From Sulfobacillus thermosulfidooxidans (lineage in GTDB: Bacteria; Bacillota; Sulfobacillia; Sulfobacillales; Sulfobacillaceae): 64,000 nt of DNA. The stretch is from positions 310,001-374,000 of the forward strand of contig NZ_LGRO01000001.1 of NCBI RefSeq assembly GCF_001280565.1, in the 5' to 3' direction. A model generated the notes under the pieces. The model was not told where the DNA came from and made no database searches. It saw only the letters and a list, made by a program, of their open reading frames with translations. Positions within the stretch are counted from its first letter, which is position 1, and each line of letters opens with the position of its first letter. Position numbers and translations under genes: made by a program. Shown here piece after piece: positions 1 to 64,000 of this stretch.

Positions 1-59
1 TCCTGAGAAACGGTAAAACGCTCTGTCGAGGCTCAAGGGACGAAAGAGAACCCCCGCCA

Positions 60-116
60 GGCGGCCAAGAGGCCGCCCGCCCGCTTGACCCCCTCCCGGC
101 TTCGCCCGGGAAGGGG
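60..116. other. Two adjacent GC-rich hairpins
   Basis: A perfect 7-bp stem GGCGGCC/GGCCGCC with an AAGA loop is followed directly by a second stem (CCCCT-CCCGG pairing with CCGGG-AAGGGG). No T-run follows either one. They may end a gene lying left of the window. I see no coding signal between 1 and 240. Confidence 0.4.
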
Positions 117-242
117 AATGCGCGGGTATTATGTTCACTCCGGGTTAAGAGAATGGAAATGGGGAGCATTATGAGGATGAGCGGCATCAAGGGGTCTCAA
201 AGGGAACACGGACGATGAGAAACCCTGTCATCACGAGAACAT

Positions 243-461
243 TTACGAGGGTGTTGAAGGTTTTGTCGGTAACAACGTGTCGCTGTCCAAGGGCCAAGCC
301 TGAGGAGGCAATCCACGAGTTTGGCGGATGGCATCGGCGATGCGTTGCAAGTGCAATAGAATCCGTAGTTTCTCTTCATAAGGCAGTGCAGCCAGAGCCT
401 GCCGGCGGGCTTCTTTGGCCGCAAAAAGGGATGTCATTTCATGGGGATATGGGGTATTCAT
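243..461 (-). CDS. Small hypothetical protein, third gene of a TA-like operon
   Basis: This encodes 72 aa, rich in Ala, Leu and Arg, with a predicted helical segment (AALPYEEKLRILLHLQ). The ATG overlaps the TGA of the upstream RelE-like frame, so translation is probably coupled. AGGAGG lies 10 nt before the start. I do not recognise the family; its position suggests an accessory of the toxin-antitoxin unit. An internal ATG at MTSLFAAKE is an alternative start. Confidence 0.55.
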   Translation of the reverse strand: MNTPYPHEMTSLFAAKEARRQALAALPYEEKLRILLHLQRIADAIRQTRGLPPQAWPLDSDTLLPTKPSTPS

Positions 462-789
462 GCGTTGTGTTCCTCCTTCGGAAGAACCAAATGATAGCGA
501 CGGCAGATTTCGGTTAAAAGGTTAAGGTCAGGTTGGCCTTCTTTGAGGAAGAAGGCGGACGCGATCGTGATCTTTGGCACGGCCTGTTTGAAGAGCAATA
601 GCAATGAGGTGCACAACCCGGAAAACTCTCGTGCGTAAGATATTGATTTTGTAACGGCTTCCCGATTTCATCCGCGCAGGTTTCAAGGCGGGTTAAAACG
701 TTATCAACAACCGTAGCCAAGGCATTGTCCAGTTGTTGATATTCCTTAAGCGCGTCGTTATCAAAACGTACCTCAAAGCGCGGGCTCAT
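458..789 (-). pseudogene. RelE/ParE-like toxin, frameshifted
   Basis: Codons 1-53 (MSPRFEVRFDNDALKEYQQL onward) look like the N-terminus of a RelE/HigB-type mRNA interferase. After QYLTHE the frame changes near 632. The continuation EFSGLCTSLLLLFKQAVPK to LPKEEHNA lies in another frame and ends in a TGA overlapping the next gene's ATG. Joined, the protein would be about 110 aa, normal for the family. The start overlaps the antitoxin gene by 17 nt. The shift could be real decay or a sequencing error. Confidence 0.55.
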
Positions 790-1090
790 GATCGTCGGGA
801 GTTCGCTTGACCTGGCGCCAAGGCGTTGTCCTGTGAGGATTCTTTTCTATGCGATTGATACGAAATTCGATGAGACTTGCTTCATAACGTTGTTCGAGTT
901 CTGAAAGCCGCTGATACAATTTTTTGTATTGATCATAGTCTAAGAGCACGGTATCGCTCTGATTATGGTCTGTAATCAGAACAGGGTGTTTTCTAGCTGA
1001 TTGGCGAAGGGTATCAAAATGTTTCACAGTGTCTTCAGAGCGGACAATTTGATGCCCTGCAAATCGTGGTTTGGTGAACATGTCCTCCAT
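773..1090 (-). CDS. Phd/YefM-like antitoxin
   Basis: This 105-aa protein has the Phd/YefM layout: an N-terminal DNA-binding half in which a promoter-recognition segment leads into DTLRQSARKHPVLITDHNQS and VLLDYDQYKKL, followed by a charged helix that would clamp the toxin. AAAGGA lies about 10 nt upstream. A TATAAT box is visible on the minus strand at 1132-1137 without a clear -35. It is first in an overlapping operon with the broken RelE-like gene. In this family the antitoxin normally represses its own promoter. Confidence 0.7.
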   Translation of the reverse strand: MEDMFTKPRFAGHQIVRSEDTVKHFDTLRQSARKHPVLITDHNQSDTVLLDYDQYKKLYQRLSELEQRYEASLIEFRINRIEKNPHRTTPWRQVKRTPDDHEPAL

Positions 1091-1193
1091 GGCTCTTCTG
1101 TCCTTTCTTACAGAATAGGGGATTTTTATCGATTATACCCGTTATGCTTTACAAGGTGGTGACGACGTAGTGAATGATGGAGGACTCTCTTTA

Positions 1194-1505
1194 TCACACA
1201 ATAACCGAATGTGGAACAATTTGAAGCGGCTGACGGGTAAGGGCCCGGCGAAACGCGCGACAGGATGCCAGCGGGATATGGGTCAGATGCAAGCGGCTGA
1301 CCAGATCAATGCGTTCGGCCCACGACAGGGATGCGCAGACGGCTTGCCAAAAAGCGGGCGGCCATAGGCTGTCGTTGCCCATCAGGGTCATGGGAAACGG
1401 TGTGGTCAACGCGGTGCGAATCCACGCGGCTAAAGCGTGGCCGGCGCATTGCGGATGCTGTGTGGGCAAACAATCGGGATCGGGCGTCCAGATGTTTTGT
1501 GGCAT
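1194..1505 (-). CDS. Hypothetical protein
   Basis: Encodes 103 aa, rich in Trp, Pro and Ala, with no recognised motif. GGGAG lies about 9 nt before the ATG. Its composition resembles the other hypothetical proteins of this element (33-44 kb). It is followed at 1091-1193 by a promoter-containing gap and preceded by the SLOG gene on the same strand. Confidence 0.5.
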   Translation of the reverse strand: MPQNIWTPDPDCLPTQHPQCAGHALAAWIRTALTTPFPMTLMGNDSLWPPAFWQAVCASLSWAERIDLVSRLHLTHIPLASCRAFRRALTRQPLQIVPHSVIV

Positions 1506-1571
1506 AGCATGTCATCTCCCTTGGTGACAAAGATGTGAGATGGGAGATAGGTCCAGCCGCCAGCAAGGCGG

Positions 1572-1979
1572 CTAAGGCGGACACGGTGGGTCATCAGACA
1601 CCGATGACCGGAAACCGAAAACGGTAGCGGGAGCCGGGATGACAAACACGGGAATCCCGGCTTGCCGGGCGATGGTCATCATGTGGTCGGTGCCCGGACT
1701 GTGACCGGGTAATCGGAACGCGATAACCATATCGACGCCGGTGGCAAGCATCTGCCGATTGCGCCGGGGTCCAGCCGATCGGCCCCAACGGGCCCAGTCA
1801 GCGGGATACACTTCCACGGATAAGCCGCGTTGTTGAGCGGCTTGCCGGGCTAAGGTATCGGCACCCGGCGCTCCGCCGGTAATGAGGGTGGCATCGGGCG
1901 GCAGACGTTGAATCATCGCGACGATGGGCCGGGTATCGGTCCAATGGCGGCTGCCACAAATCACAATGCGTAAGGGCAT
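1572..1979 (-). CDS. SLOG-superfamily DUF2493-like protein
   Basis: This 135-aa protein opens with a Rossmann-like strand and a CGSRHWTD motif, then LITGGAPGADTLARQ, the nucleotide-binding glycine loop typical of SLOG/DUF2493 (YspA-like) proteins. These are thought to bind nucleotides or nucleotide-derived signals. NRQM and the C-terminal MTIARQAGIPV complete the fold. AAGGAGG precedes the ATG. A decayed second copy lies at 10450-10682. The last codons overlap a copy of the dispersed ACCGGAAAC palindrome family at 1603-1625. Confidence 0.75.
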   Translation of the reverse strand: MPLRIVICGSRHWTDTRPIVAMIQRLPPDATLITGGAPGADTLARQAAQQRGLSVEVYPADWARWGRSAGPRRNRQMLATGVDMVIAFRLPGHSPGTDHMMTIARQAGIPVFVIPAPATVFGFRSSVSDDPPCPP

Positions 1980-2230
1980 GGTCGGCCTCCTTCCTTTTCA
2001 ATGGATTCAGCCTTGGCATCTCTTTATCATTAGCACCGACGGCACGGGCGACTACGTGGTGTAATACTTGGCCGGGTTGCTCTATGGCCTTGGACCTTGT
2101 TGATTATCCATCTGACACATGGCTCCCACTGAGCCTGACAGTAAATGCCAATGAAACTTCTTTAGAAGAACCATACCGCAGATCAAGGGTGGTCATCAGC
2201 ATTATTTCAGCCAAACGAGCACCATGTGAC

Positions 2231-3385
2231 TTACTCTTGAGTACCGGAAGCGCCGCGTCGTTTGAGCTTCAGCGTGTTCGTTTCGAACCGCTCTGGTTCA
2301 ACATGCGTCAGTGCCACAATCTCGTCCAGCGGAAGGGGCAGTTCATTGCGGAATTCCGTAAAAATGTCTATGTGGTCGCGATCAATAAGCTCCAAGGCTT
2401 GGCGAAATAATACCGGTTCTTCCACGTCCCATTCCGTATCAAACGGCTCGTTGTGACGCCATCTCCTAGCGTTGAGTTGTTTGAACAGTCGCCCGACATC
2501 TTCCTTGGAAAAGATCCCCAGTTGTTCTCCGCGTTGGATCATTGCCGCAATGGAGACCTTCCAACGCGGCTTAAGCCCCTGGAGAAACGACAAGGAAGGA
2601 ATCAGACATTCTTGACCGAACGTCTCGGCAGGCATGAGAAAGGCTCCCGCAAAATAGTCCGCTTCCTGTTCGATACGCTTGTGCTCTTTTTTCACGGTTT
2701 GTTCGTCTAATGTAGCATGAAGTACCATATGCCCCAATTCATGGGCCTCACTTAAACGTTGCCGTACCATCGAAACGCCTATCCGGCCTATCAGAATGAG
2801 AGGTCGCCGGTTTATCCACTGACTTCCCGCATCAATTGGCGCATCGGTAAACGGCCAGTGAGCGACAACGACACCATGATGCTCTAAGAGGCGCGTAACA
2901 TTCGAAATAGGTCCGTTTCCTAATTTCATGGCCCGACGGGTCGCTTGAGCCGCGGATTCGAGATCCTCGGGTGAATAAGGATATTCAGCATGAGTTATAG
3001 GCTGCAAGAATACAGGTGGCAGAGAAATCCATTGTTCGACTAAGTTCACGAGTTCGCTAAGCCATGACAGATAGCTATGCACAGGGCCCGCCTCTCTCAT
3101 CGAGGCACTAGTGCCTTTACGAAAAAACACCGCGCTCCTCCCATCACTTTGACCATGTACGGGCCAAAAGAAAAACGCTATCGGTCGGTTCAAAATTCTA
3201 CTCAACTTGCCTAAAATATCATCGGACGGAACCGTTAGCCCCAACTCGTATTGAGATATGACCTGTTTCGAAACTCCTAGTTCATCAGCAAGTTCCTGCA
3301 ACGTAAAGCGCCTCGCCAGACGTGCTTCGCGTAACCGCTGAGCAACAAACGGCTTTGATCTTGATATGAGTGTAGTCCGTATCAT
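2231..3385 (-). CDS. HTH-XRE / ImmA-IrrE (DUF955) metalloprotease-like regulator
   Basis: Encodes 384 aa. Residues 15-70 form an XRE-type helix-turn-helix (TLQELADELGVSKQVISQYE). The centre is an ImmA/IrrE peptidase domain with the zinc motif HELGH at 215-219 and a third ligand in EADYFAGAFLMP near 241. Related proteins cleave repressors or act as antitoxins. The start overlaps the stop of the upstream gene by 4 nt (ATGA), so the two are co-translated. An inverted repeat beside the operon promoter is a plausible self-operator. Confidence 0.85.
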   Translation of the reverse strand: MIRTTLISRSKPFVAQRLREARLARRFTLQELADELGVSKQVISQYELGLTVPSDDILGKLSRILNRPIAFFFWPVHGQSDGRSAVFFRKGTSASMREAGPVHSYLSWLSELVNLVEQWISLPPVFLQPITHAEYPYSPEDLESAAQATRRAMKLGNGPISNVTRLLEHHGVVVAHWPFTDAPIDAGSQWINRRPLILIGRIGVSMVRQRLSEAHELGHMVLHATLDEQTVKKEHKRIEQEADYFAGAFLMPAETFGQECLIPSLSFLQGLKPRWKVSIAAMIQRGEQLGIFSKEDVGRLFKQLNARRWRHNEPFDTEWDVEEPVLFRQALELIDRDHIDIFTEFRNELPLPLDEIVALTHVEPERFETNTLKLKRRGASGTQE

Positions 3386-3993
3386 GACGGGTTTTCCTCT
3401 GCTGAAGGCGGTTGAACCTTACTCTGCATGGGGAGTTTGTCAGGGGTTTCCTCTGGCAGCGCTCGGGGATTGATTTTCAAAGGACGCCGATCTGCCCATT
3501 GCTCATGGATCGGATGAGGAATTCCCACGAACACCGATTCTAAATACGGAGGCCTTCCCGTATAAGCCAAATAGGCCACAAGCGGGTCAGATGGATTTCT
3601 GGGAGGTGCCTCACTGAATAAGTCATTGCCCCACGATAGGTTCCATAACGCGCGTAATTCATCGCGATATCGCGATGGATAAGGGAAATTTTGGTCCTGA
3701 CCAATGAAACATTCTAGAAGAATCATTGCTGGCTCATGACACACGAGCATGAGACGTTTGAAACCGAAAGCCAGTTCATGATACTGAATAGAAAACGGTA
3801 ACTGATGAGCCTTAACAGCAGACTCCAAGGCTCTCGCCACATATAACCGCCTCACAGCGTTTAGGCTTTCGTTAAAATGGGGCTTGTCCACAGCGTCGTG
3901 TAATTCCTTCCATACTTGTTCATATGCGGAAGGAAGACTGTCCGCTAACGGTTGTACCAAATCAAGAGGGATTGGAAAACTATCACTTGACAA
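3382..3993 (-). CDS. Unknown partner of the ImmA/IrrE-like protein
   Basis: I place the start at TTG 3993 because GGAGGTGA lies 4 nt upstream; the frame is open further 5' but has no ribosome binding site there. The product is 203 aa, helical in the centre (HFNESLNAVRRLYVARALES) with a Pro-rich charged tail. I do not recognise a family. It is first in a two-gene operon with the HTH-ImmA/IrrE protein, an arrangement seen in toxin-antitoxin-like and phage-defence regulators, so it may be the regulated target. Confidence 0.65.
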   Translation of the reverse strand: MSSDSFPIPLDLVQPLADSLPSAYEQVWKELHDAVDKPHFNESLNAVRRLYVARALESAVKAHQLPFSIQYHELAFGFKRLMLVCHEPAMILLECFIGQDQNFPYPSRYRDELRALWNLSWGNDLFSEAPPRNPSDPLVAYLAYTGRPPYLESVFVGIPHPIHEQWADRRPLKINPRALPEETPDKLPMQSKVQPPSAEENPS

Positions 3994-4017
3994 AACGTCA
4001 CCTCCGGTGCGTTCTAA

Positions 4018-4065
4018 TTGACTTTCTTCTGTCAAGAGTATGCGAATTTTTACGAGGTTTGTCAA
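4018..4065 (-). promoter_or_regulatory. Sigma-A promoter and putative operator of the ImmA/IrrE operon
   Basis: On the minus strand TTGACA (4060-4065) and CATACT (4037-4042) are spaced by exactly 17 nt. Immediately downstream, TTGAC-N8-GTCAA (4018-4035) is a perfect inverted repeat across the start region, in the right place for repression by the operon's HTH protein. Confidence 0.7.
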
Positions 4066-4480
4066 GCGCAATCGGCGGGTCGACCTCACCTCATCAGCGC
4101 GGTCCTTACATTAACCGCTCTTCGCTTCTCTTAAATAAAGATAGGAAACCATGTTAAGCCGATAGTTCAAACACTTGCCGCCGCATGGAGTAGTCTGGCC
4201 ATTGCCATTGACTCGTCGGGGATAGACTCACAAGTATTATCAAATGGCACTTCCGTGCGGGTTCATATTTTGACGGAATGGGTCCAGAGTAATACATCAG
4301 CTATCCCAGTGACTAGTCTACTACGTTCATATGCGTATCAATCCTCAGTCAAACAAGTGGTCAACCGTGCCACACACCGGAGAATTGGCTTGAAGTTGAC
4401 TCCCGACGAGAGGGGTTTATTGATCTCGATACTCGCGTCAATCTTCTTCTGAAAACCCTCAACCTCCTTTCGGGCTTGCG
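4066..4480 (+). other. Gap with an open frame lacking a start
   Basis: A plus-strand frame stays open from about 4134 to 4452 (ending LTPDERGLLISILASIFF) but has no ATG near its 5' end and no ribosome binding site at the internal GTG (4255). It may be a 5'-truncated gene. I see no homology. Confidence 0.3.
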
Positions 4481-4542
4481 CAGGGACATCGCGCACGGCC
4501 TTTCATGAGGGGGTTGTGCGCGGTAGACCATGCCGAGTGACG

Positions 4543-5100
4543 TTACGGAGAGGTTAGAGGATGGAGAGAATGCCAATATGAAGGGGTGAGGGCTTGCGTA
4601 TGATGGGTGCTGTAATACGCGTTAAAATTGCTGATGTCCCACAGAATGTGCTGTTCCGCCAATACCGTATTGAGTGCTATCATCACCGTCATGGCCGCCC
4701 AGACATTGGTGATCATCCGCTGGGGTTGGCTGACGGCTTGGTGGCCACTGGCCGTGCCGGGTAATGATGTGGTGGTGTCGGTGAGAATATCGGGATAGAC
4801 CATGCCCACGGGCGGCAAGATCGTGGTGTTGTGGTGTCGATAGCCGATAACCACATGGCCGCCATAGCCGGATGTTTGCTGGACCGATTCGGGGTCTGTC
4901 GGCGGGGCGATGCCATCATTACCGGCATCGATATAGACGCCTTCGGGCCAAACCAGAAAGACCGGGTGGAGGATTTGGCGGGTCGGATGGTTATCGACAC
5001 AGCCGATGAGAAGGGGAAAGGACACGCCATAAGAAAACGCGGCGTGGTCGGGGGGAATCCAGGCATCGAAGTAAGCGTCAAACCATTTTTGGGGCGATTA
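4543..5100 (-). pseudogene. PRTRC-type ThiF (E1-like) remnant, copy 1
   Basis: The recognisable pieces are FDAWIPPDHAAFSYG, LLIGCVDNHPTRQIL, GGHVVIGYRHH, ILPPVGMVYPDIL and QRMITNVWAAMTVMIALNTV. These match the adenylation-fold layout of ThiF-family proteins, including the CVDN segment. The N-terminal part with the ATP-binding glycine loop and VDGDTVEPDN is missing, and an in-frame stop lies just upstream near 5090. It is homologous over several hundred bases to 10700-11110, in the same orientation. Confidence 0.6.
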
Positions 5101-5482
5101 TCAATGACGGGCTCCAAAATCGATAGGTGGGTAGAATTTGACGCTTACCGTGTTCTCAACGGGTTATGTTGCGGGATAGATATCGTGATCTGCATATGAC
5201 TCGTTCGTTAAAAGAGTCTTAGATATTCACGTTTACGATCCGTAGCCAACAATGCTCGATATTACGGTGCAATGAGCAGACGATCAGTTGTCTTTTTTGC
5301 TAGTTAGTGATCATGTTAATCAATAAAGCATCAGACATCGCCACATTCATGTCCACTAGGCTGCCGATTGATAAATGAAAATTCCTATTATTATTTGGAT
5401 AAGGTCGGGAATTCCGAACTGGATGAACCGCACCTTGAAAGTATCAAGTGGGAACATCATTTCCTTTTGAGGAGGGATTTCC

Positions 5483-5518
5483 ATGGAGATTTCTTTCTGG
5501 GTTGTCGGCGCAGCCTAA
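5483..5518 (+). CDS. 11-residue peptide, candidate RiPP precursor
   Basis: This 12-codon frame encodes MEISFWVVGAA and stops with TAA. GAGGAGGG sits 6 nt before the ATG, one of the best ribosome binding sites in the window. It lies 57 nt upstream of a radical SAM gene with a stem-loop between them, as precursor genes often do in ribosomal peptide operons. It has no leader or signal sequence, so if modified it resembles leaderless minimal precursors. It could instead be an attenuator leader peptide. Function is inferred from context only. Confidence 0.5.
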   Translation: MEISFWVVGAA

Positions 5519-5530
5519 ACGTATGACATA

Positions 5531-5556
5531 ACCAGGGCGGATACGTCCGTCCTGGT
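5531..5556 (+). terminator. Stem-loop between peptide and radical SAM gene
   Basis: ACCAGGGCGGA-TACG-TCCGTCCTGGT forms an 11-bp stem (one G-T pair) with a tetraloop. No U-run follows, so it is more likely an attenuator or RNA-stability element than a full terminator. It would favour the peptide transcript over the enzyme transcript. Confidence 0.6.
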
Positions 5557-5575
5557 CTTTCGGAAGGAGGATAAG

Positions 5576-6985
5576 ATGATCACATCATTGTCCGCTCCCT
5601 TTGAATCGTTTACGTATCCATTTTTTGATTTGAACTTTCATGCTCAGCATGATGAAGTCGTGAACGCATTTTTGAAAACACCCAGCCATTTCCCCGGGCT
5701 CAGAGGAATGTATATTCACGTACCCTTTTGCGAAACGTTATGTCATTTCTGTCCATTTTATAAGAACGTAGGGAATGACGAACGTATTGAGGCATATGTC
5801 CAAGCCTTGGAGACTGAATTACACCTGCGGTCTCAAGACCTCCGTGTAAGGCATTGGACATTCGATGCAATTTACTTTGGCGGCGGCACACCATCATTAT
5901 TGACTATTGCTCAGATCCGTCGACTCTTATGTGTCATTCGGAACTCCTTTTCGCTCTCGCCAGACTGCGAGATTTCGATGGAAATAGAAGTAAAGTCAAT
6001 CACTGAAGATAAACTTTTAGAGCTGAAAGATCTTGGTGTGACACGCGTGAGTTTTGGTGTGCAGACATTTAATCCTGACATGCGGAAATTTTTAAATCTG
6101 ACAGCAACTCTAGAGCAAGTGGATGCAGCGATTGCCGCTAGTACTCGCATTTTCCCACGGGCCAATAACATTGATTTAATTGTGGGTCTTCCGACTCAAA
6201 CAACGGCAGACATGTATACTGACTTAGACATCGCGATTCGTTGTGGAATTGACAGCTTATCCATTTATCCGATGGACTATATTATGACAACACCGCGTCT
6301 GATCGAATTGTTCCGTCAAGGAATAACACCTCTTCCTCCTACTGCATCTGCCATTATGCAGATGTTCTATGATGCGCGGAAATACCTGAAACAGCGCTGG
6401 TCGGAGGATAACACCTATTGCTATAGCCGTGAGGGAATCAGTCCTTGCCGATACATGTTCGATATCGTCTATGGAAATTATAGCAACGAATATATTGGAA
6501 TTGGCGCTAGTGCCTATAGTTTACTTCAAGGACTTGTTTATCAAAATGTACCGGATGAAAGAGAATACATCAGGCGCTTGCAGACTGGACTGTCCCCAGT
6601 TCATTTGTCGTCGCCGTATCATGCTTACGAGAAAGGTTTAGTGTTTTTTCCAAAAATCGGGCGTTATGACTTGAAAGATTTGCGTCGTTGGGATTATTTC
6701 GAGTTATATTCCGAGCGCCTCGAACGTTTGCGACATGAGGGCTTTGTGAAGATTATCGATGACATGATAACGTTGACATCCGCCGGTGAATTGCACTATG
6801 CACCGCTTATGCTTGAGTTCTTTTCCGACAATCAAAAACGACTGTATAATCGCATTTGGCGACGAGTGAGTACTCAATTGGGATGGAATGTTGAGACAGG
6901 GCGTCCGACTGACTGTGGTCCTGCTCACAAAAGCGTTGGCGGCCTTAGCGCGATGGCAATCCAATCTTTATCCCGAAGAACCTAG
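5576..6985 (+). CDS. HemW/HemN-like radical SAM enzyme
   Basis: Encodes 469 aa. Residues 52-59 contain the CxxxCxxC cluster motif (CETLCHFC) that binds the 4Fe-4S cluster used to split S-adenosylmethionine. IYFGGGTPSLL, RVSFGVQTFN, NIDLIVGLPTQT and YIGIGASAYS follow the coproporphyrinogen oxidase-like (HemW/HemN) pattern. HemN-like enzymes include methylases, cyclopropanases and haem-handling proteins, so substrate cannot be read off. No RRE or SPASM domain is apparent. GGAAGGAGG lies 5 nt upstream. The upstream mini-peptide and downstream exporter suggest peptide or small-molecule tailoring. Haem metabolism is the main alternative. Confidence 0.8.
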   Translation: MITSLSAPFESFTYPFFDLNFHAQHDEVVNAFLKTPSHFPGLRGMYIHVPFCETLCHFCPFYKNVGNDERIEAYVQALETELHLRSQDLRVRHWTFDAIYFGGGTPSLLTIAQIRRLLCVIRNSFSLSPDCEISMEIEVKSITEDKLLELKDLGVTRVSFGVQTFNPDMRKFLNLTATLEQVDAAIAASTRIFPRANNIDLIVGLPTQTTADMYTDLDIAIRCGIDSLSIYPMDYIMTTPRLIELFRQGITPLPPTASAIMQMFYDARKYLKQRWSEDNTYCYSREGISPCRYMFDIVYGNYSNEYIGIGASAYSLLQGLVYQNVPDEREYIRRLQTGLSPVHLSSPYHAYEKGLVFFPKIGRYDLKDLRRWDYFELYSERLERLRHEGFVKIIDDMITLTSAGELHYAPLMLEFFSDNQKRLYNRIWRRVSTQLGWNVETGRPTDCGPAHKSVGGLSAMAIQSLSRRT

Positions 6986-7022
6986 AAGAAGTGCTTTACC
7001 TGATTTTCGTTAATGAGGTGCA

Positions 7023-8288
7023 GTGACCAAGGAAGGTATCGATTTAAGGAGAAGAACAAAAGTGGGATGGTACAAACGTATCATAATAGAGCTCCCTCCT
7101 CCCTACTGGTTTATTTGGAGTGGCACACTGATTAATCAACTTGGAATGTTCGTTGCGCCGTTTTTCATGATCTATTTAACTCAAATCCGCCATGTTTCTG
7201 TCATGTATGCCGCAGCATCCCTTTCCGTGGTCGGCATCGGTAGGCTAGTCGCCGCACCCATTGGAGGAGTTATGGCGGATCGTTGGGGACGGCGTCCCAC
7301 AATAATCACAAGCCTCATCAGTGCCGCCTTTTGCACCCTCGGACTCGGGCTGGTTCCGACGGGAGCCATTCTCGATGGATTGGCTTTGATGTGGGGGTTT
7401 ACGAACAATGTGTTTCGGCCGGCGGCCCAGGCGGCCATTGTCGATCTGGTTGGGGAAGAACATCGACGTCAGGCCTTTGCCTTAAATTACTGGGCAGGCA
7501 ACATGGGGGTGGCCATTGGGCCGATGCTCGCGGGTCTCCTGATGCAATGGCACCCCACCGCCATGTTTTTTCTAGATGGGCTGACCACCTTGGTGTTTGC
7601 CATCCTGATGAGTCGGTGTGTGCTGCCCAGAGTGTCGACACAACGGTCTGATGGCTCTTTGCATTCGTGGCGTCACACCATGGATCAATTGCTCCATGAT
7701 CGGTTGTTGATCGGGCTCGCTATGTTGGCGTTCTTGTTTGCCATGGTATACTTTCAAAACACGTCCACGTTACCGGTGGTCATGCACGCACAGGGGCTCA
7801 CCGACGCCGATTATGGTCTGGCGATCGCGATGAACGGCGTGACCGTGTTAATATTCAGCCTGCCCATCAATGCTCTGATTCGGCACATGTCACCGGGACG
7901 GGCGATGAGCCTCGCGGCTCTGTTGCTGGGGACAGGATTTGGTTTGGTGGCTTTCGTCCATGGTGAAGGGATCATTATGATGACCGTGATGATCTGGACA
8001 CTGGGGGAAGTCATTGCCACGCCCGTCGCCGCGGCATGGATTGGGCAAATTAGCCCGCCGCATTTGCGCGGCACCTACCAAGGGATTTATGCGGCGGGAT
8101 GGGGTGCTGCCCAAATCTTGGGACCATTGGCGGGGGGAATCGTGTTGACGGCATGGGGGGATACCAATCTCTGGTTAATCTGTTTTGGGGTGGGATGCAT
8201 CGTTATGCTCGGGTATGGCACATTGACAATGTGGTCGCGAAATCGTTTGATGTCGGAATCCTCAACCTCTGGTAAACCAGTGTCTTAG
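7023..8288 (+). CDS. MFS efflux transporter
   Basis: This 421-aa protein has about 12 hydrophobic segments and the loop 2-3 MFS motif GGVMADRWGRRPT near residues 80-95. It resembles drug and metabolite exporters. The GTG at 7023 has GAGG 4 nt upstream; a GTG 14 codons later has AAGGAG and is a fair alternative. It lies 37 nt after the radical SAM gene and is presumably co-transcribed; it may export the product of that enzyme. Confidence 0.85.
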   Translation: MTKEGIDLRRRTKVGWYKRIIIELPPPYWFIWSGTLINQLGMFVAPFFMIYLTQIRHVSVMYAAASLSVVGIGRLVAAPIGGVMADRWGRRPTIITSLISAAFCTLGLGLVPTGAILDGLALMWGFTNNVFRPAAQAAIVDLVGEEHRRQAFALNYWAGNMGVAIGPMLAGLLMQWHPTAMFFLDGLTTLVFAILMSRCVLPRVSTQRSDGSLHSWRHTMDQLLHDRLLIGLAMLAFLFAMVYFQNTSTLPVVMHAQGLTDADYGLAIAMNGVTVLIFSLPINALIRHMSPGRAMSLAALLLGTGFGLVAFVHGEGIIMMTVMIWTLGEVIATPVAAAWIGQISPPHLRGTYQGIYAAGWGAAQILGPLAGGIVLTAWGDTNLWLICFGVGCIVMLGYGTLTMWSRNRLMSESSTSGKPVS

Positions 8289-8321
8289 CGGCGTTTTTAA
8301 TTAACAAAGGGGGAATAATGT

Positions 8322-8975
8322 ATGATCCTGCGAGAAGTAATCGAAAATGTATGGCGCTGGGAAACTCCGGATCCGGAAAACGATTGGATAATGGTTGGTC
8401 ATATGATAAAGACCGATCATGATATAGTCCTAATTGACCCGCCTTTCGTTCCGGCTTTGATTCCCACTATACAAAAGATTGGATCGCCAATCGCTGTTAT
8501 TCTGACCACGCATTATCATTCGCGGGGCGCACGAGTGCTTGGTCAAAAGTTGCAGTGTCCTGTTTATGTTCCGCAGCAAGCCGATCGGGAATATTTACAG
8601 GGTCGAAATCTTACAGATTTCACTGTCTATGGGGATAAAGATATCTTACCAGCGGGACTGCACGCCATACCTTGTGCAGTGAATGTCCCAGACGAACGTG
8701 ACCCGTCCAAAACAACCAAACTTGTCGACGAGATGTTGCTCCTTAGCCCAGCCCATCGCGCAATATTATGTGGCGACGTTATGGTTGGATCCCAGGACGG
8801 TGTGCTGGGATGTCCTGAAGGCTTTACCGATGATCCGAATTTTACGCAAGTCATGGCGTCATTACGAACTGTCGATCAAATCGGAGTGGCAAATATGGCC
8901 GACACTTTGTTACCGGGACACGGTCTTGACATTATCGGAAGTTTTTCTACAGCACTTTCTGCTCGACTATCTTAG
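8322..8975 (+). CDS. MBL-fold protein with degenerate metal motif
   Basis: Encodes 217 aa with the metallo-beta-lactamase order: strand pairs, IVLIDPPF, then TTHYHSRGA where HxHxDH is expected, CGDVMVG, and LPGHG near the end. The Asp and last His of the first motif are absent, so metal binding may be altered or lost. A GGGGGA ribosome binding site precedes the ATG. It is the last gene of the plus-strand cluster and overlaps the convergent regulator's 3' end by 4 nt. Confidence 0.65.
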   Translation: MILREVIENVWRWETPDPENDWIMVGHMIKTDHDIVLIDPPFVPALIPTIQKIGSPIAVILTTHYHSRGARVLGQKLQCPVYVPQQADREYLQGRNLTDFTVYGDKDILPAGLHAIPCAVNVPDERDPSKTTKLVDEMLLLSPAHRAILCGDVMVGSQDGVLGCPEGFTDDPNFTQVMASLRTVDQIGVANMADTLLPGHGLDIIGSFSTALSARLS

Positions 8976-10138
8976 AAAAACCGAATTAATAACTGCCAGG
9001 CGGCCGAAAAACGCCTCTCATAATTGTCGCCAATCCTGAGAGACAACATGGGTTCATCTTGGAGCCTCGGCCAGCGATGAATCCGTCCTAAAGTGGCCAT
9101 GGTAGCAAAGTCCAGGATATCCCTCTGATGAGTGAGACAGCGAAACTTCTCATATGTTTTGGCAGCCTGATCCCACTTTTCTGAGAGGCCTTCGATTAAG
9201 CATTTTTCGGCTAATGAAGCAGCATATTGACGGGTCGAGGGCATCCTGTGCATGGTGAGCGCATCGCGAATTGTGATCTCTGCGTCGGTCAGATTTCCTG
9301 TTTGCCGATAGAGTACGCCTAAGTTATGGAGTAGTCGACCTTGTAAATTCGGAAAAGATGTTGTAGCCCTCTGCAGTCGCTTCATCGCAGTCAGGACGGT
9401 TTCTGGACCATGAATGGCCCATCGACAGATCAATTGACCCAATTGCACTTCGTAACCCAATGAAGGGTGATCCCTTAAGTCGTGTACAACATTGAAAGCC
9501 ATCCATGCTTCATGATAATTGTGCAATTCCAACAAAACTTGTCCTTCTGTATACCAAGATAATTGATATTCCTTTTGACGGTTTAATTCCTCAAAAATGT
9601 TGCGCGCTTTTCGAATAAAGTGGAGACTAGCGACGTGATCGTGGCCCGCTAACGCCGCCGTTAGTCCACAATTGTAGAGAGCTATAGCCTTTCGAAAGCT
9701 AATAGGGGTTCGTGTCAAAGCAGCAAGCATTTGGGAGAACCAAAAATACGCCGATTGAAAATCTTGTTTTTTCACATGAATCTTCCCCAAAGCATGATAA
9801 ACATAACTATTATAACGTCCATCGTATTGCGACCGACTCATATGCAGCGCGGTTTGGGCGACAGTTTCTGCCGGTTCAGTTAGTCCATAATCCAGCAAAT
9901 GTTCGGCGAGGCGGCATAAATTTAAAGGAGACGGTCCACTTATCAGATACAAGTCGATCCAGTCTGAAACGGACCATGTGAACAATTTTGTCATTTTCAC
10001 AAGAAGTTCCGGAGATGGATTACGTGTTCCGTTTTCAATCGCTGAGATGTGAGATCGGGTTACGTGCAATTGTCGGGCCATTTCGGCCCGAGACCATCCG
10101 TGAGCGAGACGGTGCTTGTTAATGAGATGATGGAGCAC
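8972..10138 (-). CDS. HTH-TPR regulator, RRNPP-like peptide receptor
   Basis: I start it at GTG 10138, preceded at 5 nt by GGAGGGAG, giving 388 aa. The N-terminus is an XRE helix-turn-helix (SRAEMARQLHVTRSHISAIE). The rest is a chain of TPR-like helical pairs (YHALGKIHVKKQDFQSAYFW, HNLGVLYRQTGNLTDAEITI). This is the build of RRNPP receptors (PlcR, NprR, PrgX, Rgg-like), which bind short secreted peptides re-imported into the cell. It points at the radical SAM operon and is divergent from a small exported pro-peptide gene, as expected for a receptor-pheromone pair. Confidence 0.75.
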   Translation of the reverse strand: MLHHLINKHRLAHGWSRAEMARQLHVTRSHISAIENGTRNPSPELLVKMTKLFTWSVSDWIDLYLISGPSPLNLCRLAEHLLDYGLTEPAETVAQTALHMSRSQYDGRYNSYVYHALGKIHVKKQDFQSAYFWFSQMLAALTRTPISFRKAIALYNCGLTAALAGHDHVASLHFIRKARNIFEELNRQKEYQLSWYTEGQVLLELHNYHEAWMAFNVVHDLRDHPSLGYEVQLGQLICRWAIHGPETVLTAMKRLQRATTSFPNLQGRLLHNLGVLYRQTGNLTDAEITIRDALTMHRMPSTRQYAASLAEKCLIEGLSEKWDQAAKTYEKFRCLTHQRDILDFATMATLGRIHRWPRLQDEPMLSLRIGDNYERRFSAAWQLLIRFF

Positions 10139-10229
10139 TGTGACTCCCTCCGATATTCGTGATGGTGTCCTATCCAATAACTGCTCTATAAGGAACATTG
10201 TACATCAAGTGAGGAGGTTAATTCGATTA

Positions 10230-10391
10230 ATGCCACGTAGTAAGAGATTCATCACAATAATAGGCTTTATCATCATAGTGCTTTGGTTTCCAGTACATCA
10301 TCCACATAACACGAGAATAAGTCATAATTTTCTATTAGTCAGTTCATCTAATCCGCAAAACGCCAACGGCCCGGATCCCGTTATCCTATAA
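10230..10391 (+). CDS. Candidate secreted pro-pheromone for the HTH-TPR regulator
   Basis: Encodes 53 aa. The N-terminus MPRSKRFITIIGFIIIVLWF is a basic cap plus hydrophobic core, like a signal peptide. The rest is polar and ends NANGPDPVIL, similar in character to the C-terminal signal of NprX-type peptides. GAGGAGG lies upstream, with a long 12-nt spacing. It starts 91 bp from and divergent to the receptor-like gene. In RRNPP systems the last 5-10 residues are usually the active peptide; that processing is inference. Confidence 0.6.
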   Translation: MPRSKRFITIIGFIIIVLWFPVHHPHNTRISHNFLLVSSSNPQNANGPDPVIL

Positions 10392-10449
10392 ACCATTATC
10401 GAATTTGTTAACTCGTCGTGACATTACGAAGTTGACGAAAACGGACACT

Positions 10450-10682
10450 TCAGCTTCGCGACCAATTGCTATCATGGGGTCTGTTCGCGGTCGGACTCGG
10501 CCCGGTCAATCTAAACGCCATGACCAAATCGACGCCGATGGCGAGCATCTGTCGGTTGCGCCGGGGCCCGGCGCCCCGCCAGTGATGATCGTCGCATCGG
10601 CGGGCACCCGCTGGATGAACGTCATAATGGGCCGGATATCGGTCCAATGGCGGCTGCCACAAATCAAAATGCGTAAGGACAT
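10450..10682 (-). pseudogene. SLOG/DUF2493 remnant, copy 2
   Basis: MSLRILICGSRHWTDIRPIM and ATIITGGAP match the gene at 1572-1979. About 34 codons after the glycine loop are deleted, and the reading frame breaks before NRQMLAIGVDLVMAF. It lies directly after the second ThiF remnant, so the two once formed a neighbouring pair. Confidence 0.65.
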
Positions 10683-10768
10683 TGGCGGTCTCCTTTCGTA
10701 TACGCATAGGAACATCGCTCACGGTCTCTCATCAGGGGGTCGTGCGCGATAAACCGTGACGCATCGCG

Positions 10769-11300
10769 TCATGGCAAGATGAGAGGCTTAAGAGCATGCC
10801 AATATGAGGGGGTCAGAACTTGGATATGGTGCGTGCTATAATACGTGTTAAAATTGCTCACGTGCCACAGAATCTGTTGTTCGGCCAATAACGCAGTGAG
10901 GGCACTCATCACCGTCATGGCCGCCCAGACATTGGTCAGCATCCGATGGGGTTGGGCCACCGTGTCGATATAGATGCCTTCGGGCCAGCGCAGAAAAATC
11001 TGGTGGAGAATTTGGCGGGTCGCGTGGTTATCGACACAACCGATGAGAAGGGGAAAGGGCACGCCATAAGAAAATGCGGCGTGGTCGGGGGGAATCCACG
11101 CGTCGAACGCAGTAGGACCGTGCAGATAGTCGGAGATAGCCCAAATGGGACGATGATAGAGACTGTCAAAACGTTCAGCCAAGACCGCCGCTTTCAAGCG
11201 GTCCATATCTTAGGTAAAAAGTGTTGGCGGTGCAAATTGTCCGGTTCCACGGTATCGCCATCGACGAGCGTGAGTTTAAAGCAGCGGGCTGTGGGATGAC
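10769..11300 (-). pseudogene. PRTRC-type ThiF remnant, copy 2
   Basis: This copy keeps part of the N-terminal region missing from copy 1: LTLVDGDTVEPDNLHRQHF, which marks the E1-like adenylation fold. A frameshift near 11210 separates it from LKAAVLAERFDSLYHRPIW and LLIGCVDNHATRQIL. The middle segment (GGHVVIGYRHH in copy 1) is deleted. ThiF members of PRTRC clusters have no known reaction; this one is clearly dead. Confidence 0.65.
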
Positions 11301-11350
11301 ATAGAAGGATGAGCGGATTGGGTCATGGAGATGTGTCGGAGGGCATTGCG

Positions 11351-11887
11351 CTAGGAATTATCCTCTGTGAGGAGGGGGTCAAAGGGGACGCGAAAAAGGG
11401 ACTGGACGGTGTTGAGCGGAAGCCAGTAGCGCTGGCCCGTTAAAGGAAGAAAACCATAATGGGTATAAAAGGATTCAGCGCCCTCTAGAGCATCGACAAC
11501 GACCCCGGCGGTCGCAATCGTAGACGATGACGAGACCACACGACGTAGGGCATCCAAAAGCAAGAATTCCCCAATGTGCTGACCGTGAAACGCCACATCG
11601 ACCGCTAAACGTCCTAACAAGGTGACTCCCACATCAGGATAACGAGCTAATGGGCGCTGGTATGGAACCGGGATATCCTGAAGTTTCAGGCTCAATGCCG
11701 AAAGCGTATAGTAGCCTAAAATTCTTTGGGGAGCGGATGGATAAACGCCGACAAACACCGCTGCGGCTCGGCGTCGGATATCCTGGCGAGCCCGTTCGCG
11801 GAGGTACGTGTCTAACCCGCCAGGGGGACAGATAAATTGCGTGCGATCATGCTGAGCGGTTAAACGTTCGACGCGGATGGATTCCAT
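11351..11887 (-). CDS. GNAT acetyltransferase toxin (TacT/AtaT-like)
   Basis: Encodes 178 aa with the toxin-type GNAT layout: FICPPGGLDTYLRERARQD near the N-terminus, RILGYYTLSALSL, VTLLGRLAVDVAFHGQHIGE where the acetyl-CoA loop sits, and SFYTHYGFLPLTG near the C-terminus. Members acetylate charged aminoacyl-tRNA and stop translation. The ATG overlaps the antitoxin stop (TGATG), so the genes are translationally coupled. Confidence in a toxin rather than a housekeeping acetyltransferase comes from the DUF1778 neighbour. Confidence 0.85.
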   Translation of the reverse strand: MESIRVERLTAQHDRTQFICPPGGLDTYLRERARQDIRRRAAAVFVGVYPSAPQRILGYYTLSALSLKLQDIPVPYQRPLARYPDVGVTLLGRLAVDVAFHGQHIGEFLLLDALRRVVSSSSTIATAGVVVDALEGAESFYTHYGFLPLTGQRYWLPLNTVQSLFRVPFDPLLTEDNS

Positions 11888-12186
11888 CAGGGTTCAGCGT
11901 GTTCAATCCGCGCCCAATATCGCGCAGCGGCTTTCTGTAAGGCGTTATGGGGTTGAGGAGGATTCAATAAGTGCTCGACGAACGTGCGACTTTCCGCCGG
12001 ATTTAAGGCCATCACCTGGCGATGGGCGAGGGCTTCTTGAGCGCGCTCCGTCATGGTGGTGAGAACAAATGCCGAGGTGCTCATGCCCAAGGATGCGGCA
12101 GCTTGGTCAAGCAATTCTTTAAGGTCCGCGGGCAATCGCACTTCTAAACGCGCGTCTTTACGCGGCAGGGTGGAATGGGTGGGCAT
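11887..12186 (-). CDS. DUF1778 antitoxin (TacA-like)
   Basis: Starting at ATG 12186 (GAGGAAG upstream) this encodes 99 aa. The N-terminus RLEVRLPADLKELLDQAAAS and MSTSAFVLTTMTERA form the ribbon-helix-helix DNA-binding domain of DUF1778 antitoxins. The C-terminal tail (FVEHLLNPPQPHNALQKAA) would wrap the GNAT toxin. TacA-type antitoxins repress the shared promoter with the toxin as co-repressor. Confidence 0.85.
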   Translation of the reverse strand: MPTHSTLPRKDARLEVRLPADLKELLDQAAASLGMSTSAFVLTTMTERAQEALAHRQVMALNPAESRTFVEHLLNPPQPHNALQKAAARYWARIEHAEP

Positions 12187-12223
12187 CAGACTTCCTCGCT
12201 TTCGGTCATGGAATTTGATTGTT

Positions 12224-12252
12224 ATTGTACGGCATTTGTCCACACACGTCAA
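12224..12252 (-). promoter_or_regulatory. Promoter of the DUF1778-GNAT operon
   Basis: TTGACG (12247-12252) and TACAAT (12224-12229) on the minus strand are 17 nt apart, 38 nt upstream of the antitoxin start. Confidence 0.7.
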
Positions 12253-12294
12253 TCCTCCTTGATGGTATAGTATGGTGTCTCTGAGCAAAAAGAT

Positions 12295-13455
12295 TCATTG
12301 CAGGAAGCGAAATGTTAGGGAAGAGATAAGTGATGTCATGCCTGACAGGATTTGAGGTTCTCTGAGAGCGCAATGAGGAAACCGTTCTCTAAAGCCCGTC
12401 GCACTTCCAGTGCGACGGACCGGGTAACGGTTTAGCTTGGGCGGATTTCCCGATCGGCGGTGGCTGAGCCGTTGACGGAACTGGTCCCACGCGCGGTCCC
12501 AGCGTTCTGCCGCTTGATCAATGCGGCGTTGGTAGGGTTGCAAGAGGAATTGCGGATCACGGAGAAAAGGATGTTGGGCGACGGTGTGCCAGCGTTTGTG
12601 CCAGCTCATCGCGGCCCGTCGGCGGGCTTGGTGAAAGCGCAGGCGGCGGCTTTCCAGGAGGTCCTGTAAGGCGAGGAGGTCGGGCACGGCCATTTCGGCG
12701 GTGGCAGATGGTGTGGCAGCGCGATAATCGGCGGCATAATCGGAGAGGGTGGTATCAATTTCATGACCCACAGCGGAAATGACGGGAATGGGACAAGTCG
12801 CGACGGCCCGGACAACGGCTTCGGCATTAAAGGCTTGCAAGTCTTCGGTGGCGCCGCCCCCGCGTCCGATAATGACGACATCGTGTGTGGCAGGTTGGAT
12901 GGCTGTGAGCGCGGCGACCAGACTCTCGACAGCGTAATCGCCTTGGACGAGCGCGGGAATTAAATCGAGGCCGATACCGGGACAGCGGCGGCTGCGCACG
13001 GCTTCGATATCGCGGCGGGCCGCGCCGGACGCACTGGTAATCACGGCAATGCGGCGGGGAATGCGGGGCAATGGACGTTTGGGCCGGTCAAAGAGGCCTT
13101 CGGCTTTGAGTTGGCGGTACAAGGTTTCGAGCGCGAGTTTGGCCGCGCCTTCGCCGACGGCGGTGATAGTCTGGGCATATAAGGACGTTTGCCCATCGCG
13201 TTCAAAAACGCCAAGGCGTCCAGTAATTTGCACAGAAAGGCCATCGTGCAAGGGGATAGAACACCGGGCCGCATCGCGGCGGAAGAGGACGCTGCGAATT
13301 TGGGCTTGATCATCTTTGAGCGTAAAATACCAATGGCCCGAGGGATGATGTTTGACGCCGCTGAGTTCGCCGTGCACGGTGACACGGGGAAAGGCCAGTT
13401 CTAATACGGTTTTTATCTGCGCAATGAGGGCAGAAACGGATAAAGAGTCAGACAG
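12295..13455 (-). CDS. xseA: Exonuclease VII large subunit, C-terminally truncated
   Basis: The N-terminal OB-fold (HGELSGVKHHPSGHWYFTLK) and the catalytic core (RIAVITSASGAARRDIEAV, VVIIGRGGGATEDLQAFN, ISAVGHEIDTTLSDYAAD, ATPSATAEMAVPD) are clear, followed by the long helical region. The usual final segment (LSPLAVLxRGYA and after) is absent; the tail reads SGNPPKLNRYPVRR and runs over a perfect hairpin at 12396-12418. The start is uncertain: CTG 13455 has AAAGGAG 8 nt upstream, while ATG 13506 has no ribosome binding site. No xseB is nearby, so activity would depend on a host small subunit. Confidence 0.8.
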   Translation of the reverse strand: MSDSLSVSALIAQIKTVLELAFPRVTVHGELSGVKHHPSGHWYFTLKDDQAQIRSVLFRRDAARCSIPLHDGLSVQITGRLGVFERDGQTSLYAQTITAVGEGAAKLALETLYRQLKAEGLFDRPKRPLPRIPRRIAVITSASGAARRDIEAVRSRRCPGIGLDLIPALVQGDYAVESLVAALTAIQPATHDVVIIGRGGGATEDLQAFNAEAVVRAVATCPIPVISAVGHEIDTTLSDYAADYRAATPSATAEMAVPDLLALQDLLESRRLRFHQARRRAAMSWHKRWHTVAQHPFLRDPQFLLQPYQRRIDQAAERWDRAWDQFRQRLSHRRSGNPPKLNRYPVRRTGSATGFRERFPHCALREPQILSGMTSLISSLTFRFLQ

Positions 13456-13570
13456 GGGAATCACTCCTTTGGCAACACAGAGGGCATAGAGACATCGGTA
13501 CAACACGTCGATGACCGGAAACCGGAAACGGTGGAGGGGAACGGTTTACGGACAACCGACCACCGTATGC

Positions 13571-13607
13571 AAAAAAATAAGCCCGGTCGCGGGAAGACGA
13601 CCGGGCT
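13571..13607 (-). terminator. Rho-independent terminator
   Basis: On the minus strand a 10-bp stem AGCCCGGTCG/CGACCGGGCT is followed by TTATTTTTTT. It ends transcription of the zinc-ribbon gene just upstream. Confidence 0.8.
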
Positions 13608-13679
13608 AACTGAGCACCAGGCAGAACGATGGAAAGTCAAAGAGCATGTATGCAGGGAATCCTTATCATAGAAAGACAA

Positions 13680-13865
13680 TTAGGACCAAAACGTCTGCCA
13701 TCCAGTTGGATCGAGCACAATCCATTGACCGCACGCTAGGCAAGAATGCGCGACACGGGTTTCCCCAGGGAGGATGCGTTCCCACAGCGCCAGTACATTT
13801 TCGGTGCCGCAATGGGGACAGCGTTTGGTATTTTTCGCGGCATTACCTTGGCTATGACGTACCAT
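13680..13865 (-). CDS. Small zinc-ribbon protein
   Basis: Encodes 61 aa from ATG 13865 (GAGAGG 6 nt upstream). Two CxxC knuckles, CPHC and CLAC, about 30 residues apart indicate one zinc-binding ribbon. The frame is open further upstream but without conserved sequence. Role unknown; such proteins often bind nucleic acid or a partner. Confidence 0.6.
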   Translation of the reverse strand: MVRHSQGNAAKNTKRCPHCGTENVLALWERILPGETRVAHSCLACGQWIVLDPTGWQTFWS

Positions 13866-13998
13866 AGCGATCCTCTCGGGTGGGAAAAACTGGGATGGGT
13901 ACAGGGTAACACAACAGCAGGGTCTTGTCGAGATACGAGGCGGGGAACGGAAGTCAGGGGACATGAGGGAGAAGTTCTCTAAGCGGGTTAAAGGAGTT

Positions 13999-14346
13999 TT
14001 ATGGACGGGGCGGGCTGGCAGACGTGATCGCCGTCACGAGGGCTGGACGTAAGTGCGGGCGGATCCCATTGCGAATCGTTTGGGCGGATAATGTCCAGGT
14101 TGGCGGGAGATGATCAACGATATCGTGTTGAAAGGCGTGCATCCAGGATGCGGCCAGGATGACGTCGCCCAGGGCATCGACTCAAAGGGCTCGTGCTCAG
14201 GCGGTCGCTCCCGGTCCCTGATCGGCATCCCATGGGAAGGTCTCCGTAACGGGCTCTAAGGCTTGAAGCCTGCGCCCGTTATGGGAGGCTTTCCAGACAA
14301 AGGGCCCTTGCGGGGTATGGGTGCCGTGATATACGGTGGTTTTCAT
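13999..14346 (-). pseudogene. DUF6166-like gene with two in-frame TGA codons
   Basis: From ATG 14346 the frame reads MKTTVYHGTHTPQGPFVWKA, then WDADQGPGATA, TGA (14197-14199), ARAL, TGA (14182-14184), VDALGDVILAASWMHAFQHD, and on to a TAA at 13999. The order resembles the small DUF6166 family. Both TGAs fall where Leu would fit, so TTA/TTG-to-TGA changes are the simplest reading. No frameshift is present. Confidence 0.5.
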
Positions 14347-14463
14347 GATGTCATCACTCCTTGAGCATCGATCGAGAGGGGAAACGGTTTCCGGTTAACC
14401 AGAACCTCGAAACGGTCAATAGCAACGGATCGTCAGGATAAAATCTTTATAGAAGAGGTGTGT

Positions 14464-15020
14464 TCACTCCGAGTCGGTGATCCAGCGGGACAAAAACTTT
14501 CGCGGTGTTTCCACACGCCATGGTGCACCGGGTATCTGGAATTCCTTGGTGTTGCTTGTGATGATGAGATCGGCTTGTTGTTCAATTGCAGTCAGCATAA
14601 CGTGAGCATCATATCAATCGATCGTTGAGACGCGCACGGAGGGGGAAAACGTTTCGATATGTCCTATAGGCCAATGCGTGGCGTGGTTTTGAAAAAATTG
14701 AGCAAGCGGAAGATATGGCAAGCGCATAATATGCGGTAAAATATCGCGCAATCCGACAGGAACAGCGCCCGCGAGCAAGGGAGCTAAACTTTCTAGAAAA
14801 CGCTGGACGTCCTCATACTGATAGATGCGGCGGTGTCGTCCTGTTCCAATGCCACGTATGTCGCAACGTGGACAAATTCGGCAAGAACCGTTTGAGCAAC
14901 GACAGGAATGAAAAATGGGCCGTTGGCCAAAAGTAAACACTGCATGGTTTTACCATTTGGATTGACCAACGCCCCACAAAAGACTGTAGTGTCCAATACA
15001 ACACGAAGCTTATCGTTCAT
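14464..15020 (-). pseudogene. PIN-domain toxin, frameshift plus in-frame TGA
   Basis: The N-terminus (LRVVLDTTVFCGALVNPNG, with the catalytic Asp of the PIN fold) is in one frame. From near 14840 the sequence continues in another frame (YQYEDVQRFLESLAPLL). Near 14614 a TGA interrupts ID-stop-YDAHVMLTAIEQQA, where Trp would be expected. The C-terminal half (ADLIITSNTKEFQIPG) is intact. PIN toxins are RNases, often against tRNA. Its start overlaps the HTH partner's end. Confidence 0.65.
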
Positions 15021-15435
15021 AATCATCCGGTGGAGGAGCCGAAAATCGTTGGTTAATATCTTGCACGGTAGTCATAAGTCGTTTAATCGCGAACAAATCC
15101 GCGGGAAATTGGTCCGAGCGAATCCGCCAGGATCCCCGAGGGCCGGGCATACGTTGAGCTTGGAGATATTGTTTTTCACACCACTGGCGGACAGTGCGCT
15201 CTGAGACGCCATAGAGGGTGGCAACGTCTGCGGTGGTCATCCAGGAGATGTCGGGCTCACGGATCGCGATGGATACGACAGGATCGCTAGAAACCGACAG
15301 ACTTGCTATTAAACGCTCCATCAATTGCCGGACTTGTGGTAAGCTGCTGGGAATTTTCTCGATTTCTGGAGCTATTTGACGAATTTCGTCACGACTTAAG
15401 GTTAACATCACAATCCCCCTCTTGTTTTCTTGCAT
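15010..15435 (-). CDS. HTH antitoxin-like partner of the PIN gene
   Basis: Encodes 141 aa from ATG 15435 (GGAG 6 nt upstream); an ATG at 15408 with GAGGGGG is a good alternative. The C-terminal half has a MerR/excisionase-type helix-turn-helix (MTTADVATLYGVSERTVRQW, then QAQRMPGPRGSWRIR). It overlaps the PIN gene by about 10 nt. With the toxin broken it is probably an orphan antitoxin. Confidence 0.65.
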   Translation of the reverse strand: MQENKRGIVMLTLSRDEIRQIAPEIEKIPSSLPQVRQLMERLIASLSVSSDPVVSIAIREPDISWMTTADVATLYGVSERTVRQWCEKQYLQAQRMPGPRGSWRIRSDQFPADLFAIKRLMTTVQDINQRFSAPPPDDYER

Positions 15436-15591
15436 TATGACTCCTTTCCGTGATTGCCGCAAGTTCCGTTATATCCGATATTAAACAGTATGCGTCACAA
15501 AAAGGACATAATACGTTTGTTAGAAATCGAACGACAGAAGAAAACCTTTGAAGGAATTGTTTATGTATTTGTCATGTTAGGAGGATTCTCT

Positions 15592-15738
15592 ATGGGGAAG
15601 CAGCATAAGAAACCGCTGACGGCAACGGGTTGGCATGATCTCCCGCAAAGATGGAGAATCTTCGAGGAGATTCGCGAGGGTTTCCCCATCGTGCAAACAC
15701 GCGGCATGGTGATCCGGGGACTGTGGCCAGAGCCGTAA
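15592..15738 (+). CDS. 48-aa hypothetical protein on the plus strand
   Basis: AGGAGG lies 7 nt before the ATG, and the product is basic at the N-terminus (MGKQHKKPLTATGWHD) and ends VIRGLWPEP. It is one of few plus-strand genes in this part. No family recognised. Confidence 0.4.
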   Translation: MGKQHKKPLTATGWHDLPQRWRIFEEIREGFPIVQTRGMVIRGLWPEP

Positions 15739-15750
15739 AAGCCGTTGGCG

Positions 15751-15855
15751 TCAGGATGTTGGCAAGATGTCGCGGAAGGTGGTATCGCGTTCACACCCGT
15801 CTACGAGGCTTGGGAGAGAAGTCACGAGGGAAGATTCGGAAGGCCGGGAGGACAT
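15751..15855 (-). CDS. 34-aa hypothetical peptide
   Basis: The start has a strong AAAGGAG upstream and the product begins MSSRPSESSLVTSLPSL. It is polar, with no signal or membrane segment. It is supported only by the ribosome binding site and operon-like position. Confidence 0.35.
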   Translation of the reverse strand: MSSRPSESSLVTSLPSLVDGCERDTTFRDILPTS

Positions 15856-15884
15856 GATGACGCACTCCTTTCAACGCAGGGAAA

Positions 15885-16049
15885 TTAGGAGAAAAATTTG
15901 ATGAGGGCCCGCTGCACTTTGTCAGGGCAGGGGATAAACCGCGTATCCTCATCATATTCCATGGTCTCGGTCCAGGCGATGAGAGCATAGACCGCTTGAA
16001 GGCGTTGGCGAGACCGGATAATTGGACGCGATAAGGGGTGACGGGTCAT
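15885..16049 (-). CDS. 54-aa hypothetical protein
   Basis: Starts at ATG 16049 with GGAG 10 nt upstream. The product is basic at the N-terminus (MTRHPLSRPIIRSRQRLQAV) with a central helix. It lies 30 bp upstream of the 34-aa gene. Family unknown. Confidence 0.45.
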   Translation of the reverse strand: MTRHPLSRPIIRSRQRLQAVYALIAWTETMEYDEDTRFIPCPDKVQRALIKFFS

Positions 16050-16100
16050 AGACGGTATGCTCCTGATGGCAAAGATTTTGATAGAGTGGAGGGACAAGGG

Positions 16101-16136
16101 CCCAGACCGTTTCCGGTTCACCGGAAACGGTCTGGG
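16101..16136. repeat. Perfect 16-bp-arm palindrome, ACCGTTTCCGGT family
   Basis: The arms CCCAGACCGTTTCCGG and CCGGAAACGGTCTGGG form a long hairpin with a four-base loop. The core recurs elsewhere in the window (see findings). Confidence 0.75.
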
Positions 16137-16176
16137 GGTGTGTGATAACGGGGACCGAATCGAACGGCGGCACAGT

Positions 16177-16431
16177 TTAAGACGGCATAGGAATTAATTG
16201 CAAGGCGTGTAAGGTGTGCCAAATATCGGGGATAAGATAACGCATAGCGGGTTTCCGTGTGATAAAGCGGTCTGGCGCGCGGTCCCACCCGTCGCCGCGA
16301 CCGACCCAATGGAAACGGGATAAGGCTTCGGCCCATAGGATCGGCGCGGTATGGAGCACCAGATGGTCATTTAAACCGCACGCGAGCGCGGCTAAAGAGG
16401 CAGAGAGATCGTAAAATCTTTTAACACGCAT
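16177..16431 (-). CDS. 84-aa hypothetical protein
   Basis: The open frame begins MRVKRFYDLSASLAALACG and is rich in Trp, His and Arg, like other small proteins of this element. No clear ribosome binding site precedes the ATG. I do not recognise it. Confidence 0.35.
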   Translation of the reverse strand: MRVKRFYDLSASLAALACGLNDHLVLHTAPILWAEALSRFHWVGRGDGWDRAPDRFITRKPAMRYLIPDIWHTLHALQLIPMPS

Positions 16432-16477
16432 TCTTTACGATACCGGTACGAAACCTGGGAAATTTTTAGGACCGCGT

Positions 16478-16669
16478 TCATAGCTGGGAAACCCCTGTAA
16501 TCAGCATGATGATCGCGACAACAATCGCGGTGAGACCCAGGAGACTCAGACAAAGAAAAAGTCCATAGCGGGCAAATCCTTGGTCTTTATAGCGGATATA
16601 GTAGCGCATGCTGCCCGTCAAAAACACGAAACCGAGAACCAAACCGGTATAAGGACTATTCGTCAGCAT
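16478..16669 (-). CDS. Small membrane protein
   Basis: Encodes 63 aa with two hydrophobic segments (YTGLVLGFVFLTG and LFLCLSLLGLTAIVVAIIML) joined by a basic loop (MRYYIRYKDQGFARY). GGAAG lies about 13 nt upstream of the ATG. The layout resembles YtpI-like proteins, but this is a weak match. Confidence 0.5.
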   Translation of the reverse strand: MLTNSPYTGLVLGFVFLTGSMRYYIRYKDQGFARYGLFLCLSLLGLTAIVVAIIMLITGVSQL

Positions 16670-17022
16670 AAGCCTAAGCACTTCCTTCCCGCAGGCCCCA
16701 CCCGTTAGCGTTATTGGGCCGCTTTGTTACAATTTATCACATTTTCCGCACCTAAAATTTGGCAGTCATTGGGTTTTCATCGACAGGGCCAACAATCCGT
16801 CTTCGGCATCCCGTAGGATGTCCCTCCCCGGCCCCGTCACCGACTGTTCGAGCAGCGGTTTTTTCTTGATACGGGTCGTTCGAGCGATTCCTCCTGAAGA
16901 TGGGTTAAGCACTCTCTATTCAACCCCAGAGCCCTCAGGATCGCTAGTTTCCATTTCCACGAAAAATGGGGCATTCTCCTCTTGCACGGAACATGGCAGG
17001 GCACCGCAAATCCCCGGCGGCA
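16670..17022. other. Gap without supported gene
   Basis: No frame here has both a start signal and recognisable sequence. The region lies downstream of the MocR gene and upstream of the small membrane protein, both on the minus strand. Confidence 0.4.
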
Positions 17023-18474
17023 TCACGGATGACTTCGCCACAGTTGGTCCAATCGTCGAACGCCCTCAGAAATAGCCTGTTGGTCGGTTTGCGCAAAACC
17101 CATCAGCAGGCCTCGACGCGAACAGCGGTAGCAATAGGGGCGCAAGGGATAAATTCCGACTCCGCAATTTGCGGCGGCCTCCACGGCAGCTTGTTCTGAG
17201 AATGTCGAATCTGCTTCCAGAAAGATATGCAGTCCCGTTTCCACGCCATGAATACGAAACAACCGGATGAGTCGGCTATTCATCAAATGCCGTATCAGGA
17301 TTGCGTGGCGGGTGCGATAGAGTTGGCGCATGCGCCGAAGATGCCGGGTAAAATCCCCCGTCCGCATAAATTCCGCCAAGGTGAGCTGCTCCATAATCGG
17401 CAAATGCCGCTGAATGAGGGAATGGACATTCGCAAGCTTCGCAATGGCGGAGGCGGGTCCTATAATGGCTGCCAGTCGCACCGCAGGAGTTAGAAGTTTG
17501 GAGAACGTGAGAATATAGAGTACATGGGAGCCCGCGTCGGCAAAGAGGGACGGCAAGAGCCCGCCACGATAACGATACTCACTGTCGAAGTCATCCTCCA
17601 CAATCCATGCGCCGTGTTGGCGGGCTCGATCTAACAGGAGTTGGCGCCGACTCGCAGACAGCACACTCCCGGTAGGGCGCTGGTGCGTCGGGGTGACAAA
17701 AATGAGTCGTGCGGAGGCAGGGATGGCTTCAACCTGTATACCGTCCGCGTCGACCGGAACTCCGACCACATGGATACCCCGATAAGCAAGTGTTAGGCGG
17801 GCGCCGGGAAATCCCGGGTCTTCGACGGCGGCCGTAGCCCCGCGTGTGAGTAGGGTTTGCGCTATTAAATCGACGGCATGTTGAGCACCAGACGTCATCA
17901 AAATTTGATTAGTATCGACGGTAATGCCCCGAACCACCGCAAGATAGTCTCGAATTTGATTCCGCACATCGCTTGTTCCATAAGGCGACTGATAGTTCCA
18001 ATCCTCCGCCTTCATCACACGCAGAGCTCGGGTGGCGGCACGTCGCCATGCCGTCCGAAAATGGTCATCAATCCACGGTTCTTGATGCCGAAAATCAATG
18101 TCTAACGGCTTCACAGCATTGACTTGAAGCCAATCCGTTAGTTCTTTGGCAATGGAGTCTTGCCTCATGCGCAATACGGGGACATCTTGGGCATCTGTCA
18201 TCTGGGGCGCAAGATGATCGAGACGAGGAGCCGGTACTGCTATCACCCGCGTTCCGCCTTTGCCCGTCGTGGTCACGTATCCGCGAGCTAAGACCTCCTC
18301 ATACGCTACTTGGACGGTAGAACGCGAAATCCCAAGAATATGAGCAAGATCGCGAGTGGGCGGGAGGACGTCGCCCACCTGCAATCGCCCTTGGGCCATC
18401 AGCTCAATAAGAGCGTCCACGAGTTGCTGCCACAATGGGCGGGACAGGGACCGATCCAATTTAATAAACATCAT
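17023..18474 (-). CDS. MocR/PdxR-type GntR regulator with aminotransferase domain
   Basis: About 483 aa from ATG 18474 or 18471 (AAGGA 4-7 nt upstream). Residues 10-75 are a GntR winged helix (LWQQLVDALIELMAQGRL, LAHILGISRSTVQVAYEEV). The rest is a fold-type I aminotransferase domain with VEDPGFPGARL, IFVTPTHQRPTGSVLS, VEDDFDSEYRY and the PLP lysine in TFSKLLTPAVRL. MocR proteins sense PLP or an amino compound and regulate a neighbouring enzyme or exporter. It is divergent from an aminotransferase-exporter pair. Confidence 0.9.
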   Translation of the reverse strand: MMFIKLDRSLSRPLWQQLVDALIELMAQGRLQVGDVLPPTRDLAHILGISRSTVQVAYEEVLARGYVTTTGKGGTRVIAVPAPRLDHLAPQMTDAQDVPVLRMRQDSIAKELTDWLQVNAVKPLDIDFRHQEPWIDDHFRTAWRRAATRALRVMKAEDWNYQSPYGTSDVRNQIRDYLAVVRGITVDTNQILMTSGAQHAVDLIAQTLLTRGATAAVEDPGFPGARLTLAYRGIHVVGVPVDADGIQVEAIPASARLIFVTPTHQRPTGSVLSASRRQLLLDRARQHGAWIVEDDFDSEYRYRGGLLPSLFADAGSHVLYILTFSKLLTPAVRLAAIIGPASAIAKLANVHSLIQRHLPIMEQLTLAEFMRTGDFTRHLRRMRQLYRTRHAILIRHLMNSRLIRLFRIHGVETGLHIFLEADSTFSEQAAVEAAANCGVGIYPLRPYCYRCSRRGLLMGFAQTDQQAISEGVRRLDQLWRSHP

Positions 18475-18765
18475 GGGTTCCTTCTTTCTAATTATGGATG
18501 GCTCACTTTGATACAATATGGCTCTACTATACCATCCAAAAGCGCGGTACAATGATTTCATTCAATCGAGGGACGTCTCTCCCTAACAGTTATCAGTATT
18601 ACGGACGGCGTGGCACCGAAACCGCCTAGACACCGATGAAGATTACTCGCCAACAAGGCAAAGCCCCTACCATAGCATCGTCGCGGTTTGCCTGCAAACA
18701 GACCCATACAACCAAATATCCGTAAAATTGCGATTTCGAAATCAATGGAAATAGGGGGGATTTTT

Positions 18766-19977
18766 GTGACTCAAACGTGGCCGTCGTGGCATCAACTGGT
18801 TTCGCGAAGCGATTCCCGCCGTTATTTCAATATTGCTACGAGTAGCCCTCTGTTAGACCTTGTAAAGAATGCGATGATAACAGCCTTAAATGAAGAACCG
18901 ATGCATGCAACCCCGTGGGAACAAACAGAATACGTCGTGCAGCGTACCCGCCAAGTCCTTAGTCAACTGTTAGGGGTTCCATCGGAAACTGTCGCGATAA
19001 CAACGAATACCACCCAGGGGCTTCATTTAATTCTCAACGGAATCCGGTGGATGCCCGACGATGAGATTATTGTGTCGACTGACGAACATGCCAGTACAAT
19101 TATCCCAGTATTTGCTGTGCAAAAACGGTTTGGTCTGACTGTACGTCTGATTTCTACGAATTGGAAGGAACCCTGCACGTCTCAAGATTTAATTCATCAA
19201 CTGGAAACGCTAGTCACCCCACTTACACGGCTGATTATACTCAGTCATGTGACATGGAATACGGGGCGCATTCGTCCCCTGGATATGATTTGTCGCTGGG
19301 CACGAAACCGAGGCATTAAAACATTAGTTGAAGGGGCTCAAGGAATAGGCCATGTAGATGTTTCTTGGCTAAGGGACGGCGATTGTGATGCTTATGCTTT
19401 TCCTGGACATAAGTGGTTATGTGGGCCTCCCGGGACGGGCGCATTATGGGTCCACCCCTCGTGGATCGAGGAAATTTGGCCTTCCCAACCAGGATACTGC
19501 GGGATAAAGTCGTTTGCTTTCAACGGCGCGATTCAGTGGCAGGATGGAGTTAAGCGGTTAGAATCATCCACTCGCAACATTACTGTACTCGCTGGATGGC
19601 TTGCAGTCCTACAATATCTGCGAGATTTGGGATTCCCACGCATTACCCAACGCATCTATCACTTATATGCCTATTTTATACGGTTGCTTACGAATTCAGA
19701 GATTTTATCTCAATGCTATTGGGTAATAGGCGATGCGGGCATTGTAACACTTATTCCTCGTAAGGCATGGGATATCAAACAGTTAACCGCGACATTACAA
19801 CAGTATGGGATCATTTGTCGCCATATCGTTCGGCCACACGGAATCCGGTTTTCCTTACACGCCTTTAATACGGAAAAAGATATTGATTTTGTGATCTATT
19901 ATCTTTTGGAATTGACCCGATCAATTTCTTCATCCAGTCCATCGGTGATAAAAAGTCCACTTTGGTGGGAGGAATAA
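18766..19977 (+). CDS. Class V aminotransferase (isopenicillin-N-epimerase/NifS-like)
   Basis: Starting at GTG 18766 (GGGGGGA 5 nt upstream) this encodes 403 aa. TTNTTQGLHLILNG, IVSTDEHASTIIP, SHVTWNTGRIRPLD and LVEGAQGIGHVDV form the PLP pocket, and FPGHKWLCGPPGTGALWV holds the Schiff-base lysine. The family covers cysteine desulfurases, epimerases and kynureninase-like enzymes; the substrate cannot be told. It is followed at once by a DMT exporter and is divergent from a MocR regulator, suggesting a regulated amino-compound pathway. Confidence 0.8.
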   Translation: MTQTWPSWHQLVSRSDSRRYFNIATSSPLLDLVKNAMITALNEEPMHATPWEQTEYVVQRTRQVLSQLLGVPSETVAITTNTTQGLHLILNGIRWMPDDEIIVSTDEHASTIIPVFAVQKRFGLTVRLISTNWKEPCTSQDLIHQLETLVTPLTRLIILSHVTWNTGRIRPLDMICRWARNRGIKTLVEGAQGIGHVDVSWLRDGDCDAYAFPGHKWLCGPPGTGALWVHPSWIEEIWPSQPGYCGIKSFAFNGAIQWQDGVKRLESSTRNITVLAGWLAVLQYLRDLGFPRITQRIYHLYAYFIRLLTNSEILSQCYWVIGDAGIVTLIPRKAWDIKQLTATLQQYGIICRHIVRPHGIRFSLHAFNTEKDIDFVIYYLLELTRSISSSSPSVIKSPLWWEE

Positions 19978-19978
19978 A

Positions 19979-20977
19979 ATGTTGCATACTCAATCAACTC
20001 GTTTTTCCACTCCTTCGTTCTTAGTAACAATCATTGCTGGCATGGTAGCATCGGCTTTTTTTTCTTTAACCTTTGTTGTGAACCAAGCTCTTGGCTTAGC
20101 TCATGATAGTTGGCAATGGACTGCCGCCTTGCGTTACTTTTTTATGGTGCCTTTGCTGTGGGGACTCCTCTATTTAACACCACGTTCCCGACGCAGATTA
20201 TTCTGGATAGCACTAAGTGAACACCCTTGGCGATGGATTGGGGGCGGAACGATTGGTTTTGGATTATTCTATGCCCCCCTAACTATTGCAGCACAATACG
20301 GGCCCGCTTGGCTTGTTGCAGGAACGTGGCAACTCACGATCATCATGGGCGGATTACTGGAACCCGTAGTCAAGAGGACCCGCATTCACGCACGGAGTCT
20401 GTCTCAAGGAATTCCCTGGCGAACATTGTTCAATTCAATGGTCATTCTCGCGGGGGTGAGCCTACTGCAGTGGGATCATTTCAGACATCTCTCGTCGTGG
20501 CATAATACCGCTAATGTCGTGGGCCCCATTATTCTGGCGGCGGTGGCCTATCCTTTAGGCAATCGCATGATGATAACCTATGCTCCTCAGATGAGTGCTA
20601 CGGAGCGCACCTTGGGAATGACGTTGGGAAGCTTACCGTTTTGGGGAACCGTAGCCTTCTGGGGGCTTATGGAACGGGGATGGCCACAGGAACCTCAAAT
20701 TATTCAATCCGTCATCGTAGCAATCGGTTCAGGAGTCATCGCAACCGTATTATTTTATTGGGCAACGCAACACGCATTTGCACATCCTGAGCAATTAGCG
20801 GCTATCGAAGCAACGCAGTCAGGAGAAGTTTTATTTTCTCTGATAGGGTCGATGGTGTTTTTGGGTCAATCCTGGCCATCTCCGGTATCTATGGGAGGCG
20901 TGGCGCTTATTATTCTGGGAATGATTTTGCACAGCCTTCAAAGAAAGACCACCTCAACTTTCTCTGTTAAAACATAA
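19979..20977 (+). CDS. DMT-superfamily exporter (EmrE-type, about 10 TM)
   Basis: Encodes 332 aa, almost entirely hydrophobic segments, matching the multidrug resistance efflux transporter family with two repeats of about five helices. GGAGG 6 nt upstream overlaps the end of the aminotransferase gene. It probably exports the product or toxic substrate of that enzyme. Confidence 0.8.
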   Translation: MLHTQSTRFSTPSFLVTIIAGMVASAFFSLTFVVNQALGLAHDSWQWTAALRYFFMVPLLWGLLYLTPRSRRRLFWIALSEHPWRWIGGGTIGFGLFYAPLTIAAQYGPAWLVAGTWQLTIIMGGLLEPVVKRTRIHARSLSQGIPWRTLFNSMVILAGVSLLQWDHFRHLSSWHNTANVVGPIILAAVAYPLGNRMMITYAPQMSATERTLGMTLGSLPFWGTVAFWGLMERGWPQEPQIIQSVIVAIGSGVIATVLFYWATQHAFAHPEQLAAIEATQSGEVLFSLIGSMVFLGQSWPSPVSMGGVALIILGMILHSLQRKTTSTFSVKT

Positions 20978-21150
20978 ACACCTTTGGTTATGCCGACTAG
21001 CGGGATTTTTGATCGAGCCTTGACTTCGGAAGACCGTTGACGCGCGTGGGGAAGTGGTGTCGGGATTTCTTGCAGAAATGATTTATGGCAGACCTCGACC
21101 TTGGTCGGCGGACCATCCCACAATTTTTTTATTGTAAGAAACAGAGTTCC

Positions 21151-21177
21151 GGCCGATCCACGCCGATCGGCCTTTTT
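21151..21177 (+). terminator. Rho-independent terminator
   Basis: A perfect 8-bp stem GGCCGATC/GATCGGCC with loop CACGCC is followed by TTTTT. It lies 174 nt beyond the exporter stop and probably ends the aminotransferase-exporter transcript. Confidence 0.85.
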
Positions 21178-21856
21178 CGCGTCCGAAATGGGGCACGAGA
21201 GCGTGAGAAAACAGTTGCTTCAGAACTTGACACAGCGTCGTCATCGGCTCTTGGCAACGTCAGTGAAGGGCGTTCACGACCCATGGGGAGTACAATCCGC
21301 TATTCTTCCAGATGCATAGTTTGTGCGGGCCACGTGAGTAGATAGAATGACTTGATCTTGTGAGGGTAGCGAATTGTCGTTCTGCCCTGGCTTCGTAATT
21401 GTTACGCCGTATCTACGTTGGCCAAAAAAATTGTGGCCCACCATTTGCATAGATTGGCAAATTGCCTCACTTTGTATGGATACTGACGGATCGGCGTAAG
21501 ATTTTGGTAGGGGCAGTCGATGTCGCCTGCACGTCGCTAATTGCGGAATGCTTCGACCAGCACGACTTTAGACTATTGGCTTGAGATACGGACATCAACT
21601 ATGTGTATTGTTTCGTGTCTGCGCCACCCAGATGTCTGCTCAAGGGGTACACCTTGCTCAAGCGACGAGAGAGATTTCCAAAGCTCAAGCGTCTATGCGG
21701 GCGGGAATAGCTTAGGACGATCGTACTATGTAGGAACAAAGGGATCCGCGTCGGCAGAAGTCATTCCCCGGTACATCCAGGATGCCAAGGCAAGTAGGCA
21801 CTTTCATCCCCATCCTCTAAAGGAGATGGGGAATTCTCGCCTATTCTTTAATTGGG
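21178..21856. other. Gap with probable insertion-sequence debris
   Basis: No gene is supported. At 21808-21831 CCCCATC/GATGGGG forms a hairpin near an IS607 recombinase fragment, as at the ends of TnpB-type insertion sequences. I could not recognise TnpB sequence itself. Confidence 0.35.
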
Positions 21857-22076
21857 TCACCTTAACCGAGCCGTATCTTCCCCATGATCGTGGATCACGA
21901 CTTCGACCTGTTTGGCTTCGCAAATTGCCAAGACGAGCTCTGCTTCAAAGCGTAATAGCCAATCCTTGTGGGTGACCACGAGCCGACTGACCTGATTCGC
22001 CAGGATTTCATTCAGAAGACACTTCAGGCTTTTTATAATAGTTCATCCCGGATCCCAGGTCGGCTATAATCTCGAA
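21857..22076 (-). mobile_element. IS607-family serine recombinase (TnpA) fragment
   Basis: FEIIADLGSGMNYYKK, then after a one-base deletion LLNEILANQVSRLVVTHKDW, LLRF, AELVLAICEAKQVEVVIH, ending at a TGA at 21857-21859. This is the central part of an IS607 TnpA resolvase domain (the VTHKDRLLRF segment is characteristic). The N-terminal MerR-like domain, catalytic Ser and C-terminus are missing. It is fused in frame to a truncated GGDEF gene. Confidence 0.75.
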
Positions 22077-23117
22077 CGTTCGGTCTTGGCGGGCGCGGTG
22101 GGCGACGGCTTGGAGCACATGGTCGCCGATATCATGGCCCCAGGTGTCATTGACCTGCTTAAAGTGGTCGATATCCAATAGGGCCACCACGGCGGGCAAG
22201 CCTTCGGCTGTCATCTGCTGGGCATATTCTTCGAGGGCCCGGCGATTGGGCAAGCCGGTTAAGGTATCGGTGCGGGCGGCTTCCTGTTCGCGGCGTAAGC
22301 GGTATTCTTGCTCAAAGAGGCGCCGTTGTTGGGTGAGTTGGGAGGCCATGCGATGCACGATAATCATAATCAGAGCCAGGACACCCCACGACCACACGGG
22401 CCACGCGCCGATTAAGAGGAGGGCCAGAATGCTTTCGACCACGCTGACGGGAATCGAGTCGGCCCAAATATGGCTGCGCCACAACCGCTGGACGTCGTCG
22501 TGGGGCAAAAGGGGACTGAGCAGAAAAATGCCGAGATAATTATTCAGCGTAATGACACTGATGACGGCGACCGCCACAGACACCGCGTGGGCCGTCCACC
22601 GAGGATCGGCTGGGGGAATGACGGACTGCCACCACCAGAGCCAGCCGAGAAAGAAAAGACCGGCGGTAGCATTTTGGGCGTAGGGCACCCACGTTTGCCC
22701 CATGCGCTGGAGATGCTCGGGGGTATCATTGACCAGCACAGCCCACACCCGAACGGCAAGATGGCGGGGAGAACGGCGAGCCAGGCGGGGGCCTTGCCAG
22801 CGATAGAGCAAGGTCATAAGACCATGGCCGAGAGCGGTCAGGACCGCCACGGGAATGCCCCAGACCACCCAAATCAGAACATATAAAGCGGGCACAAAAT
22901 TATGCACGGACCGTTCCCGCGTAAACGATAACGAGGGGACAGCCAGATATTGCCACCAGACGGCCAAAGGCGTGAGGGCCAATGCGCACCAGACCGACGA
23001 GCCAGTGATATGGGTGACCGTGTTCCGGAGAATGTGGGCGGTGCCCCAGAGAATCCCACTATAGGTGATGAGGCTGCCTCCAAACGGGAGGGAGACACGG
23101 AAAGTACGACGGGTCAT
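22008..23117 (-). pseudogene. Membrane GGDEF protein truncated by IS607 debris
   Basis: Starts at ATG 23117 (AAAGGAC 9 nt upstream). About six hydrophobic segments precede a GGDEF domain with TDTLTGLPNRRALEEYA and VALLDIDHFKQVNDTWGHDI. The domain stops at AVAHRARQDRT, before the RxGGDEF active loop, and continues in frame into IS607 sequence. It cannot make cyclic di-GMP. Confidence 0.75.
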
Positions 23118-23144
23118 GCGGACAAGTCCTTTCGTCATCACAAG

Positions 23145-23176
23145 AAAACGCCGAAGGGCACGAAAGCCCTTCGGCG
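23145..23176 (-). terminator. Terminator of ssb
   Basis: An 11-bp perfect stem CGCCGAAGGGC/GCCCTTCGGCG is followed on the minus strand by TTTTCTTG, just beyond the ssb stop. Confidence 0.85.
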
Positions 23177-23186
23177 TGTCGGTCGA

Positions 23187-23579
23187 TTAGAACGGCAAAT
23201 CATCCGGCAAAGCCGCATCATCGGCAGAGGCCGCGTCCGCAGAGACGCCCGCCGCGTCTTTGCGGCTATCCAAGAATTGGACGGACTCGGCCACCACTTC
23301 GGCGACGCGTCGCTTCGTGCCATCTTGGGCTTCATAGGAACGCACTTGCAAGCGGCCTTCCACCGCGACCAGCCGGCCTTTTTGGAGATAATTGCCCACG
23401 GTTTCGGCCAGTTTACGCCAAACCACGCAATCAATAAAATCGGTGTCGCGCTGACCTTGGGCATTGGTAAAGGGACGATCGACGGCCAGCGTGAAGGCGG
23501 CAACGGGTGTGCCTTGCGGGGTGTACCGCATTTCGGGATCGCGGGTGAGACGGCCAATGAGGATAATGTGATTCATCAT
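23187..23579 (-). CDS. ssb: Single-stranded DNA-binding protein, copy 1
   Basis: The OB-fold is clear ([65 protein letters not shown]). A short acidic linker leads to the terminal DDLPF peptide that recruits DNA repair and replication partners. The start at 23579 (MMNH) has GGAG 11 nt upstream. A close paralogue lies at 37234-37620. Confidence 0.95.
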
Positions 23580-23615
23580 GATATTCATCACTCCTTTTTG
23601 AAGGTCAAAAGCACG

Positions 23616-23649
23616 ACAAAACAAGAGCCTGCCCGTTAAAGGGCAGGCT
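23616..23649 (-). terminator. Hairpin between the 55-aa gene and ssb
   Basis: AGCCTGCCC/GGGCAGGCT, 9-bp stem, followed on the minus strand by CTTGTTTTG. The stop codon of the upstream gene lies at the edge of the stem. Confidence 0.7.
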
Positions 23650-23815
23650 AATCGGGTTCCCGATCCCCACCCTGGTCCAAGCGGCGTCGGGGCTGTCGGC
23701 GGTAGGGCGCATGACGCCCCTTTTTAGGAGGCACGGATCGGGTGACGGGGCGAATTGCCCCCCAGACCTGTCGTGGTAAGGACTGACCTTGCTTTAAGTG
23801 GTCAGAGATGCGCAT
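23648..23815 (-). CDS. 55-aa basic protein downstream of isrB
   Basis: AGGAGGT lies about 9 nt before ATG 23815. The product is strongly basic ([20 protein letters not shown] onward, with PPKKGRH and QPRRRLD). The isrB frame runs into this gene without a stop, so a fusion protein is also possible. The independent ribosome binding site makes a separate gene more likely, with the element inserted just upstream of it. Confidence 0.5.
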
Positions 23816-24961
23816 GATCAGTGGACCTCCTTCAACAGAATCTCGGCAGGATTCCCCCGCTGCAACAAAGTTCAGCGGCGGGAGGAATGCCGAGGAAGCC
23901 ACAGCGTCTATCAGAAGGCGCGTGGAACGCCGTAACAGACGCACGTGAGACACAACAAATTGGCCAAGACGGTGCCAACGGGCATCGGCGACGGCAAGGG
24001 ATCGGGTTTTCGCCGTGTGCGTATAGCCTGAGACATAGCCGCGCACCGTGCGGTCCGCTTTGGTGGCTTCGACGAAATCCCCCTTGCGGAAGCCCCATGG
24101 CGTCGTGGTGCCGCCGAACCGTTCGCGCTGGCCGCCCTGGGTCGGGTTTTGATCATGCAGCGCCCGGCGATGCCACAGGGGCCGCCCGATGACAGCAAAT
24201 GGAGCATCTGTGATGTCACAGTGTCCTTCCCATCGTTGGCCATGGTCGCCGTTTTTTTCGTAAAACGGGACATAGCGCAAAAAATGGCTCGCAGCGAGAG
24301 CGACGCCGTCGACTGCATGACTCGCGGGTGAGCGTTCAGCTTTTGTGCGAGTTTTGTACAACCCCAAAGCATCACGAAGGCGTTGGGTTTCCCATCCATA
24401 TCGGGGTGTCAGCGGCCACTGCTGGGCTATGCGGTCTATTTGCCATTGCTGTCCGACCATCACGGGGCTGAAGGATTTGTTGCCGCGCGCTTTGACGACT
24501 TCGTAGACGACGTGCGTAATCGGATAGATTTTAGCCAATTCTTGGAGTACGCGCCATTCCAGATCGCGGTTGGCCCGAATGCTGGGAGGCAACTTGTGCC
24601 CGGTACGATGGAGAAAGCGGATCGAGCGCTGGGGCGTCTTGCGATAGCGACGGAAGCCACGCAAGGTCTTACGAGTTTTCATAGCTTTTTTGACCACCGG
24701 AAAAGGGAGAACCAGATGCCCCATCCAAAGCGTGGCTTGAGGGGTTTGCACTCCCAGGCCAGAGTATAGTTTTCCCGGATCAATCCCAGCCACGGTATCG
24801 TGTGGAATCGTTTCTCTCGTCGGCGTTGTCAGTTGAAGGTAAAATGTGCCAAGCTTGTCCCGTTTGGGAATGGCGCCCCCGCTTTTGATCAGCTTGCGCG
24901 CTTTAGCTGGTGTTGTGGGACTGAGCGGTTTTCCGTAGAGCGAAACGACGGCAATGCGCAT
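23816..24961 (-). CDS. isrB: IsrB-like RNA-guided nickase (HNH-less IscB homologue)
   Basis: Begins at ATG 24961 with GGAGGA 8 nt upstream. Residues 8-30 (GKPLSPTTPAKARKLI) are the PLMP domain; RuvC-I is GIDPGK (Asp61); an Arg-rich bridge helix spans about 93-120; RuvC-II is VVYEVV (Glu154); RuvC-III is SHAVDG (His215, Asp218). Only about 60 residues separate RuvC-II and III, so the HNH domain of IscB is absent, which defines IsrB. GFRKGDFVEA and RLGQFVVSHVRLLRR form the C-terminal guide/target-binding part. All catalytic residues are present, so single-strand cutting is expected. No stop occurs before 23648. Confidence 0.85.
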
Positions 24962-25270
24962 TGAGGATAGTCCTCCTTCTTGCGAAGTTTGTGTGGCACA
25001 CAGGCCACGTCCCATCGACCATGCGACTGTAGGCTGTGTCGTCGGCGTAAAAAAGCCGACCTGACGTGGACTCTCACGCCCCATCGGAACACGGAACTTG
25101 GGTAAAGATTCCGCGGCGTTAGTCCTACAGTGCCGATGACAATGGTCTAGTGCAATGCTTGCGTCGGGCAAGTCTCTACCCAAGCCTCCACCTAGGGCCA
25201 ACGGCTCAGGTGGGGGTCATTGACTGGCAAGTCGTCAGAGCCGCTGTGAGCCCTTCTACGCGAGCAAAAA
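24962..25270 (-). ncRNA. Omega RNA (HEARO) of the IsrB element
   Basis: The noncoding stretch directly upstream of isrB carries blocks typical of HEARO/omega RNA: GGCTCACAGCGGCTCTGACG (starting near 25252), CCCCCACCTGAG, AGGTGGAGGCTTGGGTAGAG and ACTTGCCCGACGC, followed by several short stems such as GTCGGCTTTTTTACGCCGAC. In IscB/IsrB systems the guide is about 16 nt at the 5' end, here about 25254-25270, taken from DNA flanking the element. The 3' end near the isrB start is approximate. Confidence 0.75.
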
Positions 25271-25396
25271 CGGTGAGGATAGGTTTTTTATAAGGATATG
25301 TGATGAGATGCCGCGCTAAATGGCTGAGAGGGCACGCCCTGCGGGATAGGAAAAGCCGGCTCGTTGTCACGGGCAGGCTTCTCATGGTCAAACTTT

Positions 25397-25567
25397 TTAT
25401 GAGGTCAGCAGACGGATTAATTGCTGGCGCACAGGCGCTGGCAGGTCCTCGACAAACATTTCGTGGCGTGCCAGCCCTGCGGCTAAGTCCCGCGCAATTT
25501 CACGCAGAGCCACAATCCGTTGAGGATCCGCCCGGAAGGCATGGTGGTGTCTTTTGAGGTGTGACAT
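25397..25567 (-). CDS. 56-aa hypothetical protein
   Basis: AGGAGG precedes ATG 25567. The product starts MSHLKRHHHAFRADPQRIVA and has a long amphipathic helix, ending PAPVRQQLIRLLTS. Its scale resembles small regulators, but no family is recognised. It lies 96 nt after another small minus-strand gene. Confidence 0.55.
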   Translation of the reverse strand: MSHLKRHHHAFRADPQRIVALREIARDLAAGLARHEMFVEDLPAPVRQQLIRLLTS

Positions 25568-25662
25568 GAAGATGACCTCCTTGATGTTATCGGAAACGCA
25601 GAGGAATCTGTGTGGGAACGATTGGTCTCGTATCGGAATGGGATGGGAGCTGGGGGATGCAC

Positions 25663-25815
25663 TCAATGTCTAGGTTCCGGGTGTTGTAGTAAATCTGATT
25701 GACGACGGATACCATTTCGTTGCAAAGCATTATGACGTGCTGTCGATTGCTCGAATCGCTCCGTATAAATTTTGGGGTGAATATGCCGAATCATTTCTTT
25801 GGTCATCTGACGCAT
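25663..25815 (-). CDS. 50-aa hypothetical protein
   Basis: AAGGTGA lies 6 nt before ATG 25815. The product is basic and His-rich (MRQMTKEMIRHIHPKIY, ending LLQHPEPRH). It is too short for family assignment. Confidence 0.45.
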   Translation of the reverse strand: MRQMTKEMIRHIHPKIYTERFEQSTARHNALQRNGIRRQSDLLQHPEPRH

Positions 25816-26370
25816 AGTGATCACCTTTTTATGGTATGTAGTCTGTCGAATTGAGCAGGATGAACCCTTTTCAGATAGCTAAGCGTCTTCAAAATGTCGT
25901 GTCAACCTCTCAAGGAGTTTTAAGCATCGTCCAAGGTTGTGCGTGCAAAAAATACGGTGATGTTTCAAAAAGCTGGCAAAATCTTAAAAAATATTGAATA
26001 AGCACTCCAAAAGAAAGATCCCAGGCCACCGTCACAGGAAGCGCGTACTTTAGGATGGGAAGCTAAAGCGCCTTACACCGCGATGGCGCAGTGTTCCTGT
26101 GACGCATGGGGGTCTCCTGGGTGGGCAAGGCCCAGGTGCGTTACGGGATAGGTTCCCGCGCCTTACGCCGCGATGACGCCGCGCTAGTGCCTTGCGCCAG
26201 TCTTCGGACCCCTCCATCCGAAAACGTGACACGATTCGGAGAGTTCCCGCTGGAAAATGACGAGAGAACTGCCCAAACGTGATTGATCCCCCTACTGTCT
26301 GAATAGACCGTAGGACGCGCCAGGAAGGGTTTGAGTGAAAAATAAAAAGATGATACCGCGTAAGGGACAT
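25816..26370. repeat. Gap holding a near-identical pair of short direct repeats
   Basis: No gene is supported. GCGCCTTACACCGCGATGGC (about 26068) and GCGCCTTACGCCGCGATGAC (about 26158) are direct repeats 90 bp apart, with a related TGCGTTACGGGA between. Their role is unknown; they could be a protein-binding or recombination site. Confidence 0.4.
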
Positions 26371-26628
26371 CTAGGGATGAGTGAAAAGCAGCGTCACAAA
26401 ACCGATAATCATAACAACGAGCGTACTCCCATACCAATATGGGAGATGGGTCAGTTTTTGATCAAATTTGATATCGAAAGCATTAACTTTTTTCTCAAAT
26501 TTGGCATCAAGAGCCCGGACTTCTTGGCGGACGCTTCCAAGTTCTTGGCGGACATCTCCGATTTCTTGCCGTACACCACTGATTTCTTGACGCAACGTAT
26601 CTGTTGCACGGTCCTGATCGCGCCGCAC
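26371..26628 (-). CDS. Coiled-coil protein with C-terminal TM anchor
   Basis: Encodes 85 aa. Repeats of the type VRQEIGDVRQELGSVRQEV form a heptad coiled coil; STLVVMIIGFVTLLF near the end is a membrane anchor. The start GTG 26628 has no good ribosome binding site. The frame is open to about 26690 and overlaps the previous gene, so a frameshift may have split one longer gene. Confidence 0.5.
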   Translation of the reverse strand: MRRDQDRATDTLRQEISGVRQEIGDVRQELGSVRQEVRALDAKFEKKVNAFDIKFDQKLTHLPYWYGSTLVVMIIGFVTLLFTHP

Positions 26629-26638
26629 CGCATCAATC

Positions 26639-26812
26639 TTATCGGTTAATCGCTTGGAGGAGATAAAAGCCCCAATGGTCAGGAAAATCCGGGGCAGGTG
26701 GCGGTATCGGTGGCTGTTCGGACATGGAATAGTCGCCTTCTACGAGGACTCCGAGTTCTAAACATTTCAGCTTAATAGAAACGTGACGGTTTTGCAAAAA
26801 TTGTTCTGACAT
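26639..26812 (-). CDS. Small hypothetical protein upstream of the coiled-coil gene
   Basis: From ATG 26812 it reads MSEQFLQNRHVSIKLKCLEL, with a second ATG at 26725 (MSEQPPIPPPAPDFPDHWG) that has GAAGG 10 nt upstream. The Pro-rich piece followed in another frame by the coiled coil suggests that one gene was split by a shift near 26665. Start and status are uncertain. Confidence 0.35.
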   Translation of the reverse strand: MSEQFLQNRHVSIKLKCLELGVLVEGDYSMSEQPPIPPPAPDFPDHWGFYLLQAINR

Positions 26813-26854
26813 AAATGGAGAAACTCTGAGCCAAGCTATCAAAGCATCGATAAG

Positions 26855-27085
26855 TTAGTGGTTGTACCACAGGAAAAATTCCGTGCGTGACACGTCCAGA
26901 TAGCGAAGAACATGGCTAAGCACGTCAGGTCGAACCGCGTGTCCAGGATGCGCATGAATGCTAAAAGGGACACCATTGCGATTCCGACCTCGAATTTGCG
27001 GTGATCCCAATCCCACATGATCTTGTGCAAAATGTTGGATTAAACGGCAGAGGTCTTGATACGAGATTTCTGGTAACTTTGGCAT
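26855..27085 (-). CDS. hicA: HicA-like mRNA interferase
   Basis: Encodes 76 aa with a double-stranded RNA-binding-like fold: YQDLCRLIQHFAQDH, then a strand IRGRNRNGVPFSIHAHPGHA and VLRYLDVSRTEF. It lacks the canonical GSHH motif; the His in SIHAH may serve instead, so activity is uncertain. It overlaps HicB by one base, antitoxin first. Confidence 0.7.
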   Translation of the reverse strand: MPKLPEISYQDLCRLIQHFAQDHVGLGSPQIRGRNRNGVPFSIHAHPGHAVRPDVLSHVLRYLDVSRTEFFLWYNH

Positions 27086-27294
27086 TAGGTGAGAGGGACT
27101 TGACGAATAGATTTGTGGGAGAGATCAGCCATCAGCTCGTTGCCATAATGCGTCATGAGATGATGAAGAGCCTCGCGAAAATTTTGCATCGCTTGCTCAG
27201 CCGTATTGCCTGTGGCGAGGCATTGGACTTCATCGGAATAGGCCAGAAACTCTTGAGAATCGGGTAACTGTTCGACAATCACAGTAATCTCCAT
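27085..27294 (-). CDS. hicB: HicB-like antitoxin
   Basis: Encodes 69 aa: ITVIVEQLPDSQEFLAYSDE, then CLATGNTAEQAMQNFREALH, the HicB partial RNase H fold. No separate DNA-binding domain is visible, so autoregulation may depend on the complex. Two of the usual antitoxin strands are present. It is first in the operon. Confidence 0.75.
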   Translation of the reverse strand: MEITVIVEQLPDSQEFLAYSDEVQCLATGNTAEQAMQNFREALHHLMTHYGNELMADLSHKSIRQVPLT

Positions 27295-27455
27295 CGTCAG
27301 ATTTCCTCCTCGGTTTTATTATATCCCATAATGCACAGTGCGTATCAATAAAAATTGGATAACGACGTGACATGGAAAGCGTGTTGGCACGAAATTTGCA
27401 GGGATACTGTGGTGAAGAGGAGTGTAAAGCGGGTTATCGTTGGGCAAGAAAAAAT

Positions 27456-27529
27456 TGGCAGACGCGGCAGGAGTCGAACCCGCATTAGCGGTTTTGGAGA
27501 CCGCTGTCCTACCGTTGAACGACGCGCCT
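27456..27529 (-). tRNA. tRNA-Trp (CCA)
   Basis: A complete cloverleaf: acceptor AGGCGCG/CGCGTCT, D arm GTTC/GGAC, anticodon stem GCGGT/ACCGC with loop CTCCAAA, T arm GCGGG/CCTGC with TTCGACT, discriminator G, and encoded CCA (27456-27458). The body is 71 nt. An isolated tRNA on such an element may mark an integration site or be cargo. Confidence 0.95.
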
Positions 27530-27540
27530 AAGGCAAAAGA

Positions 27541-27635
27541 AAGGGAGGGGATTCCGCTACGCAGGCCCCCCTCCGGTGAAACACTGACAATAAAGAGGAT
27601 TTCGCTACGCAAGCCCCTCTTCGTGAAGCACTGAA
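27541..27635. repeat. Two tandem imperfect repeats, each a hairpin
   Basis: GGATTCCGCTACGCAGGCCC and GGATTTCGCTACGCAAGCCC recur about 54 bp apart with similar flanks (GTGAAACACTGA / GTGAAGCACTGA). In each copy a purine-rich arm pairs with a pyrimidine-rich arm (GGAGGGG/CCCCTCC; AGAGG/CCTCT). They lie just upstream of tRNA-Trp. Confidence 0.6.
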
Positions 27636-28031
27636 CAGACATGGCGGTCGGTCCTGCCCCGACTTGATGGTCAGGTGTCTTCACGAGACCCAGACGGCCA
27701 TCATCGCATCACGAAGGTACTCAACACAGGGAGCCGCTTCGTAAGCAGCGCGTCATCTTGCCGCGCGGCGCCATGGAATGGATGGTCAAAACCTAACAAG
27801 TTATGAATATCCCGCCGGATACGGCGGGAAAAGAAACCATCCAATTAATGAAGGGCTTATTGCGGTTGACGTTATGGTAAGAAATCATTAAAGAAAGGAT
27901 TCCGCAAGATCTGAGACTCGTTGATATGAAAGTCCCGAATGCTCATATTCCATGATCTGAATCATTTCAATGCGGAAAAATATTGGTTAGCCACAGGATT
28001 AACATAGATCATCTTTTGGTCTTGAATATAA
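27636..28031. other. Gap without supported gene
   Basis: It contains one hairpin (CCCGCC-GGATAC-GGCGGG, 27811-27828) resembling the stem-loops that precede other genes here. Only frames under 30 codons without ribosome binding sites are present. Confidence 0.4.
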
Positions 28032-28241
28032 TCAGAAAGACATGCTTTCTGTCAGATTGAGTTGTTGCACACAGTGAGGACAGTGCCAAGTTCCTACGAT
28101 TTGATGTCGCTTCCAGCCTTTGCTGTATAATTGTTGCTCGACTTGTTTAAAGCTCAACGCCACCATCTCGTATGTTTCAAAACAGTTATATGTGAGACAT
28201 TCGACATGATACCGTGTAACGAGCTCAATCAATCCTTTCAT
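28032..28241 (-). CDS. 69-aa hypothetical protein
   Basis: ATG 28241 has AAAGGAG 11 nt upstream. The product MKGLIELVTRYHVECLTYNC onward carries CPHC near the C-terminus and two more Cys at the N-terminus, so a zinc knuckle is possible. Family unknown. Confidence 0.5.
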   Translation of the reverse strand: MKGLIELVTRYHVECLTYNCFETYEMVALSFKQVEQQLYSKGWKRHQIVGTWHCPHCVQQLNLTESMSF

Positions 28242-28304
28242 CGGCGAGGGAACTCCTTTCCAAATGTGTCTGCAAAATTGGGAAAACAAAGAACCCGGTA
28301 GATT

Positions 28305-28488
28305 GTCGGAACAGTAACGGGCTAAGTGCGATGAAGCATTGTTTCATACACCCTGAAAGTACGTGAAATGCCTCGGCCAGAGATCGACGGGTTTCCACCG
28401 GGAGCGACCCCTGTTGATTCAGGCGGTTCATGCGTTGATCCAACGAGGCGATGAAGGGCGTCACCAGATTCTCTCCTTTGTTCTTCAT
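28305..28488 (-). pseudogene. fic remnant with internal deletion
   Basis: The first 38 codons (LVTPFIASLDQRMNRLNQQ, LPVETRRSLAEA) match the intact fic gene at 30456-31253. They join, out of frame, to GISRTFRVYETMLH, which matches the fic 3' end. About 190 codons including the HPFxxGNGR motif are gone. Confidence 0.75.
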
Positions 28489-28532
28489 GATAACGTCAAT
28501 CAGAAACCGAGAATCCTTGTCGTGAGCACACG

Positions 28533-28778
28533 CTATGATGGGAAACCGGCAAATGCGGCGATTCGCTGGTCAAAGTCTTTGCGTGCTTCGTCCAATATCA
28601 CAAAATAATGGCCGTGGCTGAGGGATTGTGTCGAGGGATTCCATTCCCATGTGACATAGGGATGGGGATTGACAATTTCGGCCAGGACGACCCATAATTC
28701 ACGAGCCCAGGGCGAGACCACTCGCTGGGCATTGATCACGCGCAGGACGCGCACGCCGTCCGATTTGATAGGAATCAT
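28533..28778 (-). CDS. Hypothetical protein
   Basis: Starts at ATG 28778 (GAGGAGG 11 nt upstream); an in-frame upstream ATG lacks a ribosome binding site. About 81 aa, with VRVLRVINAQRVVSPWARE and YVTWEWNPSTQSL. No family recognised. Confidence 0.5.
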   Translation of the reverse strand: MIPIKSDGVRVLRVINAQRVVSPWARELWVVLAEIVNPHPYVTWEWNPSTQSLSHGHYFVILDEARKDFDQRIAAFAGFPS

Positions 28779-28826
28779 AGGGTGAATAAACCTCCTCATT
28801 TGGACTGTTATCAAATGCCAAACAGC

Positions 28827-29036
28827 TTAATCTGTGGTTTCACCGCTTAAATCCGCCCAGAAAAGGGGAGATAAAACGGCTGTGATCTGATCAGTTCCAT
28901 GTTCGCAGAGCAGAAACAACCCATCCTGTTCGCATTCGTACAAGTCATAAAATTTATCACGCATACGTACCGTATCGAGACGGGAAGCGTGATCAAGCAA
29001 AGCATGGATTGTCGGAGAGCGTAACGCGTAGGGCAT
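28827..29036 (-). CDS. Hypothetical protein
   Basis: Encodes about 69 aa from ATG 29036 (AAGG 12 nt upstream): MPYALRSPTIHALLDHASRL, then FYDLYECEQDGLFLLCEHG. It is acidic at the C-terminus. Unknown family. Confidence 0.45.
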   Translation of the reverse strand: MPYALRSPTIHALLDHASRLDTVRMRDKFYDLYECEQDGLFLLCEHGTDQITAVLSPLFWADLSGETTD

Positions 29037-29275
29037 TTTCAGACACATCCTTTTTGTGAAAAATGGGTTTACGCCAATGCGGTTAGCACAGATGTAGGAA
29101 AAATTTAAATGAGCAAGCAGTCACTTGACAAAACCGATAACAATGACAATGAGGATAATCTCATACAAAAGACGAACAGTCTTTGGTGGATAGACAATAA
29201 AAATATGAATCGTTGCGATAGATTTCTCTGGGGAATTGCCTTCTAAGGTTGCGGATATTGATTCGATGCGCATTT
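29037..29275. other. Gap without supported gene
   Basis: AT-rich sequence with no frame carrying both a ribosome binding site and recognisable protein. Confidence 0.35.
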
Positions 29276-29563
29276 TCAACGCGGAGGAAATATAGTGTTC
29301 TTATGTAACGCGGATAACACGTCAATGAACGAACGGTTCTCAATTTTACGTAAAACTTCCACCGCGTCGGCCATTCTTAATAGGTAGTCTGCAACATGTT
29401 GATCGCGTGGAAGTAAAATCTCCGCGTCATGCTGTGCATGAGTCCATAATTCAGCGCGATCAAAGGTTTGAGAACGTGTCCATCCCTTCATCTTCAAGTA
29501 GTGCTGCATCTGTTCGGGCTTTAGAGAAATCAGTATCTTTTTTACTGTTGTCTGATCCATCAT
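29276..29563 (-). CDS. Hypothetical protein
   Basis: From ATG 29563 (GGAGAAG upstream) it encodes 95 aa: TTVKKILISLKPEQMQHYLK, WTRSQTFDRAELWTHAQHDA, EILLPRDQHVADYLLRMADA. The pattern resembles small plasmid proteins of unknown function that bracket toxin-antitoxin genes. Confidence 0.55.
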   Translation of the reverse strand: MMDQTTVKKILISLKPEQMQHYLKMKGWTRSQTFDRAELWTHAQHDAEILLPRDQHVADYLLRMADAVEVLRKIENRSFIDVLSALHKNTIFPPR

Positions 29564-29676
29564 AGGCAATCTTCTCCATCTTCGCCAAATTTCATGCAAA
29601 ATAGAGGCGATTCATTTAACCGGATATAGGAATCTATGAACGAATAGACCATTATGGGAAAAATAAGAAATTAAAC

Positions 29677-30030
29677 CTATATTTTGCCTTTTTGAAGTCG
29701 GAGCCGATCCCACCGTGACAAGATACTCGCATCTATTGCATGAGGGTAGGCGGTATAAAATGAGTGTAAAAGGGCCTTCAGATGGGCATCGTGAATGACA
29801 ACCGGTTTAACAGAGGCCATGACAAAATGTTTCCCATTAAAGAAGGATTCCACAAATCTATTCGCAGTGGGTCCGACAGCAAAAAGCAAATCGAAAAGAA
29901 CCTTTCCCTGAAAACCTAAGAGATCGTGTTCGATCGAAGTCAGATCGTCGAAGGGATTCATAAAAGACATTGCGATGACAAGACGAGAATAGGGGCCATA
30001 AGACACGGATTCGATAGCGTATGCCGTCAT
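29677..30030 (-). CDS. RnlB-like antitoxin, tentative
   Basis: About 117 aa from ATG 30030 (GGAAGGA upstream). LVIAMSFMNPFDDLTSIEHD and GKVLFDLLFAVGPTANRFVE follow the RnlB antitoxin pattern (strand, NP turn, then VLFDLL-NG-NRF). RnlB neutralises RnlA, an RNase LS-type toxin, but no RnlA is next to it here. Confidence in the family is moderate. Confidence 0.5.
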   Translation of the reverse strand: MTAYAIESVSYGPYSRLVIAMSFMNPFDDLTSIEHDLLGFQGKVLFDLLFAVGPTANRFVESFFNGKHFVMASVKPVVIHDAHLKALLHSFYTAYPHAIDASILSRWDRLRLQKGKI

Positions 30031-30125
30031 GAGGAAGTCCTTCCTTTCGCTGGAAAGTTTTCTCAGCACCGTGCGTCAAACCCATCACATCCCGGCGGAG
30101 ACGCCGGGAACAAAGGGGAAGGATT

Positions 30126-30329
30126 TTAGCGTAAATCGTTGGGAAACCACGGGGGCAAGGCGTCCGGCGGAACACGGCGCCGGGCATTGCCGCCCGCCCA
30201 GCGCGGGGTTTCTTGTGGCGTACCTAAAAGAATCGTTGTCCAGAATCGTTCTCTGGGGGGCGGGAGCATCGCGGCATGCCCGGACTCCCGCAATAATCTT
30301 TGATATAACAGCTCATAGGAATCATTCAT
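30126..30329 (-). pseudogene. DUF6922 gene, N-terminally truncated copy
   Basis: GHAAMLPPPRERFWTTILLG and the rest to WFPNDLR match the intact copy at 31332-31667 almost exactly, but the first half is missing and replaced by AT-rich sequence with a run of ATT repeats (30330-30350). Confidence 0.7.
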
Positions 30330-30455
30330 TATTATTATTATTATTTATTTTTTATCTGATATTTTTATCAAGATCGGAGACTCTTTTTGCCAAACACTGG
30401 ACAAATAGACGTTCGTCGGGGTGGGCGCACCGGTGTTGAGGCATCATCGCGAGAA

Positions 30456-31253
30456 CTACAAATGCAGACCTGGGGGTCTCGAAGCAGGCGGCTCAGGTCC
30501 TAGGTGGAGCACCTCTTCATACAAACTGAGGGTGCGTGAAATGCCGTGAGCGACCACTTTGATAATTGGCTCAAAGAGGCCGCCATCGGCGGCTTGCAAA
30601 GCCGCATAATAGGCCGGACGATCATCGGGTTCCAAGATAGTCGGGACATAGTGATGACGCAGGAGCCAGAGATTGAGCAGCAATCGCCCTGTGCGTCCGT
30701 TCCCATCGACAAACGGATGAATCCTCATCAATCGGGCATGCATGATGGCTCCCGCCACGACGGGGTGAGCGTCCATGTGCTGTGATGTGGTCAGCAACTC
30801 ATCGACAGCGCTGGGCACCATAATGGGGTCTGGCGGCACCCGAGGACTCCCGGCGATGGCGACAGGCCCCTGACGATACTGGCCGGCATACTCCGGCTGT
30901 GATCGCCGCAAGACGAGGCCGTGCAAGGAGCGCAACAAAAAAGAGGTGATGGGTTCCGGGGAATTCACCGCTTGGATCATGGCATCCCACGCTTCGGCAT
31001 GGTCGATGGCTTCGAGGTGGTCGCGCAAGGGTTTGCCGCCGACAGCGACGCCGGACAACACCATCTGGGTTTCGGCTAAGGTGAGGTGGTTGCCTTCTAT
31101 CGCGTTGGAGGCATAGGTGATGCGCGTCCGCAAAGCCTCTGCCAGGAATCGGCGTGTTTCCACCGGTAGCGGTTGCTGGCCATTCAGGCGGTTTATTCGT
31201 TGATCTAACGATGCGATGAAGGGCGTCACCAGACTCTCTCCTTTGCTCTTCAT
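30456..31253 (-). CDS. fic: Fic-family AMP transferase
   Basis: Encodes 265 aa. The catalytic motif HPFVDGNGRTGR (about 179-190) is intact with its His. The inhibitory helix motif SNAIEGN at 49-55 lies near the N-terminus, the class II arrangement with the antitoxin helix inside the protein. Such enzymes transfer AMP to target hydroxyls. A deleted copy lies at 28305-28488. It follows a DUF6922 gene with an intergenic hairpin. Confidence 0.9.
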   Translation of the reverse strand: MKSKGESLVTPFIASLDQRINRLNGQQPLPVETRRFLAEALRTRITYASNAIEGNHLTLAETQMVLSGVAVGGKPLRDHLEAIDHAEAWDAMIQAVNSPEPITSFLLRSLHGLVLRRSQPEYAGQYRQGPVAIAGSPRVPPDPIMVPSAVDELLTTSQHMDAHPVVAGAIMHARLMRIHPFVDGNGRTGRLLLNLWLLRHHYVPTILEPDDRPAYYAALQAADGGLFEPIIKVVAHGISRTLSLYEEVLHLGPEPPASRPPGLHL

Positions 31254-31331
31254 GATAACCTCAATCGGAAACCGATAATCCTTGAGAAAACCTGATCCCG
31301 GTGGCTACGCCGGAAACGAAGGGGAATGGTT

Positions 31332-31667
31332 TTAGCGTAAATCATCTGGGAACCAGTTGGGTAAGGCGTCTGGCGGAACGAGACGCCGGGCATTGCCGCC
31401 CGCCCAGCGTGGGGTTTCTTGCGGCGTGCCTAAGAGAATCGTCGTCCAAAACCGTTCCTTGGGAGGCGGGAGCATCGCAGCATGCCCGGACTCCCGCATC
31501 CATTGTTGGATGGTCTCCCATCCGTACACCTGGAATAACCATTGCCAATCCGCACTGTGGCCATCGGCTAGCACAGTCGGAATGATGATCGCGGCGTGAC
31601 GATCGGTCTCTAAGAGGTCCGCATGATAGCGATAGAAGAGCCGTTGGATAGTCTGAGGGAGCCTCAT
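31332..31667 (-). CDS. DUF6922-like protein
   Basis: About 111 aa: MRLPQTIQRLFYRYHADLLE, DWQWLFQVYGWETIQQWMRE, PKERFWTTILLG. The order of helices with DWQWLF matches DUF6922, small proteins often beside nucleotidyltransferase-type toxins. Here the partner downstream is fic. GAGG lies 9 nt upstream. Confidence 0.6.
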   Translation of the reverse strand: MRLPQTIQRLFYRYHADLLETDRHAAIIIPTVLADGHSADWQWLFQVYGWETIQQWMRESGHAAMLPPPKERFWTTILLGTPQETPRWAGGNARRLVPPDALPNWFPDDLR

Positions 31668-31787
31668 AATGGAAGACCTCGCGTTCAAGGAGTCGATGGG
31701 CTTTGAGGTGTGATGAAATATATGGGAGTGTCGTGATATATTCTCATGATCACCTATGTGACATCGACGTGATGGACGTCGGATAGG

Positions 31788-32075
31788 TTATTGATCCGTA
31801 TTGTTGGATGGTGTCACGTCAAAGCTGGATAATGGGAAATCGACGAGAAAACCGTGCTGGCGCAACCATTTTTGAGCCTGGGGCCAATTTTCTCTGGGAT
31901 AGAGCACTTCCATGCCGACGATGGTATGATCCACCGTCTCATCGAGGATAATCTCGGGAGATAATGTCACTTGAGATGCGATGGGTGCCTTTCGAAATGT
32001 CACATAGAACGCATCCGCTTCCGCATCGTAATGGTGGGACAGAACCCGAGTGACCGTATTATGACTGGCGGACAA
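31788..32075 (-). CDS. DUF2283 protein
   Basis: Encodes 95 aa, with HHYDAEADAFYVTFRKAPIA and ILDETVDHTIVGMEVLYPRE matching DUF2283. It overlaps the DUF4258 gene by 17 nt. The DUF4258-DUF2283 pair is a common toxin-antitoxin-like unit, with this protein the likely antitoxin. Confidence 0.8.
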   Translation of the reverse strand: MSASHNTVTRVLSHHYDAEADAFYVTFRKAPIASQVTLSPEIILDETVDHTIVGMEVLYPRENWPQAQKWLRQHGFLVDFPLSSFDVTPSNNTDQ

Positions 32076-32265
32076 CGGTAATCACCTTCTTTCTATCGAG
32101 TGTTGCGACAACGCGAATCGAGTTTTTGATGTAATTCATATGACCGTGGCCATCAGGATAAGTGATGTCTGGCCAAAATAAGCATTCTAAGACCTCGGAT
32201 TCGGTAATATTTCGCTGGATCATGCGTTGTCGGGCATGATACGTATACTCTACGAGATTATCCAT
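32059..32265 (-). CDS. DUF4258 protein, putative toxin
   Basis: Encodes 68 aa: YTYHARQRMIQRNITESEVL, then DITYPDGHGHMNYIKNSIRV. DUF4258 folds like small RNase toxins. First in a two-gene overlapping operon with DUF2283. No ribosome binding site is obvious right before the ATG. Confidence 0.75.
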   Translation of the reverse strand: MDNLVEYTYHARQRMIQRNITESEVLECLFWPDITYPDGHGHMNYIKNSIRVVATLDRKKVITVVRQS

Positions 32266-32352
32266 ATTGTGTAACCTTTATTCTACTAGATTTTGCAACG
32301 AATACGCTAGGCGGGATCAAAAGATGGGGAAATGGTTCCGGCCCGCATCCGC

Positions 32353-32673
32353 TTAGGCGGGTGCCCAACCAAAAAAGACCCAGCGGTTCTGCGAGAGTTT
32401 TAACGCGGCGGCGGGGCTCCATTTGTCTAAGACCCAGTCCAAGGCGCGGGGGACCGCATCTTCGTCGGTTAGAAGACTCAAGGCCCAGGCCAATTTTTCG
32501 TTATCGGACATCTGGGGACGGAGTGGGGAGATTTCGCAGACGGAGTCTTTTTCGGCAATGGTGCCCGTGCAGCCGCCATGGCCGTGTTCCCACTGGGCTT
32601 CAGCGACCGCCGCGGCAAAAGCCGCGTGAAGGGTCAAGCCTTCTGCCACTGTGACGAACATTTGAGCGCTCAT
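32353..32673 (-). CDS. Hypothetical plasmid/phage protein
   Basis: Encodes 106 aa with GGAGA upstream. The segment EHGHGGCTGTIAEKDS is a motif I associate with plasmid- and phage-borne hypothetical proteins. The C-terminus WVFFGWAPA is hydrophobic. Function unknown. Confidence 0.6.
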   Translation of the reverse strand: MSAQMFVTVAEGLTLHAAFAAAVAEAQWEHGHGGCTGTIAEKDSVCEISPLRPQMSDNEKLAWALSLLTDEDAVPRALDWVLDKWSPAAALKLSQNRWVFFGWAPA

Positions 32674-32709
32674 ATGATTGTCTCCTTTCTTGGATTGAGT
32701 TCAGAGAGG

Positions 32710-32802
32710 TTAGTGGAGATGACGAACCAACACATCCGCAACATGAAACACAAACCAACCAATACTTGTAAAGAAGACCGCAGCGGGAATAGCTATATAC
32801 AT
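32710..32802 (-). CDS. 30-aa membrane peptide
   Basis: GAGGAGG 9 nt before the ATG. The product MYIAIPAAVFFTSIGWFVFH followed by VADVLVRHLH is one transmembrane helix with a short polar tail. It has the scale of small membrane regulators or type I toxins; no antisense RNA is recognised. Confidence 0.5.
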   Translation of the reverse strand: MYIAIPAAVFFTSIGWFVFHVADVLVRHLH

Positions 32803-32887
32803 GGACAACGCCTCCTCAAGATGGGAATGGGCGTGTCCACAGCCCGGCGGAAGACGCCGGGCTAAAGCGGTTCAGGTAAGATCGTGG

Positions 32888-33088
32888 TCAGTGCGGGCGC
32901 GGCTTGGTGATATTGTTGGCGCCACCATAAGAGAAAATGGGGGAACAGTAGGTGGAACGGACCGTGCCATCGAGCGTTTCCCGCACGATCACGGCGGGGT
33001 GGGCACACCAACAGGTATCCCAAGATGCCGGGGGATGCCACCGAAAATCGGACGATGAGGCGGATGAATCATGAAGGCTGAGGGGCAT
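32888..33088 (-). CDS. 66-aa hypothetical protein
   Basis: GAAAGGA lies 9 nt upstream of the ATG. The product is rich in Ser, His, Trp and Cys (FRWHPPASWDTCWCAHPAVI). Followed at 32841-32863 by an AGCCCGGCG/CGCCGGGCT hairpin. Family unknown. Confidence 0.5.
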   Translation of the reverse strand: MPLSLHDSSASSSDFRWHPPASWDTCWCAHPAVIVRETLDGTVRSTYCSPIFSYGGANNITKPRPH

Positions 33089-33142
33089 GGTTTGGTATCC
33101 TTTCGAGAAAATAGGAGGGAAAAAATCAAAAACCCTGGTAGT

Positions 33143-33274
33143 TTAGAACACCGAACGATCTGGAGACGACACAGAGGACTGAGAGGTATTGGAAACATCG
33201 GTCGAGCGGGTCAGCGCTTGCCAGACCGCGCCGCCCAAAATCCAACCCCAGATTCCAATAATTAACAAGGTCAT
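33143..33274 (-). CDS. 43-aa single-pass membrane peptide
   Basis: AAAGGAGG lies 9-10 nt before ATG 33274. A hydrophobic N-terminal helix (MTLLIIGIWGWILGGAVWQA) is followed by a Ser-rich polar tail. Another of the many short membrane proteins here. Confidence 0.55.
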   Translation of the reverse strand: MTLLIIGIWGWILGGAVWQALTRSTDVSNTSQSSVSSPDRSVF

Positions 33275-33366
33275 ATTCGTCAACCTCCTTTGAAGCATAG
33301 GGTATGCAGGAAAAATGAGACCGTGGGACCTTATGAGGTCGGTGTCAGGGACCGGACGAGGCCGGC

Positions 33367-34524
33367 TTATAACCGTGGAGCTGTCCGATGGCGTGGCCCA
33401 GAGACCGCCGGCGCCGGGGAGGGCGGATGGGGCTGGGCGGCCTCCCACGCCGCTTGAATTTGCGTCATCCGGGTGACATCGCGCACGAACGGCACGGGGA
33501 GGGATTCACCGGGAGCTGCCGCTTGTTGCAGATCATGACGCAACCCATCAGGATGGGGCGATGAGGCCGGCGGGTCAGGATAAAATAGCCATCGGCTGCC
33601 GTGATCCGTGGGAATACGACAGGCCGCAATCCACGTCGGCGGATGATCGGGATGGCGAAAAACGGGTACCAGGGTCCAGGGTTCTTGGGCGACACGGGCG
33701 GCGCCTTGAATCGTCCACGCCCGGTCAATCTCGGGCATCCGCGTCAGTTCGGGACCGGGCGGCAGCATTTGCGGTAATTGGTGGTCATTATCGGTCAAGA
33801 GGTCGTGTTGCTGCATCGTACGGATGAGCGCTTCGACGGTCGTCATGGTAGCAGGCGGCGGCGGATAGAACGCAATCCGGGAGCCATCGGCGGTCAAGAC
33901 GTGGCGATAGGCCACAAGTCCCGGTGGGGAACCCGGAACGTGTGTCAGATGCCAGATATCGGTGAGGGCGTTAGCGGTCAACGCCGCATAGGTTTCAGGA
34001 TGTTGGTGATATTCGGTCAGAGCCCGATCTAAAGCCCGTTGCACGCGCGGAGCCGCGTGTGTGGCATCGAACAACACGCCGGCATCGTGGGTGGTATTCC
34101 GGCAGACCGCTTGGGCCTCGTCGAGGGTGCGGGTAAAGCCGAGAATGTGCGGGGCGGCCTGCCAATTGATGACATCGCGCCAGCCGCGCCAGGATTTATG
34201 GTGATGCGGCTGAATGATGAGATAGCCGTCTTTCTGTGGCCAAATCAGGGCTTGCTGATAGGCTTGATCGACCGTGCTGGTGGGTCGGGCCAGATAGCGA
34301 TTAAAAAAATCAATGGTGCCGTTGCCGGCGGCAGTGCCGATAATCCCCGACAGAATGCTGGTGAGGCCCGCGTTGTGGGTTAAGGTTTGGAGGGCCGGAT
34401 CCGTCCAGCCGGCCACTGTGGTGCCTAAGCCGACCAGGGCACCGGCTAAGATGCCAACGGCGGTGGGCCAATACCAACGCATCCCCGTATTAAACCGGGA
34501 ATTATATTGAACGGGCGGTTTCAC
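33367..34524 (-). CDS. Membrane protein with two tandem homologous domains
   Basis: I start it at GTG 34524 (GGAGG 9 nt upstream), giving 385 aa that overlap the upstream gene by 23 nt. One or two hydrophobic helices (VGILAGALVGLGTTVAG) precede a soluble part. Two repeats of about 80 residues share W-L-V, PP, ADGSRIAFYPPPPA / HGSRWLFYPDPPAS, LTRMPEIDRAW / VTRMTQIQAAW. No family recognised. Confidence 0.55.
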   Translation of the reverse strand: MKPPVQYNSRFNTGMRWYWPTAVGILAGALVGLGTTVAGWTDPALQTLTHNAGLTSILSGIIGTAAGNGTIDFFNRYLARPTSTVDQAYQQALIWPQKDGYLIIQPHHHKSWRGWRDVINWQAAPHILGFTRTLDEAQAVCRNTTHDAGVLFDATHAAPRVQRALDRALTEYHQHPETYAALTANALTDIWHLTHVPGSPPGLVAYRHVLTADGSRIAFYPPPPATMTTVEALIRTMQQHDLLTDNDHQLPQMLPPGPELTRMPEIDRAWTIQGAARVAQEPWTLVPVFRHPDHPPTWIAACRIPTDHGSRWLFYPDPPASSPHPDGLRHDLQQAAAPGESLPVPFVRDVTRMTQIQAAWEAAQPHPPSPAPAVSGPRHRTAPRL

Positions 34525-35242
34525 GAGAGACATCCTCCGTAAGCTCATCAAAATAGCCGAGACCCATCGCCTGCCACACGCCGAAGGTGGTGCGCAAAGC
34601 CGTCAGGAGAGAAACGGGGACGGCATCGAGCCATTGCGGCTGGTGGCGGTCTGCGGCGTCTAAGGCGTGAGCGAGTTGCATGCCTAAGGACAGCGTCGTG
34701 TCATCCCAGGCACAGTGAGCCCATACGGGTTGGAGCGGTGGCCAGTCCGGGATAAAAAGCCAGGGGGCCTGGGGATGTTGCCAGCCGGATTGGGTGGACC
34801 GCTGAGCTCGGCGCCATAAAGGACGCCAGCGGACCGTCGCGATATCACAGGTCTTAGCCTGGCTGAGATCAGCCCACTGATTCAGTTGCGGGGTTTTTTT
34901 GGTAAAGAGCAGGCGTAAATCGCGGACATAGGCCGACCAGGGCGGGTGCGACACGATAGCCCAAAACGCATTGTGCATGATGAGGCGATCCCACTGGGTC
35001 CGATCACACCCCCATTGGATCCGGCGCCATAACCGCGCATGGGTGCGAGACGGCCACGGCACAAGCTGATCATGAACCCAGAGGCCAGCGGGCAGGACGC
35101 GGCCTATGGGCACGATCCAGCCGACGGGCTGGGAACCGGTAGCGGGCGCCAAAGATTGCGCGGCATGACGGGCGCGGTGTAAAAACCGCCAAGACACGGG
35201 AACGGAAAGAGTGGCTGACGGAATGGAGGATACGGTAGACAT
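34502..35242 (-). CDS. Hypothetical protein
   Basis: About 246 aa from ATG 35242 (AAAGGTG 10 nt upstream), very rich in Trp (WRRIQWGCDRTQWDRL, WLFIPDWPPLQPVWAH). No catalytic motif seen. It overlaps the two-domain membrane protein gene downstream. Confidence 0.5.
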   Translation of the reverse strand: MSTVSSIPSATLSVPVSWRFLHRARHAAQSLAPATGSQPVGWIVPIGRVLPAGLWVHDQLVPWPSRTHARLWRRIQWGCDRTQWDRLIMHNAFWAIVSHPPWSAYVRDLRLLFTKKTPQLNQWADLSQAKTCDIATVRWRPLWRRAQRSTQSGWQHPQAPWLFIPDWPPLQPVWAHCAWDDTTLSLGMQLAHALDAADRHQPQWLDAVPVSLLTALRTTFGVWQAMGLGYFDELTEDVSRETARSI

Positions 35243-35284
35243 CGCAGCAACACACCTTTCGGAAGAAATTGGCAAGGTTTTCAG

Positions 35285-35317
35285 AAAAAATCCCCGAGAC
35301 GGGGGCCCGTCTCGGGG
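35285..35317 (-). terminator. Rho-independent terminator
   Basis: CCCCGAGACGGG/CCCGTCTCGGGG, followed on the minus strand by ATTTTTTC. Confidence 0.85.
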
Positions 35318-35326
35318 AGGGGAGCA

Positions 35327-35728
35327 TTAGATAACCTGGCCCCATAAGGCGGCGTCCGCCTGGAGGAGCCATAAAATCCAGAGATCGTCGGACATGAGTT
35401 GCCAAGTCTGATGCGGAGACCGGGCGTACCAGGTGTCAACCCAGCCTTCCGGGTCATAATAGGCCACGCGCCAAATCCAGCGGCTGATGATAACACCCTG
35501 GGCATCGCGATACCAGAGGTGGACCAGAGCCTCATGATGCCATTCACGAGCATTGCCGCTGGCTTCAAACACATGACCGGGATCGCCCGGTAAGGAATAG
35601 GCCCAGTGGGCGGTCGGTTGATGGGGATCGGCCAAACCCAGCGGACAGCGTGTGGCATGCCGGGTGATGAGGCGTAATTCATCCAAATAATGCATAAAAG
35701 CATCGGTAACGGTGATAGGCAAGGACAT
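35327..35728 (-). CDS. Hypothetical protein
   Basis: 133 aa from ATG 35728 (GGAGGTG upstream): MSLPITVTDAFMHYLDELRL, then a Trp-rich centre. It resembles other single-gene units of this element with their own ribosome binding site and a following terminator. Unknown function. Confidence 0.55.
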   Translation of the reverse strand: MSLPITVTDAFMHYLDELRLITRHATRCPLGLADPHQPTAHWAYSLPGDPGHVFEASGNAREWHHEALVHLWYRDAQGVIISRWIWRVAYYDPEGWVDTWYARSPHQTWQLMSDDLWILWLLQADAALWGQVI

Positions 35729-35797
35729 CGGATAACACCTCCGAGAATAGGCGGGACAGACTGAGACAATCGACAAAGAGACCAAACGCCGTGGGAT

Positions 35798-36043
35798 TTA
35801 AGATAGCACCGAGGGAGTGCGGGGCCAGGGGCCGTACAAAAAGACTAAGAGGGCCAAAAAGGGGATTTGCACGATAAACAGCCAGGGGGTGTGCATCACG
35901 GTCCAGCCCCACCACGACAAGACCAACATGGTCACGCCCCAGACGAGGAGAAAGGCATGGACGCGCCACGGCGCTTCGGTCCGTACGACATGGCGCCAAC
36001 ACCGGATGTCGGCCCACCCCTGAGCCAGACGGGAGAATCGCAT
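35798..36043 (-). CDS. Small membrane protein
   Basis: 81 aa from ATG 36043 (AAGGAG upstream). Two hydrophobic helices (AFLLVWGVTMLVLSWWGWTV and FIVQIPFLALLVFLYGPW) follow an amphipathic N-terminus. The upstream extension of the frame lacks any start signal. Confidence 0.55.
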   Translation of the reverse strand: MRFSRLAQGWADIRCWRHVVRTEAPWRVHAFLLVWGVTMLVLSWWGWTVMHTPWLFIVQIPFLALLVFLYGPWPRTPSVLS

Positions 36044-36091
36044 ACACGACACGCTCCTTGATGAATGATATAAAAAATTGCACACGCTTAT

Positions 36092-36128
36092 CCGTATCCG
36101 CCCGTGGGTTAGAAACGGGCGGATACGG
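36092..36128 (-). terminator. 14-bp hairpin
   Basis: CCGTATCCGCCCGT/ACGGGCGGATACGG, between the DUF4406-like gene and the small membrane protein gene. A T-run (TTTTTTA) follows about 17 nt later on the minus strand. Confidence 0.6.
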
Positions 36129-36165
36129 CCACAAGGTGTAGGGGAGAGCCGCGATAAGGCGGAAC

Positions 36166-36513
36166 CTAAACCGGACGCCCCTCCAAGACAAGAGTTGAGG
36201 TCGCCGTAGCGCGATAGAGCCACGTGGTCAGGGAAGCGACCGGTAAGGATAAGGCGTGGGCGACGGCGACTTCTAAGTGGGTCCCGCGCGAGGTGCGCCA
36301 GCCGGGTAATACAGCCACGGCGTCGGCGTCGGTTAGCAGTTGCAATAAGTCTTGTCGCAGATAATCGGCATACGTCCACTCAGGATGCACGCCGTGCTCT
36401 GCGGGATTGATGACGTGATACCCGGCGGTGCGTAAACGGTCAGCCGCCGCATGGAAAGCGGGATAGTTAAAATCGGGCAGGCCCGACATGGGGCCGGAGA
36501 GGTAGAGGGTCAT
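36166..36513 (-). CDS. DUF4406 / nucleoside deoxyribosyltransferase-like protein
   Basis: 115 aa from ATG 36513. LYLSGPMSGLPDFNYPAFHA, HVINPAE, YLRQDLLQLLTDADAVAVLP and GWRTSRGTHLEVAVAHAL match DUF4406, a nucleoside 2-deoxyribosyltransferase-like fold common on phages and plasmids. Probably acts on nucleotides, but substrate is unknown. AAAGGAC lies about 10 nt upstream. Confidence 0.75.
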   Translation of the reverse strand: MTLYLSGPMSGLPDFNYPAFHAAADRLRTAGYHVINPAEHGVHPEWTYADYLRQDLLQLLTDADAVAVLPGWRTSRGTHLEVAVAHALSLPVASLTTWLYRATATSTLVLEGRPV

Positions 36514-36724
36514 GATGCGACAGTCCTTTCTCATTGAGGAATCACCCGCCGAATCGATCAGCACGGGATAGGGTGTGCCAAATCAGCAAGCCAAGGCCAA
36601 ACAGCTCCTGGACTAACGATTAAAGGGCAGCCAATTGTCCAGCACTATAACACGTCTGGCAGGGTCTGATCGGGTTAGCGAGCATCCTGAGGCGGTTGGC
36701 TCTTGCGAGGAAAATTGATAGAGG

Positions 36725-37054
36725 TTATTGCCAATGACCGCAAAAAAGTTCTCCGGTGTCAGTAATCGTAGCAACCCAAAGAGTAAATTCTTTGGGATAT
36801 TTTTGCTGTAATTGTCGAGCTTTCAATTGTATCGAGATGCCTTGTCGGATATAAGCAGCCAAATCCAATCCCGGTCTAACCATTTCTGCCGGACTTCCAA
36901 ATCCAGCATAAGCCAGGAACTCAAAGGCCGTAGGGTTTTTGAGAATATGAACAATCTTCTGAAGAAGGGTCGTTTGGCCTCTGAGGTCGAATCGCCCAAA
37001 AAAATCATCGACTTCCCGGCAGAACTCTTGGATTTCTGGTGGAATACTGTTCAT
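36725..37054 (-). CDS. Hypothetical protein
   Basis: 109 aa from ATG 37054 (AAGGAGG upstream). Mostly helical: IPPEIQEFCREVDDFFGRFD, LLQKIVHILKNPTAFEFLAY, ending in strands. No family recognised. Confidence 0.55.
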   Translation of the reverse strand: MNSIPPEIQEFCREVDDFFGRFDLRGQTTLLQKIVHILKNPTAFEFLAYAGFGSPAEMVRPGLDLAAYIRQGISIQLKARQLQQKYPKEFTLWVATITDTGELFCGHWQ

Positions 37055-37194
37055 CGTAGCCTCCTTGTGGTTGTCTCTCATCAAGTTTTATGCTAAACAT
37101 GCCGCATCGGGACTATGGCTAGACGCGACATTCTCGCGAATCGTAGTGAGACAGTGGGATGACCAAAAAACGTGGTCAATGATGGACCGTCACG

Positions 37195-37225
37195 AAAAAA
37201 CCCCTGTCGCATTGCGCGACAGGGG
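37195..37225 (-). terminator. Terminator of the second ssb
   Basis: CCCCTGTCGC/GCGACAGGGG followed on the minus strand by TTTTTT. Confidence 0.85.
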
Positions 37226-37233
37226 ATAGCGCG

Positions 37234-37620
37234 TTAAAACGGCAAATCATCAGGAAGCGGAACGGCGGTCGCGGCGTGGACCGGCGCGTTGGCGTCGGAT
37301 TTTTTGCCATCGAGAAATTGCACGGATTCCGCGATGACTTCGGCGGCGCGCCGTTTGGAACCGTCTTGAGCTTCGTAAGACCGGACTTGCAACCGACCGG
37401 CCACCGCGACGAGGCGGCCTTTGGTCAGGTGATTGGCCACCGTTTCGGCGAGTTTCCGCCAAATCACAATGTCGATGAAATCCACGTCGCGCTGGCCTTG
37501 CGCGTTGGTAAACGGGCGGTCGACGGCCAGCGTCAACGAAGCAACGGGCACACCTTGGGACGTGTAACGGAGTTCCGGATCGCGGGTCAACCGGCCAATC
37601 AGGGTAATGTGATTCATCAT
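37234..37620 (-). CDS. ssb: Single-stranded DNA-binding protein, copy 2
   Basis: 128 aa, about three-quarters identical by eye to copy 1. The OB-fold ([48 protein letters not shown]) and the terminal DDLPF are present. AAAGGAG lies upstream. A palindromic hairpin (37668-37690) sits between it and the preceding gene. Confidence 0.95.
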   Translation of the reverse strand: MMNHITLIGRLTRDPELRYTSQGVPVASLTLAVDRPFTNAQGQRDVDFIDIVIWRKLAETVANHLTKGRLVAVAGRLQVRSYEAQDGSKRRAAEVIAESVQFLDGKKSDANAPVHAATAVPLPDDLPF

Positions 37621-37688
37621 CGGAAAATCGCTCCTTTGAGGTTTTTTTAGTGAAACACAGATAACACAACCGGTCCGAGAAGGACCGG

Positions 37689-38081
37689 TTAAGAAAGGGA
37701 GACAACGGTGGTACGCGATAAGTGACTGGCTTTATACACTTGTTGGAAAATTGTTTCATCGATCGTGTGGTCCGCGAAAAATAATTCTTCGCTTACGCCA
37801 CTTCTGGGCCCGTATCGGGCAGTAAAATCGACGGTGCGGAAGGCGACATAAGGAGATGTCGTGCAAAATAACTCGCCATCATTGTCTTCTGGCTCACTTT
37901 CATATTCGCCGACAAAGAGCAATCCAGAGAGAGATGCCCCACCCGAAAACACGATGTCGCCGTTCTGTATCATGGAATTTTTGATAATCCCCCAAAATAC
38001 ACGAACGTGTAAATATCCGTGAGAGGAGTCGACCGATTGGGTATTGATAAAATCAGCAGTTAATGTCATAGGGTGTGCCAT
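37689..38081 (-). CDS. Hypothetical protein
   Basis: 130 aa from ATG 38081 (AAAGGAG upstream). Strand-rich: VFWGIIKNSMIQNGDIVFSG, LFVGEYESEPEDNDGELFC. Flanked on both sides by ACCGGTCC hairpins (37668-37690, 38118-38144). Unknown. Confidence 0.55.
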   Translation of the reverse strand: MAHPMTLTADFINTQSVDSSHGYLHVRVFWGIIKNSMIQNGDIVFSGGASLSGLLFVGEYESEPEDNDGELFCTTSPYVAFRTVDFTARYGPRSGVSEELFFADHTIDETIFQQVYKASHLSRTTVVSLS

Positions 38082-38117
38082 TATCTCACTCCTTTTGTTC
38101 GATAAGAACATTGAGAG

Positions 38118-38144
38118 AAAAACCGGTCCGAGTCAGGACCGGTT
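38118..38144 (-). terminator. AACCGGTCC hairpin terminator
   Basis: AACCGGTCC/GGACCGGTT, followed on the minus strand by TTTCTC. Confidence 0.7.
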
Positions 38145-38268
38145 AAGAGAGCAATACGGCACTCCATGGCTGCAAGCCACGATATGAAAGACGATAGGCA
38201 CAGGAGACCCATAAAAACAGCCACAATCTCGTGATAGAGGCAGGAGCAAAATGGGAGAAAAAGTGGCG

Positions 38269-38496
38269 TTATGCCTGATTGAGATCGTCAATAGAAATAC
38301 GAAGGGAATGCAGAATATGTTGAAGAGTCCCCGGAGGAATGGTGCGTTGACTATGCAGAGGAACGACAGCAAACCGCTGAGGGTCGTTGGCATGGCGCAC
38401 GACAACATGGCTACCTTTTTGCCGGACGCGAATAAAGCCTAACCGTGCCAATTTTTGTAAAAGCTCCCGCGCTGTTAAGTGGGGTAACGGCGGCAT
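38269..38496 (-). CDS. hicA: HicA mRNA interferase
   Basis: 75 aa with the canonical HicA order: LTARELLQKLARLGFIRVRQ, KGSHVVVRHAN (catalytic His), FAVVPLHSQRTIPPGTLQHI. Cleaves mRNA independently of ribosomes when freed. Lies 4 nt after HicB. Confidence 0.9.
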   Translation of the reverse strand: MPPLPHLTARELLQKLARLGFIRVRQKGSHVVVRHANDPQRFAVVPLHSQRTIPPGTLQHILHSLRISIDDLNQA

Positions 38497-38500
38497 TCCG

Positions 38501-38713
38501 TCAATTAACCTCGACTTCCGCAATGGTCTCAATAGGCTGGGGCAGAGGAATATGGTGTTCGGTCATATAGCTTTGTGTGAGATGAATAGCCTCAATAACG
38601 CGATCTAAGGCTTCACCGGGCGTTTGGCCAGCACTGGTGCATCCGGGAAGAGCCGGAACATAGGCAAAATATTCGTGATCGCCTTTTTCCACAATTACGG
38701 TATAGCGCGCCAT
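38501..38713 (-). CDS. hicB: HicB antitoxin
   Basis: 70 aa: YTVIVEKGDHEYFAYVPALP GCTSAGQTPGEALDRVIEAI forms the HicB partial RNase H fold (split here for length). No C-terminal DNA-binding domain is visible. Antitoxin first, as usual for this type. Confidence 0.9.
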   Translation of the reverse strand: MARYTVIVEKGDHEYFAYVPALPGCTSAGQTPGEALDRVIEAIHLTQSYMTEHHIPLPQPIETIAEVEVN

Positions 38714-38781
38714 GAGATGGTCACCTCGTCATCAGTATTATACCCAGACTTTATAATATCAACAGCAAATAATCCAGACAG

Positions 38782-39000
38782 CTAAGACAGAAACGATACA
38801 TAATGCTCCATGATGGGCACGCCGCCGCCCACAGAACGTTCGGACGGTATAGAGGTGTCAGGATGTTCCCAAAGAAAATCGGCAGTATCATCCGGGTAAA
38901 CGGCAATCCATCCGGGGCCATATTGCGTGCGCACGGCATAGAGACCGGGCTGATGGGGAACTGTAAAGTGTTCAGGACCATCACAGAACACGGTAATCAT
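38782..39000 (-). CDS. 72-aa hypothetical protein
   Basis: AAAGGA upstream of ATG 39000. MITVFCDGPEHFTVPHQPGL followed by YAVRTQYGPGWIAVYPDDTA. Predicted all-beta. Unknown. Confidence 0.5.
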   Translation of the reverse strand: MITVFCDGPEHFTVPHQPGLYAVRTQYGPGWIAVYPDDTADFLWEHPDTSIPSERSVGGGVPIMEHYVSFLS

Positions 39001-39060
39001 CAAGCATCCGTCCTTTCTGGTATTTTATTCAAAAAATAAAAGCTGCATAGAAACCGGCTG

Positions 39061-39390
39061 CTAAACGTGCGCCAAAGCGCGGCAGCCGATAATCCGTCCG
39101 GCATCATCCCGCACCGTATCGTCAGGAATGACCAAATCATCGCGGTCCGGACAGGCTTGAGCCACGAGTGCCGATACAATGTACAGCGTATCGGGGGCAG
39201 GATTCGGCAATCCCTCGACCGCACCAAATTGCGTGCGGGTGACGGGAATGGTGACACCTTGAATGGTGAGATACCCAGTTACGTGGCGGGTGACCGCACA
39301 CCGGGCAACGGTGCCACAAGGCTCAATGGTTAGCGTGGTCTCGTTAGCCATGAAGTGAATCGCATGCGGAGTGAGGTTAATGAGATTCAT
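39061..39390 (-). CDS. Conserved phage/plasmid hypothetical protein
   Basis: 109 aa beginning MNLINLTPHAIHF, a start seen in a group of phage and plasmid proteins, and including TLYIVSALVAQACPDRDDLV and VRDDAGRIIGCRALAHV. Function of the group is not known to me. Confidence 0.65.
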   Translation of the reverse strand: MNLINLTPHAIHFMANETTLTIEPCGTVARCAVTRHVTGYLTIQGVTIPVTRTQFGAVEGLPNPAPDTLYIVSALVAQACPDRDDLVIPDDTVRDDAGRIIGCRALAHV

Positions 39391-39471
39391 TGATACGCTC
39401 CTTTAAGGGTTATGGGAATCATTAAGAATAATGATAATATCGTCCGCTCGGGAAACCGGGCGAACAAGCGG

Positions 39472-39855
39472 TTAAGACGGGATAGACCGTGCCCGCCGTT
39501 GAACGCGGGCTATCGAACGGCCCCCGCGAAACGTCCGGGGCACATAATACAGTTCCGGCAAATACGGCCAAAAGACGGGATAGTCGTCACCATCGCAAGT
39601 CGTCGCATACGTGACGTGAAATACTCGTAATGCGGCCAGATCCGAGACGATATGCCAGGTGTCCGGTTGTCGGACATCCTGGATATAGAGCGTGCCGTGT
39701 TTCATGAGAAACAAGGCATCCGCATAGGCCACCCGGTGGCCAAACACAGGAAGATCATGCACCCCATCTAAGGCCCAAAACGTGCCGCCGGGAACAGGTC
39801 CGCGATGAATGGCTTTCTTGCTGTCCGGGAAATCGACGAGGCGAATGAGTCGCAT
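39472..39855 (-). CDS. Hypothetical protein
   Basis: 127 aa with AAGGAGC upstream. Beta-rich centre (GTFWALDGVHDLPVFGHRVA, TLYIQDVRQPDTWHIVSDLA) and a basic C-terminus (RARSIPS). Unknown. Confidence 0.5.
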   Translation of the reverse strand: MRLIRLVDFPDSKKAIHRGPVPGGTFWALDGVHDLPVFGHRVAYADALFLMKHGTLYIQDVRQPDTWHIVSDLAALRVFHVTYATTCDGDDYPVFWPYLPELYYVPRTFRGGRSIARVQRRARSIPS

Positions 39856-39894
39856 GGGGGATCGCTCCTTATTGGTGCGTACGATATCGATATG

Positions 39895-40371
39895 TTAACT
39901 CTTAAAAACCGTTGAGAGTGTTGAGAGGTTAAAATTTCCATGCAGTGTAAAAAGAACGGCGGTGCATTGGGTACAGGCCCAAATTTCGTTCCATTCCGCA
40001 TGGAGGCGTTTGTGCAAGCTATGAGGGGTGTGACAGAGAGGACAGTCTAAATCGGTTTGCGATAGCACGTCATCGACCCAATCCACTTGACCGGAGGGGA
40101 TCGGTTCGGTGAAACACTGGCCATCGACGAAAGTTTGGACCCATTGGCCCACGGCGCGCAAGAAGCCTTGGACACGAGAGTCGATGGCTAAAATCTGTGA
40201 GCCTAAGGCATCTGGCGTACCGTGAATGAATTGTCCGCTGACGAGGAAATGGTCGGGCGATTCGACGGATAGGCGCACGTCATCGAGGTAGGAGTCGGTG
40301 CGATGAAGAAATTGCATGGCAAAGAGTTCGGCGTCAGAAACATAAAGGGAACCGTTTATGGGGACGGACAT
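39895..40371 (-). CDS. Hypothetical protein with zinc ribbon
   Basis: 158 aa from ATG 40371 (GGAGGTG upstream). A zinc-binding pair CPLCH and CTQC lies in the last third; the N-terminal half is mixed strand and helix. It ends with a terminator (40404-40430) on its 5' side from the next unit. Confidence 0.5.
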   Translation of the reverse strand: MSVPINGSLYVSDAELFAMQFLHRTDSYLDDVRLSVESPDHFLVSGQFIHGTPDALGSQILAIDSRVQGFLRAVGQWVQTFVDGQCFTEPIPSGQVDWVDDVLSQTDLDCPLCHTPHSLHKRLHAEWNEIWACTQCTAVLFTLHGNFNLSTLSTVFKS

Positions 40372-40403
40372 GAGATAATACACCTCCAAAAATTAGTGAC
40401 AAT

Positions 40404-40430
40404 AAAAAACTCGTCCGATGAGGACGGGTT
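40404..40430 (-). terminator. Terminator
   Basis: AACTCGTCC/GGACGGGTT (one G-T pair), minus strand, followed by TTTTTATTG. Confidence 0.7.
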
Positions 40431-40539
40431 TCCCTAACGTGTCAAAATATTGGGGATGTCCTATGAAGTCTTGCACATTGAGCAAATTATGGTTAAAAGT
40501 GCGGTATAACGTTGATAAATCAGGGTAAGTGTACAGAAC

Positions 40540-41304
40540 CTATAGAAAAAAATGACTGATGATCACAGCAAGAATCAATATGCCCAGAGTCAATTCGGTA
40601 GTTCTCACCAAATACGGTGTATACGGTGTGCTCAGTGAGGACGTTTTTTGACGCCAAGAATGAGAAGACAGAGACGCTGTAAGCCACGCCGATGATGGAA
40701 TTTGCAAGCCGCGTTCGCATGTCATAAGCAACAGATCTTTAAGGGAAAAAGATCCGCCATTCCAGAGGAGTTGGATATCGGCTTCTGTATCCGGTTTCAG
40801 AGGAATCCAGCGCCAGGTAATCGCAGTAAGCTCTTCCGCATGGATAACCACGCGGTCCGGGACAGCAGGATGGCCGCTAACAATCGAAATCCTGAGGGAA
40901 AACGTTGGAATAGGTGTATGCGTGTGGTGAACGATCCGAATGACCAACATGAGACTGGCCCACGCGATGAGGTCGGGAGCGATGTTTTCTAAGCATGCGG
41001 AATCAAGTGGATCATGGTGCATTAAAATAGACCAGCGCCATTCCCACGAGGGGTCAAAATTGTCATAGGAATAAGTAATTGCGCAGGATGGAGAATAAGG
41101 AACCAGGGCAAAGTCAGGCAAAATCAGGACGGGTTGCAGAAACTCGGTCCATGCATGTGACCACAAAGACGCGAAGGACGCAAGGGAGTCTTGAGCGGAA
41201 AACGTCAGTGTAAACGGTTCCGAAGCGTTAAAGCGAAAGGGCCACGGGGTATCAGCTTGAACGTTTAAGGCACCGATACGCTGGAAATACTCGTGGGGCG
41301 ACAT
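40540..41304 (-). CDS. Tail-anchored hypothetical protein
   Basis: 254 aa from ATG 41304 (AGGTGA 8 nt upstream). A large soluble region is followed by one C-terminal hydrophobic helix (LTLGILILAVIISHFFL), so the protein is probably inserted by its tail with the bulk in the cytoplasm. No domain recognised. Confidence 0.5.
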   Translation of the reverse strand: MSPHEYFQRIGALNVQADTPWPFRFNASEPFTLTFSAQDSLASFASLWSHAWTEFLQPVLILPDFALVPYSPSCAITYSYDNFDPSWEWRWSILMHHDPLDSACLENIAPDLIAWASLMLVIRIVHHTHTPIPTFSLRISIVSGHPAVPDRVVIHAEELTAITWRWIPLKPDTEADIQLLWNGGSFSLKDLLLMTCERGLQIPSSAWLTASLSSHSWRQKTSSLSTPYTPYLVRTTELTLGILILAVIISHFFL

Positions 41305-41364
41305 CGCCATCACCTCGGGTAAAGACAGATTGTGTGAGCCATGGCAGGTACGGCACACAGCGGA

Positions 41365-41631
41365 TTATACCGAAGCATCGTCTTGATCGCCCAGGATAAA
41401 AGCGCGCAAGACGGTGGACATCATCAGCAAAAAGGCTTGTAAGCCGTCTTGCGTGCCATATTGCGCATGCAGCGCTTGGCCCAAGGCGACGCCAAATCGC
41501 AGAAAATCGTCTGTATTTTGGGCTTGGATGAGGCCAGTCGGTGGGGTGGGGCCAAAACCGAGAATAACGAACGATTGCGCATCAGCTAACGTGGGATTGC
41601 TCGTTAATGCATCAAACACTGTGATAGCCAT
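41365..41631 (-). CDS. Hypothetical protein
   Basis: 88 aa with CAAGGAGG upstream: MAITVFDALTSNPTLADAQS, helical, acidic C-terminus. Unknown. Confidence 0.5.
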   Translation of the reverse strand: MAITVFDALTSNPTLADAQSFVILGFGPTPPTGLIQAQNTDDFLRFGVALGQALHAQYGTQDGLQAFLLMMSTVLRAFILGDQDDASV

Positions 41632-41780
41632 GAATACGGCCTCCTTGGGAAAGTCAATAGGAAACGCACGATACTCTGAATGGTATCAGAACATCGGGTA
41701 AACAGATAGTTGCCTATGCGTTCAGGGTGCAGATAAAAGGGAACGGAAGAGGGTGATAGCAGATTGATGTTTTTATCGGC

Positions 41781-42218
41781 TTAATCCGCTGATTGATTGG
41801 GCAAGAGCACCAGCATCGCGCTCAAAATCAGCAAGCCAGCCACTAAAAGGCCCAGCGTCGTCAAATTCCATGACGTGGCCGTCGTAATGACGACCAACAG
41901 CCGCCGAATCACCGCTAGCCAGAGCAGGGCAATAAAGGGCTTGAGGGGCAAATGATGGGTCTGCAAGGCGAGATGGAGCGTATGCACCAGTTCACCGAGC
42001 ATGAGCAAAAACAACAACGGGTCTAATAAGCCGATAAGATGCCCATACGTTAACGGGCCATGCCAGACGCTGACGACCATCAGACCGATGACCACAAAAG
42101 CCATCAGCCAAACGCCAACCAGAACCAATCCGAACAAGCCATCCGTACTCCGTTGCAACCAGACCAACAAGCGAGACTGGAGAGAGGGAGTCGTCGACGG
42201 GGATGACGGGGACATCAT
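41781..42218 (-). CDS. PsiE-like membrane protein
   Basis: 145 aa from ATG 42218 (AAGGAGG upstream). Four hydrophobic helices (LFGLVLVGVWLMAFVVIG, LLDPLLFLLMLGELVHTLHL, ALLWLAVIRRLLVVI, LLVAGLLILSAMLVLL). The LDPLL-EL-H and IRRLLV segments fit the PsiE/phosphate-starvation family. Role unclear even in that family. Confidence 0.6.
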   Translation of the reverse strand: MMSPSSPSTTPSLQSRLLVWLQRSTDGLFGLVLVGVWLMAFVVIGLMVVSVWHGPLTYGHLIGLLDPLLFLLMLGELVHTLHLALQTHHLPLKPFIALLWLAVIRRLLVVITTATSWNLTTLGLLVAGLLILSAMLVLLPNQSAD

Positions 42219-42257
42219 GGGAACAGGCCTCCTTGTCGGAAAATACGATGGCCTCAT

Positions 42258-42285
42258 AAAAAACCGCGCTCGACAGCGAGCGCGG
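42258..42285 (-). terminator. Rho-independent terminator
   Basis: CCGCGCTCG/CGAGCGCGG followed on the minus strand by TTTTTTATG. Confidence 0.85.
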
Positions 42286-42294
42286 TGATAGCAC

Positions 42295-42555
42295 TTAGGC
42301 ACTCTGGTGTAAGAGGCGACGGGCTTTGTCAATCCGGTGCCAATCGTGCAAGACCGGATCGGCTTGTAAGTGACGTAAGCCTTGCTCTAATAATTGACGG
42401 GCCCGGCGTTCGGACAAGTTTAAGGTGTGGGCAATGCGGCGAATCGAATACGGGCGGCCATCGACCAATCCATAAGCAAGAGAAATGACGGGTAAAATGT
42501 CAGGTGGCAAGGTTTGTAACGCGGCGTATAACGAGTATTTGACAGTGTGCGACAT
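42295..42555 (-). CDS. Stand-alone sigma-70 region 4-like protein
   Basis: 86 aa from ATG 42555. LPPDILPVISLAYGLVDGRP, then YSIRRIAHTLNLSERRARQL, match sigma-70 region 4, including the helix-turn-helix that contacts the -35 element. There is no region 2, so it is not a full sigma factor; it could act as an activator or phage-type anti-sigma partner. Followed by a strong terminator. Confidence 0.7.
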   Translation of the reverse strand: MSHTVKYSLYAALQTLPPDILPVISLAYGLVDGRPYSIRRIAHTLNLSERRARQLLEQGLRHLQADPVLHDWHRIDKARRLLHQSA

Positions 42556-42670
42556 CGTGTGATCGACTCCTTTGTGTGAGATAAGAACACGTCTCACACA
42601 GCCCGGCGGGCTGACAGGTCAGGCCGCCGGGCACCATGAGGAGCCGTCACCGGGGCCTTGTCAGAGCCCC

Positions 42671-43120
42671 TTAATGAAGTAAGGGCGAGTCAACGAAGGG
42701 CAAAGCCGGTAACGCCACGAGGTCCGTGGGATGATTCAGCCACTGGACCCAATCGCGCCAGGTGTCCTGTTGCGCATCCGATAAGGATTGCGGGTCAAAA
42801 TGTAGAGCCAGTCGCACCCACGCGCCATCCGCAGACAATCGCAAAATTGTCGCGGGCCACTGCCAGCGTTGATGCGGGCTGTCGAGTTGGATCCAGCACG
42901 GATCGGGAACGCTCTGGGTTAAAGCCTGACGGGGAATCTGGATTTGCACGCCTTCCACCGACACATCTAAGGCCGTGCCCGATGCCACGATGGGAGGTCG
43001 GGCCAACCAGCGCCCGCGAGCCGGATCGGTCGCATACACGTGAGCAGACCAGTGGACCGCAAACCGGCGAGACCGGCGGCGTGCAATAGCTTTGGCAGCA
43101 CTGAGCAGATTCACCGTCAT
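42671..43120 (-). CDS. PilZ-domain c-di-GMP effector
   Basis: 149 aa. The Arg-rich start (RRRSRRFAVHW) and GTALDVSVEGVQIQIP give the RxxxR and (D/N)xSxxG motifs that bind cyclic di-GMP, followed by strands of a barrel. It may link c-di-GMP to the pilus or transfer functions encoded on the same strand. Its ATG directly follows the stop of the upstream gene. Confidence 0.85.
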   Translation of the reverse strand: MTVNLLSAAKAIARRRSRRFAVHWSAHVYATDPARGRWLARPPIVASGTALDVSVEGVQIQIPRQALTQSVPDPCWIQLDSPHQRWQWPATILRLSADGAWVRLALHFDPQSLSDAQQDTWRDWVQWLNHPTDLVALPALPFVDSPLLH

Positions 43121-43364
43121 TCAATACAGCGGCGGTTCAGACCAAGACGGTTGCGTCATGGTCGTCCATTGCTGCCAGTACAAGCCCTTAAACTGCCAGG
43201 TCATTAACACGCGCTCGGCGTGTAGCAAAAGAGAGAGCCAGGGCGTGTCACTATAGACGTGCAAAAAAATTGGGGCCGCGTGTGGCGATGCCGCCGGTGT
43301 GTGAGGCGTCTAGCGTGGAAAATTGCACAGTGGTGCCAATCGGATGAACAGCATACTCAGCCAT
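43121..43364 (-). CDS. Hypothetical gene split at a run of seven T
   Basis: From ATG 43364 (AAAGGAG upstream) the frame reads MAEYAVHPIGTTVQFSTLDA, then TGGIATRGPNFF before a stop. Loss of one T from the 7-T run (43263-43269, A on plus) continues it as PNFLHVYSDTPWLSLLLHAE to PSWSEPPLY, ending next to the PilZ gene. Either a fixed frameshift, an assembly error or transcript slippage. Confidence 0.5.
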
Positions 43365-43387
43365 TGCGTCATCTCCTTTGCATCAGA

Positions 43388-43690
43388 TTACAGGATTTCC
43401 GACAATCCCGAAGCCGGATGATGCCAAATGAGGGCCCCATTGGGTTCCGTGACACGAATCCGGCCACTCCACACTTGCCACCAATCGAACGATTCCCGGT
43501 AACGCGGGCCGTCAATGACAAAAAAATCGGGGGTACAGACTAACAGCGTACCGTGAACGGTTCGCGGCTTCGTGTCGGGGATCGTCACACGAATGGGCCG
43601 CCCCAGCCACCAACGAAAATACTCCGCTAAACGGGTTAATTGCTGGGCATCACAGCGCCAGGAGGGAGCACAAACGAGCAGGGTTGACAT
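43388..43690 (-). CDS. Hypothetical protein
   Basis: 100 aa from ATG 43690. Strand-rich: RPIRVTIPDTKPRTVHGTLL, VCTPDFFVIDG, WSGRIRVTEPNGALIWHHP, suggestive of a small beta-barrel. The ribosome binding site is weak. Sits between the PilZ unit and the EAL gene. Confidence 0.5.
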   Translation of the reverse strand: MSTLLVCAPSWRCDAQQLTRLAEYFRWWLGRPIRVTIPDTKPRTVHGTLLVCTPDFFVIDGPRYRESFDWWQVWSGRIRVTEPNGALIWHHPASGLSEIL

Positions 43691-43735
43691 ACGAATCACC
43701 ACATTTCGGAATAAGTGTGAGACGAAGCCGGCGGG

Positions 43736-44437
43736 TTATCCGCCGGCTAAAGCGGCGGGCGTATCGGGCCAAGGTTGGGGAAAGCCCCACAAGAAGCCTT
43801 GAAAGCCATCACATCCACAGGCACGGGCGATATCCCATTGAGCGGGCGTTTCAATGCCTTCGGCCACAACTTGTAAGCCCCGGTCATGACACCGGGCAAT
43901 AAAATCGGTCCACAGGGCTTGCGCCTCGGGGTGTAACACATCCATTTGCCAAATCCGGCGGTCGAGTTTCAGACCGGTTAACCCCGGATAGTGCGGAATA
44001 TGATACGGATCAGTCCAATCATCGAGCCAAATCGCCCCGCCGTAGTCATGCCACGTGATTAAACGCCGCCAGGTTGAGGCATCCCACGGCCATTGTTCGG
44101 TCACTTCCACGGCAATCCGGGCAGCAACCCGCGAGGACGGAGGATGAGTGAGCGGAGGCCATTGGGCGGTAATGGTTTGGGGCCACACATTGAGGTGCCA
44201 ATGCCCGTCATGCGATGTGGCCCAATCTTGCACATGATCCCAGACCCACTGATCTAAATAGGCGACAATGCGGGCATCAACCGTGGCGGCTAAGCGCCAC
44301 CACGTCAACGGCGAGATCGTCCAGTCTTGCTGAGCGGGCCGGACGCGCGACAAAATTTCGGCCAGGCTTTCCGGCGCTCCGCAAATGGGTTGCGCAACCA
44401 GAAAGAGCGGGCGGGTCCAAGCATCGAAAGAAATCAC
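43736..44437 (-). CDS. EAL-domain protein, partly degenerate
   Basis: 233 aa. LFLVAQPI where YQPI is normal; ARIAVEVTEQW for the ExTE element; IWLDDWTDPYHIP for the DDFGTG loop; LTGLKLDRRI; VVAEGIETPAQ; and CDGFQGFLWGFPQP near the end. The first Glu (EAL itself) is not evident, so phosphodiesterase activity is doubtful; a c-di-GMP-binding role is possible. It ends at an AGCCGGCGG/CCGCCGGCT hairpin. Confidence 0.75.
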   Translation of the reverse strand: MISFDAWTRPLFLVAQPICGAPESLAEILSRVRPAQQDWTISPLTWWRLAATVDARIVAYLDQWVWDHVQDWATSHDGHWHLNVWPQTITAQWPPLTHPPSSRVAARIAVEVTEQWPWDASTWRRLITWHDYGGAIWLDDWTDPYHIPHYPGLTGLKLDRRIWQMDVLHPEAQALWTDFIARCHDRGLQVVAEGIETPAQWDIARACGCDGFQGFLWGFPQPWPDTPAALAGG

Positions 44438-44490
44438 AAGAGCGCCTCCTTGCCCATATCGTCCTCTTGCCGGCGTTCAGGCCGGGGTCT

Positions 44491-44823
44491 TTACGGGAAA
44501 TCGCCCCAGCCCATATCCGCAAAGGCTTGTTTCATCGCATCCATCGCTTTTTGAGCCGTATCCTCATCGGGAGGCGACGGAGAAGGCACCGAGGTATCGG
44601 ATGCTGGCAAAGCGGCCAACGCGCCGGATGAAAGGGCGGCGTTCAGCTGATCGAGGCGCGAAACGACGTCGTGAAACCCGCCGGGAAGAAAATACCAACG
44701 CAACGCTTGGCGCAAAAGGGTTCCGCGTTGACCGACAGGAATTTGTTGAAGAAAGGCCAACAAATCCTGATCTTCCGAGTCGTGTAAACGAATCGTCAAT
44801 TTTTTAATGGAAGACGAAGCCAT
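44491..44823 (-). CDS. parR: ParR/StbB-like ribbon-helix-helix partition adaptor
   Basis: 110 aa. KKLTIRLHDSEDQDLLAFLQ, QRGTLLRQALRWYF is the ribbon-helix-helix DNA-binding half; the C-terminal part is acidic and Pro-rich, ending MGWGDFP, which may contact the actin filament. It lies directly after the ParM-like gene with repeats between them. ParR-type proteins bind the centromere and load it onto ParM filaments. Confidence 0.7.
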   Translation of the reverse strand: MASSSIKKLTIRLHDSEDQDLLAFLQQIPVGQRGTLLRQALRWYFLPGGFHDVVSRLDQLNAALSSGALAALPASDTSVPSPSPPDEDTAQKAMDAMKQAFADMGWGDFP

Positions 44824-44993
44824 GTGACGGCACCTTCCTTTCCTTATGCCGCAAGCCTTTGCGGGTGATTAACCCGCAAAAGTGCTGGCATCCTGAAAAT
44901 TACTCTTCAACAGACTTTTACAGTGTGACGGCACTTTCTAACAAAAAATGTACGGTAAGCCAGATGCCACAAGGCTTTGACGGTGCCGTCACT
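44824..44993. repeat. parC-like repeats GTGACGGCAC
   Basis: GTGACGGCAC occurs at 44824-44833 and 44925-44934, and as its reverse complement GTGCCGTCAC at 44983-44992, the last inside the near-palindrome TGACGGTGCCGTCA. The space between parM and parR is the expected place for a centromere or operator. Confidence 0.6.
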
Positions 44994-45941
44994 TTAGTGC
45001 GAAGCCACGCCGGATGACAGGGTTAACGCCATCAAATAGGCTTGCGCATTCGCCCATTGGGGATTATCGGGAATGTGGGCATCGGGTAAGGCAGCGGCAT
45101 AGGGAATGGCACCACCACCAACTAAGACTTTGCCCGCCAGTTTGTGCCACGTTTGGTCGAGTTTCTCAATCAACCGGTCACGCAATTGCCCTTGCAGATG
45201 CGCTAACGCCTTCTGCCGCAAGGGGTCGAGGTTCACCCGTTGGCCGTTGATATGGACGTTCGCCCGTTCTTCCACTTCGGCGGGCTGAAAGGGCAAATTC
45301 CACGTCTTGGTGAGCTCTTCGGCCACCCAGGCGTTGATCGCGTGCGTCCCCAGTTCCAAACTGCCCGCTTGATCGGGGTGAAACGAGAGGCTCCCGGTTG
45401 GCGTTTTGGTCACGACAATGTAATCGGAGGTGCGATACCCGATATCCACCACGAGATAGTCGCCGGCATCATACGACGATTGCGCGAGGAGGGTACTGGC
45501 GGCAGCCACGCCTTGGGGGAGAATTTTGGTGGTTTCGATCCAAACATGGGTGTGCGTGCCATCCGGGAGAACGATTTGCGCTTCGAGTCCCAACAGCGCG
45601 TCGGCAAAGGCTTTGCGCCCGCTACCGAACCACGAGAGCGGGAGACCAGCGGCTAAATCGACCGGGCCCATGGCGCCAATGGCGGCAGCGGCCACCAACA
45701 TGAGGTTTAAGGTTTCCGGGTCACTCGCCTTATCCCGGCTCCACCGGGGCACGGCATACGGGCGAGCAGGGTCACCGATGAGAAATTCTTCCCCGTTGAT
45801 TTGGGTGATCATCGGACGACGAGCCGCTTCACCTAATTCAACAAGAGGGGGAGCGGGAGCAATGAGGGCAGGAAACATCGTGCGTTGGGCATCGTTTAAC
45901 ACCTTAACATAGCCGTGGCCGACGTCGATGGCGATTTTCAT
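44994..45941 (-). CDS. parM: ParM/StbA-like actin for plasmid segregation
   Basis: 315 aa from ATG 45941 (AAGGAGG upstream). The actin-fold nucleotide motifs are KIAIDVGHGYVKVLN (phosphate 1), YLVVDIGYRTSDYIVV (phosphate 2), GSLELGTHAI and KVLVGGGAIPYA (adenosine). ATP-driven filaments push plasmid copies apart. Followed by the repeat region and the ParR-like gene. Upstream of it are six 22-bp iterons. Confidence 0.85.
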   Translation of the reverse strand: MKIAIDVGHGYVKVLNDAQRTMFPALIAPAPPLVELGEAARRPMITQINGEEFLIGDPARPYAVPRWSRDKASDPETLNLMLVAAAAIGAMGPVDLAAGLPLSWFGSGRKAFADALLGLEAQIVLPDGTHTHVWIETTKILPQGVAAASTLLAQSSYDAGDYLVVDIGYRTSDYIVVTKTPTGSLSFHPDQAGSLELGTHAINAWVAEELTKTWNLPFQPAEVEERANVHINGQRVNLDPLRQKALAHLQGQLRDRLIEKLDQTWHKLAGKVLVGGGAIPYAAALPDAHIPDNPQWANAQAYLMALTLSSGVASH

Positions 45942-46192
45942 AGAAACAACCTCCTTGAGGATTTTTGAACTTTTGTGAGTGCAGTTAAGTGGCAAAGTGC
46001 AGGATGAAAAACATATCACCTAATCTATCGAAAAATAAGCGACCAATCTCCTGAGACGTCATTCTATATAGGCAGGGATACAAGACAGAACCAAAACAAA
46101 CTACAAAAAATAAGCCTATATAATTACAAATTTGAGCATCGTCGGAAATACAGGACTCATAAGGGTTCTTGGTTTTTTGGAAAAGTTTTACT

Positions 46193-46324
46193 GTGAGAAT
46201 ATAAGAAGCGCAAACTAAGAATGTAAGCATTAGGACCTAAGAATATAAGGTAAGAAAACTAAGAATGTAAGCTACGCGAACTAAGAATTTAAGGCGGGCA
46301 AGCTAAGAACATAACACCCCCTTT
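46193..46324. repeat. Six tandem 22-bp iterons
   Basis: CTAAGAATGTAAGC-type units start at 46193 (degenerate), 46215, 46237, 46259, 46281 and 46303, an exact 22-bp period, about two helical turns. Such iterons bind a replication initiator or a partition protein. They lie 250 bp upstream of parM in AT-rich DNA, so this is the best candidate for the origin or centromere of the element. Confidence 0.8.
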
Positions 46325-46415
46325 ATTGCGGGAACATCCTGGGCACGATGAACTGGGCGAGACTCTAACGGATGACTTATTTGACTACTAAAAGCCCATG
46401 AAATTCAACAGGATT

Positions 46416-47291
46416 TTATTTCGGTTCATGATAAGCCGGCTGGCGAATCAAATTCCAAAAATTTTGCGGTTGGATTACGCGCTGGCCATTGCCACCGTAA
46501 ATCGTCCATTGGTGATTGATAACATAATCGAAAGGCCACATCCAAGCATAGCTGTGTTGATGGAATTGAAATGTATTCATCCACGTTTCCCAATGGATTT
46601 TCTGGGTGTTGGTTTCTGTAGGAATAAATAACACCTTCGGCGGTTCATTGCACCATGGAATATGACGCCAACCGCCTTGTAGGATTAAGCGGTCATATTG
46701 AGCAAACTTGTGTAACAAAGTTTCTTTGCGCCATGAACGTTCGACTTCAATGATCCACGGATGGTCATTCAGTCGAATGGCTGCATCGGGTTTGATATGC
46801 AAGGGATGACGGCTGGATATGATGAAATCTGTGATATGAAGATCCCAGGACGCCTCTAACCTCAAATCTTCGGCTTGTCGGGTAATTGTTAGAGCAACGG
46901 TATTGCGATCCAAATTGTGTTCAATAAAACGATTGGTGCGAATCCGTTCCGCAACCGGAACCCAATGGGGATGCATAAGGTTCCAGCCTTTTTCGTCATC
47001 ATATTGTAGTAACTCCGCTCCTCCAGGAGCTAAAGCAATAATGCGTGTGCGGCGGCCATGATAGGGCACCCACGCGGCTTGAATCAAGCCGCGTCCGCGC
47101 CAATGCCGTAAATTATGAAGGATGGTGGATCGCGGGGCCCCATACATCCAACCGGCTTGATCAATAGTTACATAGTCAACGAGGCTTAAATCCCAAAGAA
47201 AATTCATGGTATAGTCGTTGTAAGCCCGGCGACGTTTACGAGTGACCCTTACCGGTTCTGACCAGCGCATGAGATGGCGTACAGAATCCAT
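46416..47291 (-). CDS. Replication-relaxation family protein
   Basis: 291 aa. An N-terminal winged helix (LVDYVTIDQAGWMYGAPRST, then ILHNLRHWRGRGLIQAAWVP) is followed by a nuclease-like half with KPDAAIRLNDHPWIIEVERS. This fits the replication-relaxation family, which is linked to plasmid and ICE transfer. AAGGAGG precedes the ATG. It lies between the iterons and the coupling ATPase gene. Confidence 0.75.
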   Translation of the reverse strand: MDSVRHLMRWSEPVRVTRKRRRAYNDYTMNFLWDLSLVDYVTIDQAGWMYGAPRSTILHNLRHWRGRGLIQAAWVPYHGRRTRIIALAPGGAELLQYDDEKGWNLMHPHWVPVAERIRTNRFIEHNLDRNTVALTITRQAEDLRLEASWDLHITDFIISSRHPLHIKPDAAIRLNDHPWIIEVERSWRKETLLHKFAQYDRLILQGGWRHIPWCNEPPKVLFIPTETNTQKIHWETWMNTFQFHQHSYAWMWPFDYVINHQWTIYGGNGQRVIQPQNFWNLIRQPAYHEPK

Positions 47292-47312
47292 GGCAATCCT
47301 CCTTGTACAGTG

Positions 47313-50300
47313 TTAGGAATCAAGTAACCACGGCGTGTCATCCGCGACATTCTGATCGGCTGTGGATGAAGAAGACACGGCCTCTATAGGATGATCGGCA
47401 CCGTCAGGATTTTTTACCGCCGAAAACCAATCAGCATGATCCGCCAGCCATCCGGGAATTTGCACCATAAAGGCTGGACGTTCGGCCCCATGTTGTGTAA
47501 GCACCGCGGCTAATTCGCTGAGGGTGCATTGTTGATCCCGACAGATTTTTTCGACAACAGATTGAGATAATTGAAATCGTTGTGCCAGTTTTTGCACACT
47601 CCAATCGACGTTCGTGGTCTCTGCGGCCTGTGGTGAATCAACATGAGGCGAACCCGATGGAGGAGAATCGTCCATCGCAACAAGCGAAGGCGTAGATGGT
47701 GCCGATGTCTCGATGTTATCAGACGTTGAGGGAATCGAGACGTCAACATCCGGGACGGTCAAACACGCCGGCTGCTGCTGTAAATGATACGTGGCCCAGT
47801 CCTCATGCGCTTCCGCCCGCCAGTCAATGGTCTGCGCCACAAACGGCGATTGAACCGCGCCTTTGGCCTGCCACAAGCAAATGGCCGTGTAGTCCGGCAA
47901 CCGCATAATGTCGTCGGCCATGAACCGTTCCAAGGCTTGGGCTTCTTCTTGCAACGTAATGTTGTTAATGTAAATCGTCATCATTTGCTGCATCAGTTTG
48001 ATAGCTTCCGCCGGTTCAGGAATCCGGTGAATAATCCGGTTTTGGCAGAGGTTAATCACGCCCGCTTGCAGCGCCGGATCTTTGAGTTCGAGCAAGAACC
48101 GCGTGGCCAAGACTGTCTGAAACCCATAGGCCCGGCCCAAGGCCAGGTAATCGAGGAATTGCGGGGACAGATATTCTTGCGCTTCATCATAGAGCAGTTT
48201 GACCGGAATCCGGGTGGATTCGGCTTGCAGTCCTTGCCGCTGAATGGCGTGCCACAAGAGCTGGGTAATTAAAATCCCAAACAGCCGGACGTTGGACCGT
48301 CCGCCCATGCGAGCCATGTCGAGATTGACAATGACGACTTGCCGCTCACGAATCACCCGATCCCAGTCAATAAAGCGACGGCGTGTGCCATCGGGCATGA
48401 TGACGCCGAGCGCCGCTTGCAAGGTGGTATGCCGGAGCAATTCGTCCAGTTTGTTGCGCGGCGGCGCCACCGCTTCTTCCCAAAACCGGGGATTGTTCGC
48501 TTGAAGATTCGGTAACACCACCGTCCAAAACTCTTGCGTCTGAGGCGGACAGGCTGGGTTCTTTAAGGCTTGCGCTAACAGACCGACTCGGTAGCCTTCG
48601 TCTGTCAAAAATCGGTAGGCATCACGTAAAGTATAGGGATGATCCGGCGTCTGCGCGGCTAACAAGGCGGTAAACGTGTGTCCCAAAATTTCTCGCGACC
48701 GGGCGCCGACGGCACTGGCTCCAAAGATTTCTTGCAAGGTTTCCAAGAGTTCAGTGACGGCAGACGCGGCACTGGCCGTGGCATCCAGCGGCTGTAACGC
48801 CCACGGATTGGCGGGATCGGTGGGATCGAACCAAATCACCTGCCGGTTCGGCGGCACCAACCGCAAGGCGGCCTGCGCGGTATCTTTGCCAATATCGAAT
48901 AACACGACGGCTTCCCGTGGCGTTCCGTCCTCACGGGTTAAGCGCACCGCATTTTTGAACACGTTAATCAAGGACGTGGATTTGCCCGATCCTTGAATGC
49001 CTAAGAGCAAGAGATTCTTGATAAAATCTTCCGGGTAAAGGCCGACCCGATCCTGCCCTTCGGCGGTGACAATGACATGACGGGGATCGCGGCTTAACGT
49101 CCGGGGCGCGGGCATCCGCCGGGTCATGCTGCGATCGAGATCCGCGACGCGCAAGCGTCCGGTGGGTAAGGCAAAGAAGGCGGCACATTCCCCGGACCAG
49201 AGGGGATGGCCGCCGGCTAACGGCCAAATGCGGGGCACAGCTTGTTGCATCCAGGTGACCCATTTCTGCCGCCACACGATGACGTTATGTGGACGCAAGA
49301 CCGCCCAGCGGTTTTGCAGGCCCCACGCGGAAATAATCCGTTGGAGCACATCATACGTGGGCGCGCTGGCCCGAATTTCGGTCATCCACCGCCCGCGTCC
49401 CATTTGCTGTAAGGCCGTATCCGCCGCTTGTTGGAGCGCGACATTCTCTTCCCAGGTGGCATATTGGGCGGCGGTTTCGAGCCGTTTCATGGCCCGCCCG
49501 GTTCCAATGGGCACCCATACCACTTGCCAGACAAAATCCGGCAACGGACCTGCTTGCTTCCAGGCTTCGCGGGCCACGGCCTGCACCAGCACTTCGAGGG
49601 GTAAGGCCGAATATTGATCGACGAGATCGACCAGCCGAATGGCGGTGCGATAGCGGAAGCCCCACCGCACCACTTGATGGTCCGGGACGTGGATCGGATG
49701 GGGCCAGACCATAAACCGCACATTCTGGTAAGCATTTTGCCACGCGGCTAACACCCGATCCGTTAAGTTCGCCGGCGTGCCTAAGAGAATGTGCATGCGG
49801 TCATCAACGGTCTGGTCGCGGATAATCATTAAGGTCAGCGGCGGTGCGCTGACAAACAGCCGGTACACCCACCACGAGCCGACCCACCGGGACCGGGGCC
49901 ATAAGGCATCCCAGAGTTGGTCAAAGAGTTGGCGCATGGCATCCGGCGTCACCACATCGTTTTGGAACAGATGGACTTCGGTCCATTGCATCGTCGCAAT
50001 CCGGCGTTGGCGTAACAGAAAGCGGGTAATGAGGATGACGAGAAGGAGCGGACTGAATCCGAGAACGAGCCACCCGATGGCGGTGAGCAGGGCATGGATG
50101 GCCACCAAGACCCAAGTCGGATGCGGCGCAATGGTCACGCGTTGGCCGTGGCGATACAGCGTGACCGAATGCGTCAAAAAGGGAATGTGGGTCCATAAAC
50201 TCTGAATCCCGGACCACACTTGCTGACCGAACACGCGGGGGCCAAAAGTCCATAACCCGATGCCAACGAGCGTAAGACCGATAACGAGCCAAAATAAGGT

Positions 50301-50366
50301 CTCGCGGCGGGCACGTCCTCGGTATTCGGGGAGCGACGGGGGTTTGCCGTTATCATAGGGCGTCAT
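47313..50366 (-). CDS. VirD4/TraG-like conjugative ATPase (coupling protein)
   Basis: 1017 aa. Two N-terminal TM helices (about 22-45 and 84-118) anchor it. Walker A is GIQGSGKST at 456-464; Walker B is VKLLYDEAQEYL about 250 residues later, in a TraM-recognition-like domain. A Ser/Pro/Asp-rich C-terminal tail may bind substrate. GGAGGCG lies upstream and the ATG overlaps the VKOR gene end. It would pump plasmid DNA through a transfer channel. It may instead be a TcpA/FtsK-related transfer ATPase. Confidence 0.8.
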   Translation of the reverse strand: MTPYDNGKPPSLPEYRGRARRETLFWLVIGLTLVGIGLWTFGPRVFGQQVWSGIQSLWTHIPFLTHSVTLYRHGQRVTIAPHPTWVLVAIHALLTAIGWLVLGFSPLLLVILITRFLLRQRRIATMQWTEVHLFQNDVVTPDAMRQLFDQLWDALWPRSRWVGSWWVYRLFVSAPPLTLMIIRDQTVDDRMHILLGTPANLTDRVLAAWQNAYQNVRFMVWPHPIHVPDHQVVRWGFRYRTAIRLVDLVDQYSALPLEVLVQAVAREAWKQAGPLPDFVWQVVWVPIGTGRAMKRLETAAQYATWEENVALQQAADTALQQMGRGRWMTEIRASAPTYDVLQRIISAWGLQNRWAVLRPHNVIVWRQKWVTWMQQAVPRIWPLAGGHPLWSGECAAFFALPTGRLRVADLDRSMTRRMPAPRTLSRDPRHVIVTAEGQDRVGLYPEDFIKNLLLLGIQGSGKSTSLINVFKNAVRLTREDGTPREAVVLFDIGKDTAQAALRLVPPNRQVIWFDPTDPANPWALQPLDATASAASAVTELLETLQEIFGASAVGARSREILGHTFTALLAAQTPDHPYTLRDAYRFLTDEGYRVGLLAQALKNPACPPQTQEFWTVVLPNLQANNPRFWEEAVAPPRNKLDELLRHTTLQAALGVIMPDGTRRRFIDWDRVIRERQVVIVNLDMARMGGRSNVRLFGILITQLLWHAIQRQGLQAESTRIPVKLLYDEAQEYLSPQFLDYLALGRAYGFQTVLATRFLLELKDPALQAGVINLCQNRIIHRIPEPAEAIKLMQQMMTIYINNITLQEEAQALERFMADDIMRLPDYTAICLWQAKGAVQSPFVAQTIDWRAEAHEDWATYHLQQQPACLTVPDVDVSIPSTSDNIETSAPSTPSLVAMDDSPPSGSPHVDSPQAAETTNVDWSVQKLAQRFQLSQSVVEKICRDQQCTLSELAAVLTQHGAERPAFMVQIPGWLADHADWFSAVKNPDGADHPIEAVSSSSTADQNVADDTPWLLDS

Positions 50367-50763
50367 GCGTTATCGCCTCCTGAGAAGATGCGGAAATGGG
50401 ATGAAACCGTTGGGCTATCGTGAGGCCGATGACCGTAAGAATGCCGAGTTGGGCGCCTGTACACCATAAACAGAGGAGGTGTAGCGCCCATTCATGGCTC
50501 ACACCCCACACCACGCCGCCCAATCCTGTGCCAATCCATAGCCAAATGCTGGAAGAACGTACCGGCCAGAACCAGCCACTGACCGTCCAGCCCAAGCCCC
50601 ATAGAACGAGCGGAATACCGAGCCAGTGACTGCCGGCAGAATGCAGGACCGTATTGCATTGGATGGGTCCGGTGTCGGGACACGCGGCGGGTAAGGCGGT
50701 CGCATGAAGGATGGTGAGATAGGTTAAAATGGCAAAAGTCAGTAAAAGTATGACGTGACGCAC
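50353..50763 (-). CDS. VKOR-family thiol oxidase
   Basis: 136 aa from GTG 50763 (AAAGGAG upstream), four TM helices. The loop Cys pair CPDTGPIQC has the seven-residue spacing of VKOR, followed by VLHSAG and GIPLVLWGL; the active CLWC lies near the C-terminus. Bacterial VKOR reoxidises a DsbA-like thioredoxin using quinone and so forms disulfides outside the membrane. Useful here for the Cys-rich secreted and pilin-like proteins at 56-62 kb. Confidence 0.85.
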   Translation of the reverse strand: MRHVILLLTFAILTYLTILHATALPAACPDTGPIQCNTVLHSAGSHWLGIPLVLWGLGWTVSGWFWPVRSSSIWLWIGTGLGGVVWGVSHEWALHLLCLWCTGAQLGILTVIGLTIAQRFHPISASSQEAITHDAL

Positions 50764-50960
50764 CAGTGATCGCACTCCTTTGCCCAGGGTTGGGCGAGAT
50801 GTCGTTATAAAATCCTGACTATAAAGACAAGAAATTAGCCGGTTGCGTCGCAAAGACTGACCGTTTGGTGTGAGGATAGACCACAACCCCGGTGTTTGAA
50901 ATCTGACGGGATGGGGTGGGTCTTGCAGAGGAGCATGGAGAGTCCCGGAATCCGTAGCAT

Positions 50961-50993
50961 AAAAAAAGCCCGCCAAGGTCTATCTTGGCGGGC
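50961..50993 (-). terminator. Rho-independent terminator
   Basis: GCCCGCCAAG/CTTGGCGGGC followed on the minus strand by TTTTTTT; it ends the small genes upstream. Confidence 0.85.
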
Positions 50994-51024
50994 GGTTTGA
51001 TAACGTCAGGATTGTCCCAACGGC

Positions 51025-51129
51025 TTAGGGCACGTGAATGCCTTGGGTAATGACATGCCCCGCCAGCGGAATATAATGCGGCGGCATGAGGTGCAACATG
51101 AGCGGCACGAGCGCTTGTAGGAATTCCAT
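51025..51129 (-). CDS. 34-aa hydrophobic peptide
   Basis: MEFLQALVPLMLHLMPPHYI followed by PLAGHVITQGIHVP. AGGAGG lies 13 nt upstream. Similar in style to the next peptide (PxxPH and FP/VP turns). Unknown. Confidence 0.45.
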   Translation of the reverse strand: MEFLQALVPLMLHLMPPHYIPLAGHVITQGIHVP

Positions 51130-51178
51130 GATGATTGATAAGCCTCCTTGGCAAGAAGTGGTATTGTTCAGGTGTGCA

Positions 51179-51289
51179 TTACATCGGAATCATACGGAGA
51201 TGTCCCATAAGCTTAAAATACACGAGATAGGGAACGATCGGTGCTGGGAACTCCATGTGGTAAATGAGATGCGGAAAAATCGGCATCAT
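51179..51289 (-). CDS. 36-aa hydrophobic peptide
   Basis: MMPIFPHLIYHMEFPAPIVP followed by YLVYFKLMGHLRMIPM. AAAGGAGG lies 7-8 nt upstream of ATG 51289. Amphipathic or membrane-bound; one of a run of tiny genes. Confidence 0.5.
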   Translation of the reverse strand: MMPIFPHLIYHMEFPAPIVPYLVYFKLMGHLRMIPM

Positions 51290-51413
51290 GCGCGGTCCTC
51301 CTTTCATCGGGAAAAGTCTGAGTTATTTCACTGCAATGGCCCAGGCTTAAACCGATGAGGCCCGTACAAGGGCCACCGATTGGGGACCTCTTGTACGGGA
51401 TGAAGGGACTGGG

Positions 51414-51533
51414 TTATACATGAGCGAAGAGCCACCAGAACCCGCTAATGACGATCACCGTACTGAGATCAATAAACAGCATCAGCCAAACGATCGTCGG
51501 ATCATGCGACGGACGGGGCGCAGTTGTGGCCAT
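51414..51533 (-). CDS. 39-aa single-pass membrane peptide
   Basis: The ATG overlaps the stop of the upstream gene (TGATG). Polar N-terminus, then IVWLMLFIDLSTVIVISGFW as one TM helix. Followed by the inverted repeat CCCGTACAAG/CTTGTACGGG (51361-51399). Confidence 0.55.
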   Translation of the reverse strand: MATTAPRPSHDPTIVWLMLFIDLSTVIVISGFWWLFAHV

Positions 51534-51820
51534 CACTCGAATGATGAGGGTGGCGAATCTTCATGATGTGCCAAATCGTGGAGGTCGGCGGCCATTTGCA
51601 AGAGCAAGTGCAAAATTTCGGGAATCATCCGAAAGCCGATCCACCACAAACCGCCCAACACGGCAATGAGGATAAAGGCGAGCAAGCCGAAAAAAGGCCG
51701 ACCCATCACCGTCAGGCTAATAAACGTGCCAATACTCCACAACGCGGCGATACCTAAGCCAATCCACGAAATAATGTTGGCAATACTGACAAATAGACGA
51801 ATAGCCGGGGTATTAGTCAT
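51533..51820 (-). CDS. Small membrane protein, two TM
   Basis: 95 aa from ATG 51820 (AAAGGAG upstream). Helices IANIISWIGLGIAALWSIG and LLAFILIAVLGGLWWIGF; acidic His-rich tail (HDLAHHEDSPPSS). Coupled to the 39-aa gene. Unknown. Confidence 0.6.
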   Translation of the reverse strand: MTNTPAIRLFVSIANIISWIGLGIAALWSIGTFISLTVMGRPFFGLLAFILIAVLGGLWWIGFRMIPEILHLLLQMAADLHDLAHHEDSPPSSFE

Positions 51821-51843
51821 CAACAAAACTCCTTTCCGTGCAC

Positions 51844-52203
51844 TTAAATGACACGCAACGGGGTATCATAGGTGTTGCGGTGCGGATCACTGGGCAACGC
51901 ATAAAACACGAGCAGAATAATCCATCCCAGAATCGGAACGAAATACAGCAAAAGCCACCACGCGGAACGATTGGTGTCATGCAGACGGCGGGTGGACAAA
52001 GCCAGCGTCGGAATGAGGACTGCCACCAAATACAGGAGGCGCACGAGGATGACGATGACGTTGTGCGGAAAACTTTGATTTATCATGGTGAACACGATGA
52101 TGATGAGACTATTGATGACATAGAACCACCAAAATTGGGGCCGGGTGGCCCGGCCTTGGAAGTTGGCATATTGTTTCCAAGCATCGACATAGTAAGTTAG
52201 CAT
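51844..52203 (-). CDS. DUF805 membrane protein
   Basis: 119 aa from ATG 52203 (GAGGAG upstream). FQGRATRPQFWWFYVINSLI and LALSTRRLHDTNRSAWWLLL are the DUF805 hallmarks, with four TM helices. Role of the family is poorly defined. Followed by a terminator. Confidence 0.85.
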   Translation of the reverse strand: MLTYYVDAWKQYANFQGRATRPQFWWFYVINSLIIIVFTMINQSFPHNVIVILVRLLYLVAVLIPTLALSTRRLHDTNRSAWWLLLYFVPILGWIILLVFYALPSDPHRNTYDTPLRVI

Positions 52204-52254
52204 GGACATCACTCCTCGGTGGGATGGATAGGGCAATGAGAGAAGGAGACAAAT

Positions 52255-52285
52255 AAAAAAAGCCCGTCTCATCAAGAGACGGGCT
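52255..52285 (-). terminator. Rho-independent terminator
   Basis: AGCCCGTCTC/GAGACGGGCT followed on the minus strand by TTTTTTATTTG. Confidence 0.85.
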
Positions 52286-52293
52286 ATCATGGG

Positions 52294-52404
52294 TTATTGC
52301 AACGCCAGCCCCGCAAGAATGCCGTTGACCATCACGAGCAGGATGATGACTATCAGAAAACGGCGACGGGATTTGACGAATCCAACGGGATTGCCAGAAC
52401 GCAT
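52294..52404 (-). CDS. 36-aa membrane peptide
   Basis: GAGGTGA lies upstream of ATG 52404. A basic head (MRSGNPVGFVKSRRRF) followed by one TM helix. It begins 8 nt after the end of the GT-C-like gene, so it is probably co-translated. Confidence 0.5.
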   Translation of the reverse strand: MRSGNPVGFVKSRRRFLIVIILLVMVNGILAGLALQ

Positions 52405-52411
52405 GATGAGA

Positions 52412-53980
52412 TCACCTCGATGAGCGGCGAAAAGATTGCCAAACCGTCAAGCCCTCGGCATGATACACCTGATGCCAGTGAGCTTGGTGCAACCACAGCG
52501 TTTGCGGCGTCGTCGCGGTGGTCGGCCAGACAATGCGCGTGACACCGAAATGAGCCAGGGCCGAAACCGGTAAATCGCCGTCTTGCCAGGCAAGATAGGG
52601 CTGGAGCCGGTGATGCTGAATCCACCATAACGTGCGGCCATCGAGAAACACCTCGCGATTGCCGGCGGCTTCCCACACACCGCCTAAGCGGTAGGGCGTT
52701 AACGTCAGACCGGTCGTGGGATGCTGAGCGCACCAGGTCGCCACAGGCCACGTCGGAGGGTGCATAGCGCGGGCATACGCGGTATCAAACGCCGGGCCCG
52801 CCAGCGGGCTCAAGCCCAAAAGACCGGCCAGCATCAGGCCGCCGGAAAAACTCCAGATGGCGGGACGTAGCCACTGTTGCCAGGCTGAGGACATTAACCG
52901 TTCAGGAGCTCCGCCCCATTGCGGCCAAACGGGTAAGAGTGCTGACGCTAACAAGAGGACGGTTAAGGGGAGATTATATAAGGCCATGCGTTGATGCCAT
53001 AAGGTGGCCAACACCGTGCCCGCCCACCAGCCCATCCAGGGACCTTGCGGGACTTTGTGCGCAGCCCATAAGAGGATGATGAGCGCCCAACTGAGGGCGA
53101 GACCGGTCCAATACGGTTCGGTCCACACCGGAGACTGCCATTCTTGGATGACGCGGGTAATGAGCGGATTGCCGGTTAAATGGATGGCCGTGGTCCAAAG
53201 ACGGGTGTGGAACGGGTTGAGCCACGTGAGCAGGGTGGCACCGATGACCAAGACGCCGAATGTTTTAGCGAGGGCGGCCCAGAAGGTGTTCACGGTGTCG
53301 GTTCCCTGACGCCAAAACGTCCACAGAAGCCAGCCAATCTGCCACATCAGCAGCAACGGCACCAGAATCCAATCGCCATGGAGGGTACTCCACATGAGCC
53401 AGAGCGGAATAATGGCCCATAAGCGACGCGGGTGATACAGACTGGAGGCGAGCAATCCGAGTAGGATGAGCCAAAAGCTGGCGGAAAGAATTTGCGGGCG
53501 AAGCGGCCAATCCCCGGCTAAGAGAATCCACGGCAAAACGGCTAAGGCGGGCAGAAGCATAGTGGGTTGGTAAACCAATCGTAAAAGTGCGGCCATACTG
53601 ACAATCAACAACAAGCCGCTGCCCCAAAGCAACGCGGTGAGAGGCCATCCGTGGAGTCCGTGAGGAAACGTCCAGCCTAAGAGCGCTTGCCAGCCCCATT
53701 CCAGATTGATCCAGGGCCCTGATGCCTGCACGCCGTTGAATGCCGGCAGGTTGTAGGCATACACCTGATGATGGGTGATTTCCCAGCGGCCTAAGACCCA
53801 ACTCCACCAGACATCGGATTGGGCAGCTCGTGCGAGAAGGCGGGTGATGAGCACATGCATCCATAAAAGACCGACAATAAGCCCAACAGCGGCCCATAAT
53901 AGCCCGTCAATCCCGACGAGCCAGGGTTGAGGCGACGGCTTAGACGATACGGATGTGTGGTCAGGAACGGGATGGAACAT
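52412..53980 (-). CDS. GT-C-like polytopic membrane protein
   Basis: 522 aa with about ten TM helices. The first loop GPWINLEWGWQALLGW resembles the acidic or Trp-rich motif of GT-C glycosyltransferases, and the C-terminal soluble part has REVFLDGRTLWWIQHH, similar to the FxDGR segment in this group. Expected role: transfer of sugar from a lipid carrier outside the membrane. Target unknown; pilin or secreted proteins nearby are candidates. Confidence 0.55.
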   Translation of the reverse strand: MFHPVPDHTSVSSKPSPQPWLVGIDGLLWAAVGLIVGLLWMHVLITRLLARAAQSDVWWSWVLGRWEITHHQVYAYNLPAFNGVQASGPWINLEWGWQALLGWTFPHGLHGWPLTALLWGSGLLLIVSMAALLRLVYQPTMLLPALAVLPWILLAGDWPLRPQILSASFWLILLGLLASSLYHPRRLWAIIPLWLMWSTLHGDWILVPLLLMWQIGWLLWTFWRQGTDTVNTFWAALAKTFGVLVIGATLLTWLNPFHTRLWTTAIHLTGNPLITRVIQEWQSPVWTEPYWTGLALSWALIILLWAAHKVPQGPWMGWWAGTVLATLWHQRMALYNLPLTVLLLASALLPVWPQWGGAPERLMSSAWQQWLRPAIWSFSGGLMLAGLLGLSPLAGPAFDTAYARAMHPPTWPVATWCAQHPTTGLTLTPYRLGGVWEAAGNREVFLDGRTLWWIQHHRLQPYLAWQDGDLPVSALAHFGVTRIVWPTTATTPQTLWLHQAHWHQVYHAEGLTVWQSFRRSSR

Positions 53981-54042
53981 CGGACACCTCCTGATGCGTG
54001 ACAGGTTGCCAAGTCTTTACATCTCGTTGTAGGAGCAATCCA

Positions 54043-54065
54043 TGACCGGAAACGGTTTCTGGTCA
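54043..54065. repeat. Dispersed palindrome, copy A
   Basis: TGACCGGAAACGGTTTCTGGTCA pairs on itself (23 bp). Flanks match copy B at 55276-55298 over about 45 bp (GTAGGAxCAAxCCA upstream, CGGATxGC downstream). Confidence 0.7.
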
Positions 54066-54336
54066 CGGATGGCTGGTAACTGGGTGTGCGTAAGACGATA
54101 AAAGTGGCGGTATTTAGGCTCAAAAGAATCACGAGACGGAGCACGTGAGTCTATGGCCAAATATGAATTTGCGTATGCCAATAGCCGATCCACACGCTTA
54201 TCCGACATTCCAGGTGAATGTGGTCATGATCGGGGTTCCAAGTTTTTGGTCGCGAATCCTTATAACTTCTTGGTCAGATTCGTCGTAATCCATTGCCACT
54301 TGTCAAACACCTGATTGCTCGACAAGTCACGAAACA

Positions 54337-54903
54337 TCACGGGGTAAAGTCTGATTCATTGTTTTCCATCAAACAATCCTGCAATGCAGTCTGTTTCGCC
54401 GTATGTGCTGCTTGGGCGCGGATACGACTTGACGAGGACAAGAACCCGAGCGTTTTTGCGCCGTGATAAGATAGGTCCGTCCATGTATATCCTTTCAAGA
54501 ACTCCAACAGTCTAGTACCAATTATTGAACGATGGCACACATGCACATTGGCCTCAAAACATAATAGTCCAATTGTACGCTGCTGCGCTAATTCATGGAT
54601 GACATTCATGCTGTCGCGCTGAACTACCAACCAGTCGGTATATGCTTCCCGAAACACGTCCCACGCGCCGGATTTCTTCAATTGGTGTCGGATCGAGGTG
54701 GGGCTTCCCAGTTCCGGAATGTGTATATAGTCAAGGCCCCGGACATTCAAGGATTCTTCAAGCGCACGCTTAGAAAATCCGGGTTTACGACTCAGAGGCC
54801 GCTCTCGCACATCGACAATCATATCAATGGGATGACACCCGATCAGGGAAAAGAACCTGTCGATGCTCAAGCCTTCGTAACCGATGGTGAAAAACATATT
54901 CAC
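54337..54903 (-). CDS. DUF488 protein
   Basis: 188 aa starting at GTG 54903 or ATG 54897 (MFFTIGYEGLSIDRFF). IDMIVDVRERPLSRKPGFSK and LLCFEANVHVCHRSIIG match DUF488, including the CxHR element. Function of the family is unknown. An AGGAGG lies 12-19 nt upstream. The region on both sides carries the 23-bp palindromes. Confidence 0.8.
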   Translation of the reverse strand: MNMFFTIGYEGLSIDRFFSLIGCHPIDMIVDVRERPLSRKPGFSKRALEESLNVRGLDYIHIPELGSPTSIRHQLKKSGAWDVFREAYTDWLVVQRDSMNVIHELAQQRTIGLLCFEANVHVCHRSIIGTRLLEFLKGYTWTDLSYHGAKTLGFLSSSSRIRAQAAHTAKQTALQDCLMENNESDFTP

Positions 54904-54997
54904 GATAAACGACACTCCTCCTACGCCTGATAACACACGACACGTAGTAATACAAAGGAAAGCCAGCAAGAAGATGAGGGGCAAGTTGCTATCGTCT

Positions 54998-55183
54998 TCA
55001 CTGCCCGCCATTTTGCCCGGTGAATTCTTCAACGGTTTCAATGCAGAGGACTGTGGGGCGGGACCCATAATACCAGGGATGGCTCAGAAATCGCACGAGG
55101 GTTGTCATGCCCTGGGATGACGCCACATGCCGTAAGCTCTGTGGCAGAATCGGATCCTGTCTTGACTCCGTAGATTTTTGCAT
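54998..55183 (-). CDS. 61-aa hypothetical protein upstream of DUF488
   Basis: ATG 55183 has AAAGGAG 9 nt upstream. MQKSTESRQDPILPQSLRHV, then MTTLVRFLSHPWYYG. Ends shortly before the DUF488 gene on the same strand. Unknown. Confidence 0.5.
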   Translation of the reverse strand: MQKSTESRQDPILPQSLRHVASSQGMTTLVRFLSHPWYYGSRPTVLCIETVEEFTGQNGGQ

Positions 55184-55275
55184 AATCGGCATCTCCTTTC
55201 TCACAACGGACGTTCCAAACTTTTGTCAAATATTTGCACCAACCGAAGCACATTTCAATTTGTAGGAACAACCCA

Positions 55276-55298
55276 TGACCGGAAACGGTTTCTGGTCA
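55276..55298. repeat. Dispersed palindrome, copy B
   Basis: Identical 23-bp core to copy A; direct orientation, 1,233 bp apart. It brackets the DUF488 region. Confidence 0.7.
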
Positions 55299-55345
55299 CG
55301 GATTGCCGGATTTTGAGGAGACATTTTATAACAAAATCGGTGTTC

Positions 55346-55804
55346 TTATTCCTCCCGGACAGGATGTGCTGTGAGGGTACGCCAGTGCTGAACATGGCGA
55401 AAAGCCAGAAGGACCACGATCCCGGTTAAGAGCCGGAGAATCCAAGATGCCCACGCAGTATCCGCGATGATAAGTGTATTCATCCAAGGAAGGGCCCAAA
55501 ACCCCGCAAGGGGTAATGTACAAACACCGCCGACACAACTCCCCGCTAAAACCAATCCGGTCGTTGTCGTGGTACTCAACGTCAGCGATGGCGCGAACCG
55601 AGTCGACGTTTGATGGGGCAATGGCGTGCGCAAAATCATCAGGGCGCCGGCATTAATCATCCCGATCACGATGAGACGTATCAGGCGGCCCAGTGGCCAG
55701 AGATGATGCGCGGCGACGAAAAACCCGGTCCACGTACTGAGGCCGATGATCCAGACGAGAAAAAAAAGCCCACCATGAAGGCGAGCCTGTTGCGGTATGC
55801 GCAT
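55346..55804 (-). CDS. Membrane protein, four TM
   Basis: 152 aa from ATG 55804 (AAGGAGG upstream). Helices GLFFLVWIIGLSTWTGFFVA, LIRLIVIGMINAGALMIL, GLVLAGSCVGGVCTLPLAGF, ILRLLTGIVVLLAF. One Cys pair (SCVGGVC) lies in a helix-loop. Unknown; overlaps no neighbour. Confidence 0.55.
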   Translation of the reverse strand: MRIPQQARLHGGLFFLVWIIGLSTWTGFFVAAHHLWPLGRLIRLIVIGMINAGALMILRTPLPHQTSTRFAPSLTLSTTTTTGLVLAGSCVGGVCTLPLAGFWALPWMNTLIIADTAWASWILRLLTGIVVLLAFRHVQHWRTLTAHPVREE

Positions 55805-55833
55805 GAGAGTTTCCTCCTTGCAACACGATGGCG

Positions 55834-56952
55834 TTAGGAGCCGCTGCCGACACCGACGGGAACGGGACAATTCGTCGGATCATAGACGCCAAACGGCGCG
55901 GAACAATTTGTGGGACTGCCGTTGAAGGTTAAGCAATATTCGGCTTCTCGGTATCCCGGTTCATTGGGCATGCAATGATCTAATAAGACTTGAGTTTGTT
56001 GACACTGGGTTGAGGAACGTTGCGTGGACGCATAAGACGTACTTGATGTCGAACAGGACGTGTGCGCTGTGGGGCCGGGACACGAATACGAGGTCGTACA
56101 ATGTCGTGTATAAGCGGTGGTGATGCCTGTTTCTACACCCGTCGATGAACAGCCGCTTGCGGAACACGACCCGGCACAACCGGTTGGCGCAAAAGACGAG
56201 CCGGCGGGTTGAGAACTTGACGATGCACTCGGCGCATAACAAGCGGTTGTAGTGCTTGTTGACGACGAACTTGATCCTGATGATTGGGTTGGTGAGGTAT
56301 TAGAACCTGCTACGCAGCTAATGGTATTCTGATCAACAACAGCCCCCGTATTGACATTGTGGGTATATTCCGTTTGGTGTCCATTCACGCAGGCTGAAAA
56401 GGTCCATTGGGCAAAAGTGCCGGCATTGTCGCTTCCGGTTCCTTGACAGACGCCATCGTTATTGATTTGCACTTCACCCGCTGGGCATCCTTCCCTGGCA
56501 GGTCGGCAATAGGATTCCCCCGACGCGGCATTATAAGCAGTAACGGCTCCTTGACTGGCACAACCGTTATATGTGTATCCTCCTGCTTCATTTGTTGCGT
56601 CTTGAGTAAAACCGCTAGTGCTCGTACTAATTTGACTCGTAATATTTTGTTGATAACCAGAAGCCGGCTTCCATGCATCGGTAGCGGTTAACGATTGAGA
56701 AGAACTGCTAGTGCCTAAATTTGGCGTCGTGGAAGTCGTTGTGACGGGAGCTTGATATTGTGACGGTTGGCTCGTTGTGGTGCCATTGCTATTGGCACAA
56801 CACGAAAAGCCACACGAAGTCCACGGAGCCGGAGTTCCGTCGGCCGGATTGCAGGCAAAAGCGGTAGCACTGGCAAATCCTACGATGCTTAAAATCAGAC
56901 TACTTCCGAGTTCCCATGGCCAGTAGTGTTTTATCCATTTAGTGAAAACCAT
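55834..56952 (-). CDS. Secreted Ser/Thr/Cys-rich protein
   Basis: 372 aa from ATG 56952 (AAAGGAG upstream). A signal-like helix (LGSSLILSIVGFASATAFA) leads to a surface region full of Ser, Thr and paired Cys (CGFSCCANS, GCAGSCSASGCSS, SYSCPGPTAHTSC). Disulfide-rich extracellular structure or adhesin is likely; the VKOR homologue could supply oxidation. Its end is very close to the membrane gene. Confidence 0.6.
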   Translation of the reverse strand: MVFTKWIKHYWPWELGSSLILSIVGFASATAFACNPADGTPAPWTSCGFSCCANSNGTTTSQPSQYQAPVTTTSTTPNLGTSSSSQSLTATDAWKPASGYQQNITSQISTSTSGFTQDATNEAGGYTYNGCASQGAVTAYNAASGESYCRPAREGCPAGEVQINNDGVCQGTGSDNAGTFAQWTFSACVNGHQTEYTHNVNTGAVVDQNTISCVAGSNTSPTQSSGSSSSSTSTTTACYAPSASSSSQPAGSSFAPTGCAGSCSASGCSSTGVETGITTAYTRHCTTSYSCPGPTAHTSCSTSSTSYASTQRSSTQCQQTQVLLDHCMPNEPGYREAEYCLTFNGSPTNCSAPFGVYDPTNCPVPVGVGSGS

Positions 56953-56973
56953 GAGAAAGCGCTCTCCTTTCAA

Positions 56974-57828
56974 TTACGGAATTAAATGGACCGCTTGCGG
57001 GCGTTGAGTCGATAACGCAGCTACCCACCAGTAATAATGGTGGTGTAAATGCGTTAATACCATAAGCGCTGTGCCCTTTTGGACGACGGTACGAGGAATG
57101 GTTTGATGCTTATTGCTGGGATTGACGAGAGCTGTATACTGCGTGACCACAATTGGGACACGCATTTGGAGAATGATCGGCGGCTCTCCCGCTGAAGTGT
57201 GTTGAGGAGGGGGATAGATCGTAATATTTGGTGAGATAGCACTAATCATAGAAAGTGCGTAATGGTGTCCATTAACTTCATCGCCTATTCCCCCATATGC
57301 AATTTGTTCTAATTTCAAAAAAGCCGAAGCATCGCCGGGCCCGGCCTGTTTAACAACAGCTAAAGGATCATTACCTAAAACGGTCATCACCGCGCGGGCA
57401 GCTTCTTCCCACCCAGTCCTCCAGACGGATGACGGTAAGGGATGCGGTAAAATAGTAGCAGGAGGATGCGAGAGTGACGCCTGTAAAATATGCCATGTTC
57501 GGTTGACACCTGTAATTTGATTCGGTTTGACGGTAAACCCGGTTAAGTTAACGCCCACCAATGAAGGTGTAATGACGCCATGCGATGCACGCAAAGCCGG
57601 ATTGTGGATGCTAATCGTATTCAAAATGGCATTTGTCTCGGCATCGTTGACAGCTTCTAATGTCTGGAGCGAAGATTCCTGAGATAGCGATTGGTGTATA
57701 CCGGACTGTGAACGCGTAGCTGCCAATAATGACCGATTGGGTGCTGTGTGATGCCCACTGACCTCGAACCATCCTGTTATGCCTAAAATGAGTACACCGA
57801 TCATCGCGGCGATTAGTTTCCCCTTCAC
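56974..57828 (-). CDS. Exported protein, paralogous in layout to the 57912 gene
   Basis: 284 aa. I prefer GTG 57828 (AAAGGAG 13 nt upstream) to ATG 57849, which lies next to a hairpin. Signal or anchor helix LIAAMIGVLILGITGWFEV, then a long soluble region with RAVMTVLGNDPLAVV and IILQMRVPIVVTQYTALVNP. Both this and the 57912 product share the order ALxVLxNDPxxxxxxAxP and IVPVIVxQ, so they are probably homologous. Confidence 0.55.
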   Translation of the reverse strand: MKGKLIAAMIGVLILGITGWFEVSGHHTAPNRSLLAATRSQSGIHQSLSQESSLQTLEAVNDAETNAILNTISIHNPALRASHGVITPSLVGVNLTGFTVKPNQITGVNRTWHILQASLSHPPATILPHPLPSSVWRTGWEEAARAVMTVLGNDPLAVVKQAGPGDASAFLKLEQIAYGGIGDEVNGHHYALSMISAISPNITIYPPPQHTSAGEPPIILQMRVPIVVTQYTALVNPSNKHQTIPRTVVQKGTALMVLTHLHHHYYWWVAALSTQRPQAVHLIP

Positions 57829-57850
57829 AATATGCGGTGCTCCTTTCATG

Positions 57851-57887
57851 ACAATGCTCCCTAGGCTTAGCCACTAGGGAGCATTGT
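57851..57887 (-). terminator. 14-bp hairpin between two secreted-protein genes
   Basis: ACAATGCTCCCTAG/CTAGGGAGCATTGT. No T-run; it sits right before the downstream gene's start and could control processing or translation. Confidence 0.6.
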
Positions 57888-57911
57888 GATCATCAGATGA
57901 TCTTGTCGTGA

Positions 57912-59390
57912 TTAGGTTGTAGGCCACAAGGTTTGATAGTTGCCACTCTTCCATATAGCGTCTTGATAGCCCCACTGTAATCCACCGGGAACGAATGGAT
58001 CGTGATATAAGCCTACTAAAACGTCGCAGTTAATAGGCTGATCCACCACGATACCTGAAGAACTATGAGATTGATAATAGACGACTTGATTCACAATAAC
58101 CGGCACGATCATGTCGAGGAGACGTGTGGGATAATACGCTGAGTTCGAAGTTGTGGGAGCTGTAACTTTTACCGATGACCCTTCGGTATTGGCTTGAATT
58201 GTGGCAGATTCGTCATAGGTATACAGATGGTCAGAACCAATACTATAATTGGAATTGGTATACGCGTTTAAGACCGTCTGCATAATGGGTGGAAGCGGCT
58301 GCTCAAACGTTTCTCCAACGGGTAAGCCGGATGGCTCCGCAATATTCAGTAAAGTCATAGGATCGTTGCTGTTCAAATCTAATACGGCTTGGGCGGCCAT
58401 TTTCATCCCGGCGATTAAAGTTTGATTGGTTATGGTATAGCCTTGGGGTGCGACAATCGCTTGCGCTTGACTCAATAAGGAAGGATTGGCCTTCAGAAAG
58501 GTCTGAGTTCCCGTAATTGATCCATTGGGCGGAAGATTGGATGGAATGAGCGGATCGATCACCGATGCACTAGGCATTCCTGTAAAAAATGACAAAGGCA
58601 TCATCCCGTTGTTGTTAATCGGAAGCGGGTTAAATGTCGCATTATCAAGACTAGGTTTACGGATTACTCCGATGAGTGTGGTTTTTGCGTCTTGCACGGC
58701 CTCCGCCGTATTAAAAAGTTGTGGCGTTGTTGCCGTGCTCGGGGTGGTGCCCATGCCAGATCCGGCGTTAGTTGGTTCGGCAACGGTTTTAGCATAGACG
58801 GCGACCTTGAAGTGAGACGTTGTAGGCGTAAAAGTATACGTATTGTTTGCTGTATAGTTTGTTCCTGTCCAATGGCCATTCTCTTCAATCCAGAATTGAT
58901 AAACGGGATTGGTAATATTGGTTGCTTGAGCCACAATAGTTTCGGAGTGCCCAGCCGCTGGATAAGCCGTACCCTGCCCGCTAGGAGGATTGTTATCAGT
59001 CATTTGAGTAACCGTCACGGAGGTATCGACATTAACGGTTTGTTGGACAGCTCGTGCAGCAGACCAATCGCGTGCCGCATATTGGGACGGTGTTAACGTT
59101 TGCAAGACAACTAGATAACTGCCTGCACTGAGATTTGGCATAACGAAGGTGGTATCGTTGATACCACTGGTCATTTGTTTCCATTGACCATTGGGTTCTT
59201 GTACCCACCAATCATCCCACAGTGAGGTAGATTGGTGAGCGGTTAACGTCACGGTACCTCCAACGGTGTTAGAACCTTGAGTCGATAACGTCAAGGAAGG
59301 ATGTGTTGCTGCTTGTGCAGAAGGATTGAAAGCTAATCCCAAACTTGATAGAGCCACTACAGAAAAAAGTGGTAATAACCGCTTTGTCAT
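57912..59390 (-). CDS. Secreted surface protein
   Basis: 492 aa from ATG 59390 (AGGAGG upstream). Signal peptide LLPLFSVVALSSLGLAFNP, cleavage after AQA. Two N-terminal modules contain DDWWVQEPNGQWKQMTSG and YQFWIEENGHWTGTNYTA, resembling Ig-like sheets of extracellular proteins. The C-terminal half (MKMAAQAVLDLNSNDPMTLL, MIVPVIVNQVVYYQSH) is shared with the next gene. Likely part of the cell surface or pilus machinery. Confidence 0.65.
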   Translation of the reverse strand: MTKRLLPLFSVVALSSLGLAFNPSAQAATHPSLTLSTQGSNTVGGTVTLTAHQSTSLWDDWWVQEPNGQWKQMTSGINDTTFVMPNLSAGSYLVVLQTLTPSQYAARDWSAARAVQQTVNVDTSVTVTQMTDNNPPSGQGTAYPAAGHSETIVAQATNITNPVYQFWIEENGHWTGTNYTANNTYTFTPTTSHFKVAVYAKTVAEPTNAGSGMGTTPSTATTPQLFNTAEAVQDAKTTLIGVIRKPSLDNATFNPLPINNNGMMPLSFFTGMPSASVIDPLIPSNLPPNGSITGTQTFLKANPSLLSQAQAIVAPQGYTITNQTLIAGMKMAAQAVLDLNSNDPMTLLNIAEPSGLPVGETFEQPLPPIMQTVLNAYTNSNYSIGSDHLYTYDESATIQANTEGSSVKVTAPTTSNSAYYPTRLLDMIVPVIVNQVVYYQSHSSSGIVVDQPINCDVLVGLYHDPFVPGGLQWGYQDAIWKSGNYQTLWPTT

Positions 59391-59521
59391 TGTGAAACCT
59401 CCTAGAAAAAATTGGCGTAACAAACATTCGGGATATGTTGTCCCAAATCCTTGTTCACAGACGAATTTTTAGCACGCCGGTAACGGCGTGCTATAGAGAG
59501 TGCACAAGTTACTGGCTAAGC

Positions 59522-59968
59522 TTATCTGCTGATGATATGCAGGAATGTGTATCCACCCCAAACGAACCAGTATCCCACTAACCAGGGCCATGTTGTCGAG
59601 AGGCGATGATGCCGCCACCACGTCCATCCACTCCATAAAAGTTGGAGACCAAAGGTTGCTACAATGAGCCAAGCCTCTGTGAGCCACGAACCGTGAACCC
59701 AAAGAATGGTTAAGCTGGCGATCCAGTAATCGGCTAGCCCCCAAACGACGGTATGGGGATGGCGGCGCGTTCGACTCCATACATACACCGCCATGAAGCT
59801 CACGGTCAGACAAGCAGCTAACCATCCTGACGGCTCGATCCACGGAGGATACCACACTAGGGTGAGCAGGGTCGCCCCGAGCAATGTCGACCACGCCACA
59901 CTCCGTGTGCGCCAATCCGCCCACGCGACGCCGGTGAGAACCCCGGTCCACACGAGTGTCGGCATCAT
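59522..59968 (-). CDS. Prepilin peptidase-like protein (TadV/CpaA type)
   Basis: 148 aa, hydrophobic throughout. AWADWRTRSV supplies the first Asp and GLADYWIASL the second, as in A24 aspartic peptidases that cut the pilin leader. It overlaps the end of the cpaB-like gene (TGATG). The short size fits the TadV type, which lacks the methylase part. Confidence 0.7.
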   Translation of the reverse strand: MMPTLVWTGVLTGVAWADWRTRSVAWSTLLGATLLTLVWYPPWIEPSGWLAACLTVSFMAVYVWSRTRRHPHTVVWGLADYWIASLTILWVHGSWLTEAWLIVATFGLQLLWSGWTWWRHHRLSTTWPWLVGYWFVWGGYTFLHIISR

Positions 59969-60708
59969 CCGGTTTTCGCTCCGGGTGTTTTCGAACCGTT
60001 AGACGAGGGAGCGGGCGTTTGCGTCGTCGTCGGTGGCGCCACCACGAGACGAAAATGGGTTTGATAGGGATCTTGCACTAACGTCGGATTGGCAATGGTC
60101 ATGAGCAGGGACAAATCGCGATCCGGTACGGCCAAGCTGACCATGCCAATCGCCGTTTGGTTATTCGATAAGGGGGTGCCCGAACTAGAATAAATCCCCA
60201 TGACGCGAACGCCGGTCGCCCAGAGATGGGCAAATCCTGTCGAGGCACTTTGACTGCCTTGTGGCGTGCTCTGGGGATCGGACCAGACTTGAACACGGTC
60301 GCCGACTTGGACGAGACCACTGCTCACCCCACTGACCGGAATGGTCCACATGGCTTGACCGGGTTTTAAGCCGCGAAAGGCTACCATCGTCGTGAAATCG
60401 GTTCGTAAAAGCGGGGTGCCGGGCGCTAATGATCGCTTGGCCACCCATCCTGTCGGAATGGACGATAAGGCATTGGGCCAGGGATTCAGTGTTTTAATCC
60501 CGGTCACATCCTGAGCGGTCAACGGTTGGCCGGGGGTTAGAGAGGTCTTGAGAATCCATACCGTATGAAGATGCGGCGGAATCGTCAATTGATGAGCAAT
60601 GCCTAGTAAGGCGAATCCGCCGAGAAAGCCGGCGGCGACCTTGAACAGGCGGGCGGTCGCCGTGCGGCGCGATGATTTCTGTAACGGGGATGAGGCTAAG
60701 GTGGCCAT
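59965..60708 (-). CDS. cpaB: CpaB/RcpC-like Flp pilus assembly protein
   Basis: 247 aa. One N-terminal TM helix (KVAAGFLGGFALLGIAHQL) then a SAF domain: LKTSLTPGQPLTAQDVTG, KRSLAPGTPLLRTDF, and a later part with GDRVQVWSDPQ. CpaB acts in the periplasm or cell wall on the pilus channel. Operon with the peptidase. Confidence 0.8.
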   Translation of the reverse strand: MATLASSPLQKSSRRTATARLFKVAAGFLGGFALLGIAHQLTIPPHLHTVWILKTSLTPGQPLTAQDVTGIKTLNPWPNALSSIPTGWVAKRSLAPGTPLLRTDFTTMVAFRGLKPGQAMWTIPVSGVSSGLVQVGDRVQVWSDPQSTPQGSQSASTGFAHLWATGVRVMGIYSSSGTPLSNNQTAIGMVSLAVPDRDLSLLMTIANPTLVQDPYQTHFRLVVAPPTTTQTPAPSSNGSKTPGAKTG

Positions 60709-60729
60709 TGGTGAAATCCCTCCTGGGCA

Positions 60730-61329
60730 TTAGGAATGAAATGACACAATCGTATGGGGATTGGCCCGACCGGCTAAGGGCAACACAAACGATTCCGACA
60801 TCGTCACGGTCCACCGCCAATGAAAGAACGTCACAAGATTTAAGGGGACCGCCACGCGCCCGGCAATAACGGGATAGGGATAGGTGACGGTTTGTGTGCC
60901 GAGTGTGACAGGCTGATTCGGAGCCGATGTGGTTTGCAGTTGAGAAATCTGAATCGGCCCGCCCAGATGCCAAACCACATTGGCCGCGGCAGGTAACGTC
61001 CACGTGACGCTCTGTGCCGTCGTCGTCGTTGTGCTACCGGGAATCGTGTGGTCGAAGGTGGCACTGAGAATGGCGGGTAAGGCGCTCGATTCTAACGTGA
61101 CACCCTGACCATTCCAGCCGACATTGTAATAGGCCCCATTTTGGGTCGTGGGCGTCACCGCGGCTTGTTCCAAGCCGGCGGTAATGGCCGTATTAATCGT
61201 GGATTGTTCCGCGGTGATTTGGCTGACAAACACCGACGCGGTAATGAGGAGCAATAGGATCATGAGCATTTCCATGGAGAACAACCACGTCGCAATGGCC
61301 GGAACGCGTTTCAAACGATGCGCAAACAT
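60730..61329 (-). CDS. TadE/TadG-like pseudopilin
   Basis: 199 aa from ATG 61329 (AAGGAG upstream). N-terminal hydrophobic helix with a charged residue (LFSMEMLMILLLLITASVFV), then a Thr-rich extracellular part. Layout of TadE/F minor pilins. Same strand and spacing as neighbours. Confidence 0.6.
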   Translation of the reverse strand: MFAHRLKRVPAIATWLFSMEMLMILLLLITASVFVSQITAEQSTINTAITAGLEQAAVTPTTQNGAYYNVGWNGQGVTLESSALPAILSATFDHTIPGSTTTTTAQSVTWTLPAAANVVWHLGGPIQISQLQTTSAPNQPVTLGTQTVTYPYPVIAGRVAVPLNLVTFFHWRWTVTMSESFVLPLAGRANPHTIVSFHS

Positions 61330-61342
61330 GGCGGCCTTCTCC

Positions 61343-62365
61343 TTATGAGCATTGTTGCACCGTTTCCGGAATTTTTTCGGTGTGCGCTGGAATCGTCGTG
61401 CAATGCGTGGTCGTGACATCGTGGCACGATTCCGTGGTTTCCGTGACCCAATGCCCGGAGGTGACGGGATGACAACTGTAACTGGAAACCGGTGACCACC
61501 CACAGGTACTCGTGGTTGAACAGACGTCACGCGTTGTGGGTGTACACGATGTCGAGTATGACCAACCTCCTTCACATTGACGCCCCCAGCCATCTATCCA
61601 CGGATTCCATACGGCATGACAATTCAGATAAGGATTAAAGGAACGTTGTGTCGTGCAAGATTCGGTGGTGACCGTATGACAACTGGTTTGGGGATGACAT
61701 GTCCATTCATTGTGCGTTGTATACCCACATTGTTCTGACGTAGACGAGACCCACACGTTATGCGTTGAAGGTGAACACACGGATGACGTCTGGGGTTGGC
61801 AGGACGTTTTGGCGGGGATATCTTGGGTGACATAAATGGTCGTCGGCGTACAGGTTGGGGTGGCGGAGGCATTAGCCGTACTCAAATCCGGCGCCGTGCA
61901 TTGGCTATTGGTCTGAGTGGTATTACTGTTGGCGGCGACATATTGCGACGGTTGATCGACCGTACTACTTAACGGCACGGTGGTGGGCAATTGCAGGTGC
62001 ACAATGCTAATGGGCACGGCCCATGAAATTTTGGCGGTCACTAATTGACCATACGGTTGCGTCATGTCCTGGGTATCGGTGTACCGGATGACTTGCACGG
62101 CATGCGATCCGGTAACCGGTAGACCGCCGCCTTGCAGAATCTGTCGCACAATTTGTGAGGTTTGGGCTGTCCAACAGCCATTTTGCGCTTCGGACACCGC
62201 CGCTGCGTGCGCCGCCCGATCCAGCGTTTGCTGCACGTGCCATAGCCGACTGACCGCAATGCCGCCGGTGACGCCCATCAAAATTAAGACCAATCCAAGC
62301 GCGGAACCGATGGTGCCCGCTGCCGCCGGAACGCGAGGCAGCGGTTGACGACAGACCATACGCAT
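61343..62365 (-). CDS. TadG-like pilin with Cys-rich tail
   Basis: 340 aa. N-terminal helix SALGLVLILMGVTGGIAVSR; then VQQTLDRAAHAAAVSEAQNG, typical of TadE/G proteins, a Pro/Thr segment, and a C-terminal half of repeated CxxxTxxxC pieces with at least 20 Cys. Heavy disulfide bonding is likely. AGGAGG lies upstream. Confidence 0.6.
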   Translation of the reverse strand: MRMVCRQPLPRVPAAAGTIGSALGLVLILMGVTGGIAVSRLWHVQQTLDRAAHAAAVSEAQNGCWTAQTSQIVRQILQGGGLPVTGSHAVQVIRYTDTQDMTQPYGQLVTAKISWAVPISIVHLQLPTTVPLSSTVDQPSQYVAANSNTTQTNSQCTAPDLSTANASATPTCTPTTIYVTQDIPAKTSCQPQTSSVCSPSTHNVWVSSTSEQCGYTTHNEWTCHPQTSCHTVTTESCTTQRSFNPYLNCHAVWNPWIDGWGRQCEGGWSYSTSCTPTTRDVCSTTSTCGWSPVSSYSCHPVTSGHWVTETTESCHDVTTTHCTTIPAHTEKIPETVQQCS

Positions 62366-62446
62366 CGTCCCTCCTGTTCATAAAAAAGGTGGTGTCGAAA
62401 GAAAAGCCCCCGGAGCTGTGAGAACGGCAGCCGGGGGACGAGAGCA

Positions 62447-62665
62447 CTAATCGTTAAATTGTGTGACGCTGTCCAGCATGTTATGAAACCATTGGCCGCC
62501 GGGACCGTTGTTGCCAAAAAAGAAGTAGGCGACAACGCCCAACACAACGATAATCACCAGCCAAATGATTTCTTGGGTGTGACCGGCCGCGGCCATCACG
62601 CGCCGCCGACGTCGGGTCATGAAAAACACCCGGAGCCACGCAATAAGCGAATTGAGTTGAGTCAT
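62447..62665 (-). CDS. Flp-like pilin or small pilus protein
   Basis: 72 aa from ATG 62665 (AAAGGAGG upstream). A basic head (MTRRRRRVMAAAGHTQE) before IIWLVIIVVLGVVAYFFFGN, then a short polar tail. The Gln-Glu before the helix suggests a pilin cleavage region. Followed by a CCCCCGG/CCGGGGG hairpin (62407-62437). Confidence 0.6.
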   Translation of the reverse strand: MTQLNSLIAWLRVFFMTRRRRRVMAAAGHTQEIIWLVIIVVLGVVAYFFFGNNGPGGQWFHNMLDSVTQFND

Positions 62666-62793
62666 GGATATCCTCCTTTGAGAGATCATAAACTGCATAC
62701 ATCGTGACGAGAGCGTCCCAAACGGGACGCCAAAGGGAGCATCACGACTCCGCCAAGCCCTGCGCATACGGAACCCCTCTTTCTTTCTGTTGG

Positions 62794-63426
62794 CTATTCA
62801 GACCGGGCCGGTATGGCCCATGTCACCCACGTCGCAGGCGTCCTCGGGTCTTTTGGCGAGACCACAGCGCCGAACATGCGTCGCTGGGTCGCGCGCATGA
62901 TCCACGGAGGATAGCGACGCAAAAGTTGCGGCCACAACGGGCCATCCCAGATCGTACCGCCGGCGTGAATAATGGCTTGACGTTCCGCATCCGTCAGGCG
63001 ATTAAAGCCTGACGAAACCAGCCCGACGGTATCCGGTCGAGTTTGAATAAGCTGCACGAGTTCTTCGGCATAAGTCTGGCGATACCGCCGGGCCGCGTCT
63101 TTCGGCGTCGGTCCCGCCCAACGGCGGGCGTCCTGGGCATGCACTTCCCATACGGTCGATCCTAATGACACCGGTTCGGGCAGTTGGCGCCGGATCCAAG
63201 CGGAAGGCGAAGCGGTCCACCAAATCGCACGGGTTTGATAGCGTCTGGCACAGCGTAGCGGTTGTACGAGGAAAAAGAGGCTGTGCGTCATCGTCACGAG
63301 AATCAGTCCCGCGCCGATTATCAAATGCCCGGTCAAATCCGCCAGGCCGGCCCCTGTCAAGAACACGGTCCGTTCCCAGAATTGCCAGCGGATGTGCCAG
63401 AATAACGACGTGGCATAACCCCACAT
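62794..63426 (-). CDS. Membrane-anchored hypothetical protein in the pilus cluster
   Basis: 210 aa with CAAGGAGG upstream. One or two N-terminal TM helices (GHLIIGAGLILVTMTHSLFF), then a soluble helical region with RRYRQTYAEELVQLIQTRPD. Unknown; position suggests a role in pilus biogenesis. A GCGTCCC-AAAC-GGGACGC hairpin follows. Confidence 0.55.
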   Translation of the reverse strand: MWGYATSLFWHIRWQFWERTVFLTGAGLADLTGHLIIGAGLILVTMTHSLFFLVQPLRCARRYQTRAIWWTASPSAWIRRQLPEPVSLGSTVWEVHAQDARRWAGPTPKDAARRYRQTYAEELVQLIQTRPDTVGLVSSGFNRLTDAERQAIIHAGGTIWDGPLWPQLLRRYPPWIMRATQRRMFGAVVSPKDPRTPATWVTWAIPARSE

Positions 63427-63448
63427 CGAGAGGCCTCCTTGTCGAAAA

Positions 63449-64000
63449 CTACAGCACGGTAATCCCGCCCGAGGGCGCTAAGCCATGAGCAAAAAAGGTG
63501 ACCATCACGATGAGCATCATCGCGAGAATGACCAGAGCGGGGACAATGGTAATTTGTTGATCCACCCGGTCCGCTAAGGCGCGGGTGCCTTGCTGCTGCT
63601 GGGCGGCAATCAGCGTATGCAAAGGCTTTAAGGCATCCCCCGAAATCCCCCGTTCTAAATGATGGCTCAGCGTATCGGCTAATTGTTGGTAGGGAAGCAA
63701 TTTCAAGCGAGCCGCCCACTGTTGCACAATCACGGCGGGCGTATCGGTTTGTTGATGCCACGCGGCGAGTAACCGTTGCAGCTCTTGGGCCGTCTGCGGA
63801 CCGACGGCGATGAGGGCCTCCTCGACAGCGCGTTCCGGGGCATAGCCTAAATCGAAGTAGACGCTTAACATCAGCACGAGCGGGACAAAATCGCGCAGTA
63901 ATTCGTGTTGCCAGCTCACAAAATGCCGGTGAATCCACAATTGCGGGCCCCACCAGGCGCCGAAGACGGCACCGATGAGCGCCACGACATGGTTTTGGGT
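63449..64000 (-). CDS. TadC/GspF-type pilus inner-membrane protein, 5' end outside window
   Basis: The open frame continues past 64000. GYAPERAVEEALIAVGPQTA, LKPLHTLIAAQQQQGTRALA and the final helix VPALVILAMMLIVMVTFFAH match the F domain of T2SS/Tad platform proteins. These anchor the ATPase (TadA), which is not in the window. Ends shortly before the gene at 62794-63426. Confidence 0.75.
   Translation of the reverse strand, partial: TQNHVVALIGAVFGAWWGPQLWIHRHFVSWQHELLRDFVPLVLMLSVYFDLGYAPERAVEEALIAVGPQTAQELQRLLAAWHQQTDTPAVIVQQWAARLKLLPYQQLADTLSHHLERGISGDALKPLHTLIAAQQQQGTRALADRVDQQITIVPALVILAMMLIVMVTFFAHGLAPSGGITVL

What the first reader, a model, noticed from the sequence alone, without database searches (positions are those of the whole stretch)
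5483..10391. Candidate undescribed system: quorum-regulated radical SAM peptide modification
Peptide, radical SAM enzyme, MFS exporter, MBL-like protein with broken metal motif, convergent HTH-TPR regulator and pro-pheromone together fill about 5 kb. RaS-RiPP clusters controlled by Rgg regulators are known in streptococci, but those use SPASM-type enzymes; a HemN-like enzyme with an 11-residue substrate and this regulator type would be new to me.
Basis: inference. Interest (0 to 1): 0.8.

Follow-up and report, generated by a model that had tools for sequence, protein, structure and literature searches.

The report
Quorum-linked ultrashort tryptophan peptide modification cluster
A Sulfobacillus gene cluster encodes an 11-residue peptide, a radical enzyme of the haem-enzyme type and an exporter; the same trio recurs in at least 16 other loci, on chromosomes and plasmids, with tiny tryptophan peptides that share a motif, which points to an apparently undescribed family of peptide natural products, here placed next to a peptide quorum-sensing switch.

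Summary
The 11-codon peptide (MEISFWVVGAA, 5483-5518) is real: a Sulfobacillus benefaciens contig keeps it (MKVSFWAAGAA) upstream of a 75%-identical radical SAM gene. More important, distant relatives of this HemN/HutW-like enzyme (25 rows, one clade, 100/99 support, distinct from haem HutW and HemW) sit beside an MFS exporter in Bacilli genomes and in plasmids of Cytobacillus, Alicyclobacillus, Klebsiella, Glaesserella and Xenorhabdus. In 17 of 25 loci I find Shine-Dalgarno-preceded short Trp peptides, often as tandem repeats or multiple genes: MREWIVVAA, MKKEWVALKNEWVAL, MEKNWIIAVERNWIVVQERNWIIVAA, MRDIVWDIVW. Chance explains about 1.4 of 22 loci; 13 were seen. I propose a new RiPP family: leaderless or nearly leaderless peptides whose Trp region is modified by a HemN-like (class C-type) radical SAM enzyme and exported. 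The chemistry is inferred, not shown. The quorum arm is also real: the HTH-TPR gene and its divergent propeptide recur in relatives with a similar C-terminal code ([N/T]GPxP), but away from radical SAM genes. Only Alicyclobacillus repeats the pairing, with an unrelated HTH-TPR. The MBL-like gene belongs to a Sulfobacillia family whose degenerate metal motif is a family trait; it is not a conserved part.

The parts
5483..5518 (+). 11-residue precursor peptide gene, MEISFWVVGAA
   Evidence: SD GAGGAGG; conserved as MKVSFWAAGAA in L004 with synonymous changes at conserved residues; related W-motif peptides at most homologous loci
5531..5556 (+). hairpin between peptide gene and radical SAM gene (ACCAGGGCGGA/TCCGTCCTGGT), likely operon-tuning element
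   Evidence: intergenic fold -23.5 kcal/mol, z -3.5; a stem lies at the same position in the other loci folded, with different sequence
5576..6985 (+). HemN/HutW-like radical SAM enzyme (469 aa, C52xxxC56xxC59), proposed peptide-modifying enzyme
   Evidence: Pfam Radical_SAM 1.3e-21; HutW model 200 bits, below its cut-off of 400; PDB relatives HemN 1olt and methyltransferase NocN; own clade
7023..8288 (+). MFS exporter
   Evidence: MFS_1 8e-46; an MFS gene adjoins the radical SAM gene in nearly all related loci
8322..8975 (+). metallo-beta-lactamase-fold-like protein with degenerate metal motif; accessory, probably recruited paralogue
   Evidence: weak MBL HMM hits; homologues in 22 of 121 genomes searched including a second copy in this genome, all aligned ones without HxHxDH
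8972..10138 (-). HTH-TPR (RRNPP-type) regulator, GTG start; the longest ORF runs to 10198
   Evidence: HTH_3 3.5e-13 and TPR hits; homologues with adjacent secreted small ORF in relatives
10230..10391 (+). 53-aa propeptide, hydrophobic N-terminal segment, C-terminus NANGPDPVIL = proposed pheromone
   Evidence: same divergent arrangement and similar C-terminal code in L099 (TGPAPIML), L100 and L101 (NGPLPPQPM)

Best explanation
This is a biosynthetic cassette for a ribosomally made, radical SAM-modified ultrashort peptide, and a member of a so far undescribed RiPP family. Step 1 (shown by conservation): a separate gene encodes an 11-residue peptide with a Trp followed by small hydrophobic residues (SFWVVGAA; elsewhere [EN]W[IV][IV]V/A or, in a sister clade, PIIW/DIVW). 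Step 2 (inferred): the HemN-like radical SAM enzyme binds the peptide directly, without a long leader, and installs a carbon-centred change at or beside the Trp; by kinship with class C radical SAM methyltransferases and HutW the likeliest chemistry is C-methylation with a second SAM, a cross-link being the alternative. Step 3 (inferred): the product, trimmed or not, leaves through the adjacent MFS transporter. Step 4 (inferred, module shown): in this genome transcription is governed by an RRNPP-type HTH-TPR receptor that senses a re-imported C-terminal fragment (about GPDPVIL) of the divergently encoded propeptide, so that the compound is made at high density. The MBL-like protein is accessory (tailoring, self-protection or a passenger).
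For: Peptide + radical SAM + MFS in a second Sulfobacillus at 75% identity. Distant relatives on plasmids and in Bacilli genomes keep radical SAM + MFS and short Trp peptides: 17 of 25 loci, with tandem cores and multiple gene copies, in two loci (L074, L078) only downstream of the enzyme. Enrichment over shuffles and genomic controls. Monophyly against haem HutW and HemW; the two sub-clades match the two peptide motifs. Haem HutW relatives instead sit with flavodoxin-like and TonB-receptor-like genes and score 208-216 bits against 430-555 for the Bacilli members. Regulator/propeptide module recurs with a similar C-terminal code; Alicyclobacillus has its own HTH-TPR and small hydrophobic ORF by its radical SAM gene.
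Against: No product, modification or expression data. In 7 loci (L070, L071, L075, L079-L082) no such peptide was found; in the Klebsiella plasmid IS1-like sequence lies upstream. The AlphaFold model of the enzyme was poor, so substrate binding could not be examined. The HTH-TPR gene accompanies the cluster in only two loci, with non-orthologous regulators. L004 ends inside the MFS gene, so the 3' half of the window cassette is seen only once.
Confidence: 0.72

Rival explanations
1. The short ORFs are cis-acting leader peptides (attenuators) that control translation or transcription of the radical SAM and MFS genes, for example in response to Trp or an antibiotic, and are not substrates.
For: Position upstream, presence of Trp, and a hairpin before the enzyme gene in most loci.
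Against: Tandem repetition of the core inside one ORF; several separate peptide genes per locus; peptide genes found only downstream of the MFS or radical SAM gene in L078 and L074; motif orientation follows the enzyme sub-clade; in the window the main stem does not cover the enzyme's SD.
Confidence: 0.1
2. The radical SAM enzyme is a haem/porphyrin enzyme (HutW/HemN/HemW type) and the peptide is incidental.
For: Best NCBIfam hits are HutW, HemN and HemW models.
Against: Scores are half or less of the curated cut-offs for HutW and HemN (200 of 400 bits, 145 of 325). The genome has a separate HemW-like gene that scores as high on the HutW model. The clade excludes haem HutW, whose neighbours differ. 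Conserved W peptides and MFS are unexplained.
Confidence: 0.08
3. The modified peptide is itself a signal: the HTH-TPR receptor senses the exported, modified W peptide rather than the 53-aa propeptide product.
For: Length 9-11 residues resembles leaderless communication peptides (8-10 aa, PMC13361665); MFS export.
Against: A better pheromone candidate with a recurring C-terminal code lies divergent to the receptor and follows the receptor family where no radical SAM cluster was seen.
Confidence: 0.08

Closest known systems
RaS-RiPP clusters under Rgg/SHP control (tryglysin, streptide and others in streptococci)
   Same: Radical SAM enzyme, short peptide precursor, exporter, HTH-TPR receptor with adjacent hydrophobic propeptide, divergent arrangement as in Rgg/SHP groups I and II (PMC13361665).
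   Different: Enzyme is HemN/HutW-like; no SPASM hit in Pfam. Precursor has no leader-core layout (9-15 residues in many loci, tandem cores). Family spans Bacilli and Gammaproteobacteria plasmids.
Class C radical SAM methyltransferases (TbtI, NosN/NocN)
   Same: HemN-like enzymes acting on RiPP precursors or their side rings; NocN is the second PDB hit (7.6e-18; class described in PMC11285071).
   Different: Those are tailoring enzymes in thiopeptide clusters; here the enzyme and the exporter are the only constant genes and the substrate is an ultrashort peptide.
HutW/ChuW anaerobic haem-degrading radical SAM methyltransferase
   Same: Best curated model (TIGR04107) and shared CxxxCxxC core.
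   Different: Below the family cut-off, separate clade, no haem-uptake neighbours.
Biarylitides (P450-modified RiPPs with the shortest precursor reported, PMC12951456)
   Same: Ultrashort precursor beside the modifying enzyme.
   Different: P450 chemistry; here a radical SAM enzyme is the constant enzyme (a P450 appears only in the Klebsiella and Glaesserella clusters).
RRNPP quorum-sensing systems (PMC10075063)
   Same: 388-aa HTH + TPR receptor adjacent to a small ORF with a hydrophobic N-terminus; 196 biosynthetic clusters inferred to be under RRNPP control are described there.
   Different: That paper's main text names neither Sulfobacillus, Alicyclobacillus nor radical SAM; the [N/T]GPxP-like code was derived here.

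Membership tests
RiPP | genetically encoded precursor peptide next to a modifying enzyme | tested here: met
   17 of 25 loci
RiPP | post-translational modification of that peptide by the enzyme | not testable with these tools
   needs co-expression and mass spectrometry
RiPP | N-terminal leader plus core (usual, not universal, so not disqualifying) | tested here: not met
   9-15 residues in many loci, several with repeated cores; only Glaesserella and Xenorhabdus precursors share an N-terminal stretch (ME[NS]A[IM]ELF)
RaS-RiPP (streptococcal, Rgg-controlled) | SPASM-type radical SAM enzyme | tested here: not met
   Pfam finds only Radical_SAM; best models are HutW/HemN
Class C radical SAM methyltransferase | HemN-like sequence with CxxxCxxC | tested here: met
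Class C radical SAM methyltransferase | binds two SAM and transfers a methyl group | not testable with these tools
   structure model too poor
HutW/ChuW haem enzyme | score above TIGR04107 cut-off (400 bits) and haem-utilisation neighbours | tested here: not met
   200 bits; neighbours peptide, MFS; true HutW loci have flavodoxin-like and TonB-receptor-like genes
RRNPP quorum sensing | receptor of 250-500 aa with HTH and TPR | tested here: met
   388 aa, HTH_3 and TPR hits
RRNPP quorum sensing | adjacent propeptide with export-type N-terminus and recurring C-terminal code | tested here: met
   window, L099, L100, L101
RRNPP quorum sensing | mature peptide is imported and changes receptor activity | not testable with these tools
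   needs synthetic peptide and reporter

The most novel reading that the evidence does not exclude
A new RiPP class, shared in part through plasmids between Bacilli and Gammaproteobacteria, in which HemN-type radical SAM enzymes act on leaderless 9-15-residue peptides or tandem repeats of a Trp core (W-hydrophobic-hydrophobic in one clade, hydrophobic-hydrophobic-W in the other), with clade-specific partners (P450, AdoMet decarboxylase, B12-radical SAM) that elaborate the Trp, and here with quorum control by a new [N/T]GPxP-like pheromone type.
Probability: 0.6. Interest if true: 0.87.

Novelty: new variant of a known kind. Interest (0 to 1): 0.78.

Why it matters
If right, a family of natural products has been missed because its precursor genes (about 30-110 nt in most loci) are too short to be annotated and its enzyme is easily named as a haem enzyme ('hutW' in the Xenorhabdus plasmid record). 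It would offer a direct test of how a radical SAM enzyme recognises a peptide with no leader, possible new Trp chemistry, and a motif for finding more such genes. It would also give Sulfobacillus, a biomining organism, a peptide quorum-sensing system with a proposed code.

Tried and rejected
Viral contigs: relatives there (L012-L014) are HemW-type; further scans with three other queries found nothing. Two weaker genome hits (G337, G360) are true haem HutW and serve as outgroup. Rfam: only two sub-threshold hits, taken as chance. E. coli genomes: matches to the Klebsiella stretch in the listed rows were ISL3 transposase only. AlphaFold models of the enzyme (pLDDT 46, two sequences) and the MBL-like protein (34) were too poor to search with. 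L082 'MDWQGNITPTIW' rejected as precursor: it lies inside the upstream B12-type radical SAM gene. Paralogue search of the regulator in the own genome found none. Literature searches for HemN-like enzymes with ultrashort precursors, HutW with RiPPs, and quorum-sensing peptides in Sulfobacillus found no description in the open-access library held; subscription papers, including a review of HemN-like proteins, were not readable, so prior description cannot be excluded.
Full report
What is there. The window lies in a Sulfobacillus-family genome (G000 contig 1, 310001-374000; the nearest named relative is Sulfobacillus benefaciens). Between 5483 and 10391 are, in order: an 11-codon ORF with a good Shine-Dalgarno sequence (MEISFWVVGAA), a radical SAM gene, an MFS gene, a gene for an MBL-like protein (all +), a convergent HTH-TPR gene (-) and a divergent 53-codon ORF (+). 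Pfam and NCBIfam confirm Radical_SAM, MFS_1 and HTH_3 + TPR; the MBL-like assignment is weak. The radical SAM protein is HemN/HutW-like but far below every curated cut-off (HutW 200 of 400 bits, HemN 145 of 325); its PDB relatives are HemN and the class C methyltransferase NocN.

Is the 11-residue peptide real? Among 121 genomes searched (own plus 120 relatives) only one other has the enzyme, at 75% identity, identified as a Sulfobacillus benefaciens MAG contig. There the same position holds GTG AAG GTT TCG TTC TGG GCT GCA GGA GCT GCC TAA, MKVSFWAAGAA, with the GAGGAGGGAT ribosome-binding site invariant. S, F, W, G, A, A and the stop are kept, three of them with synonymous changes. An MFS gene again follows, cut by transposase-like sequence at the contig's end.

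The wider family. tblastn of plasmids found relatives at about 30% identity beside MFS genes in Cytobacillus, Alicyclobacillus, Klebsiella and Glaesserella, and with further queries Xenorhabdus. Upstream of them lie SD-preceded ultrashort ORFs that are not annotated: MKKEWVALKNEWVAL and MRDIVWDIVW, and the longer MENAIELFVSRKNEEHYDFNNVAW and MESAMELFEVDINDCDLQGLCMW. A profile of six enzymes found 11 of 398 genomes sampled from the class of G141 (inferred to be Bacilli from its genome size and rRNA genes) with 430-555-bit members, against 208-216 bits for haem HutW. Their loci gave MRQVNEWVAL, MRQSTEWFTV, MSNEWISVKNEWIAV (two genes), MREWIVVAA, MREWIIVAA, MKQWIVVAAE, MMQKWLPVVEWISVVVVE, MSWIIHERNWIIIEN, MEKNWIIAVERNWIVVQERNWIIVAA and MEKNSWIINVEKNSWIINERNWIVVQERNWIIVAV, and, downstream of the enzyme, MREWIVVVEN, MREWIIVVEN, MREWIVIVEN, MRKDWLVVV and MENQPIIWKNVEPIIWKNAAEPIIWNNEVAPIIW with MERNILIIW. 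In all, 17 of 25 loci carry such peptides; L070, L071, L075 and L079-L082 do not by my search, and in the Klebsiella plasmid IS1-like sequence lies upstream (the IS1 name is my recognition of the sequence). An MFS gene accompanies the enzyme in every locus except L074 (for L079 the MFS ORF at 8548-9789 is seen).

Statistics. With fixed rules (ATG/GTG, SD, 8-36 aa, at least one W, within 400 nt upstream), 13 of 22 loci score, against a mean of 1.4 and a maximum of 6 in 300 dinucleotide shuffles, and 3.6% of 1646 genomic control windows. The loci are partly related by descent, so the binomial tail overstates the case; but hits are spread over Sulfobacillus, Cytobacillus and f194, f189, f205 and Alicyclobacillus. 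The rule was written after the first peptides had been seen.

Phylogeny and motif. A maximum-likelihood tree puts 25 members in one clade (100/99) apart from haem HutW and HemW; window + L004 branch first, then two clades (the tree program warns of long branches joining). One clade has W followed by hydrophobics ([EN]W[IV][IV], EWVAL), the other hydrophobics followed by W, mostly at the C-terminus (DIVW, PIIW, NVAW, CMW). The window's SFWVVGAA is of the first kind. That the motif follows the enzyme clade argues for a substrate relationship.

Why not a leader peptide that controls translation? Tandem cores, several genes per locus and downstream positions (L074, L078) do not fit. A hairpin does lie between peptide and enzyme gene in the loci folded, with different sequences; such stems after precursor genes are usual in RiPP operons (own knowledge) and would favour precursor over enzyme.

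The quorum arm. The regulator has no paralogue in this genome but has homologues in nine of 120 relatives. In three that I inspected (L099 Sulfobacillus, L100 and L101) a small ORF with a hydrophobic N-terminus lies divergent at the same place, ending ...STGPAPIMLGTRQA...EPNGPLPPQPM and ...EPNGPLPPQPM, against ...NANGPDPVIL in the window. This meets the published RRNPP criteria of receptor size, TPR and adjacency (PMC10075063); export was judged by hydrophobicity only. In L102-L104 no such divergent ORF was found. No radical SAM cluster was recognised next to the homologues in L099-L102. The Alicyclobacillus plasmid locus has an unrelated HTH-TPR gene and its own small hydrophobic ORF, overlapping the regulator's 3' end. 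Quorum control of this cluster is therefore plausible and testable, not shown.

The MBL-like protein. Homologues occur in 22 of 121 genomes searched, including a second copy in this genome, and all 14 aligned lack the DH of HxHxDH (mostly THDHTRGA; TTHYHSRGA in the window). It is best read as a recruited copy of a Sulfobacillia protein. Four Bacilli loci carry a DinB-family gene near the MFS gene instead.

Mechanism, with weights. That the peptides are enzyme substrates: about 0.8. That the change is at or beside the Trp: about 0.65. That it is C-methylation: about 0.35 (kinship with class C enzymes, PMC11285071, and HutW), cross-link or other: the rest. That the MFS protein exports the product: about 0.7. 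That the adjacent HTH-TPR controls the cluster: about 0.6.

Limits.

Noticed in passing
window 4464-5070 and 10690-11107; 1859-1992 and 10562-10695: The cassette lies between two diverged direct copies (79-90% identity) of the same gene region, and lower-GC DNA (0.470 against 0.526; radical SAM gene 0.443) suggests horizontal arrival. The left copy is itself split by an HTH-ImmA/IrrE gene and its neighbour (2231-4089).
   Followed up: partly
L008 4908-9910: Klebsiella pneumoniae plasmid carries a radical SAM + P450 + MFS cluster of this family with IS1-like sequence directly upstream and an ISL3 transposase inside; probably decayed.
   Followed up: no
L009 1336-1725; L011 4463-4945 and 7570-9765: AdoMet decarboxylase-family genes sit between peptide and radical SAM gene in Glaesserella and Xenorhabdus, and an ornithine decarboxylase follows in Xenorhabdus; decarboxylated SAM or polyamine may be used on the peptide.
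   Followed up: no
L079-L082: A sub-clade has a gene that looks like a B12-type radical SAM enzyme upstream and, where read, an oligopeptide-binding-like protein downstream (named from sequence, not scanned); no ultrashort Trp peptide found there.
   Followed up: partly
L006 8607-9089; L068, L069, L072: DinB-family genes near the MFS gene in four clade A loci (three confirmed by Pfam; L068 by similarity to L006); possible self-protection.
   Followed up: partly
L099 6904-8300; L100 4295-5789; L101 4394-5854: RRNPP-like receptor/propeptide pairs in Sulfobacillia with [N/T]GPxP-like C-termini, away from any radical SAM cluster seen; what they regulate is unknown.
   Followed up: partly
L103 3918-6373; L104 4560-6976: Tandem pairs of HTH-TPR regulators of the same family, without an obvious divergent propeptide.
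   Followed up: no
window 9105-9151: Sub-threshold hammerhead ribozyme match (23.7 bits against 48.5, E 0.13) inside the regulator gene; probably chance.
   Followed up: no

What the first reader, a model, noticed from the sequence alone, without database searches (positions are those of the whole stretch)
23816..25270. IsrB nickase with its omega RNA
The protein has PLMP, bridge helix and RuvC I-III with all catalytic residues, but only about 60 residues between RuvC-II and III, so no HNH. The upstream HEARO-type RNA with a visible guide slot (about 25254-25270) makes a complete RNA-guided element. IsrB is far rarer than IscB and this one may be from a thermophile.
Basis: partly seen in the sequence, partly recalled or inferred. 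Interest (0 to 1): 0.85.

Follow-up and report, generated by a model that had tools for sequence, protein, structure and literature searches.

The report
IsrB nickase and its guide RNA
A mobile DNA element in a Sulfobacillus-family bacterium carries a small RNA-guided DNA-nicking protein, IsrB, together with its guide RNA; it is a sound new member of a known family of Cas9 forerunners, not a new kind of system.

Summary
The finding holds, with corrections. The protein (CDS 23648-24961, minus) is an IsrB: its best solved match is DtIsrB (8dmb; E 7.6e-52, Foldseek TM 0.84), RuvC residues are intact, and 64 residues without HNH separate RuvC-II from RuvC-III. The omega RNA scaffold is 24962-25224. 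The guide was misplaced: all copies start at 25224 and flanks differ upstream, so the guide is 25225-25240 (to 25244), not 25254-25270. The 3' boundary is TTGA (23832-23835), the published DtIsrB TAM; element-free paralogues of a sister insertion join guide-like sequence directly to TTGA or a close variant. Low dN/dS (0.08-0.10) and sister copies at many sites argue for a real, recently mobile family. New member of a known kind, beside cyanobacterial IsrBs. Nicking was not tested.

The parts
25225..25240 (-). guide slot, 16 nt CTCTGACGACTTGCCA (20 nt = 25225-25244), the flank directly 5' of the omega RNA scaffold
   Evidence: Homology of all copies begins at 25224 and every copy has a different upstream flank; the first scaffold base equals model position 1 of HEARO in the sibling L051; the DtIsrB guide is 20 nt directly 5' of its scaffold (PMC9581776). 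Exact guide length inferred.
24962..25224 (-). omega RNA scaffold (263 nt), also the element's left end; its terminal hairpin holds the Shine-Dalgarno sequence
   Evidence: Held-out covariance model R2: 254.6 bits, full length, only hit in the window; 28 of 76 pairs with compensatory changes, 70 double-change cells against 16.3 +- 3.2 shuffled; nexus pseudoknot columns 140-143/228-231 98% paired with 2 compensatory pairs.
23873..24961 (-). IsrB proper (residues 1-363): PLMP, RuvC I D61 (codon 24779-24781), bridge helix, RuvC II E154 (24500-24502), RuvC III D218 (24308-24310), TAM readers R331 and Q334
   Evidence: phmmer to 8dmb E 7.6e-52 over residues 2-355; Pfam RRXRR E 2.2e-36; AlphaFold confident over 1-363 and Foldseek top hit 8dmb; D61, E154, D218 invariant in 30 IsrBs; dN/dS about 0.08-0.10.
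23648..23872 (-). read-through tail (residues 364-437): stop codon lost, frame runs through the end hairpin and into the downstream ORF
   Evidence: Stops present before the hairpin in S. harzensis, S. benefaciens and Peptococcaceae copies; tail pLDDT under 50.
23842..23894 (-). right-end hairpin CTCGGCATTCCTCCCGCCGC...GCGGGGGAATCCTGCCGAG
   Evidence: Same hairpin at the same distance from the boundary in eight copies.
23832..23835 (-). TTGA directly 3' of the element: target-site motif, equal to the published DtIsrB TAM
   Evidence: TTGA at this place in 7 of 8 copies, TTTA in one; TTGA TAM preference of DtIsrB (PMC9581776); element-free paralogues of a sister insertion carry guide-like sequence directly followed by TTGA or a close variant.
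23648..23815 (-). host ORF of 55 aa ([11 protein letters not shown]...) just upstream of ssb, with its own RBS (AAGGAGG) retained at the insertion border
   Evidence: Free-standing homologues of query residues 377-435 in relatives; no Pfam match.
23187..23624 (-). ssb (single-strand binding protein) next to the insertion; context only
   Evidence: Pfam SSB E 4e-39.

Best explanation
This is an HNH-less OMEGA element (IsrB type, IS200/IS605 superfamily), about 1.39 kb long, inserted upstream of a 55-aa ORF and ssb in a plasmid- or ICE-like region of a Sulfobacillus-family genome. A transcript starting in the flank carries the flank as guide, then a 263-nt omega RNA, then the IsrB message. IsrB binds the RNA, recognises a TTGA (NTGA) TAM through R331 and Q334, and its RuvC domain nicks the non-target strand of DNA matching the flank, that is, of the empty donor site or an uninterrupted allele, probably favouring retention or spread of the element. 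Transposition would need a Y1 transposase in trans, since none lies in the element. Shown here: protein family and fold, RNA, boundaries, TAM-like flank, mobility of the family. Inferred: expression, guide use, nicking, biological role. In this copy the IsrB frame has lost its stop and is read into the neighbouring ORF.
For: DtIsrB is the best solved match by sequence and fold (TM 0.84 by target length). RuvC and TAM residues are conserved. Held-out RNA model 254.6 bits, covariation; the clade model also hits 22 of 33 other loci, mostly just upstream of IsrB frames and including DtIsrB. Sharp shared boundary at 25224 and TTGA at the other end. Sister element in relative G028: identical left ends at four different sites, and element-free paralogues that join guide-like sequence to TTGA or a close variant without a gap. 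Purifying selection. An intact Y1 transposase elsewhere in the genome.
Against: No biochemical test. No empty site for the window's own insertion: its left flank is absent from the 33 relatives apart from one 25-nt match, and guide plus TAM has no match in IMG/VR or elsewhere in its own genome with up to 3 mismatches. The lost stop codon may mark the start of decay; many sister copies in relatives are broken. Guide length is taken from DtIsrB.
Confidence: 0.93

Rival explanations
1. A decaying remnant: an IsrB element whose protein has lost its stop codon and no longer works, with the RNA persisting only as sequence.
For: Stop lost by a deletion of roughly 20 nt before the right-end hairpin; decayed copies are common in relatives; tail predicted disordered.
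Against: Residues 1-363 are uninterrupted with all catalytic and TAM residues. dN/dS about 0.09 against S. harzensis and S. benefaciens copies, though pairwise and with dS near saturation, so it reflects the family more than this last branch. The disordered tail lies beyond the TAM-interacting domain and need not disturb folding.
Confidence: 0.25
2. A degenerate IscB that recently lost its HNH domain.
For: The NCBIfam IscB model matches residues 5-162, below its cut-off; the genome also holds an IscB-like locus with HNH.
Against: The best match by far is DtIsrB over residues 2-355, including the part after the HNH position, whereas IscBs align mainly at the N-terminus; all 30 aligned relatives lack HNH.
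Confidence: 0.02
3. The upstream conserved stretch is only the transposon end (DNA hairpins for a Y1 transposase) and not a guide RNA.
For: The left end of such elements doubles as transposase substrate; expression was not tested.
Against: 263 nt with covarying helices over the whole length, HEARO-like architecture, nexus pseudoknot, and a Shine-Dalgarno hairpin as in DtIsrB (PMC9581776).
Confidence: 0.04

Closest known systems
DtIsrB, Desulfovirgula thermocuniculi (PDB 8dmb; PMC9581776)
   Same: Domain order, RuvC residues, short linker in place of HNH, TAM-reading Arg and Gln, TTGA motif, scaffold of about 262 nt with nexus pseudoknot and Shine-Dalgarno hairpin.
   Different: About 40% identity; a segment of about 19 residues after RuvC III absent from DtIsrB (shared with cyanobacterial IsrBs); RNA too diverged for RF02033; C-terminal read-through in this copy.
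Cyanobacterial IsrBs (Brasilonema, Scytonema, Crocosphaera and others; the group of CwIsrB/DsIsrB)
   Same: Neighbouring group in the tree, 40-48% identity, shared segment after RuvC III.
   Different: Lacks the bridge-helix insertion and, for part of that group, the RuvC insertion.
IscB with HEARO RNA (OgeuIscB and relatives)
   Same: PLMP, bridge helix, RuvC, upstream HEARO-type RNA.
   Different: IscB has an HNH domain and cuts both strands; this protein has none.

Membership tests
IsrB | PLMP domain, bridge helix and split RuvC I-III with catalytic residues | tested here: met
IsrB | no HNH between RuvC-II and RuvC-III | tested here: met
   64 residues from E154 to D218; no HNH match
IsrB | cognate omega RNA of about 260-300 nt directly upstream, with a 5' guide | tested here: met
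   guide place from the boundary
IsrB | TAM of NTG(A) type 3' of the target | tested here: inconclusive
   flank evidence agrees (TTGA at 23832-23835 and in 7 of 8 copies; empty paralogues), but no TAM assay
IsrB | RNA-guided nicking of the non-target strand | not testable with these tools
   needs biochemistry
Rfam HEARO RF02033 | score at or above the gathering cut-off (83 bits) | tested here: not met
   no match at E up to 10 in 24900-25500; known DtIsrB also falls below the cut-off
autonomous IS200/IS605 element | Y1 transposase (TnpA) inside the element | tested here: not met
   none between the ends; one intact TnpA elsewhere in the genome plus degraded copies; mobilisation in trans is inferred
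IscB | HNH domain inserted in RuvC | tested here: not met

The most novel reading that the evidence does not exclude
The read-through IsrB is a working variant in which the nickase carries the small basic host protein as a C-terminal addition, coupling its expression or localisation to the neighbouring ssb locus.
Probability: 0.05. Interest if true: 0.5.

Novelty: new member of a known kind. Interest (0 to 1): 0.35.

Why it matters
It extends IsrB to the Sulfobacillus lineage with an RNA that the public HEARO model misses in this copy, gives a covariance model and precise ends for that clade, and supplies sister copies with distinct guides and element-free paralogous sites from which the guide-TAM rule can be read. 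If the host is a thermophile, as known Sulfobacillus are, it would be a useful small nickase to test.

Tried and rejected
Empty site of the window's own insertion: the left flank (DNA and its 56-aa ORF) is absent from the 33 other family genomes apart from one 25-nt match; plasmid records show only ssb and short unrelated matches; viral contigs have no guide-plus-TAM match. S. benefaciens copy: the identical flank in G030 diverges 64 nt before the element, so it is not an empty site. S. harzensis copy: its flank is a multi-copy sequence and uninformative. Short 1-75 RNA matches in G028 looked like miniature elements but are contig ends broken at identical copies. Adaptor pseudoknot: pairing is possible but the register differs between subclades, so it was not counted.

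Full report
OBSERVATION. The frame named in the finding is real. The longest ORF is 23648-25201 minus; the likely start is ATG 24961, giving 437 aa. The N-terminus reads GKPLSPTTP (PLMP-type), followed by RuvC I (GIDPGKLYSG, D61), an Arg-rich bridge helix, RuvC II (VVYEVVK, E154) and RuvC III (SHAVDG, H215/D218), with 64 residues between E154 and D218 and no HNH. Pfam gives RRXRR at E 2.2e-36; the NCBIfam IscB model covers only residues 5-162 and stays below its cut-off.

PROTEIN. Against solved structures the best match is DtIsrB (8dmb), E 7.6e-52 over residues 2-355; IscBs match weakly, mainly at the N-terminus. AlphaFold with 30 relatives gives a confident model for 1-363 and a disordered tail; Foldseek ranks 8dmb first (E 1.6e-32, TM 0.84 by target length). 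In 30 aligned relatives D61, E154 and D218 are invariant, R331 and Q334 nearly so. By the alignment these last two correspond to DtIsrB R323 and Q326, which read the G and the A of the TTGA TAM (PMC9581776). A quick tree puts the window with S. harzensis and S. benefaciens copies, then Peptococcaceae, beside cyanobacterial IsrBs; DtIsrB and another IsrB of the same genome (C1:577 kb) lie in a different clade (SH-aLRT only, some forks open). Pairwise NG86 dN/dS against the Sulfobacillus copies is 0.08-0.10, with dS near saturation.

OMEGA RNA. RF02033 finds nothing in 24900-25500 at E up to 10, although it finds six other places in this genome. It does match the S. benefaciens sibling (39 bits, E 1.6e-4) from the same first base, GTCAATGACC, and DtIsrB (56 bits), both below the cut-off of 83. 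An alignment of 13 copies gives 76 pairs, 28 with compensatory changes and 70 double-change cells against 16.3 +- 3.2 in shuffles and at most 17 in slid versions; the structure was derived from the same alignment, which favours it. A model built without the window copy finds 24962-25224 minus at 254.6 bits and nothing else in 64 kb. The nexus pseudoknot expected from DtIsrB (loop CCCA with TGGG) is 98% paired with two compensatory pairs, both from one Peptococcaceae sequence. The clade model also hits 22 of 33 other loci examined, mostly just upstream of the IsrB frame.

BOUNDARIES AND GUIDE. Ten copies share homology from the same base, window 25224, and their upstream flanks are all different. 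Four sister copies in G028 share identical left ends with four different flanks. The guide is therefore 25225-25240 or -25244, not 25254-25270. At the other end eight copies share the hairpin GGCATTCCTCCC...GGGGGAATCCTGCC and then TTGA (7) or TTTA (1). In G028 the flank of one left end (...TCTCGCCGACATACAGAGCGA) and one right-end flank (TTGAACCAGG...) both belong to a repetitive coiled-coil gene; element-free paralogues read ...TCTCGTCAGCACGCCGAGCGG-TTGAATCAGG (L195) and ...TCTCGACAGCACGCGGAGCGA-TTAAATCGAG (L197), with no gap or duplication at the joint. The two ends lie on separate contigs and the gene is repetitive, so their pairing is inferred.

READ-THROUGH. Relatives stop just before the right-end hairpin; the window copy lacks roughly 20 nt there and reads on through the hairpin into the next ORF. 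That 55-aa ORF, with its own RBS, precedes ssb; homologues of it stand alone in relatives and it has no Pfam match. Whether the fusion is made or matters is unknown.

MOBILITY. No transposase lies in the element. The genome has one intact Y1 transposase and several degraded ones, including a fragment at window 21468-21638. Family members are numerous and partly decayed among relatives. The window's own empty site was not found.

MECHANISM. By homology to DtIsrB (PMC9581776), the complex should nick the non-target strand some 8-11 nt upstream of the TAM in DNA matching the flank. The role, for example acting on the empty donor to retain the element, is inferred from what is proposed for related OMEGA proteins (PMC10278001 abstract, for TnpB) and is not shown here.

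VERDICT. A genuine IsrB with its omega RNA, a new member of a known kind, in a lineage for which I found no description in the open-access papers searched (that library is partial).

Noticed in passing
window 21468-21638 (+): Degraded Y1 transposase (PF01797) fragment with an internal stop, about 2 kb from the IsrB element; another degraded copy lies just outside the window (C1:309672).
   Followed up: partly
window 22008-23141 (-): GGDEF protein truncated after about 62 residues of the GGDEF domain, apparently cut by an insertion or rearrangement near 22040.
   Followed up: no
window 44994-50366 (-): Actin-like (ALP) protein, Replic_Relax protein and a large ATPase that looks TraD-like: the window looks like an integrated plasmid or conjugative element.
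   Followed up: partly
L008/L049 (C1:577 kb) and L009/L050 (C1:608 kb): Two further, distantly related HNH-less IsrB-like genes with HEARO RNAs in the same genome, one in the DtIsrB clade, the other in a divergent group.
   Followed up: partly
L001/L010 (C1:215 kb): An IscB with HNH split into two frames, beside the best-scoring HEARO of the genome.
   Followed up: no
L163-L166 (G028 contig ends): Four contigs end inside identical left ends of the sister IsrB element with different flanks, a sign of recent transposition.
   Followed up: partly
window 26068-26179: Two 22-nt near-palindromic repeats (GCGCCTTACACCGCGATGGCGC) 90 nt apart, unexplained.
   Followed up: no
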